From: an uncultured Candidatus Actinomarina sp.
Lineage (GTDB): Bacteria > Actinomycetota > Acidimicrobiia > Actinomarinales > Actinomarinaceae
DNA length: 64,000 nucleotides
Direction of reading: 5' to 3'
Assembly: GCA_902533795.1 (NCBI GenBank)
Contig: CACAND010000003.1
Coordinates: forward strand, 24,617 to 88,616
The notes under the pieces: model-generated
What the model was told of the DNA's origin: nothing
Databases searched by the model: none
The model's input: only the letters and a program-made list of their open reading frames with translations
Made by a program: the position numbers and the translations under genes
In this document: positions 1-64,000 of the stretch, in pieces
Position numbering within the stretch: the stretch's first letter is position 1
Layout: each line of letters starts with the position of its first letter

Positions 1-589
1 AATTTATAGTATTTCAGGCATTAGAGTAACTAATTTTGCAAGCTTTGATTTTGAAGGTTTTGAGGAGATTATTGATTCGGTTGATGGTGTAGAAATTTGT
101 GTTGATAGGACACAAAAAGAAGGATTTAGCTTTGAATTACAAAAAGGTTGTCAGACTGTGAATGGGTTAACTACCTTAAATTGGATAGTTTCAAGATCTA
201 CTGAAGTATTAGTAGGTGAAAAATTACTAGACAGTGATGGAAATGATATTTCAGAATGGAAACCTATGTCAGGAGTTAGTGATTTAACAAGAATAGACAG
301 ACAGCAATATGTAGTAATGCAGTTAATTAAAGAATTAAAAAATTTTAGTTCAGTAAATGAGCTCAATTCCTTCATTATTGCACTTGAAAACTCATTTATA
401 ATTGACGAAAATTTAACAATTAATAAAGCTGTAGAAATACTTTGGACATTTAGAAATATTAACCTTAATAATGTAAGCAAATTTACAACACCTGTGGATT
501 ATTTAACACTCGAGGATGGAAGGCAAGTTTTAGTACTTAAAGATACAATTTATAACTTTTTAAAATCGAATTCAATTATCGACTCTTAA
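1..589 (+). CDS. LytR-CpsA-Psr (LCP) family cell-wall glycopolymer transferase, C-terminal part (5' truncated by window)
   Basis: Frame is open from base 2; VTNFASFDFEGFEEIIDSVDGVEICV...LNWIVSRSTEVLV...SDLTRIDRQQYVV resembles LCP motifs. Confidence 0.85.
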   Translation, partial: IYSISGIRVTNFASFDFEGFEEIIDSVDGVEICVDRTQKEGFSFELQKGCQTVNGLTTLNWIVSRSTEVLVGEKLLDSDGNDISEWKPMSGVSDLTRIDRQQYVVMQLIKELKNFSSVNELNSFIIALENSFIIDENLTINKAVEILWTFRNINLNNVSKFTTPVDYLTLEDGRQVLVLKDTIYNFLKSNSIIDS

Positions 590-2545
590 TATTTTTGATA
601 AAAAATAAATAGGTATTAACCAAAAATAGATTGCAACATCAGGAGCGTACACAAGATCATTTGTTAAATTTTGGGTAAGAAACATTAAAAATACAGAAAG
701 TTCTAACTCATTGGATTTATTAAAATTTTTCAAAACAATATAAATTATTAAAAGAATTATTAATGATATTAGAAATAAACCATATTCAACCGACATAGTT
801 AAGAAACCATTGTGGGATGTTGTTATTTCATCATATTGGGATAAAGAAAAATCTGATATTACAGAATCAAAATCACCATTATTTGAAATTAGCTTTCCTG
901 ATCTCAAACTCTGTCCACCTACAAAATTTGAGTATCCTGAGATTACTTCTTCAATCCAAAAAAAATACATCCTACCATCAATAATTGACCATTTCCATGA
1001 TTGATCATTGAAATTCTCATTAAGTCTTAATATTGAACTTTGACTAAAAAGTGTTTCATGGCCTTGAGGTACAGAGTTAAGATTTAGTTCAATAATTATT
1101 TCAAAATCTTTTTTAGATAAATTAACTTCATTAGGTAAGGCAACCCAATAATTTCTTGGTCTATCTAATCCAATAGAATTATTTTTATATACAACATCTT
1201 CCTCAAATTGATTTTTATTTACTGGAGTAAGTAGCAAATAGTCAACATCTCTTTTTTGTTTGGAAAATGTATACATACGTTCATATTCATTTGTTTGAAT
1301 TATCACACTCTTTATAAAGCCGCTCAAATACTGGTCTCCAAGAGACTGACCATCGCCCCATCCACCTACCTCAAAAAAAGAGTCATTTTCAATTAAATCA
1401 ATTACTACCCCACTGGTGTGATCAGAACCAATTTGATTCCATGTTGAACCATTGTTCGAATAATAAAATGAAACAATTGATCTGGGTAACAAATTATCCA
1501 TATAGTCAAATTCAAGTTTAAGAAATCCACTAACAGGTCCTAAATCATCTTCATTTTCAGGTACTAATGATTTTTCTTTATCTTCTACCGAGTAAGTAAT
1601 GTTAAATTCTTCAAACAATAAATCATCTTCTAAAGTAATCAGGTACTCTTTGTAAACACTCTTCACATAATTACCTCCACCAGTTCCAATAAAAATTTCT
1701 GTGTTTTTTGTTCCTAAAGAATTTAAAAAACTTCTATTGGATTCTTTCAAAAATATTCCAGGAAAAACATAGATTGTTATACCCATTAATAATGCTGAAG
1801 CCACGAAAAAAGATAATTTATGATTGAAATTCAATTTATCAGAAAATAATATCAAAATTAGTACGCCTACGAAAAGCGCTATGTATGAACCTCTTGAAAA
1901 AGTAAAAAATAAATTTATTAATGAGACAACTAGTAAAAATGAATTAAGTTTATCAACAATAATTGATTTAAAAAGACTTTCAGCAGACAGTATTTTATAA
2001 ATACAAACCAAAGAGAAAACTGCACAAATTATTCCAATGACGTTTGGCCCTCCTCCTTGAAAGCCACCAAGCCTTCCGGACGTAAATGGATTTATGCTAT
2101 CTGTATTGCTTGATACCCATCCATCAATTGTTCCGGGAAGCTGTATTTGGAATAAAATTACAATAAAATTAGCAACCATAACAAAACCAAGAGGACTAAA
2201 GAAATGAAGAATCTGGTCATCGTTTTCTAAAAGTAAATTTATGCATAAATATGCCAAAATAAAATAAAAATAGAATCTAAGATTAGTTTGATTAAAAATT
2301 TCTACCTCTTGAACAAAAAAAGTTGTATAAATGATGAAAAATACAATAAAAGTTATAAATAATTTATCGTATGCTTGAAAATTTAAATTTTTAAGTTTTT
2401 TTATTAAAAGAATTGTAAAAATAAATATTAATGGAATGTCCTCTAAATTTATTCCAAAAAAATCTATACCAATATTCTGAGGTATCAACAGTGTTAGTGC
2501 AAAAAAAGAACCAACGGTACCGGAATTAATTTTGCTCAATTTCAT
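572..2545 (-). CDS. O-antigen ligase/polymerase-like membrane protein with large LamG/ConA-like extracytoplasmic insertion
   Basis: Multiple TM segments, Wzy_C-like TSHNGFLTMSVEYGL near C-terminus; likely ATG at 2545 rather than GTG at 2557. Confidence 0.7.
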   Translation of the reverse strand: MKLSKINSGTVGSFFALTLLIPQNIGIDFFGINLEDIPLIFIFTILLIKKLKNLNFQAYDKLFITFIVFFIIYTTFFVQEVEIFNQTNLRFYFYFILAYLCINLLLENDDQILHFFSPLGFVMVANFIVILFQIQLPGTIDGWVSSNTDSINPFTSGRLGGFQGGGPNVIGIICAVFSLVCIYKILSAESLFKSIIVDKLNSFLLVVSLINLFFTFSRGSYIALFVGVLILILFSDKLNFNHKLSFFVASALLMGITIYVFPGIFLKESNRSFLNSLGTKNTEIFIGTGGGNYVKSVYKEYLITLEDDLLFEEFNITYSVEDKEKSLVPENEDDLGPVSGFLKLEFDYMDNLLPRSIVSFYYSNNGSTWNQIGSDHTSGVVIDLIENDSFFEVGGWGDGQSLGDQYLSGFIKSVIIQTNEYERMYTFSKQKRDVDYLLLTPVNKNQFEEDVVYKNNSIGLDRPRNYWVALPNEVNLSKKDFEIIIELNLNSVPQGHETLFSQSSILRLNENFNDQSWKWSIIDGRMYFFWIEEVISGYSNFVGGQSLRSGKLISNNGDFDSVISDFSLSQYDEITTSHNGFLTMSVEYGLFLISLIILLIIYIVLKNFNKSNELELSVFLMFLTQNLTNDLVYAPDVAIYFWLIPIYFLSKILRVDN

Positions 2546-2559
2546 ATTTCCATACACAG

Positions 2560-2633
2560 TGGGCCCGGCAGGACTCGAACCTGCGACCGACGGATTATGA
2601 GTCCGTTGCTCTAACCAACTGAGCTACAGGCCC
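2560..2633 (-). tRNA. tRNA with CAT anticodon (elongator Met or lysidine-type Ile2)
   Basis: Cloverleaf on minus strand GGGCCTGTAGCTCAG...CTCATAA...GGTTCGAGTCC; no encoded CCA. Confidence 0.93.
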
Positions 2634-2638
2634 TTAAA

Positions 2639-2929
2639 TTAGCCTATGACGGATTGCAATTTCATTGCAATTCCCATATCACCAGCAATTTTTACTTTTC
2701 CAGTCATAAATGCAGCTTGAGGGCTAACTGATTTATCGTACATACCCTTAAATGTTTCCATATCTGTAGTGATTGTACAATCTGCCTCAACATCGTCTTC
2801 AGTTACTTCACCAGTCTCAGGATTCATAAAAACTACTTGAGAATCTACTACCCATTTGATTGATCCAGGTAAAACACTGAGGTCTCTGCCTTCCATATTT
2901 TGATTTACAAAATCTAATGCTTCTGACAT
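2639..2929 (-). CDS. SCP2 sterol-binding domain protein
   Basis: 96 aa; ADCTITTDMETFKGMYDKSVSPQAAFMTGKVKIAGDMGIAMKL is SCP2-like. Confidence 0.8.
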   Translation of the reverse strand: MSEALDFVNQNMEGRDLSVLPGSIKWVVDSQVVFMNPETGEVTEDDVEADCTITTDMETFKGMYDKSVSPQAAFMTGKVKIAGDMGIAMKLQSVIG

Positions 2930-2989
2930 ATTCCTCCTTTACAAATGTAATTATAGACAAGATATAAATAGAAACTGAGACTATTTTTG

Positions 2990-3062
2990 CTCCGAGGGTG
3001 GGACTTGAACCCACAACCAACGGATTAACAGTCCGCTGCTCTGCCAATTGAGCTACCTCGGA
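2990..3062 (-). tRNA. tRNA-Asn(GTT)
   Basis: Cloverleaf TCCGAGGTAGCTCAATTGG...CTGTTAA...GGTTCAAGTCC. Confidence 0.95.
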
Positions 3063-3085
3063 TAGCAAATTAATAATAGTATGTA

Positions 3086-4717
3086 TTAAAGAGTATTCTG
3101 ATAAAATTCGATTTTCTTTTTCAAATGTTCTAAGTCTTCGAGAATTGATATGTCATTTGATTCGTCCATTACCTTAATCAATATATCAATTTTATTGTCT
3201 GCGAAATAAATATATAATCTCGATATAGCTTCTCTAAGTTGTTCATCTGTATAAGAAATATTTTGATACTTTTCGCTTTCTTCAGGATTTTTATTCGACT
3301 TTATGTCTAATATTAATTTTTTGAAATTTTCATCAATATTTAATAGATATTCAATCTCATCATCATATTCGAATTTACTTTTAATTAAATCAGCAATTAA
3401 TATTTCTTGGAATGTATTGATGTGATTAATGTCACTTTTTTTAAACTGTGGTGCATCATCCGATTCATTGTTAAATTGGTAATTTAATTCATTTAAAATA
3501 ACTTCTTTTGTTATTCCTATTTTCTTACTCAAATAACTTATCGCTAAATCTTTTTCTAATGGACTCAAAAACTTTGTAATGTTTTTAAATTCTTGAAAAG
3601 TTTTCTTTGTATCATTTGTGTCAATTATCAAGTTGATACAAAACTCTACCAGCTCTTCTTTTTGATCAAATATATTTTTAATATTTTTCTCTCCGTCTTC
3701 AAAAAATTCAGATATGTCTTTGTAATTATTGGGTAAATTCAATTTAAAAAAGTTGAGGTCTGAAGGTTGGTTATTTTTGATTTCAAGGATTCTTTTTGTA
3801 GCCATATCGCCAGCTGTATCATTATCAAAACATATATAAATATCTTTCGTATATCTTGAAAGTAGATTTATTTGTTGAACTGTTAGAGATGTACCTGACG
3901 GCGAAGCAACATTTGCATATCCCAATTTATTAAATGCAATTACATCAAAATACCCTTCAACAAGAATCACAAATTTTTTCTTTTTTACAACTGATAGAAA
4001 ATTGTCTGTAAAATACAAAGCCCTGTTCTTTTTATAAACTCCCGATTCAGCAGAGTTAATATACTTTGGACCAAAGTCTTCAATTGCTCTTCCACCAAAG
4101 CCTATAGTGTCATTTCTTAAGTTTGTAATGGGAAATATAATTCTATTTTTAAAAAGAAGATTTCCTTTATCGCTTAGCAATCCAAGATTTCTTAATTCAT
4201 TTTTTGATATGCCTAGCGTATTCATGAATTTCAAAGTATCACTTTCATTTTTTTCGGCAAAACCTATTTTGAATTCTTTAATATCCACCCCTTCAAGGTT
4301 TCTTGATTTAAGATAATTTATTGAATCTTGACTTTTACCCTCATTCATATTTTTTACAAAATAATCATTTAACTTATTCATATAACTAATTAAATTTTTT
4401 TGATCGCTTTCAAATTTTGAATCTGTATATGTAAGGTTGAAGCTATATTTGTCTGCAGCAATTTCAACTGATTCTTGAAATTCAACATTATTAATTAATT
4501 GGATATATTTAAATATATCTCCTCCTTCTCTACAACCAAAGCAGTGAAAAAGATTTTCTTCATCTGTAAAACTCATACTTGCTGTCTTTTCACCATGAAA
4601 AGGACAGAGTGCCATCCCTTTATTGCCTCTAAGTTTTCCAGTTGTGGAACTTAAAATAAAATCGCTTATCTTTGATTTATTTTTTAATTCTTCAATTGAC
4701 TGTTTAGAAATTCCCAT
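3086..4717 (-). CDS. dnaG: DNA primase
   Basis: N-terminal CPFHGEKTASMSF..CFGC zinc-binding domain; TOPRIM LVEGYFDVIA. Confidence 0.95.
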   Translation of the reverse strand: MGISKQSIEELKNKSKISDFILSSTTGKLRGNKGMALCPFHGEKTASMSFTDEENLFHCFGCREGGDIFKYIQLINNVEFQESVEIAADKYSFNLTYTDSKFESDQKNLISYMNKLNDYFVKNMNEGKSQDSINYLKSRNLEGVDIKEFKIGFAEKNESDTLKFMNTLGISKNELRNLGLLSDKGNLLFKNRIIFPITNLRNDTIGFGGRAIEDFGPKYINSAESGVYKKNRALYFTDNFLSVVKKKKFVILVEGYFDVIAFNKLGYANVASPSGTSLTVQQINLLSRYTKDIYICFDNDTAGDMATKRILEIKNNQPSDLNFFKLNLPNNYKDISEFFEDGEKNIKNIFDQKEELVEFCINLIIDTNDTKKTFQEFKNITKFLSPLEKDLAISYLSKKIGITKEVILNELNYQFNNESDDAPQFKKSDINHINTFQEILIADLIKSKFEYDDEIEYLLNIDENFKKLILDIKSNKNPEESEKYQNISYTDEQLREAISRLYIYFADNKIDILIKVMDESNDISILEDLEHLKKKIEFYQNTL

Positions 4718-6000
4718 TAAAAATTATTGAAATAGTCTCTTAATTCTTCGATTTTGATTCTTTCTTGCTCCATTGTATCTCTGCTTCTTACTGTCACAGA
4801 ATTATCCTCTAAAGTATCAAAATCTACCGTTATACAATAAAGAGTACCTATTTCATCCTGTCTTCTGTATCTTTTTCCAATAGATTGGGTAATATCAATT
4901 TCTGTTCTAAAGTTTGATCGAAGAGAAGAGTTTATCTGATTACAAACTGTGATTAATTCTTCTTTTTTGCTTAACGGAAGTATTCCGATTTGAATAGGTG
5001 CAAGATCAAAATTAAATTTAAATAGCGTTCTTGTTTCATTTTCTAATTCTTCTTCTTCATATAAAGATAATAAAACAGCAAAAAGCGTTCTAGTTAGACC
5101 ACCTGCTGGCTCTATGACAGATGGAGTAAATTTACTTTCTGTAACCGGATCAAAGTATTTTAAATCGTTACCACTACTTTCTTGATGTGCGTTTAAATCA
5201 AAATTACCTCTATTAGCAATTCCTTCAAGTTCACCCCATCCCCATGGGTACTCAAATTCAATATCTGATGTTTTTTTTGCGTAATGAGCAAGCTCAGATT
5301 TTTCATGATTTCTAATTCTTAATTTTTTCTCTGGAATACCAAGATTTTTATACCAATTTAGCCTATTTTCAACCCAGTAATCAAACCATTTATCCTCTTC
5401 ACTTTCATCACAAAAGAATTCAATCTCCATTTGTTCAAATTCCCTAGTCCTAAAAATAAATTGTCCGGGTGTAATTTCGTTTCGAAAAGACTTTCCAATA
5501 TTTCCAATTCCAAATGGAATTTTTGCTCTCATGGTACGTAATACATTCTCAAAGTTAACAAATATGCCTTGTGCAGTTTCTGGTCTTAAATAAACAGCTG
5601 AGTTTTCATTTTCTACTGGACCAATACTAGTTTCAAACATAAGGTTAAATTGACGTGGCTCCGTTAAATCTTCTTTTTTTAAATCCTTAGGAACTTGATC
5701 TGCCCTGAATCTTTCACCAGTAGGTTTATGATCAACCATTGGATCGGTGAATTCAGCTAAATGGCCAGATGCCTTCCATACTTCACTTGACTGTATAATT
5801 GCAGTATCTATTGGATAGATTTCAACATCAAGGCTGTTTAAACTACTCCACCACATGCTTGAAATATTATTTTTTAAAAGTACCCCAAGTGGCCCATAAT
5901 CATAAGAACTTCTTAATCCACCGTATATAGATGAGGCATTAAACACAAATCCTCTTGCTTGAGCAATTTTCACAACCTTATCAAATATTTCTTCAGGCAT
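4717..6000 (-). CDS. glyQS: Glycyl-tRNA synthetase (single-chain type)
   Basis: RGFVFNASSIYGGLRSSYDYGPLGVLLKNN, YLRPETAQGIFVNF; start probably internal Met. Confidence 0.94.
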   Translation of the reverse strand: MPEEIFDKVVKIAQARGFVFNASSIYGGLRSSYDYGPLGVLLKNNISSMWWSSLNSLDVEIYPIDTAIIQSSEVWKASGHLAEFTDPMVDHKPTGERFRADQVPKDLKKEDLTEPRQFNLMFETSIGPVENENSAVYLRPETAQGIFVNFENVLRTMRAKIPFGIGNIGKSFRNEITPGQFIFRTREFEQMEIEFFCDESEEDKWFDYWVENRLNWYKNLGIPEKKLRIRNHEKSELAHYAKKTSDIEFEYPWGWGELEGIANRGNFDLNAHQESSGNDLKYFDPVTESKFTPSVIEPAGGLTRTLFAVLLSLYEEEELENETRTLFKFNFDLAPIQIGILPLSKKEELITVCNQINSSLRSNFRTEIDITQSIGKRYRRQDEIGTLYCITVDFDTLEDNSVTVRSRDTMEQERIKIEELRDYFNNF

Positions 6001-6691
6001 TTCCATACTTTCTAACTCGATTTTCAAACTCTTTAACAGCCAAATCTAATTGATTTTCATCAAAGTCTGGCCAAAGTGTATCGACAAACATAAGTTCAGT
6101 GTAGCTCAATTGATAGAGAAGAAAATTACTAACTCTCTTCTCACCAGCGGTACGAATGAGTAAATCAGGATCAGGCATTTCTGGAAGCAGTAAGTTAGAC
6201 CTAAAAGATTCTTCATTGATTGCATCAATATCATTTTTACTTACTTTTGTTATAGCATCGTAGATTTCTTTTCTTGATCCATAATTAAATGCAAAAACAA
6301 GGTTTAAATTCGAATTATTTTTTGTTATTTCTTCAGTCTCACTCATTAACCTTTTATTTTCATCAGGAATTCTTTCATCTGCTAAATCACCAATAAAATG
6401 GAATTTGACTCCTTTATCATTAAATTCCTCTCTCCTTCTGATTAATATATCTCTGTTGAAAAACATTAAAAAATCAACCTCTTCTTTAGACCTTGACCAG
6501 TTTTCTGTTGAAAAAGCAAACACCGTTAGCCACTCTAGATTATTGTCCAGGGACCAATCTATTGAGCGAGAAAGAGAGAATTCACCAGCTGCATGTCCAG
6601 CTGTTCTATCCAACCCTTGGTTTGTAGCCCATCTGCCATTTCCATCCATTATTATGGCTATGTGATTGAGATCTATATCCTTAAGATTCAT
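5993..6691 (-). CDS. uppS: Undecaprenyl diphosphate synthase
   Basis: IAIIMDGNGRWA...GHAAG...YGSRKEI...PDPDLLIRTAGEKRVSNFLLYQ. Confidence 0.96.
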   Translation of the reverse strand: MNLKDIDLNHIAIIMDGNGRWATNQGLDRTAGHAAGEFSLSRSIDWSLDNNLEWLTVFAFSTENWSRSKEEVDFLMFFNRDILIRRREEFNDKGVKFHFIGDLADERIPDENKRLMSETEEITKNNSNLNLVFAFNYGSRKEIYDAITKVSKNDIDAINEESFRSNLLLPEMPDPDLLIRTAGEKRVSNFLLYQLSYTELMFVDTLWPDFDENQLDLAVKEFENRVRKYGNA

Positions 6692-7124
6692 TCCAAATTC
6701 TTTTCATAAGTTCCTCTTCATAGATCTTCAATTTGTCATTTTTTTTATGTGAATAACCTATTAAATGCAAAAGACCATGAATTACAATATATTGTAGTTC
6801 TTCAGAAAAATCTTTATTATAAATTTTGGCATTCTTTTTAATAACATTACGACAAACGAACATATCACCCATATCTTCTGACATATTTTTATCTAAATTA
6901 TTGATGGAGTCTATGTTGTTGTACAAGGGAAAAGATAAAACATCTGTTGGAAAGTTCTTATTGAATGTTTTTTTATTTATTTTTTTAGACTCATCTTCAT
7001 TTATTGAATGAACTGAAAAATAAAAATTTTTTGAAATATTGAATTTTTTTGAAAATTCATTAACAGCTATTGAGACCTTAATTTTTTCGTGATTATAAAA
7101 ATATCCGTTAAGAAGAATTATCAA
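6681..7124 (-). CDS. ybeY: Endoribonuclease YbeY
   Basis: FPTDVLSFP...HGLLHLIGYSH motif. Confidence 0.95.
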   Translation of the reverse strand: MIILLNGYFYNHEKIKVSIAVNEFSKKFNISKNFYFSVHSINEDESKKINKKTFNKNFPTDVLSFPLYNNIDSINNLDKNMSEDMGDMFVCRNVIKKNAKIYNKDFSEELQYIVIHGLLHLIGYSHKKNDKLKIYEEELMKRIWNES

Positions 7125-7127
7125 TAT

Positions 7128-9302
7128 CTATTCTTCTTCGTCATCTGTAAATTCTGGATATAGAACTCTTTGATGATACAAGCCCTCAAGGCTTGCCTGA
7201 AATGACTGTTTTATTTTTTCAAGATCCTGAAAGGTAATCGGAGCATCCAATAATTGCCCGTCATTAATCTTTTCATTAAAAATTTCATTTACTAAGTTCG
7301 CAATTTTATTGTCGTCAGCGTCCTCATACTGAAATCTAGCCCTGCATGCGGCTTCAAGTGAGTCTGCAAACATTAAAATAACAGTTTCTTTTGAACTTGG
7401 CTTTTGTCCAAGATGTCTGAAGTCATCTTTTAAAACATCTGGATTCATTTGTTTTTCTTTCTCATAAAAATATCTCATTACTGAATCTCCGTGATGTTCA
7501 ATTATTCCTCTATAAACAGCTTCAGGGATTTTAAATTTTTTAGCTAATCTAACACCATCTGGAACATGTGATCTTATAATTTGTACTGAATTGTCGGTAG
7601 TTAAATTATCGTGTGGATTGCTTGAGCCAAATTGATTTTCAACAAACATTGTAGGATTTTCCGTTTTCCCTAAATCATGAAAATATGCCATAGCTCTTAC
7701 TAATTGTGAATTTGCTCCAATGAGATTTGCTGCCCTGTCCGCAAGTGTTCCAACTACTAGTGAATGATTAAATGTTCCCAAAGCTTTTTCCTCTAAATAC
7801 CTAAGACCTGGATGATTTCTGTCCGCTATTTCGGACAACCTAAAATTGGTAGTTAATCTAAATGCCAGTTCAATATAGTTTATGAGTGAAAATGCAGCTA
7901 AATTACCTACTAATCCCCCCATTAACGAAGAAACTAGAATTTCAATAAAGCTAAAATTTTCTCTCAAAAAAAAGAATATTCCAAAAGCAACGATCGGTTG
8001 AGATAACGTAATGTATATAATTCTTTCACGTAAAGTAATCCTGTCTATATCTTCTGATAAAAATATTGAAGGCACAACTGTTAATACAGCACCCATAGCA
8101 ACTAAACCTATATTTCCACCACCTGCCAGTGCTAACAAAGAACTAGAAAGTGACAAAATCAGGGTTGCTCGTAAGTTAAGTAGAACTGCAGAGACTACAC
8201 CAACAAACGAGATTGGAACAGCATATTTTAAGTAATTCAAGTCAAAACTCTGAGAAAAATAAGAAATACCTCTTAGAAAAATTGAAGAAACAAGGATCAA
8301 CGAAAGCAGCAAGAGAAACTCATTATCGTTGTTCCACATTGAGTCTTTGAAGCGCCAAAGAAGAAAATAAATCAAAACAAATACTGAAAAAATGATTGGG
8401 ATTGCAGCTGTTTGTATACTTCTTGATTCGCCCGATAAATAGCCAAAATTATCTAATGCATTGTATTGGACTATGTTTATTTTCTCACCTTCACTGACAA
8501 CGATGTCTTCTTCGAAATATTTTATAATTACTGGCTCAACTGAACTTGCTACCTTGTCTTTTTGCTCATCCCATAGTTCTTGTTCTAATTTTTGATTAAC
8601 AATCAGATTTTCTGCAATAAGTTCCGCAACAGAAGACCTCAATCTACTTTCTGGTATTAATGCAAATAAATCACTTGATAAATCAAGATATGGTGGATTT
8701 GAAACAAGATTCTGCCTTGTCTGGTTTAAATTGTCATTATTTATACCAATTAAAAGAATTTCGTTTGCAAGACTTTTAGCCTCGAGCTCTAACTGTGAAA
8801 GATAACTGGATTTATTTTGTAAGTCGTAATTTGAAATTTCAACTAAGACTTCGATATTTGCTGTTGATATGGTGGAGAATAAAAGTGAGCTAGCGATTCT
8901 TTCTATTTGTTGAATTTTATTTAAATTCACAATTTCCACAGTCGGTTCGGTATTTTCTCCTACAGCTTCTTGATCGCTTGCAATTAAAACTTCGTCTGTT
9001 CTTGATTCAATTACAGTTAAAAACATATTCGTTATTCCGTTTAAAACTGTTTGATTTAAATCAGTATTAATGGAATATATTGGATTAACAGAATCAACAG
9101 CTTGTTGAATGTTTATATTTGTTTGGTCTTCATCAATAATTTCAATATATTTAGGTGCTAAAAATGTTGTAGGAGATTCTTCTCCAACACTAATTTTAAT
9201 AACTTGATTCTCAGGAAAGATTGAGAATGAAATAAACCAAACTAGGCCCCCAAATAAAATTATATAAATGAGTTTTTTACCAAAAGAAATATACTCTCTC
9301 AT
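7128..9302 (-). CDS. pgpH: 7TM-HD family protein (PgpH-like c-di-AMP phosphodiesterase)
   Basis: Extracellular 7TMR-HDED region, TM block, HD domain NHSLVVGTLADRAA...YFHDLGK..IRSHV. Confidence 0.88.
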   Translation of the reverse strand: MREYISFGKKLIYIILFGGLVWFISFSIFPENQVIKISVGEESPTTFLAPKYIEIIDEDQTNINIQQAVDSVNPIYSINTDLNQTVLNGITNMFLTVIESRTDEVLIASDQEAVGENTEPTVEIVNLNKIQQIERIASSLLFSTISTANIEVLVEISNYDLQNKSSYLSQLELEAKSLANEILLIGINNDNLNQTRQNLVSNPPYLDLSSDLFALIPESRLRSSVAELIAENLIVNQKLEQELWDEQKDKVASSVEPVIIKYFEEDIVVSEGEKINIVQYNALDNFGYLSGESRSIQTAAIPIIFSVFVLIYFLLWRFKDSMWNNDNEFLLLLSLILVSSIFLRGISYFSQSFDLNYLKYAVPISFVGVVSAVLLNLRATLILSLSSSLLALAGGGNIGLVAMGAVLTVVPSIFLSEDIDRITLRERIIYITLSQPIVAFGIFFFLRENFSFIEILVSSLMGGLVGNLAAFSLINYIELAFRLTTNFRLSEIADRNHPGLRYLEEKALGTFNHSLVVGTLADRAANLIGANSQLVRAMAYFHDLGKTENPTMFVENQFGSSNPHDNLTTDNSVQIIRSHVPDGVRLAKKFKIPEAVYRGIIEHHGDSVMRYFYEKEKQMNPDVLKDDFRHLGQKPSSKETVILMFADSLEAACRARFQYEDADDNKIANLVNEIFNEKINDGQLLDAPITFQDLEKIKQSFQASLEGLYHQRVLYPEFTDDEEE

Positions 9303-10234
9303 TATTTTTTTGGAAAAACTTCTAATATTTTTGACACTATAGGGTTCCTCACAATATCAGAATTTTCAAATTCCATTACTGATATTTCATCAATATTTGA
9401 AAGAGCTTTTCTTGTTCTTTTAAGTCCAGAGTTGTCTGTATTATAAAGATCTATTTGAGATTCATCACCAGTGATAATAACTTTTGAGTTCTCTCCTAGC
9501 CTTGTTAAAAACATTTTAATTTGACCTGATGTTGCATTTTGGGCTTCATCAAGAATAATGCAAGCATTATTCAATGTTCTACCTCTCATATATGCAAGAG
9601 GAACTATTTCTATATTTCTTTTTTCAATGAGATACTCTAAGTTTTCATTTCCAAAAAAGTATTCAAGTGAATCAAATAAAGGTACTAAGTAAGGATCAAT
9701 TTTTTGTGATAAATCACCTGGTAGAAATCCTAATTTTTCACCAGCTTCAACTGCAGGTCTTGTCAAAACAATCTTTTTGATTACATCTTCTGAATACAGT
9801 TTTACTGCACTTGCTACTGCCAAAAAAGTCTTACCCGTTCCTGCAGGACCAACTCCAAAGGTTACTGTAGAATTCATGATTGTCTCTATGTACTTATATT
9901 GACTTACATTTTTAACTTTTATAGATTTATTATTTGTGATATTAATTGTGCTTAATTTTTTATTATCGCCATTTAATGAACCGTTCATATTCATTAATAG
10001 TTCTATGTCTGGAATCTCAATTGATTGTTTATTTTGGTTTAAGGTGATCATTTCATCAATCAAACTTAAGAGTTTATCTATATTATTTTGATTTCCATCT
10101 AAGTAGAGAATATTTCCTCTCGCATTTATCTTTACATTTGGGAATATTTTTTTTAAGTATTTTAAATTACTATCGTTTATGCCGAATAAATTCAGTAACT
10201 CAACATCTGTAGGAATAACTTTTTCTACTACCAT
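9302..10234 (-). CDS. phoH: PhoH family ATPase
   Basis: GPAGTGKTFLAVASAV...RPAVEAGEKLGFLPGDLSQKIDPY. Confidence 0.94.
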   Translation of the reverse strand: MVVEKVIPTDVELLNLFGINDSNLKYLKKIFPNVKINARGNILYLDGNQNNIDKLLSLIDEMITLNQNKQSIEIPDIELLMNMNGSLNGDNKKLSTINITNNKSIKVKNVSQYKYIETIMNSTVTFGVGPAGTGKTFLAVASAVKLYSEDVIKKIVLTRPAVEAGEKLGFLPGDLSQKIDPYLVPLFDSLEYFFGNENLEYLIEKRNIEIVPLAYMRGRTLNNACIILDEAQNATSGQIKMFLTRLGENSKVIITGDESQIDLYNTDNSGLKRTRKALSNIDEISVMEFENSDIVRNPIVSKILEVFPKK

Positions 10235-10566
10235 TTTAGTTTTTCTCCACCAATTAGATGAAGATGTATATGATAAACAGTCTGACCTCCATCATCATTT
10301 GTATTAAATATTAATCTATATCCACTTTCATTTATCTCATATTCTTTAGCTAATTTCTTTGCTACTTGGAACATCTTTCCAATTAATAATGTGTCTTCAT
10401 CGGAAACATCATTTATAGTATTAATTCTCTTTTTTGGGATTATCAATAAATGAACAGGTGCAATTGGGTTAATATCTTTAATTGAAAATATATCTTCATC
10501 TTCATAAATTATTTCCGATTCTAATTCTTTATCAAGAATCATCTCAAATATTGATTTTTCTTCCAT
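10228..10566 (-). CDS. HIT family hydrolase
   Basis: IYEDEDIFSIKDINPIAPVHLLIIPK...VYHIHLHLIGG. Confidence 0.93.
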   Translation of the reverse strand: MEEKSIFEMILDKELESEIIYEDEDIFSIKDINPIAPVHLLIIPKKRINTINDVSDEDTLLIGKMFQVAKKLAKEYEINESGYRLIFNTNDDGGQTVYHIHLHLIGGEKLKW

Positions 10567-10574
10567 AATTTATT

Positions 10575-11207
10575 TTACATCAATAAGGATACACCAAGTA
10601 TTGATGCGGTTTCCGTTCTAAGGGTAAAATCAGCAATTTTTGAAATATAATCAAATTTTTCAATTTCTTTATCCGACCACCCTCCTTCAGGACCAATAGC
10701 AATATCTTTTTGATCTAAATTGTTTTTTATATTCTCACCAGATATGTCAAAAGCATGTTTAAATTTCTTGAAATCCAATTTATCAACTAAATATATTTTC
10801 GGTTTAAAAGCATTTCCAGATTGCTCTACAGCAGAAATAGACCATTTTTCTAATTTTTCGCTATTTATTTTTAATTTCTGGGAACGTTCGGTTGGACCTA
10901 TGGAAATTGAATTAACAGAAAGTTCGGTAAGTTTTTCGATAATAAAACGTAATCTTTCTTTATCTTGAATAATTGAAATAAAAATATTTAAATCACTCTT
11001 TCTTAAAAATATTTCATTGGATTCGACTGAAATATTTTTATTAGATAAATTACCTGTATAAATCTTTCCTTTTCCATTTGAAATTTTAACCTTAGTGTCA
11101 TCCTTAATTCTTAAAACATTTTTTAAATGATGATGCTTTTCAGTGTCAAGAGCAAAGATAGTATCATTATCAGAAATCTTTGCATTGTAAATTGTAGGAA
11201 TATGCAT
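10575..11207 (-). CDS. rsmE: 16S rRNA m3U1498 methyltransferase
   Basis: HHLKNVLRI...ERSQK...IAIGPEGGWSDKEIE...LRTETASILGV. Confidence 0.9.
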   Translation of the reverse strand: MHIPTIYNAKISDNDTIFALDTEKHHHLKNVLRIKDDTKVKISNGKGKIYTGNLSNKNISVESNEIFLRKSDLNIFISIIQDKERLRFIIEKLTELSVNSISIGPTERSQKLKINSEKLEKWSISAVEQSGNAFKPKIYLVDKLDFKKFKHAFDISGENIKNNLDQKDIAIGPEGGWSDKEIEKFDYISKIADFTLRTETASILGVSLLM

Positions 11208-11208
11208 A

Positions 11209-12987
11209 CTATTGTTTCAAGAATTCTTTAAATGCTTCTTTTGGAACTTCTACACTTCCAATATTTCGCATCTTCTTTTTTCCTTCTTTTTGTTTTTCAA
11301 GCAATTTCCTTTTTCTGGTAACGTCTCCACCATAAAGTTTGGCGGTAACATCTTTTCTTAGGGCTTTAACAGTTTCTCTGGATAATATTCTTGATCCAAT
11401 TGCTGCTTGAATTGGAATGTCAAATTGTTGACGAGGTATTAATTCAGCCAACTTTTTTACTCTATTTCTTCCAATAAAATCTGCACTTTCTTTTGATAGA
11501 ATTGAGCTAAAAGAATCTACAACCATTCCATTGACTAAGATATCAAGTTTAACTAAATTTCCATCTTCAAAATCAAGAATCTTGTAATCAATAGAAGCAA
11601 AACCTTGAGAAATTGATTTCAGGGTATCGTAAAATCCAGAGACAAGTTCAAGTAAAGGAATTTTATATTTAAGTTTTACCATTGTTGTGCTTAAGTAACT
11701 TAAATCTTCTTGAACTCCCCTCTTATCATTTAGCAAAGTCATAATTGATCCAAGATATTCTTTAGGAAACAATAAATCTACTTCGCAAACTCTTTCTTGA
11801 AGTTTTTTGATATCAGTGTATTCATCAAGTATTGAAGGATTCCTTATTACTCTTTCTTCATCATTGTTTCTAATCATCTTAAACTCAACGGAAGGCGGGG
11901 TAACAATCAAAGATAAATCAAATTCTCTTTCTAATCTTTCAATAACTATCTCGAGATGCAACAATCCCAAGAAACCACATCTAAATCCAAATCCAAATGC
12001 TGAGGAAGTCTCTGGTTCAAAAACAAAACTTGCATCGTTGAGGACATATTTATCTAATGATTCTCTTAATTTGGTAAATTCGTCAGAATCTGAAGGAAAA
12101 ATACTTGAAAATACAGTTGGTTGAGACTCCTCATATTCTGATAATATAATTGGTTTTTCATCGTCTCCTGCAACTAAAGTATCTCCAACTCTGATTTGAG
12201 ATAAATCTTTTGCTCCTGTCACAATATAGCCAACTTCTCCAAATTTTAAATTATCTGATTTTTTTGGATTAAGGTCAAAATACCCCAACTCATTTGTATC
12301 AAATTTAAAACCTGAATTTACAAGTTTTAAATTCATTTCCTTTTTTATTTCACCACCAAATACTCTTACTGAAGCTACAACTCCTTTATAAGAATCGAAA
12401 TATGAGTCAAAAATTAATGCATTCACTTTCTCAGATTTTTCTTCAGGTGGGGTAATTAAGTTTGGAATTTCATTGATAAGGTCCTCCACTCCTTTTCCTG
12501 TTTTAGCTGAAATATTAAATATTTCTTCATCATTTGAACCTATAAGATTATGTATTTGTTGTGAGACATTATGAATATCTGCATCTACAGAGTCTATTTT
12601 GTTGATCACAGGAATAATATCAAGTCCAGCTTCAATCGCTGCGTAAGAATGCGCAAAAGTTTGAGCTTGAACTCCTTTTGTTCCATCTACCAATAAGATA
12701 GCTCCATCGCAAGCAATTAATGCTCTTGATACCTCATAAGAAAAGTCAACATGACCAGGAGTGTCGATTAGGTTTATAATCAAATCGTCAAAGATTAATC
12801 TTATCGGTTGAGATTTGATGGTAATTCCACGCTCTCTTTCAAGATCCATATTGTCCAAAATTTGGTCATTATGATCTCCTCGGGTGATTAATCCAGATAA
12901 TTCTATTAATCTGTCAGCTAAAGTAGATTTACCATGATCTACATGAGCAATAATAGAAATATTTCTTATATTTTTATTTGTTAACAT
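11209..12987 (-). CDS. lepA: Translation elongation factor 4
   Basis: NISIIAHVDHGKSTLADRLIE, RERGITIKSQ, DTPGHVDF; C-terminal LepA domain. Confidence 0.97.
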   Translation of the reverse strand: MLTNKNIRNISIIAHVDHGKSTLADRLIELSGLITRGDHNDQILDNMDLERERGITIKSQPIRLIFDDLIINLIDTPGHVDFSYEVSRALIACDGAILLVDGTKGVQAQTFAHSYAAIEAGLDIIPVINKIDSVDADIHNVSQQIHNLIGSNDEEIFNISAKTGKGVEDLINEIPNLITPPEEKSEKVNALIFDSYFDSYKGVVASVRVFGGEIKKEMNLKLVNSGFKFDTNELGYFDLNPKKSDNLKFGEVGYIVTGAKDLSQIRVGDTLVAGDDEKPIILSEYEESQPTVFSSIFPSDSDEFTKLRESLDKYVLNDASFVFEPETSSAFGFGFRCGFLGLLHLEIVIERLEREFDLSLIVTPPSVEFKMIRNNDEERVIRNPSILDEYTDIKKLQERVCEVDLLFPKEYLGSIMTLLNDKRGVQEDLSYLSTTMVKLKYKIPLLELVSGFYDTLKSISQGFASIDYKILDFEDGNLVKLDILVNGMVVDSFSSILSKESADFIGRNRVKKLAELIPRQQFDIPIQAAIGSRILSRETVKALRKDVTAKLYGGDVTRKRKLLEKQKEGKKKMRNIGSVEVPKEAFKEFLKQ

Positions 12988-13026
12988 CTTTAATAAGTTA
13001 TTATCTTATATACCAAGAGGTTTTAG

Positions 13027-13263
13027 ATGGCAAATATTAGTTCTCAAAAAAAAAGAATAAGACAAGACGAAAAGAAAAACCTTAGAAATAAGGACAAAAA
13101 GACAGCTCTTCGTTCGTCTATAAAAGCAATTTTAAATTCTGAAGGTACAGTTGAAAAAGATATGAAAGATACTGTTATCAGAAATCTTGACAGAGCCTAT
13201 ACAAATGGAATAGTCACTAAAAACTTTAGAGATAGAAATAAATCAAAAATTTCAAAATTGTAG
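13027..13263 (+). CDS. rpsT: 30S ribosomal protein S20
   Basis: MANISSQKKRIRQDEKKNLRNKDKKTALRSSIK; upstream GAGG SD. Confidence 0.95.
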   Translation: MANISSQKKRIRQDEKKNLRNKDKKTALRSSIKAILNSEGTVEKDMKDTVIRNLDRAYTNGIVTKNFRDRNKSKISKL

Positions 13264-13929
13264 AATATTTTTTATAGATACGATAAATCTTTTTGCATTT
13301 TCTTCACTGTATTTAGAATCAGAATTCAGTTTTTCTATTTTATATATCATTGCTAAAGATTTACTAATATCGTTTGAAGATAATTTATTTTTTCTTTTTT
13401 CCGCAAGTTCATATTTATAATCAATTTTTTCGGACAAAAGCCCTGATGCTTCGTCTTGCTCGTATTTGCTTAGTAATGAAATCCTTTGTAATTCTTTATT
13501 GAAATAGGACAGGAACTGTCTAAAAACCATTTCACTAATACAAAATTTGTCCAAAATTTCATTTGTAATTTTTTTTTGTTTAGAAAAAATAATATTTACA
13601 AGATCCCATGGATAAATATCTACATTTTTCTTTTTGTCTGGAAAAAATGTTTGAATAAGACTTGAAACTTCAGAGAATGATTTTAAATTTGATTTTTTAA
13701 CTTGAAATATGTATTTATCATCAAAGTTGTAATTTAATTTTTTTAACTCGTTATAAGTAAGAAATTCATCATCGACAAATTGATAGCTTTCATTTTTAAA
13801 AAGAGCTGCATTATTACTCTCAATAAATTCATTCTTGGATATTGAAATAATATTTTCATCACTATCTATCTCTGACTTAATTTCATTTATATCTGAAATC
13901 AAGGCTTCGGCTATTATTAATTTTGTCAC
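13252..13929 (-). CDS. holA: DNA polymerase III delta subunit-like protein
   Basis: Position beside rpsT; C-terminal KNKLSSNDISKSLAMIYKIEKLNSDSK is delta-like; weak similarity. Confidence 0.55.
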   Translation of the reverse strand: MTKLIIAEALISDINEIKSEIDSDENIISISKNEFIESNNAALFKNESYQFVDDEFLTYNELKKLNYNFDDKYIFQVKKSNLKSFSEVSSLIQTFFPDKKKNVDIYPWDLVNIIFSKQKKITNEILDKFCISEMVFRQFLSYFNKELQRISLLSKYEQDEASGLLSEKIDYKYELAEKRKNKLSSNDISKSLAMIYKIEKLNSDSKYSEENAKRFIVSIKNILQF

Positions 13930-16368
13930 TTATTGCACTACATTAATTATTTTGTCTTTAATAAAAATTATTTTTTTTGCTTCTTTAAAGTTTATATCGA
14001 AATTACTTTCACACAGTGTAATTGCATCATCTTCTTCAATTCCTGTTTCAACCATAATTGCATGCTTTTTTTTACCATTTATTTGTACAACTAATTCATA
14101 CATAGGGTTCTCTAATTTTGAATCATCAAAATTTGCCCATTTCTCAATACTTATATCACTGTCAAAATAACTTTCATAAATTTCAGATGCCATATGCGGA
14201 GACATAGGATATAAAAGTATAAGTATATTTTTTATGAGTACATCTTTTAGTTCTTTTGGCAAAATAGAGTCATGTTTTAAATATTCACTAAGGTCATTAT
14301 TAAATTTCATTAAATCAGATACAGCAGTATTAAATTCAAACTTTTCAAAATGTTGGGTAACAGATTTAATAGTCTGATTTATTTTTCTTTCTAAGGACTT
14401 ATCATCCTCACTTAATTCTTTTTCTATATCTTCTTGATTTATGATTTTTAATAAGTTGTCCCATAGTTTATTTAAAAATCTTTTAGTACCCTCGATGCCT
14501 CCATCATTCCATTCAACGCCATCGCTTGGAGGTGCCATAAACAAAATATATAATCTTAGCGCGTCAGCTCCATGTGTTGCAAAATATTCTTCGGGGTCTA
14601 CAATATTACCTTTAGATTTTGACATTTTTGCCCCTCCAAAATTTATCATGCCTTGAGAAAATAAATTGTGAAAAGGTTCATCAATAGTCATTAGGCCAAG
14701 ATCGCGAAGGGCTTTGACAAAAAATCGAGAATACAATAAATGTAGAATTGCATGCTCTACTCCACCAATATACTGATCAACCGGTAACCACTCATTAATA
14801 AAGTTAGAATTAAAAGGTTCTTTTTCATTCTTAGGATCTAAAAACCTCATGTAATACCAGGAAGAATCTACAAAAGTATCCATGGTGTCAGTTTCACGAA
14901 GAGCTTTTTTAGAACATTTTGGACAATCAGTTTCAACAAATTCTTTGCTCTTGGACAATGGAGATCCATCTGTATTTATATAATCTTTAATTTCTGGAAG
15001 TAATACTGGTAAATTTTCATATTTTTCTGGTAATAATCCACAATCTTCACAATTGATTAATGGAATTGGACAGCCCCAATACCTCTGTCTACTGATTAAC
15101 CAATCTCTCAAACGATATGTTGTTTTCTCATCGCCAATCTTATTTTTTATTAAAAATTTATTTATCTTTTTACTTGCTTCTTCATGAGAGCTCAAATCAT
15201 TGAACTCTCCAGAATTAATAAGGACTCCATTACCAGTAAAGGCTTCCTTGTCTACATTTATTGTTTTTTCTTTATCTATAATTACCTGTCTAATTTCAAT
15301 ATCGTATTTTTTTGCGAATTCATAATCTCTTTCATCGTGAGCTGGAACCGCCATAATGGCACCGGTTCCATAGTTCACAAGAACATAGTCTGCTATCCAT
15401 AAAGGCACTTCCTCATTTGTGATTGGATTTAAAACTTTCAAAGTGGTATCCACTCCAGTTTTTTCTTTTGTAATAGACATTCTCTCGAATTCTGACTTAT
15501 TTACAATTGAGTCTAAATAATTTTGTATCTCATCTTTTTTATCAGATTGTTCTTTAATCTGATTGATTAATTCGTGCTCAGGAGATATAACAGCAAAAGT
15601 CATCCCAAACAATGTATCAGGTCTTGTTGTGAAAACATCAAAAGTAAGGTCTGTTCCAATTATGTTTAATTCAAACTGAGAGCCTTCAGATTTTCCAATC
15701 CAGTTTCTTTGCATTGTTTTCACATTTTCTGGCCAATCACCAATCTCATCAAGGCCTTGTAATAATTCTTCAGAATATTCGGATATCTTTAGAAACCATT
15801 GGTTTAAATTTTTTGGCTCAACAGCTGTATCACATCTCTCACAAGAGCCTTCTATAACTTGTTCATTAGCTAAAACTGTTCTGCATGAATTACACCAATT
15901 TACTGGTGCGTCCTCCTTGTAAGCTAAATCATTTTCAAACAACTTTATAAATAGATATTGAGTCCATTTGTAATAATCAACAGAGTGGGCTGCAACTTCC
16001 CTATCCCAATCATATAAAGAACCTAATCTGATAATTTGAGATTTCATATTTGCAATTCTTTCTTCTGTAAATTCTCTTGGATGAATACCAGTTTTAATTG
16101 CTGCATTTTCGGCGGGAAGACCAAATGAATCCCAGCCCATAGGAGATAAAACATTGAAGCCATTCATTTGTTTAAATCTAGTGATAACATCTCCAATGGT
16201 GTAATTTCTAATATGCCCCATATGAAGATCACCAGATGGATAAGGGTACATGCATAAATTATAAAATTTTGGTTTGTCAGATTTTAAGTCACACTTAACA
16301 GTTTCACTATTTTCCCAGTGATCTTGCCATTTCTTTTCTATTTTTTTATATTCAAATTGACTGTTCAT
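13930..16368 (-). CDS. leuS: Leucyl-tRNA synthetase
   Basis: [33 protein letters not shown]. Confidence 0.98.
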
Positions 16369-17476
16369 ATACTTTTACTATTTCTGGAAATATGTTTTCG
16401 ACACTAGATTTTTCCAATTTCTTTTCAATATTAATTAATTTTTCTTGTATTGATTCAGTATTGTCTTTTAAATCTTTAATAGCTAATTCTATTGAATTTG
16501 ATAACTCATTAACATTATCAAACAAATATCCTGAGTTTTCATCAATATAGTTAGTCATTGGCAAAATATTTCTTGTTATACAGATTTTTGAAAAACTCAT
16601 AGCTTCCAAAAGTACTAAACCTAAACCTTCTGAAAATGAAGGGAATACAAAAATATCAATATTCTTAAAGAATTCTTCTCTATTTTCTATGTATCCAAGA
16701 AAAGTTATTTTTTTGATATTTTCTTGTTCAATCATATGTCTTAATTTTTCTGTATATTCTTTCGTTCCACTGCCACCAATCATTAATTTAAAATTAAGTG
16801 ATTTAAGTGTGTCTGAATTTAATGCGTTTATAAGATCTTCTATTCCTTTGTTAACATTTAATCTTCCAAGAAACCCGAGAGTTGCAAATTCTTTTTTTTC
16901 TACACTATTGAAACTTTTAATATCTATCCAATAAGGTATGACAACAACATTTAATTCCTTATTTAATCCTTTTATCCAACTTTTTACTTCCTCAGAAATT
17001 GCGATTATTGAAGAGGCAGATTTCCATTGTTTTGAGAGTCTCTTCATAAAAAATTTTCTTAAATTGTTGCTTACAGTACCTTTTTCTAAGTATGTGTCAT
17101 ATTTCCCGTGAACGCTAACAATCCATTTACTTTTTTTTGATAAATATTTTTGAACTATATAGACCATAAAATCGCTGCGAGGTTGATGTGAATGAATAAT
17201 ATCAAATTCTTCGTTTCTGAATTTTGAATACATGGCAAAATATGAAAATAAATTAAACATCCTTGGACCCTTAAGTCTTGTTATATATACTCCATATTTA
17301 AGGAGTTCATTTTCAATAGAATAGGTTTCATCACTATCTACGCCAATTACAGTGACTTGAACATCCATATCATCATTCAACTGTGCGTTGATTAAATCCA
17401 ATAGATGCGATTCAGCACCTCCCCTATTAAGGGAGTTTATAATATGACAAATTTTCATAACCGTGGAGTTATCCAT
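16352..17476 (-). CDS. Glycosyltransferase family 4-like
   Basis: [36 protein letters not shown]. Confidence 0.9.
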
Positions 17477-18105
17477 GTAGATTTTGGAGGAAACAATGTA
17501 TTACTATCTACAATTTCAGATACTTGTATAGGTGTAAAGTGAATAATTATTTTATCACTAGGTTGATTGTCATTATTAACTGAACTTATATACTCATTCC
17601 TAAAACACAAGTTTTTAAATGCATAAAGTTCATTAATATTCTCAATTTCATTATTAAAAAATTTAATATCATCTAAAGAAACAAAAAATTTTGAAGAGAC
17701 TTTATTTGAAAAATTGTAATTTTCTAATATTTCCACAAATTTTGTTTGTTCAATAAGTAAATATGATGGATATGAAAGAATTTGTACATCTTCAGTTGAA
17801 ATTAGTATTATCTCAACTGATTTATCAATATTATTTCTTTTCAAATATTCATATCGATGGTGACCATCTAGCAATATCATTTTCTTTCCTTTTAAATCAT
17901 TAATATTGTTAATAATTTCTAGGTTCATGTCAATCCCGAATAAAAGAGGCTCGAAAGATTCATTTATATCATTTTCAATTGGTATATTTATCTCTTCATG
18001 AGCTTTTATTTTGATAAAATCACTTTTTGAAAAATTAATTTCGAGTTTAAGACCTCTTACATCATAATTTTCAAATTTATATTCTGTGAAGTTGCTATTT
18101 TCCAT
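17455..18105 (-). CDS. Short DUF1015-like protein
   Basis: LLDGHHRYEYLKR and terminal [13 protein letters not shown] match DUF1015 hallmarks; next to serC. Confidence 0.6.
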   Translation of the reverse strand: MENSNFTEYKFENYDVRGLKLEINFSKSDFIKIKAHEEINIPIENDINESFEPLLFGIDMNLEIINNINDLKGKKMILLDGHHRYEYLKRNNIDKSVEIILISTEDVQILSYPSYLLIEQTKFVEILENYNFSNKVSSKFFVSLDDIKFFNNEIENINELYAFKNLCFRNEYISSVNNDNQPSDKIIIHFTPIQVSEIVDSNTLFPPKSTWITPRL

Positions 18106-19168
18106 TGTTAACAAAAAATTGATCTATAAATTCTGATAAGTAGTCAACCATCTCATCTGTAATTGAATTGTAAAGACTAATTCTTACTCCTCCTTCACTT
18201 CTATGTCCATTCAAACCAATTATTCCTTTTTCTCCTGCTTCCATAAGAAATTTCTTTTCCAATTCATTGTTTTCAAATTTAAAAATAATATTGGATCTAC
18301 TCTTTGAATAATCACATATAGGTAGTATTAGAAAGTCTTTATAAGAATTCAATTGTTCGTACAATCTTGATGATTGTCTGATTGATTTCTCTTCAAAATA
18401 CTTGACTCCTCCCATTTGAATCATCCAATCGGTTACAAGCTTCAAAATATATATTGAGAAGGTTGGAGGAGTATTCAATAAAGAGTTTTTTTCTACCAAT
18501 TGTCCTAAGTTAAGATATTTCGAGTTATTTTCCGAATTCAAATATTGTTTATCTCCAATGCATATTGATACACCGGGAATACCCATGTTTTTTTGAGCTC
18601 CTGCGTAAATATATGCTAAGTTATCCCATTCAAAACTATAAGAACCTATATCTGAAGACATATCAATTAGTAATGAACCATGATTTATTTTATTAAACTC
18701 TCTTAATTGAATTCCATTAATGGTCTCATTAGATGTAAGATGTAAGAAATCAATATCATCAATTTCCCATGGTTTTAGAACATAATTTTCAATTTCATCT
18801 TGTCGTACGTCAATTATCTTTGTATCTCTTATTTTTGAAAAATCATCAGCCGTATACTTACCCCAGGTTCCCGTGACTAAACATCCCATAAGTTTATTTT
18901 CTTTATCAAAGTTATTAGCAATAAAAGTATTCTGATAAGTTGCTCCCCCCTGCAAAAGAAGAGTGAAATAATCTGATGGTATATTAAAAATATTTGTCAT
19001 ATTGTTGTTGAGAGAGTTTATCAATGTTTCAAAATCTTTCGATCTATGACCAATCTCTAAAATTGACAAACCTGTGTTTTGAAAATTAGCTATCCCCTCT
19101 TGAGACTTACTAATTATCGAAGGATCTAATCTTGCTGGACCTGGGGAAAAATTATATATCTGATTCAT
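18095..19168 (-). CDS. serC: Phosphoserine aminotransferase
   Basis: YNFSPGPARLDPSII, EIGHRSKDFE, LLQGGATYQ, YAGAQKNMGIPGVSI. Confidence 0.95.
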   Translation of the reverse strand: MNQIYNFSPGPARLDPSIISKSQEGIANFQNTGLSILEIGHRSKDFETLINSLNNNMTNIFNIPSDYFTLLLQGGATYQNTFIANNFDKENKLMGCLVTGTWGKYTADDFSKIRDTKIIDVRQDEIENYVLKPWEIDDIDFLHLTSNETINGIQLREFNKINHGSLLIDMSSDIGSYSFEWDNLAYIYAGAQKNMGIPGVSICIGDKQYLNSENNSKYLNLGQLVEKNSLLNTPPTFSIYILKLVTDWMIQMGGVKYFEEKSIRQSSRLYEQLNSYKDFLILPICDYSKSRSNIIFKFENNELEKKFLMEAGEKGIIGLNGHRSEGGVRISLYNSITDEMVDYLSEFIDQFFVNNGK

Positions 19169-20456
19169 TTTTATTCTTAGTAAATAGGATAAATGACAAG
19201 CCTAAGATTAGTCCAAAATAAGCATTTAATTCTTCAATTGGGCTTATAAATAAAAAAATTGATAGGATGAAAAAAAACAAAAGATCAAAATCTCTTTTCT
19301 TTGTAATAAATAAGTTTAAATAAACCAAAAAAACAGTAACTGGAAACACGAAACCAAAACCTAATGTATAAAAAATTATTAAATTTTGAACGTTTCGCAT
19401 ATTTTCAATTGATAATTGAGTCTCCTCAGAACGTTCATTCATATAATCATTAAATTTTATATTTACTATTCCAATCCCTTCTGGATTGAGATTTGGAAGG
19501 GTATCAAGAAAAAACCTAATAGAGCTTAATCGATCGTTATCCAAATTTACTGGATTTGAAGAATTTATTTTTATCTTGATATCTCCTGAATCATTAATTT
19601 TTTTTACATCCTCTTCAAACTTTGAACATTCAATACTATCTGGGTTTAAATTACATTCCAAAAAGCCGAGCGTAGAGGAAGTAAACATTGATAAAATGAG
19701 AAATACAAGAGAAATTTTTATTTTTTTTGTAGACAAATAATTAAGAATTAAATAAAGAACAATTAGGAGACTAATGACTCTTAACAGGTCACTCTTTGAA
19801 AGACCTAGTGCAAAACCCGAAATCACAGCAATCAAATAATTCTTATTATCGTTATATTTCAAATAAATTAAAACCAATGGAAAGAAAAATGTTACAAAGA
19901 TTACAGGTTCTCTAAATGTACTCATGGCACGATGCGGTTGAGATAACCAAAAAGTAGCTTGTGTCATTTCAGCAATATCAGTATTTGCTCGATTCCTAAA
20001 TGGCTCATACAAGTCATAAATCTGAGCGATAAATATATAAATAGTTATTGCAGAAAAAAATATAATAAATCTGTTGAGTCCGAGCATGGCTAAATTTACA
20101 TTTTTAGCATTAAAAAAATAGAGTGAAAAATAAAAAAGGAAAATAAATGAAAATATATTTAAGTACCTTAAAAAAATATACAAATTATAAGAAGAATTAA
20201 TTTCATTATTTACTATAAAAACTATTTGTGGAATAGAAATTAAAATTGAAAAAATGTAAATAATATTAATGTTGCCACTATTTGATATGTCTTTTCCTTC
20301 TAGCAAAGCAGGAATTACTAGTAATAAGAGCCCTATCCAAGATATAGGAATTGAAAAAACTTCATAAGCATCCAAAAAAATTAGAAAAATAGAAATAAAA
20401 ATTATGTTTACATAGATATTATTTTTATCTATTTTCATGCTCTCAATGTTAATCAT
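19152..20456 (-). CDS. Polytopic membrane protein, O-antigen polymerase-like
   Basis: About 10 predicted hydrophobic segments; flanked by glycosyltransferase and flippase. Confidence 0.55.
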   Translation of the reverse strand: MINIESMKIDKNNIYVNIIFISIFLIFLDAYEVFSIPISWIGLLLLVIPALLEGKDISNSGNINIIYIFSILISIPQIVFIVNNEINSSYNLYIFLRYLNIFSFIFLFYFSLYFFNAKNVNLAMLGLNRFIIFFSAITIYIFIAQIYDLYEPFRNRANTDIAEMTQATFWLSQPHRAMSTFREPVIFVTFFFPLVLIYLKYNDNKNYLIAVISGFALGLSKSDLLRVISLLIVLYLILNYLSTKKIKISLVFLILSMFTSSTLGFLECNLNPDSIECSKFEEDVKKINDSGDIKIKINSSNPVNLDNDRLSSIRFFLDTLPNLNPEGIGIVNIKFNDYMNERSEETQLSIENMRNVQNLIIFYTLGFGFVFPVTVFLVYLNLFITKKRDFDLLFFFILSIFLFISPIEELNAYFGLILGLSFILFTKNKNESDI

Positions 20457-20488
20457 GAAATTTCTATTAAAAGGATATAATTTTTCAT

Positions 20489-21745
20489 TTAGTTAGACAA
20501 TTTAGATATTTTTGTTTTAAAAATTATAAATTCGAATAGTTTTTGAATGACCATTGCTGCACTTAGTGAAAAAGCAATTCCTAATGAAGAATATGATGCT
20601 GATAATAAAACAGCTAATACAATAAAAGTAATCGAATATATAATTCGCCCATAAGCATGAAATTGGATTAAATCATTAAATAACAGATATTGTCTTATCC
20701 AAAAACTTAATAAATAAGTCACAAATCCTATTAGTAAAACCATCATTGGTTCAAATGAGTTCAGAAATTCTTCATTACCAATAAATACAATTAAATTTCG
20801 CCCAAAAATAAAATATACTGCAAGTAAGAATATTGAAATAGGAAGTAACACCTGACGAAAGAAAGATGTTATTTTGAATTCTGTACCATCTGATTTTAAT
20901 TTGTTTTGAAGCCATGGATTAAATGTAACTACAAAATAATTTATTGGTTCTACTAATCTTTTAGCAAATTGGTAGATCCCAACAGTTTGAATATCAACTA
21001 TAACAGCCAATAATATGACATCAAAATGTTGAGGTATAAGACCAATAATTTGATCATATCTAACTTTTCCATAAGAAGATTTGATGGCTTTTATATATGA
21101 TTTAAAAAGTTGTATCTTTAAACCGGATGAATCGCGATATTTATTTGAAAGATATAAACCAAATAATCCAAAAGTAGTTCCATATATTGATTGTGCAATC
21201 AAATAATTTTCAATGCTTGGATCGTTCAGAAGTAAAATTATTAATGCAATAAATCTAATTATGACACTAGTAATTTCAAGTATTGAATACTTCCTCAAAT
21301 CATTATGAAAAATTAGTATAGATTTACTTGTTTCTGAAAAAGTCTGAATAATTCTTGTAATTAAATAAACAACTAGAACATTTGATAAGGTTTCGATACC
21401 AAAGTAATTACCTAAAGATGAATCAATGACAAAAGGATTTGTGAAAATTATGAGACATACAATAAAGGCACCCATACCAGTCAGTAAGTTAAAAAATATA
21501 GATTCAAAATAAAAGCTTTTTCCCTCCTTAAGAGCAAGGAGGTTTACATCACTATTTCGTGCATGTGTTGCTCTAAATATAAGACTTGGGATAGCAATTA
21601 ACAAGACAACAGCACCATATTTTTCTGGACCTAGTTGATTTACCACAAATGAAACTTGAATAATTGAAATGACCGCAATTCCCGATTGAGAACCTATCAA
21701 ATCTTTTGTTTGACTAAATATCTCTTTAATATATTTTAAGTTCAT
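20489..21745 (-). CDS. Polysaccharide flippase (Wzx/MATE-like)
   Basis: MNLKYIKEIFSQTKDLIGSQSGIAVIS...NQLGPEKYGAVVL; ATG at 21745, upstream ORF part lies in tRNA-Ala. Confidence 0.8.
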   Translation of the reverse strand: MNLKYIKEIFSQTKDLIGSQSGIAVISIIQVSFVVNQLGPEKYGAVVLLIAIPSLIFRATHARNSDVNLLALKEGKSFYFESIFFNLLTGMGAFIVCLIIFTNPFVIDSSLGNYFGIETLSNVLVVYLITRIIQTFSETSKSILIFHNDLRKYSILEITSVIIRFIALIILLLNDPSIENYLIAQSIYGTTFGLFGLYLSNKYRDSSGLKIQLFKSYIKAIKSSYGKVRYDQIIGLIPQHFDVILLAVIVDIQTVGIYQFAKRLVEPINYFVVTFNPWLQNKLKSDGTEFKITSFFRQVLLPISIFLLAVYFIFGRNLIVFIGNEEFLNSFEPMMVLLIGFVTYLLSFWIRQYLLFNDLIQFHAYGRIIYSITFIVLAVLLSASYSSLGIAFSLSAAMVIQKLFEFIIFKTKISKLSN

Positions 21746-21754
21746 ATTTGTTTG

Positions 21755-21827
21755 TGGAGCTGAGGGGATTTGAACCCCTGACCCCGTGCATGCCATGCAC
21801 GTGCTCTGCCAACTGAGCTACAGCCCC
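21755..21827 (-). tRNA. tRNA-Ala(GGC)
   Basis: GGGGCTGTAGCTCAGTTGG...ATGGCAT...GGTTCAAATCC. Confidence 0.95.
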
Positions 21828-21840
21828 AATACAATTAAGA

Positions 21841-22197
21841 TTACCCGTACTGAAGCATTAGATTGCTATCAAAAAATAAATCATCTAAGTTATAGTATTC
21901 TCTTGCTTCCTCCGTGAAGAAATGGATGCCTACACCTTCAAACTCAACTAGTGCCCACGAAGAATCTAAACCCTCAGAAAAGAAGTTTTTATTTTTAGAT
22001 TTAACTAACTTCTTAAGCTTTTTTATAGAAGAGACCATTTGGGTATTTGAATTAACATTGCACATAATAATTACGTCAAAGTAGCTATTGTTTTCAATTT
22101 CAAATGCTTTAATGTTGGTACATTTTTGAACCAGAAGTATATCGATTACGCTATCAAAGAAAAAGTTATGTAAATTTTTTATTTTTTCTTCTGCCAT
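21841..22197 (-). CDS. rsfS: Ribosomal silencing factor RsfS
   Basis: Alternative start M7; SSWALVEFEGVGIHFFTEEAREYYNLDDLF. Confidence 0.92.
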   Translation of the reverse strand: MAEEKIKNLHNFFFDSVIDILLVQKCTNIKAFEIENNSYFDVIIMCNVNSNTQMVSSIKKLKKLVKSKNKNFFSEGLDSSWALVEFEGVGIHFFTEEAREYYNLDDLFFDSNLMLQYG

Positions 22198-22254
22198 TAT
22201 TAAATATGTTACCATGTAAAAAATAAAGACACTATTCTTATATTGAGGAGAGAT

Positions 22255-22716
22255 TTGAGTAGAGTTAAAAACTTTTTTTCTTTATTAGAAACAATTTTCA
22301 ACAGTAGGCGCTTAAGAACTATTCTTTTAGCGTTAATATTTTTTATAGGAATTTTCGGCTACTTATTTTATGCTTCAGAGCCACAAGTTAAAACTTTTGG
22401 TGACGGCATCTGGTGGGCCTTGGTAACTATCACAACTGTAGGGTATGGAGATATCACACCCTTAACCACTCTTGGTAGGGTTGTAGCTGGTTTGTTGATG
22501 TTATTAGGACTTGGATTGATAGCTACTATTACAGCGATTGTTTCCGCAAAATTTATTCAAAATTATGTGGATGGTCATACAAACGATGATGTTTTAGAAA
22601 AGCTCCAAGAATTGGAAACAGAAATAGAAAAAATTGAAGAATTAGAAGATAATGTTTTAGGCAAGCTTAAAGAATTAGAAGAAGAAGTTGATCAACTCAA
22701 CAAAAAAATTCAATAA
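22255..22716 (+). CDS. Two-TM potassium channel with coiled-coil C-terminus
   Basis: TTVGYGD selectivity filter; TTG start with upstream AGGAG; acidic heptad-like tail. Confidence 0.92.
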   Translation: MSRVKNFFSLLETIFNSRRLRTILLALIFFIGIFGYLFYASEPQVKTFGDGIWWALVTITTVGYGDITPLTTLGRVVAGLLMLLGLGLIATITAIVSAKFIQNYVDGHTNDDVLEKLQELETEIEKIEELEDNVLGKLKELEEEVDQLNKKIQ

Positions 22717-23276
22717 ATTTTATTTTCCTTTATATATTTAAAAATTTCTGAAGGTAAATCATTATTATTCATTCTATTTTTCTCCAATTTTTCTCGTAAT
22801 CCAGTTGAACTTAAATCTAATTTTTCACCTTCTATTAATTCATAATCAAACGGAAAATTTTTAGAAAGTGTCTCAGAATTATCTTGTCTTCTAAGAGCAA
22901 TTAAGAATTGCGTCAAATTTGATAATTGATCATAGTTTTTCCATGTTTTTATATTCATTGCAGTATCTGAGCCAAGTATGAAGTACAAATTTTCTTTTGG
23001 GTGCTGTAGCTTTTCAAGTGTTTCATATGTATATGAAGGATTTTTTTCTGAACTTTCAAGGTCGCTTATTTGCAATGAATCAGAATTTTTAATTAAGATT
23101 TTTGTCATTTCAAATCTGTGATTATAAGGCGTCGAATCTTTTTTTTGCCATGGATTACCAGATGGAATAAAAATAATTTTATCTAGTTTAAATTGATTTA
23201 AAGATCTTTCTGCAATTTTAAGATGAGCTTCATGAGGAGGGTCAAAGGTTCCACCCAGTACACCAATATTTTTCAC
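22710..23276 (-). CDS. nadD: Nicotinate-nucleotide adenylyltransferase
   Basis: GVLGGTFDPPHEAHLKIAE, IPSGNPWQK, SSTGLREKL. Confidence 0.96.
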   Translation of the reverse strand: MKNIGVLGGTFDPPHEAHLKIAERSLNQFKLDKIIFIPSGNPWQKKDSTPYNHRFEMTKILIKNSDSLQISDLESSEKNPSYTYETLEKLQHPKENLYFILGSDTAMNIKTWKNYDQLSNLTQFLIALRRQDNSETLSKNFPFDYELIEGEKLDLSSTGLREKLEKNRMNNNDLPSEIFKYIKENKIY

Positions 23277-24634
23277 TTGAGATCTCGTTTAAAATCAATT
23301 GAATTTACAAAATTTTTCATTTGTGTGTAGTTTCTAACTTCTGATGTATTGTTAGTTACTTTATCAAATTTTCTTATCAAACTATCACCAGTATTCCAAT
23401 ACTTTAATCTTTCGGGATTAAGCCAATATATGTTCTTGAATAATCTTCCAACCTCATTGACTAGTCGATCATCTATATCCCTATAGTTATTTCTAGCGTC
23501 TCCAATTACTATCAAACATTTATAGTTAGAATTACTTTTTTTAATTTCTTCCACTAGTTCTTCAAAAGTTCTTGAATAATCTGAATGACCATCATGTTTT
23601 ACGTAGTTATTCCAGTTTTTTAGAAAGGATTCAATTTCATTTTTTTTAAGCTTTTTAATGTCTTTTGTAACTTCTGTTATTCCATCAATAAATACATAAG
23701 ACTTGATTGAATTAAACCTACTTACCATGCCATACAATAATGTAAGACCAAAAAGAGAATATAAAGCCATTGAACCACTGATATCACATAGAATTACTAA
23801 TTTAGGTTTTTTCTTGTTTTTTGGTTTAAAAATGATATTTTGAAGCACTCCACCAGACTGTATAGATTTTCTGATTGTTTTTCTTAAATTTAGATTCCCT
23901 TTATTTGAGTATTTAATTTGTTTTTTAAACTTTAAAGCAAGTTTATTCCCCAACGCATAAGTTTGTTCAAGAAGCTTTTTTCTTTCATCTTTGTTTGTAT
24001 AAAGATAATCTAGTTCGTTTAATTGATCTTTATTATTTAATTCCGATGGTTGATATGCATCTCTTGTTTTATTTCTTTCATCTTTTAATAATTCCAATAA
24101 TTTCATATCTAGGTAATTTGAAAAATTCTCCATATTTAACTCGTTCATAATGTTTTCGAAGGAATCTTCAAATTGAATATCGAATAAACTCATTATCTCT
24201 TTGTAAGCTTTCGTTTTTTTTAATTGATTTAACCAATATGCATTAGATACTGGGCGGGAAAAATCTAAATTCTCAAATTCTTGAATTATATCAATAGCGA
24301 TTGAAGAAAAATCTATATTGATATTATTTTGATCAATAAATATATCTTCAAAGTTATCGTTTAATTTATATTCATCAAGATAATTAAAATTAAAATCTGG
24401 TGTTTCTGCAGTACTAAAATTAAAAAATTCTTTAATAAGGTACTGAAGTTGATCTTTCTCGTCTTTATCTTTAGGTATTAGCAAAAACAGATATTTTAAT
24501 TTATCTTCTTTAGATTCAATTTGTTTTGATTCAATATATTTGAAATAAGTTTCAAGTTTATCTATTGATATAAAAAACTGATTTTCTTTACAAAATTGTG
24601 AAAAATCAATTATGTCATTCTTGAATGAGCTCAT
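23273..24634 (-). CDS. VWA domain protein, CoxE-like
   Basis: LVILCDISGSMALYSLFGLTLLYGM; adjacent MoxR ATPase. Confidence 0.88.
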   Translation of the reverse strand: MSSFKNDIIDFSQFCKENQFFISIDKLETYFKYIESKQIESKEDKLKYLFLLIPKDKDEKDQLQYLIKEFFNFSTAETPDFNFNYLDEYKLNDNFEDIFIDQNNINIDFSSIAIDIIQEFENLDFSRPVSNAYWLNQLKKTKAYKEIMSLFDIQFEDSFENIMNELNMENFSNYLDMKLLELLKDERNKTRDAYQPSELNNKDQLNELDYLYTNKDERKKLLEQTYALGNKLALKFKKQIKYSNKGNLNLRKTIRKSIQSGGVLQNIIFKPKNKKKPKLVILCDISGSMALYSLFGLTLLYGMVSRFNSIKSYVFIDGITEVTKDIKKLKKNEIESFLKNWNNYVKHDGHSDYSRTFEELVEEIKKSNSNYKCLIVIGDARNNYRDIDDRLVNEVGRLFKNIYWLNPERLKYWNTGDSLIRKFDKVTNNTSEVRNYTQMKNFVNSIDFKRDLK

Positions 24635-25445
24635 TGGTATTTTCAATTTGTTCTTTATATTTTTCTTGATCTGATTTGTCTTTCAAAAGTATTCCAAGAT
24701 TGTCGGTATTAGATTTATTTTTATTAATCAAATTATATTTAACCCACTCTACAGATTCGATTAGAGAGGGTATCTTATTAAGGTTTAAATTTCTAACATA
24801 TGAAATAAAAGATGCGTATGTCCTTGCTTGTTCTTCTGAAATTTCAGAAATACTATTCATCAATACTTTTGATTCAATTTCTAATGAAGGAAAATCTAAA
24901 TAAAAATAAAGGCATCTTCTTTTTAGAGCGTCTGAAAGTTCTCTAGTACCATTAGATGTGAGGATAGTAATTCTATTATCACTTCCATTTATTGTTCCGA
25001 ATTCAGGAATTGTAACTTGATTTTCAGCAAGAATCTCAAGAAGCAAAGCTTCAAATTCTTCATCAGAACGATCAATTTCATCAATTAAAAATAAGCTTTC
25101 TTTTTCAGAGGTTAATGCATTAAGTATTGGTCTTTTGATAAGGTAACTTTCATCAAAGAGATTTTCAGCATTCTTATCTTGCTGAATGCTTAATAGTTGT
25201 TTTTTATAATTCCATTCGTAAACTGCCTTATCTTCATCAATGCCCTCGTGACACTGAAGCCTAATAAGTTCAAGATTAAAAAAAGATGAAATAGCCTTTG
25301 CCAAAAAAGTTTTACCAGTTCCGGCAGGACCCTCGATGAGTAATGGTTTTTTTAAAAAAATTGCTGCGTTTATAACATCAACTAAATTTTCATTTGAAAA
25401 ATAATTTACCGATTCTAAATCTTTTACAGATAATTCTTTATTCAT
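24615..25445 (-). CDS. MoxR-family AAA+ ATPase
   Basis: LIEGPAGTGKTFLAKAIS, LFLIDEIDRSDEEFEALLLE. Confidence 0.93.
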   Translation of the reverse strand: MNKELSVKDLESVNYFSNENLVDVINAAIFLKKPLLIEGPAGTGKTFLAKAISSFFNLELIRLQCHEGIDEDKAVYEWNYKKQLLSIQQDKNAENLFDESYLIKRPILNALTSEKESLFLIDEIDRSDEEFEALLLEILAENQVTIPEFGTINGSDNRITILTSNGTRELSDALKRRCLYFYLDFPSLEIESKVLMNSISEISEEQARTYASFISYVRNLNLNKIPSLIESVEWVKYNLINKNKSNTDNLGILLKDKSDQEKYKEQIENTNELIQE

Positions 25446-26683
25446 CCTCTTACAGTTCCTTTACCGCTAATTACATATCGTTCTGTCGTTAATGCTTCTA
25501 ACCCCATAGGGCCTCTGACGTGAAGTTTTTGAGTACTAATACCGATCTCTGCACCGAAACCAAACTTTTCTCCATCAGTAAATCGTGTTGAAGCATTAAT
25601 AAAAATTACTGAAGAATCAATTGAATTTGAAAATGTTTCTGCAACTTTATCTGACTCTGTAAGTATTCCTTCAGTGTGTCCGGAAGAAAAAAGATTTATA
25701 TGCTGAATTGCTTCACTTTCACTATCAACAATTTTAATTGCAATTTTCAAATCTAAGAATTCTGTTGCATAATGCTCATCATTAGCCACCTCTAACTCAG
25801 GAAAGTCTACTTTTATTTGTTCATCAATAACTATTTCTACATCATTTTCTTTTAATGCATCAATAATTTTTGACCCATATTTATCGTATGTATCTTTGTG
25901 AAGAATAAGAGTTTCTAATGCATTACATACACCTGGCCGTTGTACTTTTGAGTTGATCACAATTGGAATTATATATTCTTCTTTTGCATCACTATGAATA
26001 TAGAGATGAACATTGCCATCACCATCCAAAATAAAAGGGACTTTCGAATTATCAACAAGAGTTTGAATTAATCCCTTTCCACCTCGAGGTACAATTAAAT
26101 CAATATATTCTGTCATATTCATAAATTCAATAGTGTCTTCTCTATCCTTACTTTCAATAATCTGAATGCATTCTTTTGGTAAATCATTTTGTTCTAGGGA
26201 TTTTTGTAAAGTTTTTAAAATCATTAAATTTGAATCTAAACAATAACTGGAGCCACGGAGAATAGATGCATTTCCTGACTTGAGACATAAACCAGAAACA
26301 TCACTAGTAACATTTGGCCGTGCTTCATAAATTATTCCAATAACACCAAAAGGTGAACGAATTTTACTTATATCAAGTCCATCTTCTGATTTCCAAGATT
26401 GTGTAACTTGTCCTACTGGATCATCTAATGGAATAATTTTTTTAAGTCCATCGGACATACCTTGAATTCTTTCTTTGTTTAGAGTCAATCTGTCTGTGAG
26501 TGCAGCTGTTAATTCAAGTTGTTTTGCGTTTTTTAAATCAACTTTATTAGCATCAATAATCTCATCCGCATCTTTTACTAGTTCAGATGCCATATGGTCT
26601 AAAATTTGATTCTTTGTTTCTGTATTTACTGTTTTAAGCTGTTCTGCAGCCTTAACAGCATTTTTACCGATTTCTTTAAGCAC
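25442..26683 (-). CDS. proA: Glutamate-5-semialdehyde dehydrogenase
   Basis: SPFGVIGIIYEARPNVTSD, VPRGGKGLI. Confidence 0.97.
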   Translation of the reverse strand: MLKEIGKNAVKAAEQLKTVNTETKNQILDHMASELVKDADEIIDANKVDLKNAKQLELTAALTDRLTLNKERIQGMSDGLKKIIPLDDPVGQVTQSWKSEDGLDISKIRSPFGVIGIIYEARPNVTSDVSGLCLKSGNASILRGSSYCLDSNLMILKTLQKSLEQNDLPKECIQIIESKDREDTIEFMNMTEYIDLIVPRGGKGLIQTLVDNSKVPFILDGDGNVHLYIHSDAKEEYIIPIVINSKVQRPGVCNALETLILHKDTYDKYGSKIIDALKENDVEIVIDEQIKVDFPELEVANDEHYATEFLDLKIAIKIVDSESEAIQHINLFSSGHTEGILTESDKVAETFSNSIDSSVIFINASTRFTDGEKFGFGAEIGISTQKLHVRGPMGLEALTTERYVISGKGTVRG

Positions 26684-26722
26684 ATACCAAGAATAATTTG
26701 ATTTGTTAGAAAGTAAAATTTT

Positions 26723-27781
26723 TTAAAGAATTAATAAGTTGTCTTTATGAATTACAACAGTGTTTTCACTATTTTTTGAATCTTCAATTTCTTTACTTGA
26801 TAATTTTACAACTCCCCTACCAATTAGAGTGTTTTTTGTGTTTTTTATCTCTACACCGGTATTTTCTTCAAAAGTTTGATTAACCTTTAATACGCCTTTT
26901 GAAAGGAGGGAAGCGTCTTTTACTATTGCATCCTCTGCGCCTTCATCAATAATAATTTCACCATCAATTGTCATTCCAAATCCAATCCAGATTTTTTTAA
27001 GTTTAATATTCTTATTTGAAGGTTTAATAATTGTTCCAATTTTTACATCATCAATTACATCATCTACACAATTTGGAGACCAGGAAATTATTTGGGTTTC
27101 AATTCCTGAAAATCCAGCCATTTGTGCAGCCATAATTTTTGTGGAAAATCCTCCTATGCCTTTTCCTGAAACAGATTTAGGGATCAATTCATTAAGTTCT
27201 TCAGAGTTATACTCAATATTTTCTATTTTCTGAGCTTCTTCACTTATTTCTGGATCCGAATCATATAAACCCTCTTTATCTGTAATTAAAACTAACTTAT
27301 CTGCTTTTAATATGATAGAAACTATTGCTGAGAGCCTATCGTTGTCACCAAACTTTAATTCTTCAGTTGCAACGACATCATTTTCATTAATTATCGGCAA
27401 TATATTTTTAGAAATTAAGCCATTAAGTGCTTCCGTGGTGTTTATAAATTGACTCCTATCTTCCAAAACATTTTTTGATATAAGTATTTGAGCAATGTTT
27501 ATATCGTGTTTATTAAATATCTCTTTATAAGTATTTATTAGACTTACTTGTCCTACTGCTGATGCAACTTGTAATTCTTTTAAATTTTTTGGTCTTTCTG
27601 ATAAGTTCAATTCATTAGCACCAGATTGAACAGCACCTGACGTAACAATCACAAAGTTAATATTTTTTTTTCTATACTTTTTAATTGAGCTCGCAAGAGT
27701 ATCCAACATATCAAAATTAATTTCAGCATTATCGAACAATGTATTTGTTCCAATTTTTAAAACAATTAATTTGTTACTCAT
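26723..27781 (-). CDS. proB: Glutamate 5-kinase
   Basis: VLKIGTNTL, IVTSGAVQSGANEL, FGDNDRLSAIV; C-terminal PUA-like. Confidence 0.96.
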   Translation of the reverse strand: MSNKLIVLKIGTNTLFDNAEINFDMLDTLASSIKKYRKKNINFVIVTSGAVQSGANELNLSERPKNLKELQVASAVGQVSLINTYKEIFNKHDINIAQILISKNVLEDRSQFINTTEALNGLISKNILPIINENDVVATEELKFGDNDRLSAIVSIILKADKLVLITDKEGLYDSDPEISEEAQKIENIEYNSEELNELIPKSVSGKGIGGFSTKIMAAQMAGFSGIETQIISWSPNCVDDVIDDVKIGTIIKPSNKNIKLKKIWIGFGMTIDGEIIIDEGAEDAIVKDASLLSKGVLKVNQTFEENTGVEIKNTKNTLIGRGVVKLSSKEIEDSKNSENTVVIHKDNLLIL

Positions 27782-28967
27782 ATGAAAACTCGTGTCCGTT
27801 TAAATCTACTATATCACCCTTTTCAATTCCTCTATTTTTTAACTCATTAGAAATTGATGATTTTTCAAATCTATAAGAGATTTCGTTTAAGACTTCATGG
27901 GAATTGCCCTTTAGGTTAGTGATTTTATCTACTTTTCTTCCTGATACAATCCATTTATCTTCATATTGATCAATAATGAAATTATCTGATTCAATAAATA
28001 TTTTTTCAAAACTTTTATTTACTCTTTTTAATTCCTTAAAGTTAATTCTATTTAACTCTTTTACGAGTTCATCAATACCTTCGTTTGTTAGGGTTGAAAT
28101 ATTTATGAAGTCTGAAACTTTTTTGTTTAGGTCTGATTTATTAACAACTTTCAGAACCTGTATATCTTTGTATCTTGGATCGAATTTTTTAACCTCTTTT
28201 TCAAGTAAATCAATTTGTTGGTTTATATCATATTCTGAGTTGTCCGGATCGAGTAGATAGATAATATATTTTGTATTCTTGAGATGTCTAAGTACCGATT
28301 TACCAAGTCCAGTTCCTTCTGCTGCTCCGCTTATGAGTCCTGGCAAATCGCATATTGTTACCATCCCATAATCGTTTGTATAGGCTCCCAAGCTTGGGCT
28401 TATTGTTGTGAAAGGGTAACTGTCAATTTTTGAATTTGAGTTTGTAATTGTTTGGATCAATGAACTTTTTCCTGCATTTGGCAATCCAACTAAAGCTAAG
28501 TCAGTAATCAAACTTAATTGCAGATTAATTTTCATTTTTTTTCTTTTTTCACCCGACTCACATATTTCTGGATTAGGATTTCGTTTAGACAGCATATCCT
28601 TATTCCCTCTACCTCCCTGTCCTCCTTTGCAAATAAGATATTCTACATTTTCTTCAATTAGTTCTGCTATCAGTTCACCTTCATAAAATATTGAAGTCCC
28701 TAAAGGTATTTTCAACTCTAAATCTTCTCCATTTTTACCATTTTGAAGATTTTTTTGAGCATCTTCTCCATTATCAGCTTTAAATGAGCCTTTAGATTTT
28801 AAGTTTGAAAAGTCGAAAAGTTTAGAATCAGTTTTAAATGTTATAGAACCCCCGTTTCCCCCATTTGCGCCATTAGGGGAAGTTTGAGAACTTTTAGAGT
28901 TAAAACTTACAGAACCAGAACCGCCAGCACCTGATAAAAGATCGATTTCAATATTGTCAACAAACAT
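27774..28967 (-). CDS. obgE: GTPase Obg
   Basis: Gly-rich OBG fold and GLPNAGKSSL G1 motif. Confidence 0.97.
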   Translation of the reverse strand: MFVDNIEIDLLSGAGGSGSVSFNSKSSQTSPNGANGGNGGSITFKTDSKLFDFSNLKSKGSFKADNGEDAQKNLQNGKNGEDLELKIPLGTSIFYEGELIAELIEENVEYLICKGGQGGRGNKDMLSKRNPNPEICESGEKRKKMKINLQLSLITDLALVGLPNAGKSSLIQTITNSNSKIDSYPFTTISPSLGAYTNDYGMVTICDLPGLISGAAEGTGLGKSVLRHLKNTKYIIYLLDPDNSEYDINQQIDLLEKEVKKFDPRYKDIQVLKVVNKSDLNKKVSDFINISTLTNEGIDELVKELNRINFKELKRVNKSFEKIFIESDNFIIDQYEDKWIVSGRKVDKITNLKGNSHEVLNEISYRFEKSSISNELKNRGIEKGDIVDLNGHEFSYE

Positions 28968-28971
28968 GACA

Positions 28972-29220
28972 TTAAGGGATTATGTTTACTAGTTTTCTTC
29001 CATTTCTAGTTGAATATTTCACAGTTCCATTCACTTTGGCATAAAGAGTATCATCTCCACCCTTTTGAACATTGTTTCCAGGATGAATTTTTGTTCCTCT
29101 TTGTCTTACAACGATGGAGCCTGCTGAGATTTTTTGACCATCAAAAACTTTAGTCCCGAGCCGTTTAGACTCTGAATCTCTACCATTACGAGTTGAGCCG
29201 CCGGCTTTAGTTTTTGACAT
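28972..29220 (-). CDS. rpmA: 50S ribosomal protein L27
   Basis: [25 protein letters not shown]. Confidence 0.97.
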
Positions 29221-29547
29221 TTATTCTTCTTCTCCCGATTTTCCTGATGAAATAGATTTTACTTTAACAATTTTGATATCTTCTCGATAACCTAATTTTC
29301 TTCTAATACCTGATTTGTTTTTGTAAGTAAAAATATTAAGTTTTTTTGATTTTTTTTCGTCTACTAGTTCAAAATCTACTGAGTAACCTGATAATTTTTT
29401 TTCATCAGTTATCATTGAGCCTTTTCTTGCACTCATTAAGATTGGAGTCTTTGATTCAATAACGAAATTTGCAGGAACAGATAAAATATCACCTACACTT
29501 ACTTTTTCCTGGGAAGCACCGACTTTTATAACAGCGTATTTACTCAT
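29221..29547 (-). CDS. rplU: 50S ribosomal protein L21
   Basis: MSKYAVIKVGASQEKVSVGD...YKNKSGIRRKLGYRE; syntenic with rpmA. Confidence 0.94.
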   Translation of the reverse strand: MSKYAVIKVGASQEKVSVGDILSVPANFVIESKTPILMSARKGSMITDEKKLSGYSVDFELVDEKKSKKLNIFTYKNKSGIRRKLGYREDIKIVKVKSISSGKSGEEE

Positions 29548-29554
29548 AACTCAA

Positions 29555-31024
29555 CTACTCTACTACGACATCTGTTTCAAGTAAATCAGTATCAACTGAA
29601 TTATTAGAAAAAATATCACCAATGATTAAGCCTCTACCATTACATTCTTCACATTCATCTGAAAAACTTTCAATAAGTCCAGCAGAAACATTTTTTCTTG
29701 TCATTTCAACAAGTCCTAATCTTGAAATTTCAAAAACTTGCGTTCGTGTTTTGTCCTTTGCTAATTCTTGTTTAAATTTATTTAATAATTCTTGTTGTCT
29801 TCTTTGAGTTTCCATATCAATAAAATCAATAACAATTATTCCACCAATGTCTCTTAAACGTAATTGTCTTGCAATTTCTTCAGCAGCTTCAAGATTATTT
29901 TCAAATACAGTCTGTTCAAGACTGTCTTTACCAACAAACTTTCCAGTATTTACATCAATAACTGTCAAAGCTTCTGTTCTATCAATAATTAAATGTCCAC
30001 CAGATGGTAACCATACTTTTCTATCTAAAGCTTTTTTAATTTGATCTTCAATGTGATATCTCTCAAATAAATCTAAGCTATCTTCATACTTTTCAACAAT
30101 CCCACTTAGTTCAGGTGAAGTATCAGATATATACTGCTTGACATTATCAAATTGTTTATTATTTTCGATTAATAATTTTTTAAAGCCTGAATTTAAATGT
30201 TCTCTTATGACTTTAATTGAGATATCTGGTTCTTCGTGAATAAGAACAGGGGCGCTTCCAGAATCTTTACTTGAGGTAGCTTCCCACTCGCTAATTAGCT
30301 TATCAATATCATTTTTGAGTGACTCCTCACTTACACCTTCTGCAGCTGTTCTAACAATAACTCCAAATCCATCTGGCTTAATTTTTCTAATGATTTTATC
30401 AAGACGGCTCCTCTCTTCATCAGGTAGCCTACGTGAAATTCCTTTTGTGCTTGAATTTGGAATTAATACAAGATACCTTCCAGGGAATGAAATTTGGCCT
30501 GTAAGTCTTGCACCTTTTTCTCCCATTGCATCTTTAACAACCTGAACCAAAATTTCCTGCTCTTGTTTAAGTAGATTTTCAATTTTTGAATTACGTTTAG
30601 AATTTGAAACATCTGCAACATATAAGACACCATTCTTTTCTTCACCTATAGAGACAAATGCTGCTTCCATTCCAGGTAAAATATTTTTTACTTTTCCAAG
30701 ATATATATTTCCTACAAGAGATTTAGATTTAGCTTCTGCGGTGTAATATTCAACTAAAGTTGCTCCTTCTAATATTGCAATTTTAGATGATCCTCCCTTG
30801 AAGCTAATTAACATCTGTTTTCTATCAACAAAAGGAACTGGTAATGGAGTTTCTCTGAACCATGTCTGGCGGTTGGCTTTTTTGTAGTCTTCTTTTCTAG
30901 TTCTTGATCTAGAAGTGCCTGACTTTATTTTTACTTTTTGCCCGTTATACCGCTTAGTCTCAGTACTACTGTACTTATCTTCGCTTTTTCTTACTACTTT
31001 CGACTTTTTGAAAATACCAAACAT
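29555..31024 (-). CDS. rng: Ribonuclease E/G family
   Basis: S1-like YLGKVKNILPGMEAAFVSIG; TVIDVNTGKFVG; CEECNGRG Zn-link; GGAGG SD before ATG at 31024. Confidence 0.95.
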   Translation of the reverse strand: MFGIFKKSKVVRKSEDKYSSTETKRYNGQKVKIKSGTSRSRTRKEDYKKANRQTWFRETPLPVPFVDRKQMLISFKGGSSKIAILEGATLVEYYTAEAKSKSLVGNIYLGKVKNILPGMEAAFVSIGEEKNGVLYVADVSNSKRNSKIENLLKQEQEILVQVVKDAMGEKGARLTGQISFPGRYLVLIPNSSTKGISRRLPDEERSRLDKIIRKIKPDGFGVIVRTAAEGVSEESLKNDIDKLISEWEATSSKDSGSAPVLIHEEPDISIKVIREHLNSGFKKLLIENNKQFDNVKQYISDTSPELSGIVEKYEDSLDLFERYHIEDQIKKALDRKVWLPSGGHLIIDRTEALTVIDVNTGKFVGKDSLEQTVFENNLEAAEEIARQLRLRDIGGIIVIDFIDMETQRRQQELLNKFKQELAKDKTRTQVFEISRLGLVEMTRKNVSAGLIESFSDECEECNGRGLIIGDIFSNNSVDTDLLETDVVVE

Positions 31025-31096
31025 TAAAACCTCCATATTTATGATGTGAATATATATTTAAAAACTTCATATTTCCAGGTTAATAGGCTTTAAATA

Positions 31097-32197
31097 TTAA
31101 ATCGTGATGTTATTTTCTATAAATATTCTATTGGTTATCCCAAAAATTATTGCTATGGACACCATTGAAGAACCTCCTAAACTTAAAAGTGGAAAAGGCA
31201 GACCAGTAACAGGTATTATTCCAACAACCGTAGATATATTTACAAATATTTGAAATAAAAGTAATGAAATGAAGCCAGCTATTACAAATTTATCAAAATC
31301 AGAATTTGAAACTATTAGAATCCTCCTCAGCCTGCTTATTAAAAGGCCCCACAAACCGAGTAAAAATAAGATTCCAAAAAAACCGAAGTTATATGCAAAC
31401 GCAGCAAAAATGAAATCTGTTGTCTCAACGGGTACAAAAACTTTTTGAATGTTTTCTGTCGAGAAATATTGTCCAAATAAACCCCCACTAGAAATTAGCA
31501 ATCTACTTTGCGCTTGAGAAAAATCTAAATCAGTTGAAAAGAACTCATTTATCCTATCAATTTGATATTGAGTAACAATATTTACATTATCAAATCGTGA
31601 CCCTAATTCGAGAAATAGAAAAAACAAGAATAAACTGATAAGAATAATCAACAAAAAATAGCGTATCTTCAAATCTGAGAGTAGCAACATTGATAAAAAC
31701 ACAAATGAAATTATTAAAGCTGTTCCTAAATCTGGTTGAAATAATATTGTAAGTACAATCCCTAAAATTAGAAAAATTAATAAAACTTTATTAAAGTTTT
31801 TTGAAAGATAATTTGCGATAAATATAACAATAATTACTTTTGCAAACTCTGAAGGCTGTATATCGATTGGACCCAGATCAAACCATCTTCTAACTCCCAA
31901 TCTAGGCTGGGTAGTAAGTAATACAGTCAAAGATGAAAAGGCAAGAAAAAATAGAATATTTGAATAATTTTGGAGATTATCAATAGATAAATATGTAAGT
32001 AAGAAAAACACTATTACCGATGCTACAGAAAATACAACCTGGCGGGTTAGTATGTTGTTGACATCAAACTCTAATCCCTCAAATTCTGTAAGAGTATAAA
32101 GAGTAAACCAAGAAATAAAAATAAAAATAAGAAATATAAGAAAAATAAATAAATTGGTTCCTTGGGGTCCTAAAAGAGTAATTTGCCTATTGTTCAT
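31097..32197 (-). CDS. rodA: Rod shape determining SEDS protein RodA
   Basis: QPDLGTALII, GLPFPLLSLGGSSM; adjacent PBP2. Confidence 0.94.
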   Translation of the reverse strand: MNNRQITLLGPQGTNLFIFLIFLIFIFISWFTLYTLTEFEGLEFDVNNILTRQVVFSVASVIVFFLLTYLSIDNLQNYSNILFFLAFSSLTVLLTTQPRLGVRRWFDLGPIDIQPSEFAKVIIVIFIANYLSKNFNKVLLIFLILGIVLTILFQPDLGTALIISFVFLSMLLLSDLKIRYFLLIILISLFLFFLFLELGSRFDNVNIVTQYQIDRINEFFSTDLDFSQAQSRLLISSGGLFGQYFSTENIQKVFVPVETTDFIFAAFAYNFGFFGILFLLGLWGLLISRLRRILIVSNSDFDKFVIAGFISLLLFQIFVNISTVVGIIPVTGLPFPLLSLGGSSMVSIAIIFGITNRIFIENNITI

Positions 32198-34032
32198 TCT
32201 GTAATCTCTCCATACTTTACAGGAGTTAAATCAGAGCCTATTAGATGTTGAATAATTCTCCTACTAATAGGTGCTGAGATTGCACTACCTGATCCGCCTT
32301 CTTCGACAACAGTTACTATTACATGATTTGGATTTTTAACGGAGTCAATTCCTACGAACCAAGATGTGTTATTTTTTTCACCAGGGTTTTGGGCAGTTCC
32401 TGTCTTTCCTCCTATATCGTTTGCTTTTCTACCCATAACTTCAAAAGCTGCATATGCTGTACCATTTTTGTTTGTCACAAGATTTAAATCATCTTTTAGA
32501 AAGGTAACCAACTCATTTGAGATATTATATTTTTTTAGTTTGAGGTTATCAGACACAGCAATATTCAAATAAGGACTTGAAGAAGTTGATGTCAAAAGAG
32601 TTTTATATGCATTTGCCACTTGTATTGGTGTTACTGTAATTGCACCTTGTCCTATAATTAAATTCATTAAATCTCCGCCTAACCATCCTTCAGGTCTGAC
32701 TAAATCTGGTCGGGTTATCGTCCATTCTTCAAAAACTTCTCTGTCAGGAATAATTCCATTTCTTTCAAATGGTAAATCTATATTTGTTAATTCACCAAAA
32801 CCTAAATTTCGGGCATAGTCTTGAAGTATTGACTCATTTTCAGTTCCCTCATACGTTCTCCAAATTTTTAGAGCTATATCCCAAAAATATACATTGCATG
32901 ATTGTTGCATTGCAGAGCTTAGATTTACCCTTCCATGTCCATCTTCTTTCCAATCTTGATAAACTTGTTGAGATCCATCATCGAAACCAAATGACAAACT
33001 TCCTTCACAATCTATACGACCTCTCCTAGAATTTAAACCTTCTGGAAAAAGACCTTCATTTTCTGCGAGCCAATATGAAACAACCTTAAATACTGAGCCG
33101 GGAGGGTAAAGTCCTTGTATTGCAAAGTTATTAAACGCTTGTATCCTGTTTAATTTTTCATATTCTTGATTAGATATTCCATCTATAAATTGATTGGGAT
33201 CAAAGTCAGGAATCGAAACCATTGAAACAATTTCACCAGTATTTACATCTAAAACGATAGAAGCACTCCTTATTACTTCATCCAGTGTGTCTTCGTTTTC
33301 GTTTGCTAGTTCAATGCCTTGCAATAACGATTCTTTAACAACCCGTTGTGTATCTATATTTAGAGAAATATTAATGTTTTTACCTTTTGTAGGAGGGATA
33401 TATTCAATAATGTCACTTCCTCTAAATGTTATTTCTCCAGGTGTTCCAGTTAGAGTATCTTCATAATATTTTTCAAGTCCATTCTTGCCTACTTGCAATG
33501 TTTGTTTTGTATGTGGAAATTCCTGAAAATCATCAGAAGTTGGCCTACCAACGTATCCAATGACATGAGAAGTGAGGTTGTCATAATTATATATTCTTAT
33601 TGGAAAGTCAAATATTTCAAATGCATCTAGTTCAAGAAGTTTCTGCCTTTCTGTTGCAGAAAAATCACTAATATTTTCAATTATTTGAATTTTTCTTCTA
33701 TCTAGAAAGAGATTTACTAGATCATCTTCATCAAGTTCGGGAAAATTGTATTTAATAAATTGTTCATAAAATTCTAAATTTTCATCATTTATTTTTCTTA
33801 GGTTCAAAAATAAATGTGGTTCCATAGTGGAAGTAGCGAGCCGTTCACTGTTGATATCAAGTATGTCTCCCCTGGGCGGAGTTATATAAAAAGTATCCAG
33901 TGTTTGGTTATCAATATCACTTAAAGCCGTATCTCTTGATAGAACTTGTAAATCAAATAGAAATGAAATTATGTATATAAATAATCCGACTAAAAATAAA
34001 GCATATACATTATATCTTTTGTTTAAGAACAT
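32194..34032 (-). CDS. mrdA: Penicillin-binding protein 2
   Basis: PPGSVFKV, SXN box SCNVYFW, KTGTAQ. Confidence 0.94.
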   Translation of the reverse strand: MFLNKRYNVYALFLVGLFIYIISFLFDLQVLSRDTALSDIDNQTLDTFYITPPRGDILDINSERLATSTMEPHLFLNLRKINDENLEFYEQFIKYNFPELDEDDLVNLFLDRRKIQIIENISDFSATERQKLLELDAFEIFDFPIRIYNYDNLTSHVIGYVGRPTSDDFQEFPHTKQTLQVGKNGLEKYYEDTLTGTPGEITFRGSDIIEYIPPTKGKNINISLNIDTQRVVKESLLQGIELANENEDTLDEVIRSASIVLDVNTGEIVSMVSIPDFDPNQFIDGISNQEYEKLNRIQAFNNFAIQGLYPPGSVFKVVSYWLAENEGLFPEGLNSRRGRIDCEGSLSFGFDDGSQQVYQDWKEDGHGRVNLSSAMQQSCNVYFWDIALKIWRTYEGTENESILQDYARNLGFGELTNIDLPFERNGIIPDREVFEEWTITRPDLVRPEGWLGGDLMNLIIGQGAITVTPIQVANAYKTLLTSTSSSPYLNIAVSDNLKLKKYNISNELVTFLKDDLNLVTNKNGTAYAAFEVMGRKANDIGGKTGTAQNPGEKNNTSWFVGIDSVKNPNHVIVTVVEEGGSGSAISAPISRRIIQHLIGSDLTPVKYGEITE

Positions 34033-34480
34033 TTTTCTCTATGGTAATGTTCAAAATTCTAAATAAAAAGTAATTGACTAATGATGATACTAAAAGAAGG
34101 TACAAAAACTGGGGTTGAAGGAAATCAAAAGAGTAAGTGAAGCTATACAAGAATACTCCTGCTACAAAAGCTGCTAAGTCCTGAAAAGTATTTTTGCTTT
34201 GGTTGTTTGTTAGAAAATTTAATATGACACACGTTATCAAAAATTTTGCACTAGTGAAACCTAAAATATTTGATGAAAATAATGAATCATAATAAATTCC
34301 TGCAACCAAAAAAATCGATATATAAAAATTTGAAAACCGTCTTGTTGATACATAGAAAAGTCCAATGTAAAAGGGCAGAAAAAGAATATATTCAAACACA
34401 AATATCGTATTAATTAATAGTTCAGAAAAAAGTAAAAGAACAAAAAATAAGATATTTAATATATTTCTAAGGTAAATCAT
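34010..34480 (-). CDS. mreD: Rod shape determining protein MreD-like
   Basis: Small polytopic protein between mreC and PBP2. Confidence 0.75.
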   Translation of the reverse strand: MIYLRNILNILFFVLLLFSELLINTIFVFEYILFLPFYIGLFYVSTRRFSNFYISIFLVAGIYYDSLFSSNILGFTSAKFLITCVILNFLTNNQSKNTFQDLAAFVAGVFLYSFTYSFDFLQPQFLYLLLVSSLVNYFLFRILNITIEKNVLKQKI

Positions 34481-35270
34481 TTGCTTTAACTACATAGATA
34501 TCAGTAAAGGAAAAGTTAACATCTTCTATTTCAAGAGATGTTGATATTTTGTTTTCATCAACGGTCACATTTATCTCGTTTAATGAAAGTATTGGAAACC
34601 TCGATGGTTGGCCAAATTTGGAATCTGTAAATATAAAGTCAATATTTGAGGTTAATTCATTTACAGATGTTGTGTAGATCAACAACTCCTCTCCATTATT
34701 TTCTACTAGATACTCATTTCCAAACTTATCAATTGCGGGCATCGAAAATTCACTATCATATATAAAAATAACTTCTGAATGATTTTGAAAAATTTTATCG
34801 ACGAATCCAATAACAAATCCCTCTTCATTAACAACGATATCATTTTTAACAAAATTTTTATCATAGCCACCTGAAACAAGGTAATGGTTTTCTTGATTTC
34901 TCATAAATGGTGATGTTTTGATGTAAAAGTAATTAAAAACATCAACTGACTCAATCAGATTTTGGTTTGATTCTAATTCTTCTTTTAACAAATCATTTTC
35001 AACTCTTAATTCTCTTAGTTCTAAAATTTCATTTTTTAAACGGACATTTTCATTAATTAAATTATTTCTCGTTTGAAATAAATCGGAATTAATAAATTCA
35101 AAATATTCATTAAAATTTATATCAGAAGGAACTAAGAAGTTTATTCTTTTCGAAATTGTTGTAGAAATTTCTTGATTTGAAAAAAAATCTAAAACCATTA
35201 ATGAAAAAGAAAAAAATACAAAAATAATATAAATTATGTAATTTCTAACTGTTAAATTAGCATCCCTCAT
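34467..35270 (-). CDS. mreC: Rod shape determining protein MreC
   Basis: N-terminal TM, coiled coil, VNEEGFVIGFVDKI; syntenic with mreB. Confidence 0.88.
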   Translation of the reverse strand: MRDANLTVRNYIIYIIFVFFSFSLMVLDFFSNQEISTTISKRINFLVPSDINFNEYFEFINSDLFQTRNNLINENVRLKNEILELRELRVENDLLKEELESNQNLIESVDVFNYFYIKTSPFMRNQENHYLVSGGYDKNFVKNDIVVNEEGFVIGFVDKIFQNHSEVIFIYDSEFSMPAIDKFGNEYLVENNGEELLIYTTSVNELTSNIDFIFTDSKFGQPSRFPILSLNEINVTVDENKISTSLEIEDVNFSFTDIYVVKANDLP

Positions 35271-35272
35271 CT

Positions 35273-36316
35273 TTAGTTAGGTTTTGGAGATGATTTTAAT
35301 ACTGACTTATAATCAGCGAATCTCTCAAGACAAATTCCTGAACCTACGACCACAGTACTTAACGGATCCTCTGTCATGTTTATAGGTATACCAAGGTCCT
35401 CAGCAATTTTTCTATCTATTTGTTTAAGTAATGATCCACCACCTGTAAGCCATGCTCCATATTTATCGATATCAGAGACTAAAGCTGGTGGTGTTTGAGA
35501 TAAAGAAACTCTCACAGCTTCAATTATTTCTTGAACAACAGGACTTAAAGCTTGTCTGACATCAGAAGCTTCTAAAAGCACTTGCTTAGGTACACCTTTG
35601 ACTATATCACGGCCAGTAACAGTTACTTGAGGTTCTTTATCGAATTGATAGGCAGAACCTACTGCATGTTTTAAGGACTCTGCAATCCCTTCATCAACTA
35701 ACATAGAATGTTCTGCTCTTAACCATTCAATTAGTCGATCAGTCATATCTTCTCCACCTACTCGTACTGAATTGGCGTTTACAATATCGCCCATGGAGAT
35801 AACAGCAATTTCAGTAGTTCCTCCACCTATATCAATCACCATATTTCCAAAAGGTTCATATATTTGTAATCCAGCCCCTATGGCTGCAGCCATAGGTTCT
35901 TCTACTGTAAAAACTTCAGAGGCACCAGTCGCATGAGCAGCTGTTTCAATTGATCTTTGTTCAACGCTAGTAACACCATTTGGTACACACATAACAATTC
36001 TTGGACTAGTGTAAGATCTCCCTATTGCACGAGTTAATAATGTCTTTACTAACTCTTCTGCCATCTCGATTTCAGAAATAACTCCATCTCTTAGAGGTTT
36101 GATAAGTTGGATTGAGTCAGGGACTCTTCCTACGAGATTTTTTGCTTCCTCACCAACTGTCAGGATAGATCCATCTTCTTTATTCACTGCAATAAGAGTA
36201 GGCTCGTCAACCATTACTCCAACACCTTTTACGTAAATGAGAGTATTTGCGGTACCTAAATCGATAGCAATATCATTACCGCCAAAAAGTGAACGTCTTA
36301 AATTAAAACCAGCCAT
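35273..36316 (-). CDS. mreB: Rod shape determining actin homologue MreB
   Basis: AIDLGTANTLIYVKG, VIDIGGGTTEIAVIS. Confidence 0.98.
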   Translation of the reverse strand: MAGFNLRRSLFGGNDIAIDLGTANTLIYVKGVGVMVDEPTLIAVNKEDGSILTVGEEAKNLVGRVPDSIQLIKPLRDGVISEIEMAEELVKTLLTRAIGRSYTSPRIVMCVPNGVTSVEQRSIETAAHATGASEVFTVEEPMAAAIGAGLQIYEPFGNMVIDIGGGTTEIAVISMGDIVNANSVRVGGEDMTDRLIEWLRAEHSMLVDEGIAESLKHAVGSAYQFDKEPQVTVTGRDIVKGVPKQVLLEASDVRQALSPVVQEIIEAVRVSLSQTPPALVSDIDKYGAWLTGGGSLLKQIDRKIAEDLGIPINMTEDPLSTVVVGSGICLERFADYKSVLKSSPKPN

Positions 36317-36360
36317 GTATATCTAGACTAATAGACTCAATAATCAAGTAAAATAAAAAT

Positions 36361-36759
36361 TTAATTGTTGAAGAAAAGGCCTAATTCTCTTTGAGCGCTT
36401 TCTTCTGAATCTGAACCATGGACAACATTTTCTTCTAATTTAGTAGCAAAATCTGCTCTAATTGTTCCAGGGTCTGCATCTGAAGGATTTGTTGCACCCA
36501 TAATCCTTCTTACTTCGCTAACTACATCTTCCCCTTCAACCTCCATGGCTACAACGGGACCACTGGTAATAAATGAAACTAAATCTTGAAAGAAAGGTTT
36601 TTCTTTATGCTCTCCGTAATGTTCTTTAGCTAATTCACTACTTATAGTCATCATTTTCATCTTCGAGATTTTGAAACCTTCTTGTTCAACTCTATTAATA
36701 ACTTGACCTACAATATTTCTTTTTACTCCATCTGGCTTAACCATAAAAAAAGTTTTCAT
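36361..36759 (-). CDS. ndk: Nucleoside diphosphate kinase
   Basis: FFMVKPDGVKRNIVG, GATNPSDADPGTIRADF, NVVHGSDSEESAQREL. Confidence 0.97.
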   Translation of the reverse strand: MKTFFMVKPDGVKRNIVGQVINRVEQEGFKISKMKMMTISSELAKEHYGEHKEKPFFQDLVSFITSGPVVAMEVEGEDVVSEVRRIMGATNPSDADPGTIRADFATKLEENVVHGSDSEESAQRELGLFFNN

Positions 36760-37934
36760 GTGTATTCCTTTTTATATTCTCCAACTAAATATAAACTACC
36801 CGTTAATATAGATGGATTCTTTGAAAGATTATAATCTTTAATTGTTCGAGTACTGAATGAAATATCGTTTGAATTCAAAAAATCTTCAAAAACTTTTTTG
36901 TTTTCTTGTGCAAAAAATGAGTTATCTTCAATAAGAAAAATATTTAAAAATTTTTCTTTTGCAATCCTTTTTATAAATTCAATAGTATTTTTATCCTTTT
37001 TCATACCAATGTAAATATCGAACCCTTTTATTTCAGAATTAGAACTGCAAAAACTAAGTAAAGCATTTAAGCTTTCAACATTATGAGCACCATCAATAAT
37101 TTTTAATGGTGCTGTTGATACTATTTCAAATCTTCCCGGTACCTTTTTGAAATCATCTAATGAGTAATTATTTGTTTCATTTTTTGCATCTAAAAGATAT
37201 GAAATAGCACCTAATACTTGTAGTGATGTAGAAAAATTAATCATTTCATAGTCAATTGATGAGGTGCTTAAAGCTTGGTGATCATTAAAAAAAATTGCTG
37301 CTTCATCTATTCCAAAATTATTGTAAACATATTCTTCGTGTCTTTTGTATAAATCATATTCTCCAAAAATTATTTGTTTTGGATTTTCTGATATGTTAAT
37401 TTTTTGAATAAAAATTTCATCTAATGTATTTCCAAGCAATTCTGTATGGTCAAGACCAACATTTGTTATACAAACGGTATCAGAATTAATAAATGATGTT
37501 GTATCGTACATACCTCCAATACCAGCCTCAACAATAAAAATATCAAGATCTAATTGAATAAAATGAAGACAAGCAATGAGAAAAATTACTTCAAAATATG
37601 CGAAATCAATGTTGTTTTCTTCTTCAAATTTAATTAACTGATCTAAATAAAAAGATAGTTCTTTATCCAGAATGTCATTATTATTAATTTTTATTCGCTC
37701 GTTGACTTTTACCAAATGTGGTGAAGTAAACATACATGTTGCGACATTATTTTTTCTTAATAGTTCATTCAAAAAAAAGGCACATGATGTTTTTCCATTA
37801 GTACCAACGATGGAAACTGATCTTTCTCGGAGTGTTTTTAATTGATTTTTTTCAAAAAAATTATGAAGAATATCTAAATTTTTATTTTTTTTACCTATTT
37901 TTGAGTTTAAATATTTATCAAATTCATCAGACAC
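36756..37934 (-). CDS. folC: Folylpolyglutamate/dihydrofolate synthase
   Basis: SIVGTNGKTSCAFFLNELL, TSPHLVKVNERI. Confidence 0.93.
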   Translation of the reverse strand: MSDEFDKYLNSKIGKKNKNLDILHNFFEKNQLKTLRERSVSIVGTNGKTSCAFFLNELLRKNNVATCMFTSPHLVKVNERIKINNNDILDKELSFYLDQLIKFEEENNIDFAYFEVIFLIACLHFIQLDLDIFIVEAGIGGMYDTTSFINSDTVCITNVGLDHTELLGNTLDEIFIQKINISENPKQIIFGEYDLYKRHEEYVYNNFGIDEAAIFFNDHQALSTSSIDYEMINFSTSLQVLGAISYLLDAKNETNNYSLDDFKKVPGRFEIVSTAPLKIIDGAHNVESLNALLSFCSSNSEIKGFDIYIGMKKDKNTIEFIKRIAKEKFLNIFLIEDNSFFAQENKKVFEDFLNSNDISFSTRTIKDYNLSKNPSILTGSLYLVGEYKKEYT

Positions 37935-40521
37935 TGAATTGATCCCGTGTCTCTTTCAAAAGTTTAATTTCGTTTTCTACATCTAAAATATTTTGCTTTT
38001 CTTTTTGAATAAGCTCTTCTTTAGCGTTCTGAACAAACTTCTCATTTTCTAAACGAGATTTTGAGACGGAGAGTGTTTTTTCTAGATTATCAATTTTTTT
38101 ATTTAGTTTTTTAATCTCAATATCAATATCAATATAGTCATCGGCAAAAAGGAAAAATTCTAAATCACCCGATTGAAATATTATTTGTTTTTGATTTCCA
38201 TCATCATCAGCCTGACTGAATTCAATATTTCCAATTTTTTCGAGTTGCTTACAGAACCAATCTTCAACTTCTTTTTTAGCATTGATTTTTAAAATGTCTT
38301 TATTTTTAAATTGATAAGTTGCTTTAAAATTTCTGATTTGAGAAATAATCTCTTTTAAATTTTCAACAATATCGCTTTTTACATCATTACTTTCTTTGTA
38401 GGTTTCAGGCCATGAATTGTTGATTAACAAACTATTATCGAATGTTGACCAAATTTCTTCAGTCACATGAGGCATGGCAGGATTTAGTATCTTTATACTT
38501 TTAAGAAATACAGATCTCAATACAAACATTGTTTCGTTTTTTGTTTCATCGTCATTAATTAAATTTTTAGAAAATTCAAAATACCAATCAAATAAATCCG
38601 ACCAAATAAAGTTATAAATCAATTTATAAGCATCAGAAATTTTATATTTTTCAAAGAGTTCATTGAATTCAATTAAAACTGCGTTAAATTTATTGATTAT
38701 CCATTTATTTTCTGGACAATTAATCTCTTCTAATTCTTTGTCTTGTAAATCATTTGGAGAGTACATATGTACAAACTTTGCACCGTTCCAAAGCTTGTTT
38801 GCAAATTTCTTTGCGGCAATTGTCCACTCTTCATCAAAAGGAACATCCTGTCCTGGTGCTGCTTTTTCTATTAAAGAAAATCTTAGAGCATCTGCTCCAT
38901 GTTTTTCAGAAAGCTCAAGAGGGTCAATTGTGTTTTTGAGACTTTTTGACATTTTTCTTCCTTTTGAGTCCCTGACCAATCCATGAATCAATATATCTTT
39001 AAAGGGCACATCATCATTAAAATTAAGTCCCATCATGATCATCCTTGCTACCCAGAAAAAGATAATATCGAATCCTGTTACTAGAAGTGATGTTGGATAA
39101 TATTTGGTCATATCATTACTATCTTCAGGCCATCCAAGAGTTGAAAATGGCCAGAGAGCAGATGAAAACCAAGTGTCCAAGACATCTTTATCTTGAGTAA
39201 GTTGTATTGTTTCTGAAAGATTATATTTTGTTCTTACCTCTTCTTCTGTTAAGGCAACATAAATTTTACCTTCATCATCATACCAAGCAGGAATTTGATG
39301 CCCCCACCAAATCTGTCTTGATATGCACCAATCTTGAATGTTGTACATCCATTCAAAGTAAGTTTTCTCCCAGTTCTTAGGAATAAACTTCATATTGTCA
39401 TTTTCAACTTCTGCTATTCCTCTATCAGCAAGTTCTTTAGTCTTTACAAACCATTGATCAGTAATCATTGGCTCTAGAATACTTTTTGACCTATCCCCTT
39501 TAGGAAGTTGAATAGTGTGTTCGTCAATCGCTACTAATTGCCCTAGTTCTTCTAATTCTTGAACTATTTTTTCCCTTGCAGCAAACCTATCTAAACTTCT
39601 GTAGGACTCTGGCATGAATTCGTCATCTGACATTGTTCCATCTAATTTCATACAAGAAATTATTTCTAGATCATGGTTTACGCCTATTTCATAATCGTTG
39701 AAATCATGGGCAGGGGTAATTTTTACACACCCGGAACCAAAATCTTGATCTACATAGTCATCTGCAATTATTGGGACTTCTCTATTAACAATTGGAATTA
39801 TTGCACTTTTACCTATAAATTTTTTATATCTCTCATCATCTGGATTTACAGCAACTGCGGTATCAGCAAGTATTGTTTCAGGTCTTGTTGTCGCTATTGT
39901 AATGAAGTCATCCCCACACTGATATTTAACACTCCACAACTTACCCATTTCTTCATGAAGATTTACTTCCAAATCAGATACTGCTGACATTAATTTTGTA
40001 TCCCAATTAACCATTCGGGAACCTTTATAAATAAGACCAGAATCATAAAGTCCTACAAAAACTTCTCGTACAGCATTAGATAGTCCTTCATCCATTGTGA
40101 ATCTTTCACGAGACCAATCACAACTCATACCAAGTTTTTTCATTTGGCTTGAAATATTTTCTCCCGATGCTTCTTTCCATTCCCATACTTTTGATATAAA
40201 ATTTTCACGACCAACGTCTTCTTTTGTAAGACCTTTTTCAGATAATTCATTTTCAACAAGTAATTGAGTAATGATGCCTGCATGATCTGTACCAGGGACC
40301 CATAATGTTTCAAAGCCTTGCAATCGTTTGATTCTAACTATTACGTCAATGATTGAATGTTCTAAGGCATGACCCATATGTAATGAACCAGTTACATTGG
40401 GCGGTGGTATTACGATTGAGAATTGCTTATCGGACTCAACTGGTTTAAATTGATTTTTTAATTCCCACTCTGATTGCCATTTCTTTTCAATACTTAGTGG
40501 TTCGTATGAATCATCAAGCAT
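37927..40521 (-). CDS. valS: Valyl-tRNA synthetase
   Basis: PPPNVTGSLHMGHALEHSI, GRKMSKSLKNTIDPL. Confidence 0.98.
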   Translation of the reverse strand: MLDDSYEPLSIEKKWQSEWELKNQFKPVESDKQFSIVIPPPNVTGSLHMGHALEHSIIDVIVRIKRLQGFETLWVPGTDHAGIITQLLVENELSEKGLTKEDVGRENFISKVWEWKEASGENISSQMKKLGMSCDWSRERFTMDEGLSNAVREVFVGLYDSGLIYKGSRMVNWDTKLMSAVSDLEVNLHEEMGKLWSVKYQCGDDFITIATTRPETILADTAVAVNPDDERYKKFIGKSAIIPIVNREVPIIADDYVDQDFGSGCVKITPAHDFNDYEIGVNHDLEIISCMKLDGTMSDDEFMPESYRSLDRFAAREKIVQELEELGQLVAIDEHTIQLPKGDRSKSILEPMITDQWFVKTKELADRGIAEVENDNMKFIPKNWEKTYFEWMYNIQDWCISRQIWWGHQIPAWYDDEGKIYVALTEEEVRTKYNLSETIQLTQDKDVLDTWFSSALWPFSTLGWPEDSNDMTKYYPTSLLVTGFDIIFFWVARMIMMGLNFNDDVPFKDILIHGLVRDSKGRKMSKSLKNTIDPLELSEKHGADALRFSLIEKAAPGQDVPFDEEWTIAAKKFANKLWNGAKFVHMYSPNDLQDKELEEINCPENKWIINKFNAVLIEFNELFEKYKISDAYKLIYNFIWSDLFDWYFEFSKNLINDDETKNETMFVLRSVFLKSIKILNPAMPHVTEEIWSTFDNSLLINNSWPETYKESNDVKSDIVENLKEIISQIRNFKATYQFKNKDILKINAKKEVEDWFCKQLEKIGNIEFSQADDDGNQKQIIFQSGDLEFFLFADDYIDIDIEIKKLNKKIDNLEKTLSVSKSRLENEKFVQNAKEELIQKEKQNILDVENEIKLLKETRDQFSV

Positions 40522-40525
40522 AGAT

Positions 40526-41794
40526 TCAGGCTGGTTTAGAGTCTTTTTTATCTTTGCTCTGTCTTAAAACCATCTTAGGTTGAATATCGTCAACCACATT
40601 TTCTTTATCAATAATAATTTTTTCAATGTCTTTTCTTGAGGGAGCTTCGAACATTTCATCAAGAAGTAATTTTTCGATTATTGATCTAAGACCTCTTGCA
40701 CCAGTTTTTCTTTCGAGGGCTAATTCTGCCATTGCATCTAAAGCTCCATCGGTAAAGCTAAGCTCAACATCATCTAACTCGAAGATTTTTTTAAATTGCT
40801 TTGTTATTGCGTTCTTTGGTTCAACAAGAATCTTTATTAAAGCATCTTTATCTAATTCATTAACACTAGTGACAACAGGTAATCTTCCAATAAACTCTGG
40901 AATTAAGCCATATCGTCTTAAGTCTTTTGGCTCGACATTGTCGTAAATTGTACTTAAATTTACATCATCTTTAGTGCTCAAACTAGTGTTAAAACCAATT
41001 GAGTTGTCTCCAAGTCTTTTACCAATAATTTGATCTAGGCCATCAAAAGCTCCACCAACAATAAACAAAATGTTTGAGGTATCAATTTGTAAATATTCTT
41101 GTTGAGGGTGCTTTCTACCACCCTGTGGAGGAACTTGCGCAGTCGTGCCCTCTAAGATTTTTAATAAAGCTTGCTGTACACCTTCTCCTGACACGTCTCT
41201 AGTGATTGATGGGTTGTCAGATTTCCTAGTAATTTTATCGATTTCATCGATATAGATAATTCCTTTTTCAGCCTTCCCAATATCAAAATCAGCAGCTTGT
41301 ATAAGCGTGAGTAAAATGTTTTCTACATCTTCTCCAACATAACCTGCTTCGGTTAAAGTTGTTGCATCAGCTATTGCAAAGGGTACTTGTAAAATTTTTG
41401 CTAAAGTTTGAGCCAGTAGAGTTTTTCCACTTCCTGTAGGACCAAGAATTAAGACATTAGATTTTTGAATTTCAAGTTCATCACTTTTTGCATCGTCTTT
41501 ATATATTCTTTTGTAGTGATTGTAAACTGCGACCGAAAGTGTTTTCTTTGCTTCAGATTGTCCAATTACAAACTCATTCAAAGAATGGTTAATTTCTTTT
41601 GGTAGTGGTAAATGTGTCTCACTGGTTGATTCGAGCGTCTCAATTTTTTCTTCTTCGACGATCTCAACACAAAGTTCAATACACTCGTCACAAATGTAAA
41701 CGCCAGGACCAGCGATGAGCTTAATTACTTGTTTCTGTGATTTACCACAAAAACTACATTTTAACGGATCAGTAGACGATTCTTTATTAGCCAT
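40526..41794 (-). CDS. clpX: Clp protease ATPase ClpX
   Basis: [16 protein letters not shown] zinc finger; [15 protein letters not shown]. Confidence 0.98.
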
Positions 41795-41810
41795 AAAACC
41801 TACCCTGTCG

Positions 41811-42428
41811 TTATTTTTTGTCTGCTAACTCCCTTTGAGTTAGTACTTCATCCACTATACCGTATTCCAACGCTTCTTGCGCGGTCATCCAAAAATCTCT
41901 GTCAGTATCAACAGCTATTTGTTCTACGTCTTTATCAGTAAAATCAGCCAAAAGACCATTTATTTGATTTCTCATATCTGTAATCAATTTTGCTTGAATT
42001 TCAATGTCTTTTGAAGTACCTTCTGCGCCACCTGCTGGTTGATGTAACATTATTCTTGCATGTGGAAGAGAGTATCTTTTTCCAGGTGTTCCACCAGCTA
42101 GTATTACTGCACCAGCTGAGGCTGCAAGTCCCATACACACTGTTGCAACATCTGGTTTGATGTATTTCATTGTGTCATAGATTGCAAATAATGATGTAAT
42201 TGAGCCACCAGGTGAATTGATATAAATATAAATATCTTTTTCTGGATCTTCAGATTCTAAATGTAATAATTGTGCCATTATAAGGTTTGCTACACCATCA
42301 TCAATTGGTGTGCCAAGAAATATAATTCTATCTTTTAAAAGCCTTGAATATATATCAAAAGCTCTCTCGCCTCTATTTGTATTCTCAATAACTGTAGGTA
42401 CAACATAATTTGAAGGCTCTTTTTTCAT
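41811..42428 (-). CDS. clpP: Clp protease proteolytic subunit
   Basis: [36 protein letters not shown]; likely ATG at 42428. Confidence 0.97.
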
Positions 42429-42429
42429 G

Positions 42430-43746
42430 TTATTCTTCCTCTCTTGTATCTGTATCTTGATTGTACACATCTTGAAGATATACTTTTTCACCATTTTTGT
42501 CTACTGAGCTACCTGACTTTAAAACATGCAACATAGCTTTATTTCTGAGTGATTCCGCTTCAAGATTTAATCTACGAGTAGTGATTTCAACCTCGTCAAG
42601 GCTATCTAATGTCTTTATATGTTCATCAATAAGTGCAGTATCTTCTTCTTCTAGTTTGATATCTAGTTCTTCAATTACTTTATCCAGAATTACTACCATG
42701 GTTAAATTTCTTGTAGCCTGCTTATTTAAGTCATCTCTTAAAGCTTCTTCAGTTAATCCAGTAACTTGAAAGTAGTCCTCCATTTTTATATTATTTTGAG
42801 CCAATTCATTTATAAAATTTTGAAGAATACTGTCCATCTCAGCAATAACTAATTGCTCTGGTAGTTCAATCTTTGCCTCTTCAATTAATTTATTTGTTAG
42901 TTCACCCTGGTATTGAGAAGCTACTTGTCTTTTTTTAACCATCTCAATATTTTTTTCGAGTTCCTCTCTTAAGTTTTTTATATCATCAAATTCTGTTGTG
43001 TCTGATACCCACTCGTCTGTAAAGTCTGGAAGTATTTTTTCTCTAACTTCTTTTACCAAAACAGTTATCTCAGCATCCTCTATCTGTAATTGTGGAATAG
43101 TATCGTTTAGTTTTACGATTGCACCAGGCGAAACTCCTATCAATTTAGAATCAAGTTGGGGTGTTAACATATTTGTTCCTACCTCATATAAATAATCACT
43201 GTAAGCAAAATCTTTAAGCTCTTCATTATTTTTCTTTGCAGAAACATTAATCAAAGCATAATCTCCACTATCAAGTGATCTTTCTACTTTTGAGACTTCA
43301 GCAAATTGAGTTCTTACTCTATCTATTTGATCATCCATTTCTTCATCGGTTGGCTTGATTGATTCAACTTCAACTTCTTGCTCTAGCTTTGGAAGTTTTG
43401 ATAACGTAGGCCATAAAGTAATTAAAACCTCAATATCATAATTTTTATCTTTCTTCTCAATCTTCTTTATGACTGGTCTAGTGGCAGGATTTAATTCCTC
43501 ATCTTTTAGAATTGTGAAAAGATTTTCTGGAAGATACATTTCAATTGCTTCTTCATTTATTGCATCTTCTCCGACTTCCCTTGTAACTATGTTTGCTGGT
43601 ATTTTTCCAGGCCTAAAACCCTTTATATTCAAATTTTTAGATATTTTATTTATAGCTTCATTCTTATATTGATCAAGATCTTGAAAGTCAACTTTTAAAT
43701 CGAGCTGCTTTTCAAAATCACCTGCATTCTTTACTTTATATTTCAA
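42430..43746 (-). CDS. tig: Trigger factor
   Basis: [27 protein letters not shown] start at 43746 with upstream TTAGGAG, ORF extension lies in tRNA-His. Confidence 0.93.
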
Positions 43747-43766
43747 CTTTTCTCCTAAATAAGGTG

Positions 43767-43843
43767 GGGTGACCGACGGGATTTGAACCCGCGACCTCCT
43801 GGACCACAACCAGGCGCTCTAACCAAACTGAGCTACGATCACC
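43767..43843 (-). tRNA. tRNA-His(GTG)
   Basis: Anticodon loop TTGTGGT in CCTGG/CCAGG stem; C73. Confidence 0.94.
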
Positions 43844-43847
43844 TCGG

Positions 43848-43921
43848 CGCTCTCGATAGGACTCGAACCTATAACCTACAGATTAGAAGTCTGTTGCTCT
43901 ATCCATTTGAGCTACGAGAGC
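43848..43921 (-). tRNA. tRNA-Arg(TCT)
   Basis: GCTCTCGTAGCTCAAATGG...CTTCTAA. Confidence 0.95.
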
Positions 43922-43927
43922 CTCTCG

Positions 43928-43998
43928 AGCGGGTGAAGGGAATCGAACCCTCATAGCCAGCTTGGAAGGCTGGAGCTTTGCCATTAAGCTACACCCGC
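43928..43998 (-). tRNA. tRNA-Gly(TCC)
   Basis: GCGGGTGTAGCTTAATGG...CTTCCAA. Confidence 0.95.
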
Positions 43999-44003
43999 GC
44001 TAG

Positions 44004-44078
44004 TCGGGCTGGTGAGATTCGAACTCACGACCTCCTGCTCCCAAAGCAGGCGCTCTAGCCAAGCTGAGCCACAGCCCG
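44004..44078 (-). tRNA. tRNA-Pro(TGG)
   Basis: CGGGCTGTGGCTCAGCTTGG...TTTGGGA. Confidence 0.95.
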
Positions 44079-44173
44079 CACGTCTAATTATTGTTCCATG
44101 ATAACGCTTTTATGGAAACAATAAATCAAAAAATTTATAGTTAAGTATTATTAGTTAAGTTAATCTGTAAAAA

Positions 44174-44246
44174 GGGTCGCTAGCTCAATTGGCAGAGCAA
44201 CGGACTCTTAATCCGCAGGTTCGGGGTTCAAGTCCCCGGCGACCCA
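44174..44246 (+). tRNA. tRNA-Lys(CTT)
   Basis: GGGTCGCTAGCTCAATTGG...CTCTTAA. Confidence 0.95.
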
Positions 44247-44257
44247 CGCGACATTTA

Positions 44258-44340
44258 GCGGATGTGGCGGAACTGGTAGACGCGCTAGATTTAGGATCTA
44301 GTGAGCTTTGCTCGTGGAGGTTCGAGTCCTCTCATCCGCA
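44258..44340 (+). tRNA. tRNA-Leu(TAG)
   Basis: GCGGATGTGGCGGAACTGG...TTTAGGA, long variable arm. Confidence 0.95.
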
Positions 44341-44347
44341 CTATAAA

Positions 44348-44836
44348 TTAGAAAATTTGAACAACGAGTTCAGTAGAGGATGCTGTAGCCAAAAGTTTAC
44401 CGTTCATATCTTTAAGTTCTCCAGATACAAAAATGACTTTTCTACCTAATTTATCAATCTTTCCAGTAGCTACTATCTCACCGGTATCAACTGTGATCTG
44501 GCTCAAATAATTTACTTTGATATCTGTTGTTAAAGCTATGAATCCTTTATCTAAATTGCATTGTGCTGAGATGCTATTGCAGGAATCTAAAAGCGTTGCT
44601 GCAAGACCACCATGCACACTACCAATTGGGTTATAGTGAAATTCCTCAGCCTTGCAATAAAAAGAAGTGTGACCATCATCATCTATTTCAATTTTTGTAA
44701 ATCCCATTAATGAGCCGATACCAGTTGAACCAGGCGGGTACTCTCTCAAGAATTTTCGACGGTCTTCCTTATCTAAATTTAATAATGTTTCAGCAACATC
44801 CTTTGGTGTTTCCCATGAGTGAGTTCTTTCATTCAT
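44348..44836 (-). CDS. PaaI-family thioesterase
   Basis: Hotdog motif [21 protein letters not shown]. Confidence 0.88.
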
Positions 44837-46775
44837 CAGCTGACTCTGACGATCTAGTTTGTAATTCTGAAACGATGTCTGCGTTTGCAAGCGTTGTAAC
44901 GTCTCCGAGTTTTCTTTCCTCTGAAATATCTTTAAGTAGTCTTCTCATTATTTTTCCACTTCTTGTTTTTGGAAGGTCATTTGTTATCACAATACTTTTT
45001 GGTTTTGCGATAGGTCCTATCTTATCACTTACATGTTGTCGTAAAGTGGTGATCAGTTCATCATTTCCTTCAAAGCCACCAATCAAGGTTACGAAAGCTG
45101 CAATTGCCTCTCCAGAAATTTCATCTGCTCTTCCAATTACTGCAGCTTCTGCCACGGACTCATGTGCAACAAGGGCGCTTTCGACCTCAGCTGTTGATAT
45201 CCTATGACCTGATATATTCATTACATCATCCACTCTTCCAAGTAACCAGAAATATCCGTCATCATCATATTTTGCACCATCTCCTGCAAAGTACATTCCA
45301 TCATATTTTGACCAGTAGGTATCGATATATCTTTTTTCATCTCCAAAAACTGTTCTTAACATTGAAGGCCATGGTGTTTTTATTGCAAGGTATCCACCTT
45401 CTCCTTTTGAAACTTCGTTTCCTTTTTCGTCTACAACAATTGCATCAATTCCTGGCATCGGTCCACAAGCAGATCCTGGTTTTGTACTGGTGATACCTGG
45501 AAGTGGAGTGATCATGATTGATCCTGTTTCAGTTTGCCACCATGTATCAACAATCGCACAAGATTCGCTTCCAATATTTTCGTGGTACCACATCCAAGCT
45601 TCTGGATTAATTGGCTCTCCAACTGTTCCTAATAACCTTAGAGAAGATAAATCATGTGCTTGAGGATGTTCTACTCCCCACTTCATAAATGCTCTTATTG
45701 CAGTTGGAGCTGTGTAAAAAATATTTACTTTATATTTTTCAACAATACTCCACAATCTTTTTTCATCTGGAGCGTTTGGTGCTCCCTCATACATAACACT
45801 CGTTGTCTTATTAGCAAGAGGACCATAGACAATATAGCTATGACCAGTTACCCATCCACAATCAGCAGCACACCAGTAAATATCATCCTCTTTTACATCA
45901 AAAACTGCTGAATGTGTAGTGGTTACTCCGGTAAGGTATCCGGCCTGTGTGTGGACTATTCCCTTTGGTTTTGCGGTAGTGCCAGATGTGTAGAGTATGT
46001 AAAGCATATCTTCTGCATTCATCACCTCTGGCTCACATGTAGCATCTTGTTTATCTACTAAATCGTGATACCAATAATCTAAACCCTCAACCATATTTAC
46101 GTCATTATTAGTTCTTTTTACAACTACAACACTTTCAATATGGTCTGTTAGTTTCAATGAATCGTCTACATTCTTTTTTAAAGGGACGATATCTCCCCTT
46201 CTCCAAGCACCATCAGCGGTAATAACTACCTTTGCTTCTGCATCATTTATTCGATCAGCTAATGCTTCAGCAGAGAAACCACCAAAAACAACTGAATGAA
46301 CAGCGCCTATTCTTGCGCATGCCAACATTGAAATTACGATCTCTGGAGTCATGCCGAGATAAATTGCTATTCTGTCCCCTTTTTTGACTCCTAATTCTTT
46401 TAAGCCATTTGATAATTTACAAACTCTCTCATAAAGATCTTGATAGGTAATCTCTTGAGTGTCTCCAGGTTCTCCCTCCCAGTAAAATGCAACTCTGTCT
46501 CCGTCTGTTTCTAAATGACGATCCAGACAGTTGTAAGAAAGATTTAATTCTCCATCTTTAAACCATTGATAAAAAGGTGCATTGGAATCATCTAAAATTT
46601 CGGTTGGCTCTTTATACCAAGTAATTCTCTCAAGAGCCTGTTTTTGCCAATAGGCTAATCTGTCTTGCTCAGCTAAATCAAACCATTCTTTAGTAGCGTT
46701 TGCGTTTTCAACAATACTTGAAGGTGGATCAAAAGTTCTATTTTCCCCAAGTAGATTTTCAATTTTTTCTGACAT
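44829..46775 (-). CDS. acs: Acetyl-CoA synthetase
   Basis: [51 protein letters not shown]. Confidence 0.98.
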
Positions 46776-46805
46776 TTTTAATTACCTAAAGTAATTATAA
46801 AAATT

Positions 46806-48368
46806 TTACGATGAACTTTCCATAAAATAATAATTAAAACCATCACACAAGGCATTCCAAGATGCGTTGATAATATTTTCATGCACACCGATTGTGCTCC
46901 AAATCATCTCACCATCCGTAAACTCAACTAGTACTCTTGTTTTTGCTTCCGTACCATCTGATGAATCAATAATTCTTACTTTATAATCAGTTAATTTAAT
47001 TTTATCTACATCGGGATAATTATTTTTTAAGGCAGATTTCAATGCTTTATTCAATGCATCAACAGGTCCTACTCCCTCACCAGTTGTTACAAATCTATTT
47101 TCTTCAACAGTAATCTTGCAAACTGCTTCAGAAACTACATTCTGTGAATTTCTTCTTTCGGAATAAACTCGAAAACTCTCAAAAGAAAAAAATTCTGGTT
47201 CTTCACCTTTTATTTTTTTCATCAATAAATATAAAGATGCATCTGCAGCCTCATATTGAAAACCTTCATATTCTAAGTTTTGTACTTGTTCAATCAAATT
47301 TTTTGCTTCATCGTTTGAAAACTCAATATTAAATTCTTTTGCTTTTGTAATGACGCTTGCTCTTCCTGCTAATTCAGAAACTGTAGTTCTTGTGTAGTTT
47401 CCTACCTGGCTTGCATTGATATGCTCATATAATGTATTGTCTTTTGACATACCTGATGCGTGCAATCCAGCCTTATGAGTAAATGCAGATGACCCAACAT
47501 ATGGATGTCTTGAATCTATTGCAATATTTACAAGTTCTGCAATGTGATTAGCAATAGGAGTTAATTTTTCTAGAGACTTTTCAGGAACTGTTTCTAAGTT
47601 CATCTTAAGTGATAGGTTTGGTAACAAAGTACATAAATCAGCATTTCCTGTTCTCTCCCCGTAACCGTTCATTGTTCCTTGTACGTGCTTTACACCTAAA
47701 TTTACTGCTGCCAAAGAATTGGTGACAGCACAGCCATTGTCATTTTGAAAATGGACACCAAATTCTTGATCTGGATAATTTTCAATTATTGGATATAAAA
47801 GTTCGGTAACTTCATGTGGAAGAGTTCCTCCGTTTGTATCACAAAAAATGAAGCACTCAACACCTTCATTTACAACTGAATCAAGAATCTTTAGAGTTAC
47901 TTCCGCATTCTCTTTTAACCCATCAAAAAAATGTTCTGCATCAAAAAATACTTTTCGATTATTTTCCTTCAAGAATCTGACAGTATCTACTGCCATTGAG
48001 ATAGCATTGTCTACATCGGTCTCTAAAGCTTTAGTAATGTGCAGATTTGAGGATTTTCCTACAATGCAAACATATTCAGTTTGTGAGTCAATTAATGCTT
48101 GAACTTGTGGATCTTCTTCAACTTTGGTATTTAATTTACGTGTAGATCCAAAACTAACTAATTTTGCATTGTTTAAATTCAAATCTTTCTTTGCAGTATC
48201 AAAAAACTCTTTCTCTTTTGGTGATGCTCCAGGCCAACCACCCTCGATAAAATCAACACCCAGTTCATCAATTAGCTTTGCAATAGCTAATTTATCTTTA
48301 ACAGACGGTGATATCCCTTCTTGCTGAAAGCCATCCCTTAGTGTCGTATCAAATATGTCTATCTTCAT
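46806..48368 (-). CDS. cimA: Citramalate synthase
   Basis: MKIDIFDTTLRDGFQQEGISPSVKDKLAIAKLIDELGVDFIEGGWPGASPKEKEFF; start ATG 48368 with GGAAGAAG upstream. Confidence 0.93.
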   Translation of the reverse strand: MKIDIFDTTLRDGFQQEGISPSVKDKLAIAKLIDELGVDFIEGGWPGASPKEKEFFDTAKKDLNLNNAKLVSFGSTRKLNTKVEEDPQVQALIDSQTEYVCIVGKSSNLHITKALETDVDNAISMAVDTVRFLKENNRKVFFDAEHFFDGLKENAEVTLKILDSVVNEGVECFIFCDTNGGTLPHEVTELLYPIIENYPDQEFGVHFQNDNGCAVTNSLAAVNLGVKHVQGTMNGYGERTGNADLCTLLPNLSLKMNLETVPEKSLEKLTPIANHIAELVNIAIDSRHPYVGSSAFTHKAGLHASGMSKDNTLYEHINASQVGNYTRTTVSELAGRASVITKAKEFNIEFSNDEAKNLIEQVQNLEYEGFQYEAADASLYLLMKKIKGEEPEFFSFESFRVYSERRNSQNVVSEAVCKITVEENRFVTTGEGVGPVDALNKALKSALKNNYPDVDKIKLTDYKVRIIDSSDGTEAKTRVLVEFTDGEMIWSTIGVHENIINASWNALCDGFNYYFMESSS

Positions 48369-48380
48369 TCTTCTTCTTCC

Positions 48381-48406
48381 AAAAAAAAACCCCTGCAACG
48401 CAAGGG
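48381..48406 (-). terminator. Intrinsic terminator inside cimA leader (attenuator)
   Basis: Minus-strand CCCTTGC-GTT-GCAGGGG-TTTTTTTTT. Confidence 0.85.
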
Positions 48407-48431
48407 TAACAACGAAAAGTTCGTTGTCCTT
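48402..48431 (-). promoter_or_regulatory. Candidate antiterminator hairpin of cimA leader
   Basis: AAGG.ACAACGAA pairs with TTCGTTGT..CCTT, consuming 5' arm of the terminator. Confidence 0.65.
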
Positions 48432-48456
48432 AAATAATAATTATGAAATTAATCAT
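48430..48456 (-). CDS. Leader peptide MINFIIII (5 Ile of 8 residues)
   Basis: ATG ATT AAT TTC ATA ATT ATT ATT TAA directly upstream of the competing hairpins. Confidence 0.7.
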   Translation of the reverse strand: MINFIIII

Positions 48457-48462
48457 GAATTC

Positions 48463-48490
48463 ATAATAGTTTCGTTTATAAGCTTGTCTA
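48463..48490 (-). promoter_or_regulatory. Candidate promoter of cimA leader
   Basis: -35 TAGACA, 16-bp spacer, -10 TATTAT, then 6 nt to leader ATG. Confidence 0.55.
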
Positions 48491-48502
48491 CACAAAAAAT
48501 AT

Positions 48503-49075
48503 TTATTCTGTAAAAGTATCTGTTAACAAATCACGCATTTTTTTAGCAGCAATTTTTCTATGACTTATGTCAGTCTTTTCTTCAAAACTTAACTCTGCAA
48601 GGGTTGATCCGTCTAATTCGAAAATAGGATCGTATCCAAAACCATTGTTACCTCGGGGAGACGTAGTTATTTGACCATTTAATGTTCCTTCAGTATCTAA
48701 CCTGATTTCTCCATCAAAAAAATATATGACCGTTTTAAAAAAAGCTTTTCTATTTTCTTCATTTGATAAATTTTTCAACATCTTTTCGATGTTTTCTTGG
48801 TCTGAAGCATTCTCCCCTGCATATCGAGCAGTTGAGACTCCAGGTAGATTTCCTAATGCTTTTACAAATAGTCCTGAATCATCAGAAAGGACAGGAATGT
48901 TATGCTTAAGAAAAATTTCTTCTGATTTTTTTTGGGCGTTCCCTAAGATTGTATCTTTATCTTCAACAACATCTTCAAGGTCATCATCGAATATTATTTC
49001 AAATTTTGAATCTTTAAAAATCTCTTTTATTTCTTTGAACTTGTTCTTATTTTTACTAGCAAATAAGATTTTCAT
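48503..49075 (-). CDS. rdgB: dITP/XTP pyrophosphatase
   Basis: FASKNKNKFKEIKEI, SDDSGLFV, GNNGFGYDPIF. Confidence 0.96.
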   Translation of the reverse strand: MKILFASKNKNKFKEIKEIFKDSKFEIIFDDDLEDVVEDKDTILGNAQKKSEEIFLKHNIPVLSDDSGLFVKALGNLPGVSTARYAGENASDQENIEKMLKNLSNEENRKAFFKTVIYFFDGEIRLDTEGTLNGQITTSPRGNNGFGYDPIFELDGSTLAELSFEEKTDISHRKIAAKKMRDLLTDTFTE

Positions 49076-49740
49076 ACGTTCTTTTGTACATCAAAGACTT
49101 TATTGACCTCTTCTTTAGTCATTTCAAAAAGCTTATCTAAGTCTTCTTTGGAAAATGGTTTTTGCTCAGCAGTACCTTGAATCTCTAATATCTCATAATT
49201 GTCATTTAGTACAAGATTTAGATCTACTTGAGCACTTGAGTCTTTTTCATAATCTAAATCTGCGATAAAATCCCCATCAACTATTCCAACTGATAATGCT
49301 GCAATTTGGTTTGTTAGGGGGTTTTGAACTAACTTTTTTTGGTCAACAAGGTTATTGAAAGTCTCATTAAGTGCAATCCAAGCGCCATTGATTGATGCTG
49401 TTCTTGTTCCTCCATCTGCATCAAGTACATCGCAATCGACAGTGATTAAGTATCCATTTAATATCCCAAGGTCACATACAGATCGAAGTGATCTTCCAAT
49501 TAGTCTTGATATTTCTTTTGACCTTCCTCCTTCAAAAGATTTTCGTGAAATTCTTTGATCAGAAGAGCCCGGCAACATGTTATATTCAGCTGTAAGCCAG
49601 CCCTTGTCTGAGTTTTCTAGCCATCTTGGGACTCTATCTGAAATAGAGACTGTAATTAACACTTTTGTATTTCCAGACTCATAGAGAACTGATGTATTTT
49701 CAGAGTTAATAAAATTCTTGGTTACTTTGATATCTCTCAT
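49072..49740 (-). CDS. rph: Ribonuclease PH
   Basis: GWLTAEYNMLPGSSDQR, GRSLRSVCDL, DADGGTRTASINGAW. Confidence 0.97.
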   Translation of the reverse strand: MRDIKVTKNFINSENTSVLYESGNTKVLITVSISDRVPRWLENSDKGWLTAEYNMLPGSSDQRISRKSFEGGRSKEISRLIGRSLRSVCDLGILNGYLITVDCDVLDADGGTRTASINGAWIALNETFNNLVDQKKLVQNPLTNQIAALSVGIVDGDFIADLDYEKDSSAQVDLNLVLNDNYEILEIQGTAEQKPFSKEDLDKLFEMTKEEVNKVFDVQKNV

Positions 49741-49751
49741 AAAACTTTTTC

Positions 49752-50402
49752 TTAAGGTGATAGTCTAGTTATTTCCCATGAATTATCATTTTTAACATAA
49801 ATAAAGCGATCATGGGTTCTGCTTCTTCTTCCCTGCCAAAACTCCCAGAAACTTATGTCAATGGCATATCCACCCCAGTTATCAGGTCTTGGTATATCTT
49901 TTCCTTCGAATTCTTTTTCTAATTCATGAATTTTCTCTTCAACTGTTTCTCTTCCTTTTATTTCAGAACTTTGACTGGAAGCTATTGCACTCAATTGAGC
50001 ACCTCTTGGCCTGGAAGCAAAGTAATTATCTGAAACTTCATCTGAAGTCTTCGAGATAATACCTTCAAGCCTTATTTGACGATGAAGTTCTGGCCAAAAG
50101 AATAATCCAGAAATATTTGGATTGTTATCCATCTCTTTACCCTTGCTGCTTTGATAATCGGAGTAAAAAACTAGTTTATCATCAACAATATCTTTGAACA
50201 GTACATAGCGAGACCTTGGTGTTCCTTCTTGAGTTATAGTTGATATTGCCATTGCGTTTGCCTCATTTACCTCAGCATCGATGGCAATTTGAAACCATGT
50301 ATTGAACTGTTCTAATGGATTTTGATTGAGGTCTTCTAAATTGAGTGGCTTGTCTTCATACTCAACTCTTATCTTTTTAACTTTGTCAGAGATGCTATCC
50401 AT
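49752..50402 (-). CDS. pdxH: Pyridoxamine 5'-phosphate oxidase
   Basis: PRSRYVLFKDI, FFWPELHRQIRLEG, FWQGRRSRTHDRF. Confidence 0.96.
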   Translation of the reverse strand: MDSISDKVKKIRVEYEDKPLNLEDLNQNPLEQFNTWFQIAIDAEVNEANAMAISTITQEGTPRSRYVLFKDIVDDKLVFYSDYQSSKGKEMDNNPNISGLFFWPELHRQIRLEGIISKTSDEVSDNYFASRPRGAQLSAIASSQSSEIKGRETVEEKIHELEKEFEGKDIPRPDNWGGYAIDISFWEFWQGRRSRTHDRFIYVKNDNSWEITRLSP

Positions 50403-52664
50403 TTATTTAGATTTGATGTAATTTAATGCAGAACCAGCAAAAAACCAGGATATTTGATCTGAAGATAAAGAGTGATTGGCTTTAATGGTTTCTTGCTCTC
50501 CATCTTCTTTCTCTAAGACAATCTCGATTGGAGTATCTACTTTTATATCGCTAAGACTTTTTATTGTCATTTTGTCGAATTGTTCAATTTTTTCATAATC
50601 ATTTTTATCATCAAAAACTAGAGGCAAAATACCTTGTTTCTTCAAGTTTGCTTCATGAATCCTTGCAAAGCTTTTTACCAGAACTACTTTGCATCCTCTA
50701 AATCTTGGTTCCATTGCTGCATGCTCTCTTGAAGATCCCTCTCCATAGTTTTCATCGCCGACTGCAACCCAGCTAACATTCTCAGCATGATAATTCTTTG
50801 CAATATTTGGTAACGTATCAACTTCTTTTGTTATAACATTTACTCCATCACCAGCATTTTCTGCGAAAGCATTATTCACTCCATTAAATAAGTTTTGAGA
50901 AATGTTCTCTAGATGACCTCGAAATTGCAGCCACTTACCTGCGGGTGATATATGATCAGTTGTACATTTTCCTTCTGCTTTCATTAATACACTCATTGAT
51001 GCGTATTCACTCTCATTAGGTGCTTCAAAAGGGGTTAGTCTTTGTAATCTATTTGATTCAGGGTCAATTACCACCTCTACATCATCACCTGGTGTAGGTT
51101 GAATAAATCCCTCTAAAGTCTCTTCAAATCCTTTATCAGGTAATTCATCTGCAATTGGTGGGTTGAGGGTTATCTCTTCACCATCTTTACTTGTTAACGT
51201 ATCATCAAGAAAGTTAAAATCTAACGTGCCACCAAGAGCCAATCCAATAACTGTTTCTGGAGATCCAATAAATGATAATGTTTCTGCGTTTCCGTCATTT
51301 CTTGCAGGGAAGTTTCTATTAAAGGATGAAACAATTGAATTACTCTCCCCTTCTTTTATGTCATCTCTTTTCCATTGGCCAATACAAGGACCGCATGCGT
51401 TGGCAAGGACTGTTGCACCAATTGCCTCTAAATCTTTAAGGTAGCCATCACGCTCAATCGTGGCTCTTGTTTGTTCAGATCCAGGAGTAACCATTAAAGG
51501 AACTTTTGCTTTTAAACCATGCTTTGCTGCTTCTCTAGCAATAAATGCAGCCCTTCCAATATCTTCATAAGAGGAGTTTGTACATGATCCAATCAATGCA
51601 CTTGAAATCTTAAGTGGATAGTCATTTGCGTTAGCATCTTCTTTTAATCCAGAGATTGGTCTGGCTAGATCAGGTGTATGTGGTCCAACAATATGTGGCT
51701 CTAATTCATCAAGATTAATTTCAATAACTTGATTGAAATAGTTTTCTGGATTTTTTAAAACTTCTTCATCAGCAGTGAGTAAATCCATTCTAGAGTTTGC
51801 TAATTCAGCTATCTCTTCTCTACCTGTAGCTTTTAGATAATCACTACCTTTTTCATCGTATGGAAAAATAGAACATGTAGCACCAATTTCGGCACCCATA
51901 TTTGTGATGGTTGCTTTACCAGTAGTTGAAATAGTTTGAGTTCCTTCGCCAAAGTACTCAACTATTGCATTTGTAGCTCCCTTAACCGTAAGAATTTCTG
52001 CTACTTTTAAAATAATATCTTTTGGTGACGTCCATCCACTCAATGATCCTGTTAATTTAACACCAATCAAACTTGGAATCTTTGTATTGAATGGCATACC
52101 GGCCATAACATCAACAGCGTCTGCACCTCCAACTCCAATCGCAATCATGGATAATCCCCCGGCATTAGGTGTGTGGCTGTCAGTACCAATCATCATTCCT
52201 CCAGGAAATGCATATTGTTCAAGAACAACCTGGTGAATAATTCCAGCCCCTGGTCCCCAGAATCCTATTTCATACTTTTCTGAAGCAGTTCTTAGAAAAT
52301 CAAAAACCTCTTTATGTGTTTTGTTTGCTACCTGAAGATCTGTACTTGCACCTTCATATGCTTGAATTAAATGGTCACAGTGCACAGTCGTTGGCACTGC
52401 TGTTTCTGGTAAGTCTGCTTGCATGAATTGTAATAAAGCCATCTGAGCTGTTGCATCTTGCATAGCAACTCTGTCTGGTGCAAAATCTCCATAATCTTCA
52501 CCTTTATTCAAAGAAACAGATGAAATGTCCGTTGCATGGCCAAAAAGAAGTTTTTCAGCAAGTGTAAGAGGGACATCTTTTCTTGCCCTCAAACTGTTTA
52601 TATTCTCGGTTAACTTTTCATAAACCGAGGAAACTAAACTTGCTGGTGTTACTGATAAATCCAT
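50403..52664 (-). CDS. acnA: Aconitate hydratase, mitochondrial type
   Basis: DRVAMQDATAQMALLQFMQ, GTDSHTPNAGGLSMIAIGVGGADAVDVMAG, SSREHAAMEPRF. Confidence 0.96.
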   Translation of the reverse strand: MDLSVTPASLVSSVYEKLTENINSLRARKDVPLTLAEKLLFGHATDISSVSLNKGEDYGDFAPDRVAMQDATAQMALLQFMQADLPETAVPTTVHCDHLIQAYEGASTDLQVANKTHKEVFDFLRTASEKYEIGFWGPGAGIIHQVVLEQYAFPGGMMIGTDSHTPNAGGLSMIAIGVGGADAVDVMAGMPFNTKIPSLIGVKLTGSLSGWTSPKDIILKVAEILTVKGATNAIVEYFGEGTQTISTTGKATITNMGAEIGATCSIFPYDEKGSDYLKATGREEIAELANSRMDLLTADEEVLKNPENYFNQVIEINLDELEPHIVGPHTPDLARPISGLKEDANANDYPLKISSALIGSCTNSSYEDIGRAAFIAREAAKHGLKAKVPLMVTPGSEQTRATIERDGYLKDLEAIGATVLANACGPCIGQWKRDDIKEGESNSIVSSFNRNFPARNDGNAETLSFIGSPETVIGLALGGTLDFNFLDDTLTSKDGEEITLNPPIADELPDKGFEETLEGFIQPTPGDDVEVVIDPESNRLQRLTPFEAPNESEYASMSVLMKAEGKCTTDHISPAGKWLQFRGHLENISQNLFNGVNNAFAENAGDGVNVITKEVDTLPNIAKNYHAENVSWVAVGDENYGEGSSREHAAMEPRFRGCKVVLVKSFARIHEANLKKQGILPLVFDDKNDYEKIEQFDKMTIKSLSDIKVDTPIEIVLEKEDGEQETIKANHSLSSDQISWFFAGSALNYIKSK

Positions 52665-52702
52665 TAATTTAATTATATTCTCATATAGTTCTTACTAAAA
52701 CC

Positions 52703-54160
52703 TTATCTATATTCAGGACATGTTGTTTGGTAGTCACAATTAGCACACCAATCACCAACATTAAAAGAAGGTGATAACGAATCATTAGGATTCCAATTAG
52801 AAACTCTTTGTGCCTTGTCCTCGAATTTTTTAATTATAGAATCAAACTCACTTTCGCCAAATTTTCTCTTTTTTAACTTTCCACCATCTTTATTTGTATA
52901 AATATGAAAAACATACACTTCGTCTTCTTTCAGCAATAATTTTGCACCTAAAGCATATAACTCTGCTTCAGTAAGATCATCATTGCTTTCCTGACCTGTT
53001 TTGAGCTCAATAACTAACCCTTTTCCTTTATATCTTCCAACTAAATCTGCCTGACCCATAAATGTGACAGCAACTTTATCATCTCTTAATTCCATTTTTG
53101 AATTTGAAACTATTCCATCTTTTACAATCGAAAAACCTAGACCATACTCGGATAATTTTATTTCTAATTCCTTTTGATCTTCTACTTCATTATCCAAAGC
53201 ATTTATTAATTCTTCATATTTCTTGAGAATTTGTATTGAAAATTTTTCCTCTTCGTCCACCAGCATCTCTTTCAATCTCTCAATTTCTTTATCTCCAAAA
53301 ATGTTTTTATTTTTCTCAAGCATTTTTTGGGAGTAAGAATGAAATTTTTGACCAAGTTCAGCCTCAAATGATTCATTTTCAACATCTTTAGGAATTGCGT
53401 ATTGAGCCCGCCATGATGTCCAACGTTCACATGTTTCAAGATTCAACAAATTTGATTTGCTTATTAATATCCCTCTAAAGTTTGACTTTGGTTCTTGACC
53501 GTCCACCACAGGATATTGACCACATCTCGATGGTCTATCGCACATATAACAATGCAATCCAGGCGTTGCTTTTTTTCTATTCTCTTCAAATTCTCTAATT
53601 ATTTGAAAGTAGCTTTCAATAATTTCTTTTGAATTTGATGGTTCTTTTATTTCATCAAAATCATCTTTAATTAATTGAGCAGTTAAAAATGTTTCTCCAT
53701 CAAGTTTTGTATCTGCAACAATAGCTCTATCTATATCTTCTAAATCTGATACTCCTGCTTTAAGTTTTATATATTCTGAATTATCTTCGTCCTGAAGCTG
53801 ATATTGAAATGACGTATACATACCTTTTTGTTCACCATCAATTTCTTTTATAACTTCTTGTCTAAAAAAATCGATATTTACTTGAGGTAATGGCTTAGGT
53901 ACTAATGTCCTAAATCGTTCAAAAAGATCTGACATTATTTTTCTTTGAAGTGGATCATAAAATTGAAAATTTTCTTCTGCAACTTTAATTGCAACCTCAT
54001 CATCAGCATCATTGATTAGCCAATCAGATATTGCATTGTTAATACCACTCCATCTATCTAATCGTGAATTAGGTGTTAATGTTTTTGGACCAATAGATTC
54101 ATGACACTGTGATATTTTTTTTACATCATATGTTTTATAAAATTTGATACCCTGTTTCAT
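52703..54160 (-). CDS. PD-(D/E)XK nuclease-like protein with two Cys clusters
   Basis: GQADLVGRYKGKGLVIELKTG; CYMCDRPSRCGQYP and CANCDYQTTCPEY. Confidence 0.75.
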   Translation of the reverse strand: MKQGIKFYKTYDVKKISQCHESIGPKTLTPNSRLDRWSGINNAISDWLINDADDEVAIKVAEENFQFYDPLQRKIMSDLFERFRTLVPKPLPQVNIDFFRQEVIKEIDGEQKGMYTSFQYQLQDEDNSEYIKLKAGVSDLEDIDRAIVADTKLDGETFLTAQLIKDDFDEIKEPSNSKEIIESYFQIIREFEENRKKATPGLHCYMCDRPSRCGQYPVVDGQEPKSNFRGILISKSNLLNLETCERWTSWRAQYAIPKDVENESFEAELGQKFHSYSQKMLEKNKNIFGDKEIERLKEMLVDEEEKFSIQILKKYEELINALDNEVEDQKELEIKLSEYGLGFSIVKDGIVSNSKMELRDDKVAVTFMGQADLVGRYKGKGLVIELKTGQESNDDLTEAELYALGAKLLLKEDEVYVFHIYTNKDGGKLKKRKFGESEFDSIIKKFEDKAQRVSNWNPNDSLSPSFNVGDWCANCDYQTTCPEYR

Positions 54161-54298
54161 ACTCCTAAAGATAATTCAAATTTTCTTTAGATTATGTATT
54201 TCAAAATGAATTTATTTACAGGCTTATGATTTATATTGCAAATCTAAGGCTTCAAAAGGCCTTTATGACTGCCAAAACTGCCAAAAGTCATTATTACG

Positions 54299-55201
54299 TT
54301 AAGATTTAAAAAGATTTAAAAATAGACTCCTATATTTATCAGTATCACTTTTGAGGGCATCTCCATGGTTACGACAGTCAATAAAATCTTCAATAGAAGA
54401 ATTTACACCCAATAAATCCCTCAAATCTTGTATTTGTCCTTCAGGGATGATTTCGTCATTACCACAAGAAATTAAAATTGTGGGAATCCCTATTCCACTA
54501 CTTGAATCAAACTTTTCTTGAACAGAATTAAATTCAAAATTATAAATGAGATTACTTAACAAAACTGTCCCTGGTTTAAGCAGATTTGCCATTGCAGTAT
54601 TAAGAGGCGTCCTATAAGCAACTTGGTCGGTAAAAACAGCTAAAAGGTCCATATAGGGACTTTCTGCAAAGATTCCAACAATCTCAACACCTAAGTTCTG
54701 CTGATCAAAATCTAATCCTGTAAGTAATGCAGTTGTTGCGCCATAACTAAACCCCCAAATACCAAACCTAGTTAAATCTTTGGCATCTCTGTAATATGCA
54801 ATCGTATTAAATACGTCATTTACTTCGTCTACTCCAAAAGTAAAATCACCTTCCCCAGATTTTCCATGATTACGGAAATCAACTGCAATAATTGAATAAC
54901 CAAGATTGTTAAACTCTGCGATTTTATCCAATATTTCCTGATCAGCTTTTTGACTTCTCAGCCCATGCAACATAATTATTGTGATATCAGAATTATTTGG
55001 TATCCACCACGTAGAAAGTGAGCTTTGAGAAGTCAAGATATCATTCTCCTCATAAATTAAACCAAGACTTTCAGGTGTTGATTCATAGACTTCATCTCCA
55101 ATACTAAATGCTGAAAAAGCCACAAAAAATGATAGAAAAAAATATAGAAAAACGATTACAAAAAGAAAGATGAAAATCTTTTTATTTTTTATTAGGTTCA
55201 T
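54299..55201 (-). CDS. Membrane-anchored alpha/beta hydrolase
   Basis: N-terminal TM; MLHGLRSQKADQ, VDFRNHGKSGEG, GFSYGATTAL. Confidence 0.87.
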   Translation of the reverse strand: MNLIKNKKIFIFLFVIVFLYFFLSFFVAFSAFSIGDEVYESTPESLGLIYEENDILTSQSSLSTWWIPNNSDITIIMLHGLRSQKADQEILDKIAEFNNLGYSIIAVDFRNHGKSGEGDFTFGVDEVNDVFNTIAYYRDAKDLTRFGIWGFSYGATTALLTGLDFDQQNLGVEIVGIFAESPYMDLLAVFTDQVAYRTPLNTAMANLLKPGTVLLSNLIYNFEFNSVQEKFDSSSGIGIPTILISCGNDEIIPEGQIQDLRDLLGVNSSIEDFIDCRNHGDALKSDTDKYRSLFLNLFKS

Positions 55202-55607
55202 TCACATGTGACTTATTTGTTGGAATTTTAAAACCAACCAACCAAAAACTAAAAATCCCAGAAGCAAACAATACAATTCGAATAGCTGGATTATCTATAA
55301 ACATTGGTGAGATAGGAATAAGGGAGAGTGTTACGGTAACTAACATCATTGTTTGTGCATAAATCTTTGTTTTGAAAGTTATTCCTTTACCTTTTTTAAA
55401 ATCAAGTACATACTTACCAAATCTTGGATGGTTGATTAACCATTTGTACATCCTGTCAGAAGATCGTAAAAAAAGTATTGATGAGAGGATCATAAAAGGT
55501 GTTGTAGGAAGGCCAGGTATGATAATTCCAATTGCACCCAGGGAAAAACTTATAATTCCTAAAATCATATAAATTATTTTTTTGAAGTTTAACTTTGACA
55601 AATTCAT
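55182..55607 (-). CDS. DUF454 (YbaN-like) membrane protein
   Basis: GIIIPGLPTTPFMILSSILFLRSSDRMYKWLINHPRFGKYVLDFKKGKGI. Confidence 0.88.
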   Translation of the reverse strand: MNLSKLNFKKIIYMILGIISFSLGAIGIIIPGLPTTPFMILSSILFLRSSDRMYKWLINHPRFGKYVLDFKKGKGITFKTKIYAQTMMLVTVTLSLIPISPMFIDNPAIRIVLFASGIFSFWLVGFKIPTNKSHVNEPNKK

Positions 55608-55665
55608 AAAATATAACAGTACAGTTTATGTGTCATATCCATAATTGAGAGTGTAAAATTGTAAG

Positions 55666-57507
55666 GTGGGGAAAAGAATAGATAAATCGTTTAATACAAT
55701 ATTTTCTAGTTTGTATCCAAATTTTGACCAGGAAGAAATAAAAAACTCAAAAAAGTATTTTGATTTTATCATTGAAAATTTTCCAGACAGATCTGAAATT
55801 ATTCAATTGAAAGGCTTCTTCTTTATATTTTCTTTTGGATTAATAAAGCTTTTCATAAAGGACTCAAATATTCCAGAATTTGTAAAAAATTTACAAAGTT
55901 CTAATTTATCAATATTAAGAAAGCTAGGTTCTGGAATCACTGCATTATTTGGTTTAAGTACTGCAAGATCTCTTGATGGTGAGGGTTCAGTATATAAATA
56001 CCTTGATTACCCAATCTATAAAAATACAACAATTAATAAAAAAGACGTATCTATTCCAAAAAGTATAGAAGTAGCAGTAATTGGTAGTGGCTCAGGTGGA
56101 GGTGTCGCAGCTAATATACTCCAAGAAAAATATGAAGTAGGTATATTCGAAAAAGGTAGTTATGGCAACGGTGAGACAAACAATGAAACATTTGGGTATC
56201 ACAACTTCTATGACACAAACGCAATACAACAAACTAGAGGGTACAAAGTCCTACTTTTGGCAGGAATGGGAATTGGAGGAGGTACTAGTGTAAATTGGAC
56301 AACTTCTCTGCGAACACCTGACAAGATATTAAATGAATGGGATTCACTTACTGGACAAGACAACTATTTCAATTCGAGTGAATTTAAAAGCAGTATGGAT
56401 TATGTCTGTAAAGAATTAAATGTTGATGTAGAAAATAATCGAATCCCACAAAAAGAAGAGAAATTGGCTGAGGGTTTAGAGCTCAATAATCTAAGTTATA
56501 AAATTATCCCAAGGAATACCAGTAATGCAGATTGCACAGAATCTGGATTCAGTACCTTTGGTCGTTACGATGAAAGTATCAACTCCACTAACAAAGTTTG
56601 GTTCTCAGAAGATAAATTTGAACCTGAAAATGTATTCAGTGATACCAATATCAGAAGTCTTGATATATCTAATGGAAAAGCAACACACATTAATGTTGAA
56701 AATAATGGCGTATCACATAAAGTGGCGGTTGAAAAAGTCATACTTGCAGCTGGTTCCCTAAATACTCCTAAAATTCTGCTTGATAGTGGATATAAAAATA
56801 AACAACTTGGTCACAATTTAAAACTTCATCCCGTTTCAGGTGTTGCAGGTAAGTTCTCAGAAGAGCAAAAACCATGGGCAGGAACCATGCAGGGTATTCA
56901 TTCGGACGATAATTTGTTTAGGAAAGATAATTATGGTTATCTTCTGGAGGGACTACCAATGCATCCAAGTCTTTTCTTTCCGTTTTTTCCAAATAATAAT
57001 GATAAATTTGATGATTTTATTGAAAGTTATAAGTATTGGTCTGGAGGAATTGTTCTTACCTCAGACACAAGTTCTGGATCAATAATTAATAAAAACCCTC
57101 AACACTTATGGGATTACAATTTAAACGATTTCGATCATGACAATTTGATGCATGGAATGGAAAGCCTTGTTAGAGCAAATTATTTAGCTGGTGCAGAAGA
57201 GATTATGGTTGCAACTTCACCAACAATGCATTGGAAAAAATCATCAAATGAAGATATTGAAGAATTCTTGAATAAGGTGAAAGCTATTAAAAATCAACCT
57301 TTCCGAATGCTACTTGGATCAGCACATCAAATGGGTACGGCAAGAATGAACCCTGATCCAAATTTAGGTGTCACAGACTTAAATGGAAAAGTTCATGGAT
57401 TAGATAATGTCTATATTGTAGATTCGTCGGTATTTCCAAGATGTTCTGGAGTGAATCCAATGATAACTATTCAATCAACAAGCCATTTTTTGACTTCGAA
57501 GATATAA
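55666..57507 (+). CDS. GMC oxidoreductase with N-terminal helical domain (long-chain alcohol oxidase-like)
   Basis: AVIGSGSGGGVAANIL, GMGIGGGTSVNW, LGSAHQMGTARMNPDP, VDSSVFPRCSGVNPMITI; GTG start. Confidence 0.87.
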   Translation: MGKRIDKSFNTIFSSLYPNFDQEEIKNSKKYFDFIIENFPDRSEIIQLKGFFFIFSFGLIKLFIKDSNIPEFVKNLQSSNLSILRKLGSGITALFGLSTARSLDGEGSVYKYLDYPIYKNTTINKKDVSIPKSIEVAVIGSGSGGGVAANILQEKYEVGIFEKGSYGNGETNNETFGYHNFYDTNAIQQTRGYKVLLLAGMGIGGGTSVNWTTSLRTPDKILNEWDSLTGQDNYFNSSEFKSSMDYVCKELNVDVENNRIPQKEEKLAEGLELNNLSYKIIPRNTSNADCTESGFSTFGRYDESINSTNKVWFSEDKFEPENVFSDTNIRSLDISNGKATHINVENNGVSHKVAVEKVILAAGSLNTPKILLDSGYKNKQLGHNLKLHPVSGVAGKFSEEQKPWAGTMQGIHSDDNLFRKDNYGYLLEGLPMHPSLFFPFFPNNNDKFDDFIESYKYWSGGIVLTSDTSSGSIINKNPQHLWDYNLNDFDHDNLMHGMESLVRANYLAGAEEIMVATSPTMHWKKSSNEDIEEFLNKVKAIKNQPFRMLLGSAHQMGTARMNPDPNLGVTDLNGKVHGLDNVYIVDSSVFPRCSGVNPMITIQSTSHFLTSKI

Positions 57508-57508
57508 A

Positions 57509-58012
57509 TTACGGATAGTTCTTATCAGCTATAAAGAATGTCTGTGCGCGGTCTTGACCTAAATTTATAAATAATCCAGAAGATTCAACATGTACGTTTT
57601 CTCCAGAAAATATTGTTGACTCGGTATAAATCTTTTTGTCTTCGATCCTCGTAACCCAAGCACTCAACTCAAACTCTTCTTGCACTGGACATGGTGATCT
57701 GTAGTTAACTTCAAGATTGGCAGTCACACACCATAGATTATGGGTAACGGTAGCGTACCCCATCATCTCATCTAGGACAGTTGATAATATACCTCCATGA
57801 ACAAGACCTGGTCCTCCCTCGAATCTTTTCTCAAATGTATATTTAGCATATATTTTTTGATCTCTGATGATCGGAACCATCTTCATGCTCTGTGGATTTT
57901 CCACACCACTTACAAAAGAAGAGTCTGGATATATGTCTTGCAAGACTGTGCCTTCAGACCACCCCGAACTTGTAATTTCTAAATTGTCCCCGGTAATGTA
58001 TTTGTAGTTCAT
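57509..58012 (-). CDS. PaaI-like thioesterase
   Basis: FEGGPGLVHGGILSTVLDEMMGYA. Confidence 0.87.
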   Translation of the reverse strand: MNYKYITGDNLEITSSGWSEGTVLQDIYPDSSFVSGVENPQSMKMVPIIRDQKIYAKYTFEKRFEGGPGLVHGGILSTVLDEMMGYATVTHNLWCVTANLEVNYRSPCPVQEEFELSAWVTRIEDKKIYTESTIFSGENVHVESSGLFINLGQDRAQTFFIADKNYP

Positions 58013-58626
58013 TCGTTATTTTTTAATTCCTTACGTAATGATTCACTTACTATAGCATTTGTGAGATCTGAGCGAGTTCGCTCAATAATCGCTCTTGCTG
58101 TATCAGCGTAGCGTCTTAAACCTCCTGTAAGGGCATCTGGATAGTCAAGTTCATTAAATATCTCCATTGAGGACTCCATTACATCCAAATACTTTTCCCC
58201 TTCTTCAATTTCAAGTTTTCTTAATTTATCAAGTACTTTTCTTCTCCACTCTCCAATGGCATCGCCAAGTCCTTGTATATAATTTGAAGCTGAAACATTC
58301 ATTGTAGAAAATTCGAGAAGTATATTATTTTTTTCAAACTCGTAGACTAAAAATGCTTCAATTAGTTCCCGCTCAGAATCATTTACATATCCTGCAAAAC
58401 GTAACTCAGGAATATCTTTAAGTGAAGCTTGTAATTTTTTATAGTTATTATTTGCTTCATCTAAATGCGTTTTAGCCTCAACTAAATCATTTCTATGAAC
58501 ATTTCGTATAGATTTAGAACAAGATTTTATAATTTCTCTAGAGAGTTTTAAGGACTGTTCTCGTATCTCGTTTAATTTATCAAATTCTTTAACGAGACTA
58601 TTTGTAATCTGCTCAGGTGATTTCAA
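58009..58626 (-). CDS. Translin-family protein
   Basis: SREIIKSCSKSIRNVHRND...YIQGLGDAIGEWRRKVLDKL...YPDALTGGLRRYADTARAIIERTRSDLTNAI. Confidence 0.75.
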   Translation of the reverse strand: MKSPEQITNSLVKEFDKLNEIREQSLKLSREIIKSCSKSIRNVHRNDLVEAKTHLDEANNNYKKLQASLKDIPELRFAGYVNDSERELIEAFLVYEFEKNNILLEFSTMNVSASNYIQGLGDAIGEWRRKVLDKLRKLEIEEGEKYLDVMESSMEIFNELDYPDALTGGLRRYADTARAIIERTRSDLTNAIVSESLRKELKNNE

Positions 58627-58629
58627 GTT

Positions 58630-59007
58630 TTAAACAGCTTCTTTGAAGTAGCTTTCTTCCTCTACCTTTTTCATTTCTTGTTGATTTCCAAGACTTAAGT
58701 TGTTTTGCATTTGCATAGATCTTCTTATTTGAAACGAGAGAAATGCATAAACGCCAAAGATAACATCAAATACGAGGTGAGCTATAAAAATTGGAACAGA
58801 CATGGTTTGAATTGATATGAAAAAAGTTGAAATTGCTATCAAACCAAGCACCAAATAACCTCTTCTCTGTTTGTTGACCATAAAATCATATTCACGAGAG
58901 ATCATAAACGAGTAGTTGCTTTGATTTTTTGAAATTTGTACTTCAGGAAGGATTACCGCCATCGAAAGCGATAATAATAATCCTATTAAAACTAATGTTG
59001 AACTCAT
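58630..59007 (-). CDS. Small membrane protein, unknown function
   Basis: 125 aa, 3-4 hydrophobic segments; 4 bp from translin-like gene. Confidence 0.6.
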   Translation of the reverse strand: MSSTLVLIGLLLSLSMAVILPEVQISKNQSNYSFMISREYDFMVNKQRRGYLVLGLIAISTFFISIQTMSVPIFIAHLVFDVIFGVYAFLSFQIRRSMQMQNNLSLGNQQEMKKVEEESYFKEAV

Positions 59008-59068
59008 AGCCCTGCCTCAACTCTTCTTAAAAATATATTACAACAAAATAAATTATTATTCTTAAAAT

Positions 59069-59668
59069 CTAAAATTTATTCTCGTCACCTTTTGATAGTC
59101 TTGAAAGATTTTCCCGATGTTGATAGAAAATCAAAACGACAATTAAAATCTGTGACGCTGTGATTAACACTGTACTTTCTTGAAAAATGATATAAATTGC
59201 ACCAACTGTACATGTAATCAGACTAGATATTGCAGAAATTCTAAAAATATAGAATATTCCGAAATAAAGTACAACAAATCCGAGAATAAAGAAAAACTGC
59301 CAAAATACGATATCTAAATCTGGTGCAAGAAAAATTATATAACCTACAACAGTCCCTAAATAAGTAGCAACTCCTTTTCCACCTTTAAATTTATAAAAAA
59401 TTGGAAAACAATGGCCTACCACAGCCATAACGCCATAAATAATACTCTCTGTTTGTATTCCAAAAAGGAGAAATGGCATTACTCCCTTAAATAAATCTCC
59501 TAATAAAACAACAATGGCATAATTTCTACCAAGTGCGCGTAAAACATTGGATGAGCCAGGATTACCACTACCTATTTCCTGAATATTGATTTTTTTGTAT
59601 TTTGCAACAAGGTATGCAAAATTGATTGAACCAATCAAATAACAAACAATCACTGCAACAATATTCAT
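59069..59668 (-). CDS. plsY: Glycerol-3-phosphate acyltransferase
   Basis: GSINFAYLVAKYKKINIQEIGSGNPGSSNVLRALG, FKGGKGVATYLG. Confidence 0.96.
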   Translation of the reverse strand: MNIVAVIVCYLIGSINFAYLVAKYKKINIQEIGSGNPGSSNVLRALGRNYAIVVLLGDLFKGVMPFLLFGIQTESIIYGVMAVVGHCFPIFYKFKGGKGVATYLGTVVGYIIFLAPDLDIVFWQFFFILGFVVLYFGIFYIFRISAISSLITCTVGAIYIIFQESTVLITASQILIVVLIFYQHRENLSRLSKGDENKF

Positions 59669-59748
59669 GATTAGATTCTACCGATTTAAATTAAATTAAG
59701 TTTTTATTCCATTAAGGTATTTTTAATTTATTGTGGTATTTGAGATAA

Positions 59749-59898
59749 ATGATCATTGATAACTGTAACAAAAAGAGATTTAAGTCTGAAAACGAGGCCA
59801 GAAAAGAACGTGGGTGGGCTGAATCAGAATATAATCAACGATTCAATATTTATAAATGTAGTGATTGCAACGACTGGCATTTAGCTAGTATAAAATAG
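59749..59898 (+). CDS. 49-aa putative zinc-ribbon protein (not in supplied ORF track)
   Basis: MIIDNCNKKRFKSENEARKERGWAESEYNQRFNIYKCSDCNDWHLASIK; stop directly abuts uppP ATG. Confidence 0.65.
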   Translation: MIIDNCNKKRFKSENEARKERGWAESEYNQRFNIYKCSDCNDWHLASIK

Positions 59899-60654
59899 AT
59901 GCTTGAATTTTTTACTGGCGTATTACAGGGGATAACAGAATTCTTACCAATTTCTTCAAGCGGTCATTTAGTAATATTGTCGTCTTTAAGCCAAGATATA
60001 AATTTAAATACAAATGATATTGCTTTTCTACATATTGGAACACTATTTTCAATTTTGATATTTTATAGACAAAGAATAAGAAAAATATTTGAAAGCACTG
60101 AAACTTTTTTATTTTTTCTAAAAGTGGTAGTTGTCGGCGTGATACCAGCTGCTTTAGTTGGTTTCTTTACTCCGATCCAGAACACCATAGATGAGAGTCC
60201 CCAGATTCTTTTAGTAACGGGAATCTCATACCTCCTATTCTCAATACTTTTAATATTCTCAGAAAAAATTAATAACAAAGAATCGTTTTCAATCACAGAG
60301 TTGACCGTAAATAATGCATTTCTAATTGGATTGGCTCAATCCTTTGCTTTGCTACCAGGAGTATCCCGTTCAGGAGTCACATTAATTACTGCGATGTATC
60401 TTGGGATGAAAAAAGCAGATGCGATTTACTTTTCTTTACTTCTTGGCATTCCAACAATTTTTGGTGCATGGGGCCTAACGTTTGTGACTCAGTCTTATGA
60501 ACTTAATTCAGGAATTATTTTTCCAACGATGATTGCAATGATAACTGGACTAGTTGCAATAAAACTCCTTGTGGATTTCACAACAAATTCTAAACTTCAA
60601 TATTTTGGATACTACTGTCTTTTACTCGGAATTATTTGTTTAGTAATTAATTAA
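59899..60654 (+). CDS. uppP: Undecaprenyl-diphosphatase
   Basis: GVLQGITEFLPISSSGHLVIL, LLPGVSRSGVTLI. Confidence 0.97.
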   Translation: MLEFFTGVLQGITEFLPISSSGHLVILSSLSQDINLNTNDIAFLHIGTLFSILIFYRQRIRKIFESTETFLFFLKVVVVGVIPAALVGFFTPIQNTIDESPQILLVTGISYLLFSILLIFSEKINNKESFSITELTVNNAFLIGLAQSFALLPGVSRSGVTLITAMYLGMKKADAIYFSLLLGIPTIFGAWGLTFVTQSYELNSGIIFPTMIAMITGLVAIKLLVDFTTNSKLQYFGYYCLLLGIICLVIN

Positions 60655-61675
60655 TTTTTAAATTTATAGGTTTTTTCTTAGGAGCTATATTGTTAATTGC
60701 ATTCACCATATTTTCAATGACTGAAAAATTTTCATCAGATGCAAATTCAGCCAAATTGCCACTTTCCGAATATTCAGATACGTTGTTGTAGAGAGGAAGA
60801 GATCCTATAAAATCTACATTTAGTCTTTTGGAAAGCTCTTCTCCCCCGCCTTGTCCAAAAGGAAATAATTTTTCTTTGCCATTTTCTAAAAATGACATAT
60901 TTTCAATAACTCCAATAATGCTTGAATTAACTTTTTGTGACATTATTCCAGCCCTCTCAGCTACTGCAGTTGCATTACTTTGAGGTGTAGTAACAATAAT
61001 TGTTTCATAGAAATTTAAAAATTGAGATAATGATATTGAAACATCCCCTGTTCCAGGTGGCATATCAATTAATAATATATCAATGTCTTGCCATAGGACT
61101 TCATACAAAAACTGTTCTATTGCTTTATGAAGCATTGGTCCTCTCCAAATTACAGCTTCATCCTGTTTAACAAAATATTCCATTGAAATTACATTTAAGC
61201 CATTTATTTTTGATGGAAAAATTCTATTGTTAAAGGGAATTGGTGGAAATTTAGCACCAAGCATTTTGGGTATTGAATAGCCCCAAATATCAGCATCTAA
61301 TATGCCTACTTTCTTTCCTTGCTTTGCGAAACCCATGCCAATCAATGATGAGATTGTTGACTTCCCTACTCCACCTTTTCCAGAGGAAATACCAATTATT
61401 CGTTTTCCTACATTGAAGTTTTTCTTTACATCTTCGATAGATAGATCTGCATTAACCAACTTGCTTGCTGAAGCCATATCATCAGTTGTTGGCTCTATAA
61501 ATTTCAAAGGAACAGAGCTATCTATCTCTTTAATCATTTCAGTAACAGCAGATTGGACCCAATCAATATTGAAATAATCAAAAACCTCTAACTCGTTATT
61601 TTTGTTTAAGTTGAAACATCCAAGTTCCTCAAAGGTTTTATTGAATCCTGGATAAATAACATTTTCAAATTTCAT
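60647..61675 (-). CDS. mrp: Mrp/ApbC-family Fe-S carrier P-loop ATPase
   Basis: GISSGKGGVGKSTISSLIG, LIDMPPGTGDVSISLSQ. Confidence 0.93.
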   Translation of the reverse strand: MKFENVIYPGFNKTFEELGCFNLNKNNELEVFDYFNIDWVQSAVTEMIKEIDSSVPLKFIEPTTDDMASASKLVNADLSIEDVKKNFNVGKRIIGISSGKGGVGKSTISSLIGMGFAKQGKKVGILDADIWGYSIPKMLGAKFPPIPFNNRIFPSKINGLNVISMEYFVKQDEAVIWRGPMLHKAIEQFLYEVLWQDIDILLIDMPPGTGDVSISLSQFLNFYETIIVTTPQSNATAVAERAGIMSQKVNSSIIGVIENMSFLENGKEKLFPFGQGGGEELSKRLNVDFIGSLPLYNNVSEYSESGNLAEFASDENFSVIENMVNAINNIAPKKKPINLKIN

Positions 61676-61716
61676 ACTTATGTATTTTATGTTCAATTCT
61701 TTATTAAATTGAAATT

Positions 61717-62208
61717 ATGTTGAAAAGAAATTTTATCTTAATTGCATTGATAGTCCTGGTTGGAGTTGTTTCAGTATTTTTTGATAATGAAACTGTCGAT
61801 GAGGAGATTCTCCCAAGCAATCAAAACATCGATTTATCGAATATTAATGAAGTTTTAGATACTAATTTTCAAATTACCGAAGAGTCGTATGTGATAATTA
61901 ATCTCTGGGCTACGTGGTGTACTCCGTGTATAGAGGAAGTAGGCTACCTCCAAGAATTACACGATACTGGGAATTTCTATGTGATAGGTTTACTAGTTGA
62001 TGATTCAGAAAGTAATGCTGAAGAATTTATCCTTGAACAAAATCTAACTTATGAGAATGTGTTATCACAGGATAAAATTGAAGCATTTATTACTCAATTT
62101 TTTTGGAGCGGCATACCGACCACCCTTTTGTTAGATCAAAATTTTGAAGTATTGCATACATTTAATGGTCCCGTGACATACAAAATGATTCTTGATTACG
62201 TAAGTTAA
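61717..62208 (+). CDS. TlpA-like thioredoxin-fold lipoprotein/membrane-anchored protein
   Basis: IINLWATWCTPCIEEVGYLQEL; N-terminal TM; GIPTTLLLDQN. Confidence 0.9.
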   Translation: MLKRNFILIALIVLVGVVSVFFDNETVDEEILPSNQNIDLSNINEVLDTNFQITEESYVIINLWATWCTPCIEEVGYLQELHDTGNFYVIGLLVDDSESNAEEFILEQNLTYENVLSQDKIEAFITQFFWSGIPTTLLLDQNFEVLHTFNGPVTYKMILDYVS

Positions 62209-62239
62209 TACAAAAATATTTTCTGCGTATAATTAATTT

Positions 62240-62377
62240 ATGGATGTAATAATTATTTGGCGAATTATATTACTTTTAGGATTTTTTGGCTTCCTAGGGA
62301 TAATGGGATTATTCACTTTAAAATTAATTGCAGCATCAACTGGTAGAAAACGTTTAATAGATCTGTTTATAAGATAG
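62240..62377 (+). CDS. 45-aa small membrane protein (not in supplied ORF track)
   Basis: MDVIIIWRIILLLGFFGFLGIMGLFTLKLIAASTGRKRLIDLFIR; consensus TATAAT 6 nt before ATG. Confidence 0.55.
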   Translation: MDVIIIWRIILLLGFFGFLGIMGLFTLKLIAASTGRKRLIDLFIR

Positions 62378-62379
62378 CT

Positions 62380-62456
62380 TGGTAGCGGGGGTAGGATTTG
62401 AACCTACGACCTCTGGGTTATGAGCCCAGCGAGCTACCAGACTGCTCCACCCCGCG
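62380..62456 (-). tRNA. Initiator tRNA-fMet(CAT), CCA encoded
   Basis: CGCGGGGTGGAGCAGTCTGG...CTCATAA...CCCCGCT-A-CCA; C1/T72 mismatch. Confidence 0.95.
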
Positions 62457-62500
62457 CTGAATATCAATAGTAATTAAGAAATTATTTAACTCAAGCTTTT

Positions 62501-64000
62501 TTATTTTTGATTTAAGCTTTGAATAGCTCTGTTGACCAACTCTTCTACTTCAATAATTAAGTCTTGATATCTACCAAGATTTCCATCAGTTAAAGCTTTC
62601 TGTGCTTGATCAAATAACTGGTTTGCTTTGTTTAATAAATCAATAGCACTTGTCTCTTCAGAGTCATCTGTACCTAAATCTATATCTATATCAAGATCTC
62701 CAAATACTCCCTCTAGAGCAAGACTTAGAGATTCAGCCATAATAATTCTGTCTTGGAAGACAACAACAACAAATTTGAATTCTGGGAGTGGGTTTTGTTC
62801 ACCTTGTAGATAGATTGGTTGATAATAAAGAACTGATTGGTTAATTGGTACTACAAAAAGATTACCTTTTATAACACTTGATCCTTGTTGATCTAACAAA
62901 GTAAAAATCTGAGATATATCTGGGTCTTGATTTATTCTCGTTGAGACCTGTGATGGTCCATCAACAAACTCACCTTTTGGTAATTTAAAATCAATGATTT
63001 GACCATAATTTTCTGGGTCCGCATCAGCAACTAAGAAAGATTGCATATTCGGTCTGTTTTCTGGATTAAATGGTTGAAAAATTAAATAGCTTAAATCACT
63101 CTCTCCAGGTAGAGACATCAGTAAATAATAAGGAAGCATTGGTTTAAATCCAATCTCACTAAACTCACCTCTTAAAGTAGCAAGCCTTGGAGTGGTAGAT
63201 GAATCAGTAGGAATCTCCCATGGGTCTTCATCTGCATAAAATACTCTTGGATCTTTCATGTGGTAGTCTCTGTACATATCAGACTGTATAGTGAAAAGAT
63301 CTTCAGGATATCTAATATGATTGAGCAGATCTTCAGACATATCTGATTTTTTATCAAAAAGTGATGGAAATATTGATGAGTAGGATCTAATCAAAGGGTC
63401 TTCTTCATCAAATATATAAAATTTCATAGTCCCGTCATATGCATTGACTACAGCCTTGACTGAATTCCTAATATAATTGAAATTACCAGGTAGCCCTGAT
63501 CTATCATTAATTCTTGTTGTATCAGCTGGTTGAGCATAGGGATATCTGTCACTCAATGTGTACAGATCAATTATCCAAAAAAGATTGCCATCAACTAATG
63601 CTAAATAGGGGTCATTATCCGAATATAAAAATGGAGCTGCTTTTTTAACTCTACTTATGATGTTTCTTTCCATAATTAGTTTCGAGCCATCTCCTAGCTG
63701 ATTAGAAATTAAGAGGTTTAATTCACTGTAACGAAGTGCAAACCCAAGTCTTTTAAAGAATGAACCAATTCCAACACCACCATCTCCTGAATAATTTGTA
63801 TAAGCTACAGATTGGCCTTCTGTAGAGAGTGGATAATCAACCTCATCTTGAAGAGAATTAACTACAACATAGTCATCTGATTCGGCTGACTCACCAAAGT
63901 ATATTCTTGGTTGATCAACTTCAAGTTCAGGGACACTTGTGTTCGCTGGTACGCCTTTGACGTAAAAATCTGGTTGTCCTTGGCTTGCTACATTATTTGC
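62501..64000 (-). CDS. UPF0182 family large membrane protein, C-terminal part (5' truncated by window)
   Basis: Frame open to the window end; YSDNDPYLALVDGNLFWIIDLYTLSDRYPYAQ, NYIRNSVKAVVNAYDG. Confidence 0.92.
   Translation of the reverse strand, partial: ANNVASQGQPDFYVKGVPANTSVPELEVDQPRIYFGESAESDDYVVVNSLQDEVDYPLSTEGQSVAYTNYSGDGGVGIGSFFKRLGFALRYSELNLLISNQLGDGSKLIMERNIISRVKKAAPFLYSDNDPYLALVDGNLFWIIDLYTLSDRYPYAQPADTTRINDRSGLPGNFNYIRNSVKAVVNAYDGTMKFYIFDEEDPLIRSYSSIFPSLFDKKSDMSEDLLNHIRYPEDLFTIQSDMYRDYHMKDPRVFYADEDPWEIPTDSSTTPRLATLRGEFSEIGFKPMLPYYLLMSLPGESDLSYLIFQPFNPENRPNMQSFLVADADPENYGQIIDFKLPKGEFVDGPSQVSTRINQDPDISQIFTLLDQQGSSVIKGNLFVVPINQSVLYYQPIYLQGEQNPLPEFKFVVVVFQDRIIMAESLSLALEGVFGDLDIDIDLGTDDSEETSAIDLLNKANQLFDQAQKALTDGNLGRYQDLIIEVEELVNRAIQSLNQK

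Follow-up and report, generated by a model that had tools for sequence, protein, structure and literature searches.

A candidate isoleucine-responsive attenuator with a stop-anchored hairpin upstream of citramalate synthase in Candidatus Actinomarina and other Acidimicrobiia

The leader upstream of cimA

In the window, the whole 64,000-nucleotide stretch of Candidatus Actinomarina DNA that was analyzed, the citramalate synthase gene cimA is preceded by a compact leader whose features are collected in Table 1. Our data confirmed the placement of cimA downstream and rdgB upstream of this leader in the sequence-only reading, as both products score above the cut-offs of TIGR00977 and TIGR00042, respectively (for the cimA product, 622.9 bits against a curated cut-off of 450, E = 3e-187). 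The claimed order from the promoter to the cimA ATG was also correct, every element being found at its place on the minus strand. The two promoter hexamers are separated by a 16-bp spacer, and the control isoleucine codons of the leader peptide MINFIIII are ATA ATT ATT ATT. The terminator core, CCCTTGC-GTT-GCAGGGG at 48406-48390, is followed by T9 at 48389-48381, and GGAAGAAGAAGA lies between the T tract and the cimA ATG at 48368, all on the minus strand. Shuffled versions of the leader fold less stably than the leader itself (z = -5.7), which, together with the retention of the arrangement in every Actinomarina cimA locus read, argues for more than chance. Elsewhere in the window, six tRNA genes on both strands are clustered at 43768-44340; an open reading frame listed at 44189-44449 overlaps two tRNA genes and is probably spurious.

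Table 1. Positions of the leader features and the flanking genes in the window
Feature	Position	Strand	Basis or remark
Leader promoter, -35 TAGACA	48485..48490	minus	sequence
Leader promoter, -10 TATTAT	48463..48468	minus	sequence; 6 nt 5' of leader ATG
Leader peptide ORF, MINFIIII and stop	48430..48456	minus	ATG ATT AAT TTC ATA ATT ATT ATT TAA
Leader stop codon TAA	48430..48432	minus	at foot of hairpin P1
Hairpin P1, GACAACGAA-CTT-TTCGTTGTT	48408..48428	minus	fold, arm coevolution and covariation
Intrinsic terminator (predicted), ACCCTTGC-GTT-GCAGGGGT plus T9	48381..48407	minus	fold and stem covariation
Purine-rich ribosome-binding region of cimA	48369..48380	minus	sequence; directly 3' of T tract
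cimA, citramalate synthase, putative regulated gene	46806..48368	minus	TIGR00977
rdgB, upstream gene, outside the element	48503..49075	minus	TIGR00042, above cut-off

The conservation of the isoleucine-rich uORF, which had been proposed as a check, was borne out across the class, where the uORF, its isoleucine run, the stop codon, the hairpins and the promoter are all kept. With an isoleucine run just before the stop codon, the element was present at 27/27 other Actinomarina cimA loci scanned and, in very different sequence and G+C content, at 31 of the 60 cimA loci of other Acidimicrobiia, these counts being of loci and not of independent events. In every readable Actinomarina cimA upstream region, the order was constant: promoter, a peptide such as MKKIIIII, MINFIIII or MMNIIIIN, stop codon, P1 and terminator. 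The same order recurred in 46 further nonredundant Acidimicrobiia cimA leaders of wholly different, G+C-rich sequence, with peptides such as MRPYDLGIIIG, MTTNPTWTIIIIE and MSIHTGIIID. The underlying protein search matched 37 of the 42 genomes of the family, some of them only via a leuA-like paralog. The remaining 29/60 loci of other Acidimicrobiia were not scored as carrying the element directly upstream of cimA; at some of these, it precedes a leuB-led operon that includes or precedes cimA. The upstream sequence differs in more distant relatives, so that rdgB is no fixed neighbor of the leader. Acidimicrobiia-like cimA loci also occur in records titled Armatimonadetes, Acidobacteria and Bifidobacterium breve, probably because these assemblies are mislabeled or misbinned.

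The geometry of the leader is as constant as its order. The overlap of the leader stop codon with the first hairpin arm, noted from the window alone, proved to be conserved: in all 68 of 68 nonredundant cimA leaders, the 5' arm of P1 starts 0 to 5 nt downstream of the first stop-codon base, most commonly at the third stop-codon base in the high-G+C leaders, and P1 ends 0 to 7 nt before the terminator. The -35 element is (T)TAGACA at the same place in Actinomarina relatives and TTGAC in high-G+C relatives, where it is followed by CATACT; in most of the 68 leaders, a -10 element, TAATAT or CATACT, ends 6 to 11 nt before the leader ATG. No Shine-Dalgarno sequence is visible before the ATG in the leaders with a promoter at this distance. 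So short an interval suggests a leaderless or nearly leaderless uORF, with transcription probably starting on or next to the leader ATG.

Control codons and the pathway of the downstream gene

When 198 genomes of the class were scanned with a covariance model trained on the cimA leaders, the element was found in 150 of them (E <= 0.05). Second matches, outside the training set, lay before ilvB (leader peptides MTTTSFVLILM and MTIADNLLVVLIT), before leuA (MTSTLTLLLLS) and before a leuB-led operon whose leader carries Ile/Val control codons; in some of those genomes, cimA follows the leuB leader at a distance of about 2 kb. By our reading of the sequence, the gene just 5' of cimA in related loci encodes a branched-chain aminotransferase. 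The leuB-led operon leaders contain isoleucine and valine and hardly any leucine, which suggests that this LeuB homolog serves the citramalate-isoleucine route.

A model trained on isoleucine runs is biased towards them, and a second collection of upstream regions was therefore assembled from protein searches alone. The cimA counts given above come from this collection; in it, a leucine run preceded leuA at 14/14 Acidimicrobiia loci (e.g., MTTAPTLLLLL) with a stop-anchored hairpin pair of the same kind, and a leucine or valine run preceded ilvB at 10/16 loci; a tryptophan-run element was found at 0/30 trpE loci and a histidine-run element at 0/30 hisD loci. The stop-anchored P1 and the short gap between P1 and terminator are similar in the leuA, ilvB and leuB leaders. 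The claimed fit of control codon to pathway extends beyond the window: cimA is matched by Ile, leuA by Leu and ilvB by Leu/Val, with nothing of the kind at the 30 loci each of trpE and hisD. In Actinomarina, ilvB carries the same attenuator-like element with a Leu/Val-rich leader, e.g., MKIIQNLNSLLVLVLI followed by the stop codon, and its leader ATG is preceded by TATAGT at 7 to 8 nt. No ilvB was found in the incomplete genome from which the window comes. Neither trpE nor hisD was found in any of the 13 Actinomarina genomes searched, which have kept the branched-chain genes; tryptophan and histidine auxotrophy, or very divergent genes, are possible explanations.

In other families of the phylum, the covariance model found ilvB leaders that end in LVLI plus one residue, followed by the stop-anchored hairpin. 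The element is not universal in the phylum, since the same kind of scan detected it neither upstream of leuA in other actinobacterial classes nor at the 30 ilvB loci that score best across the phylum. Valine control codons in the G+C-rich ilvB and leuB leaders are often GTA. This codon is expected to be rare in G+C-rich genomes. GUA is marked as the regulatory codon in the ilvB1 leader of Mycobacterium tuberculosis (PMC13236596).

Hairpin structure and ribosome position

Both hairpins covary, as the proposed check had asked. When cognate arms were compared with arms swapped between genomes, the arms of P1 and those of the terminator were each found to coevolve (p = 0.0005 for either, 46 high-G+C leaders). 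A model-guided alignment comprising 88 distinct sequences had pairing in 93.9% of its cells, compared with 78.1% after shuffling, and changes on both sides in 161 cells, compared with 34 after shuffling; as this alignment was fitted to the structure, these figures are biased towards it, and the arm-swap test is independent of it. Among fifteen segment pairs whose cognate and swapped duplex energies were compared, none outside P1 and the terminator convincingly coevolves: weak p values of 0.008 to 0.015 in the small, closely related Actinomarina set were not reproduced in the 46 high-G+C leaders. An all-column covariation scan likewise gave no coherent helix beyond these two.

The minimum-energy fold of the window leader has P1 and the complete terminator side by side at -20.7 kcal/mol, and the two hairpins are thus not mutually exclusive. 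They coexist in the predicted folds of relatives' leaders, too. The proposed check by folding, which had looked for two exclusive structures, consequently returned one structure holding both hairpins.

What does change in the computed folds is P1 in response to the ribosome. With a ribosome on the first isoleucine codon, the probability of P1 is 0.96; on the last isoleucine codon, P1 is mostly open (0.16 to 0.35), and on the stop codon it is lost (0.00 to 0.01). Because P1 is anchored on the stop codon and the terminator abuts it, P1 reports whether the ribosome has reached the stop codon. The sequence-only reading had held that a ribosome at the stop codon blocks the first hairpin and that one stalled on isoleucine codons leaves it free; this stands for the computed folding of P1 and is not supported for a pairing antiterminator. 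The mean fold probability of the terminator is 0.91 to 0.98 in every ribosome state, so that the computation gives no effect of P1 on termination.

Taken together, comparisons at the sequence level establish the conserved layout, the covariation of both hairpins and the match of the control codons to the downstream gene's pathway, and they strongly support a putative isoleucine-responsive attenuator function of the cimA leader; of the original proposal, it is the exclusivity of the hairpins that has to be given up. The leader probably regulates cimA by ribosome-mediated transcription attenuation, with charged tRNA-Ile as the sensed signal. The switch itself is almost certainly real, and its last step is not as first proposed.

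The last step and its alternatives

In the model that we propose, RNA polymerase would begin on the leader ATG or beside it, and a ribosome would load on the uORF, which is probably leaderless. Under ample isoleucine, this ribosome would translate the whole isoleucine run and arrive at the stop codon, where P1 has its foot. By covering the 5' arm it would open P1, leaving the adjoining terminator to form and to end transcription. Under isoleucine shortage, a stall on the first isoleucine codons would leave P1 folded against the terminator, and transcription would continue into cimA. The direction of the response and termination itself we infer. The route from P1 to the terminator may be steric hindrance, pausing or weak basal competition. 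Our preferred reading, which we put forward tentatively, is that folded P1 disables the terminator sterically or kinetically and not by a base-pair switch: lying 0 to 7 nt away, it would impede the terminator stem in closing at the RNA exit channel. P1 may also pause the polymerase so that the ribosome catches up.

It is rather unlikely that such pausing is the whole role of P1, with the hairpin merely synchronizing the ribosome and starvation reaching the terminator by another route. The distance of P1 from the terminator would put a pause about 11 nt downstream of P1, in the 5' arm or loop of the terminator, and a pyrimidine-G step often occurs 10 to 12 nt after P1, a raw occurrence on which we do not rely. 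A pause by itself, however, gives no account of different outcomes in the two states.

The opposite wiring, in which P1 would act as a protector of the terminator, after the pattern of the classical trp leader, is less likely again. Here, a stall on the last control codons would open P1, as it does in the computed folds, and the freed 3' arm would pair with the 3' arm of the terminator, a duplex that averages about -8 kcal/mol in the high-G+C leaders. This pairing shows no coevolution (p = 0.14), however, and is far weaker than the terminator (-17.4), which still has a mean probability of 0.92 to 0.98 with P1 blocked. Moreover, the control codons lie before P1 and not inside it, and the stop codon is at the P1 foot.

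Slightly further down in probability, and improbable in our view, stands the reading originally offered, in which P1 is extended to an antiterminator that shares CCCTT with the terminator and so excludes it. The extension exists in the window: AAGG at 48431-48428 is able to pair with CCTT at 48405-48402 (4 bp, minus strand), and a truncated transcript folds at -10.0 kcal/mol. The 3-nt overlap between antiterminator and terminator reported to be functional in Corynebacterium glutamicum ilvBNC (PMC11857589) makes a small contribution of this pairing possible. The coexistence of the hairpins argues against exclusion, however, the extended stem reaching about -11.0 kcal/mol, and relatives have lost the extension (AAGAAC, AATGAC, AGTGG); the overlap is a feature of the window sequence and some relatives and not of the family. 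Forcing the terminator base to pair upstream costs a median of 7.5 to 9.5 kcal/mol, the stop-codon flank and the terminator base do not coevolve in the high-G+C leaders (p = 0.60 to 0.90), and upstream pairing gains more than 1 kcal/mol in just 24/68 leaders. A pairing-exclusive antiterminator was therefore rejected, no coherent helix beyond P1 and the terminator emerging from duplex swaps, the flank test, forced folds or the all-column scan.

A ligand- or protein-binding leader (T-box, riboswitch or ANTAR-type two-hairpin RNA) would also present two hairpins and a terminator, yet it is highly improbable, as the loops vary in length and sequence, the codons of the peptide follow the pathway, and Rfam gave no matching family: the window gave nothing but tRNAs at gathering scores, and models including T-box, ilvB-OMG and the Leu leader gave no relevant match at 20 related loci (E <= 1) or in the window leader (E <= 5). 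Chance, i.e., an ordinary rdgB terminator beside an isoleucine-rich ORF of A+T-rich DNA, where such codons are common, is barely worth considering given the retention of the element in G+C-rich relatives with different upstream sequence and control codons that match the pathway, with none found before trpE or hisD. Since the cimA frame is open upstream in the window (519 aa), frameshifting on hungry isoleucine codons into that frame was considered; it was rejected because several relatives have no upstream extension of the frame.

Relation to known leaders and meaning

Enterobacterial trp, his, leu and ilv attenuators have three structures whose pairing overlaps, namely protector, antiterminator and terminator. 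As proposed here, the position of the ribosome on control codons decides termination in them; the cimA leader differs in having two nonoverlapping hairpins, and no more were seen. Mycobacterial leaderless polycysteine uORFs have a run of control codons before the stop and no intrinsic terminator. The cimA uORF, predicted to be leaderless, has such a run before its stop as well, for a different amino acid and with a terminator. The leader shares with leader-peptide attenuators a run of end-product codons in a short uORF, a predicted intrinsic terminator with a covarying stem between uORF and structural gene, and an RNA structure, P1, whose predicted folding depends on ribosome position; an antiterminator that excludes the terminator by pairing was not found, and we thus file it as a variant of leader-peptide attenuation and not as a classical member.

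The closest logic is that of M. tuberculosis ilvB1NC, whose 166-nt leader has a branched-chain-rich uORF with LVVI and a terminator before the gene; in the published model, to whose description we liken ours, a ribosome at the stop codon masks the antiterminator and a stall on control codons frees it (PMC13236596). There, the target is ilvB1 and the hairpins are described as mutually exclusive (PMC13236596), whereas the leader described here would act on cimA, spans about 90 nt and has hairpins that do not exclude each other by pairing. Corynebacterium ilvBNC and ilvB-II have an Ile, Val, Leu leader peptide and a terminator hairpin, with pausing at the first hairpin proposed (PMC10272879, PMC11857589), and transcription of C. 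glutamicum ilvBNC starts one nucleotide from the leader ATG (PMC11857589). The cimA leader resembles ilvBNC in its predicted start near the leader ATG, its branched-chain leader peptide and its terminator hairpin. In ilvB-II, most of P1 lies within the uORF, and an overlapping antiterminator forms a third hairpin (PMC10272879, PMC11857589); here, by contrast, the uORF stops at the start of P1 and a third helix was not seen, which sets the leader outside ilvB-II.

Branched-chain leaders of ilvB and leuA are already known in other Actinobacteria (PMC1262725, PMC10272879): a Leu-run leader precedes leuA (the LEU element) and a branched-chain leader with a terminator precedes ilvB (PMC1262725), and both arrangements are shared with the leaders described here. 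A pseudoknot has been proposed for the LEU element, its base stem formed by the leucine codons and the leuA Shine-Dalgarno sequence; no cimA case was reported in that study, and no Acidimicrobiia were among its genomes (PMC1262725). Our literature search, which covered few subscription papers, found no report of a cimA attenuator or of the element in Acidimicrobiia.

The element may represent a class of two-hairpin attenuators without an overlapping antiterminator, in which a stop-anchored hairpin gates termination sterically and the module is reused with swapped codons, a reading that falls short of probable and that we offer with caution. On the same guarded terms, its hosts would be Acidimicrobiia and some other Actinomycetota, and its positions before cimA, leuA, ilvB and the leuB-led operon. 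That conserved hairpins do not compete by pairing raises the testable question of whether an abutting upstream hairpin, gated by a terminating ribosome, can control intrinsic termination. The finding would assign isoleucine-specific control at the transcript level to the citramalate route in streamlined ocean actinobacteria, where one compact module of uORF, stop-anchored hairpin and terminator appears to serve several branched-chain operons, with its codons changed to match.
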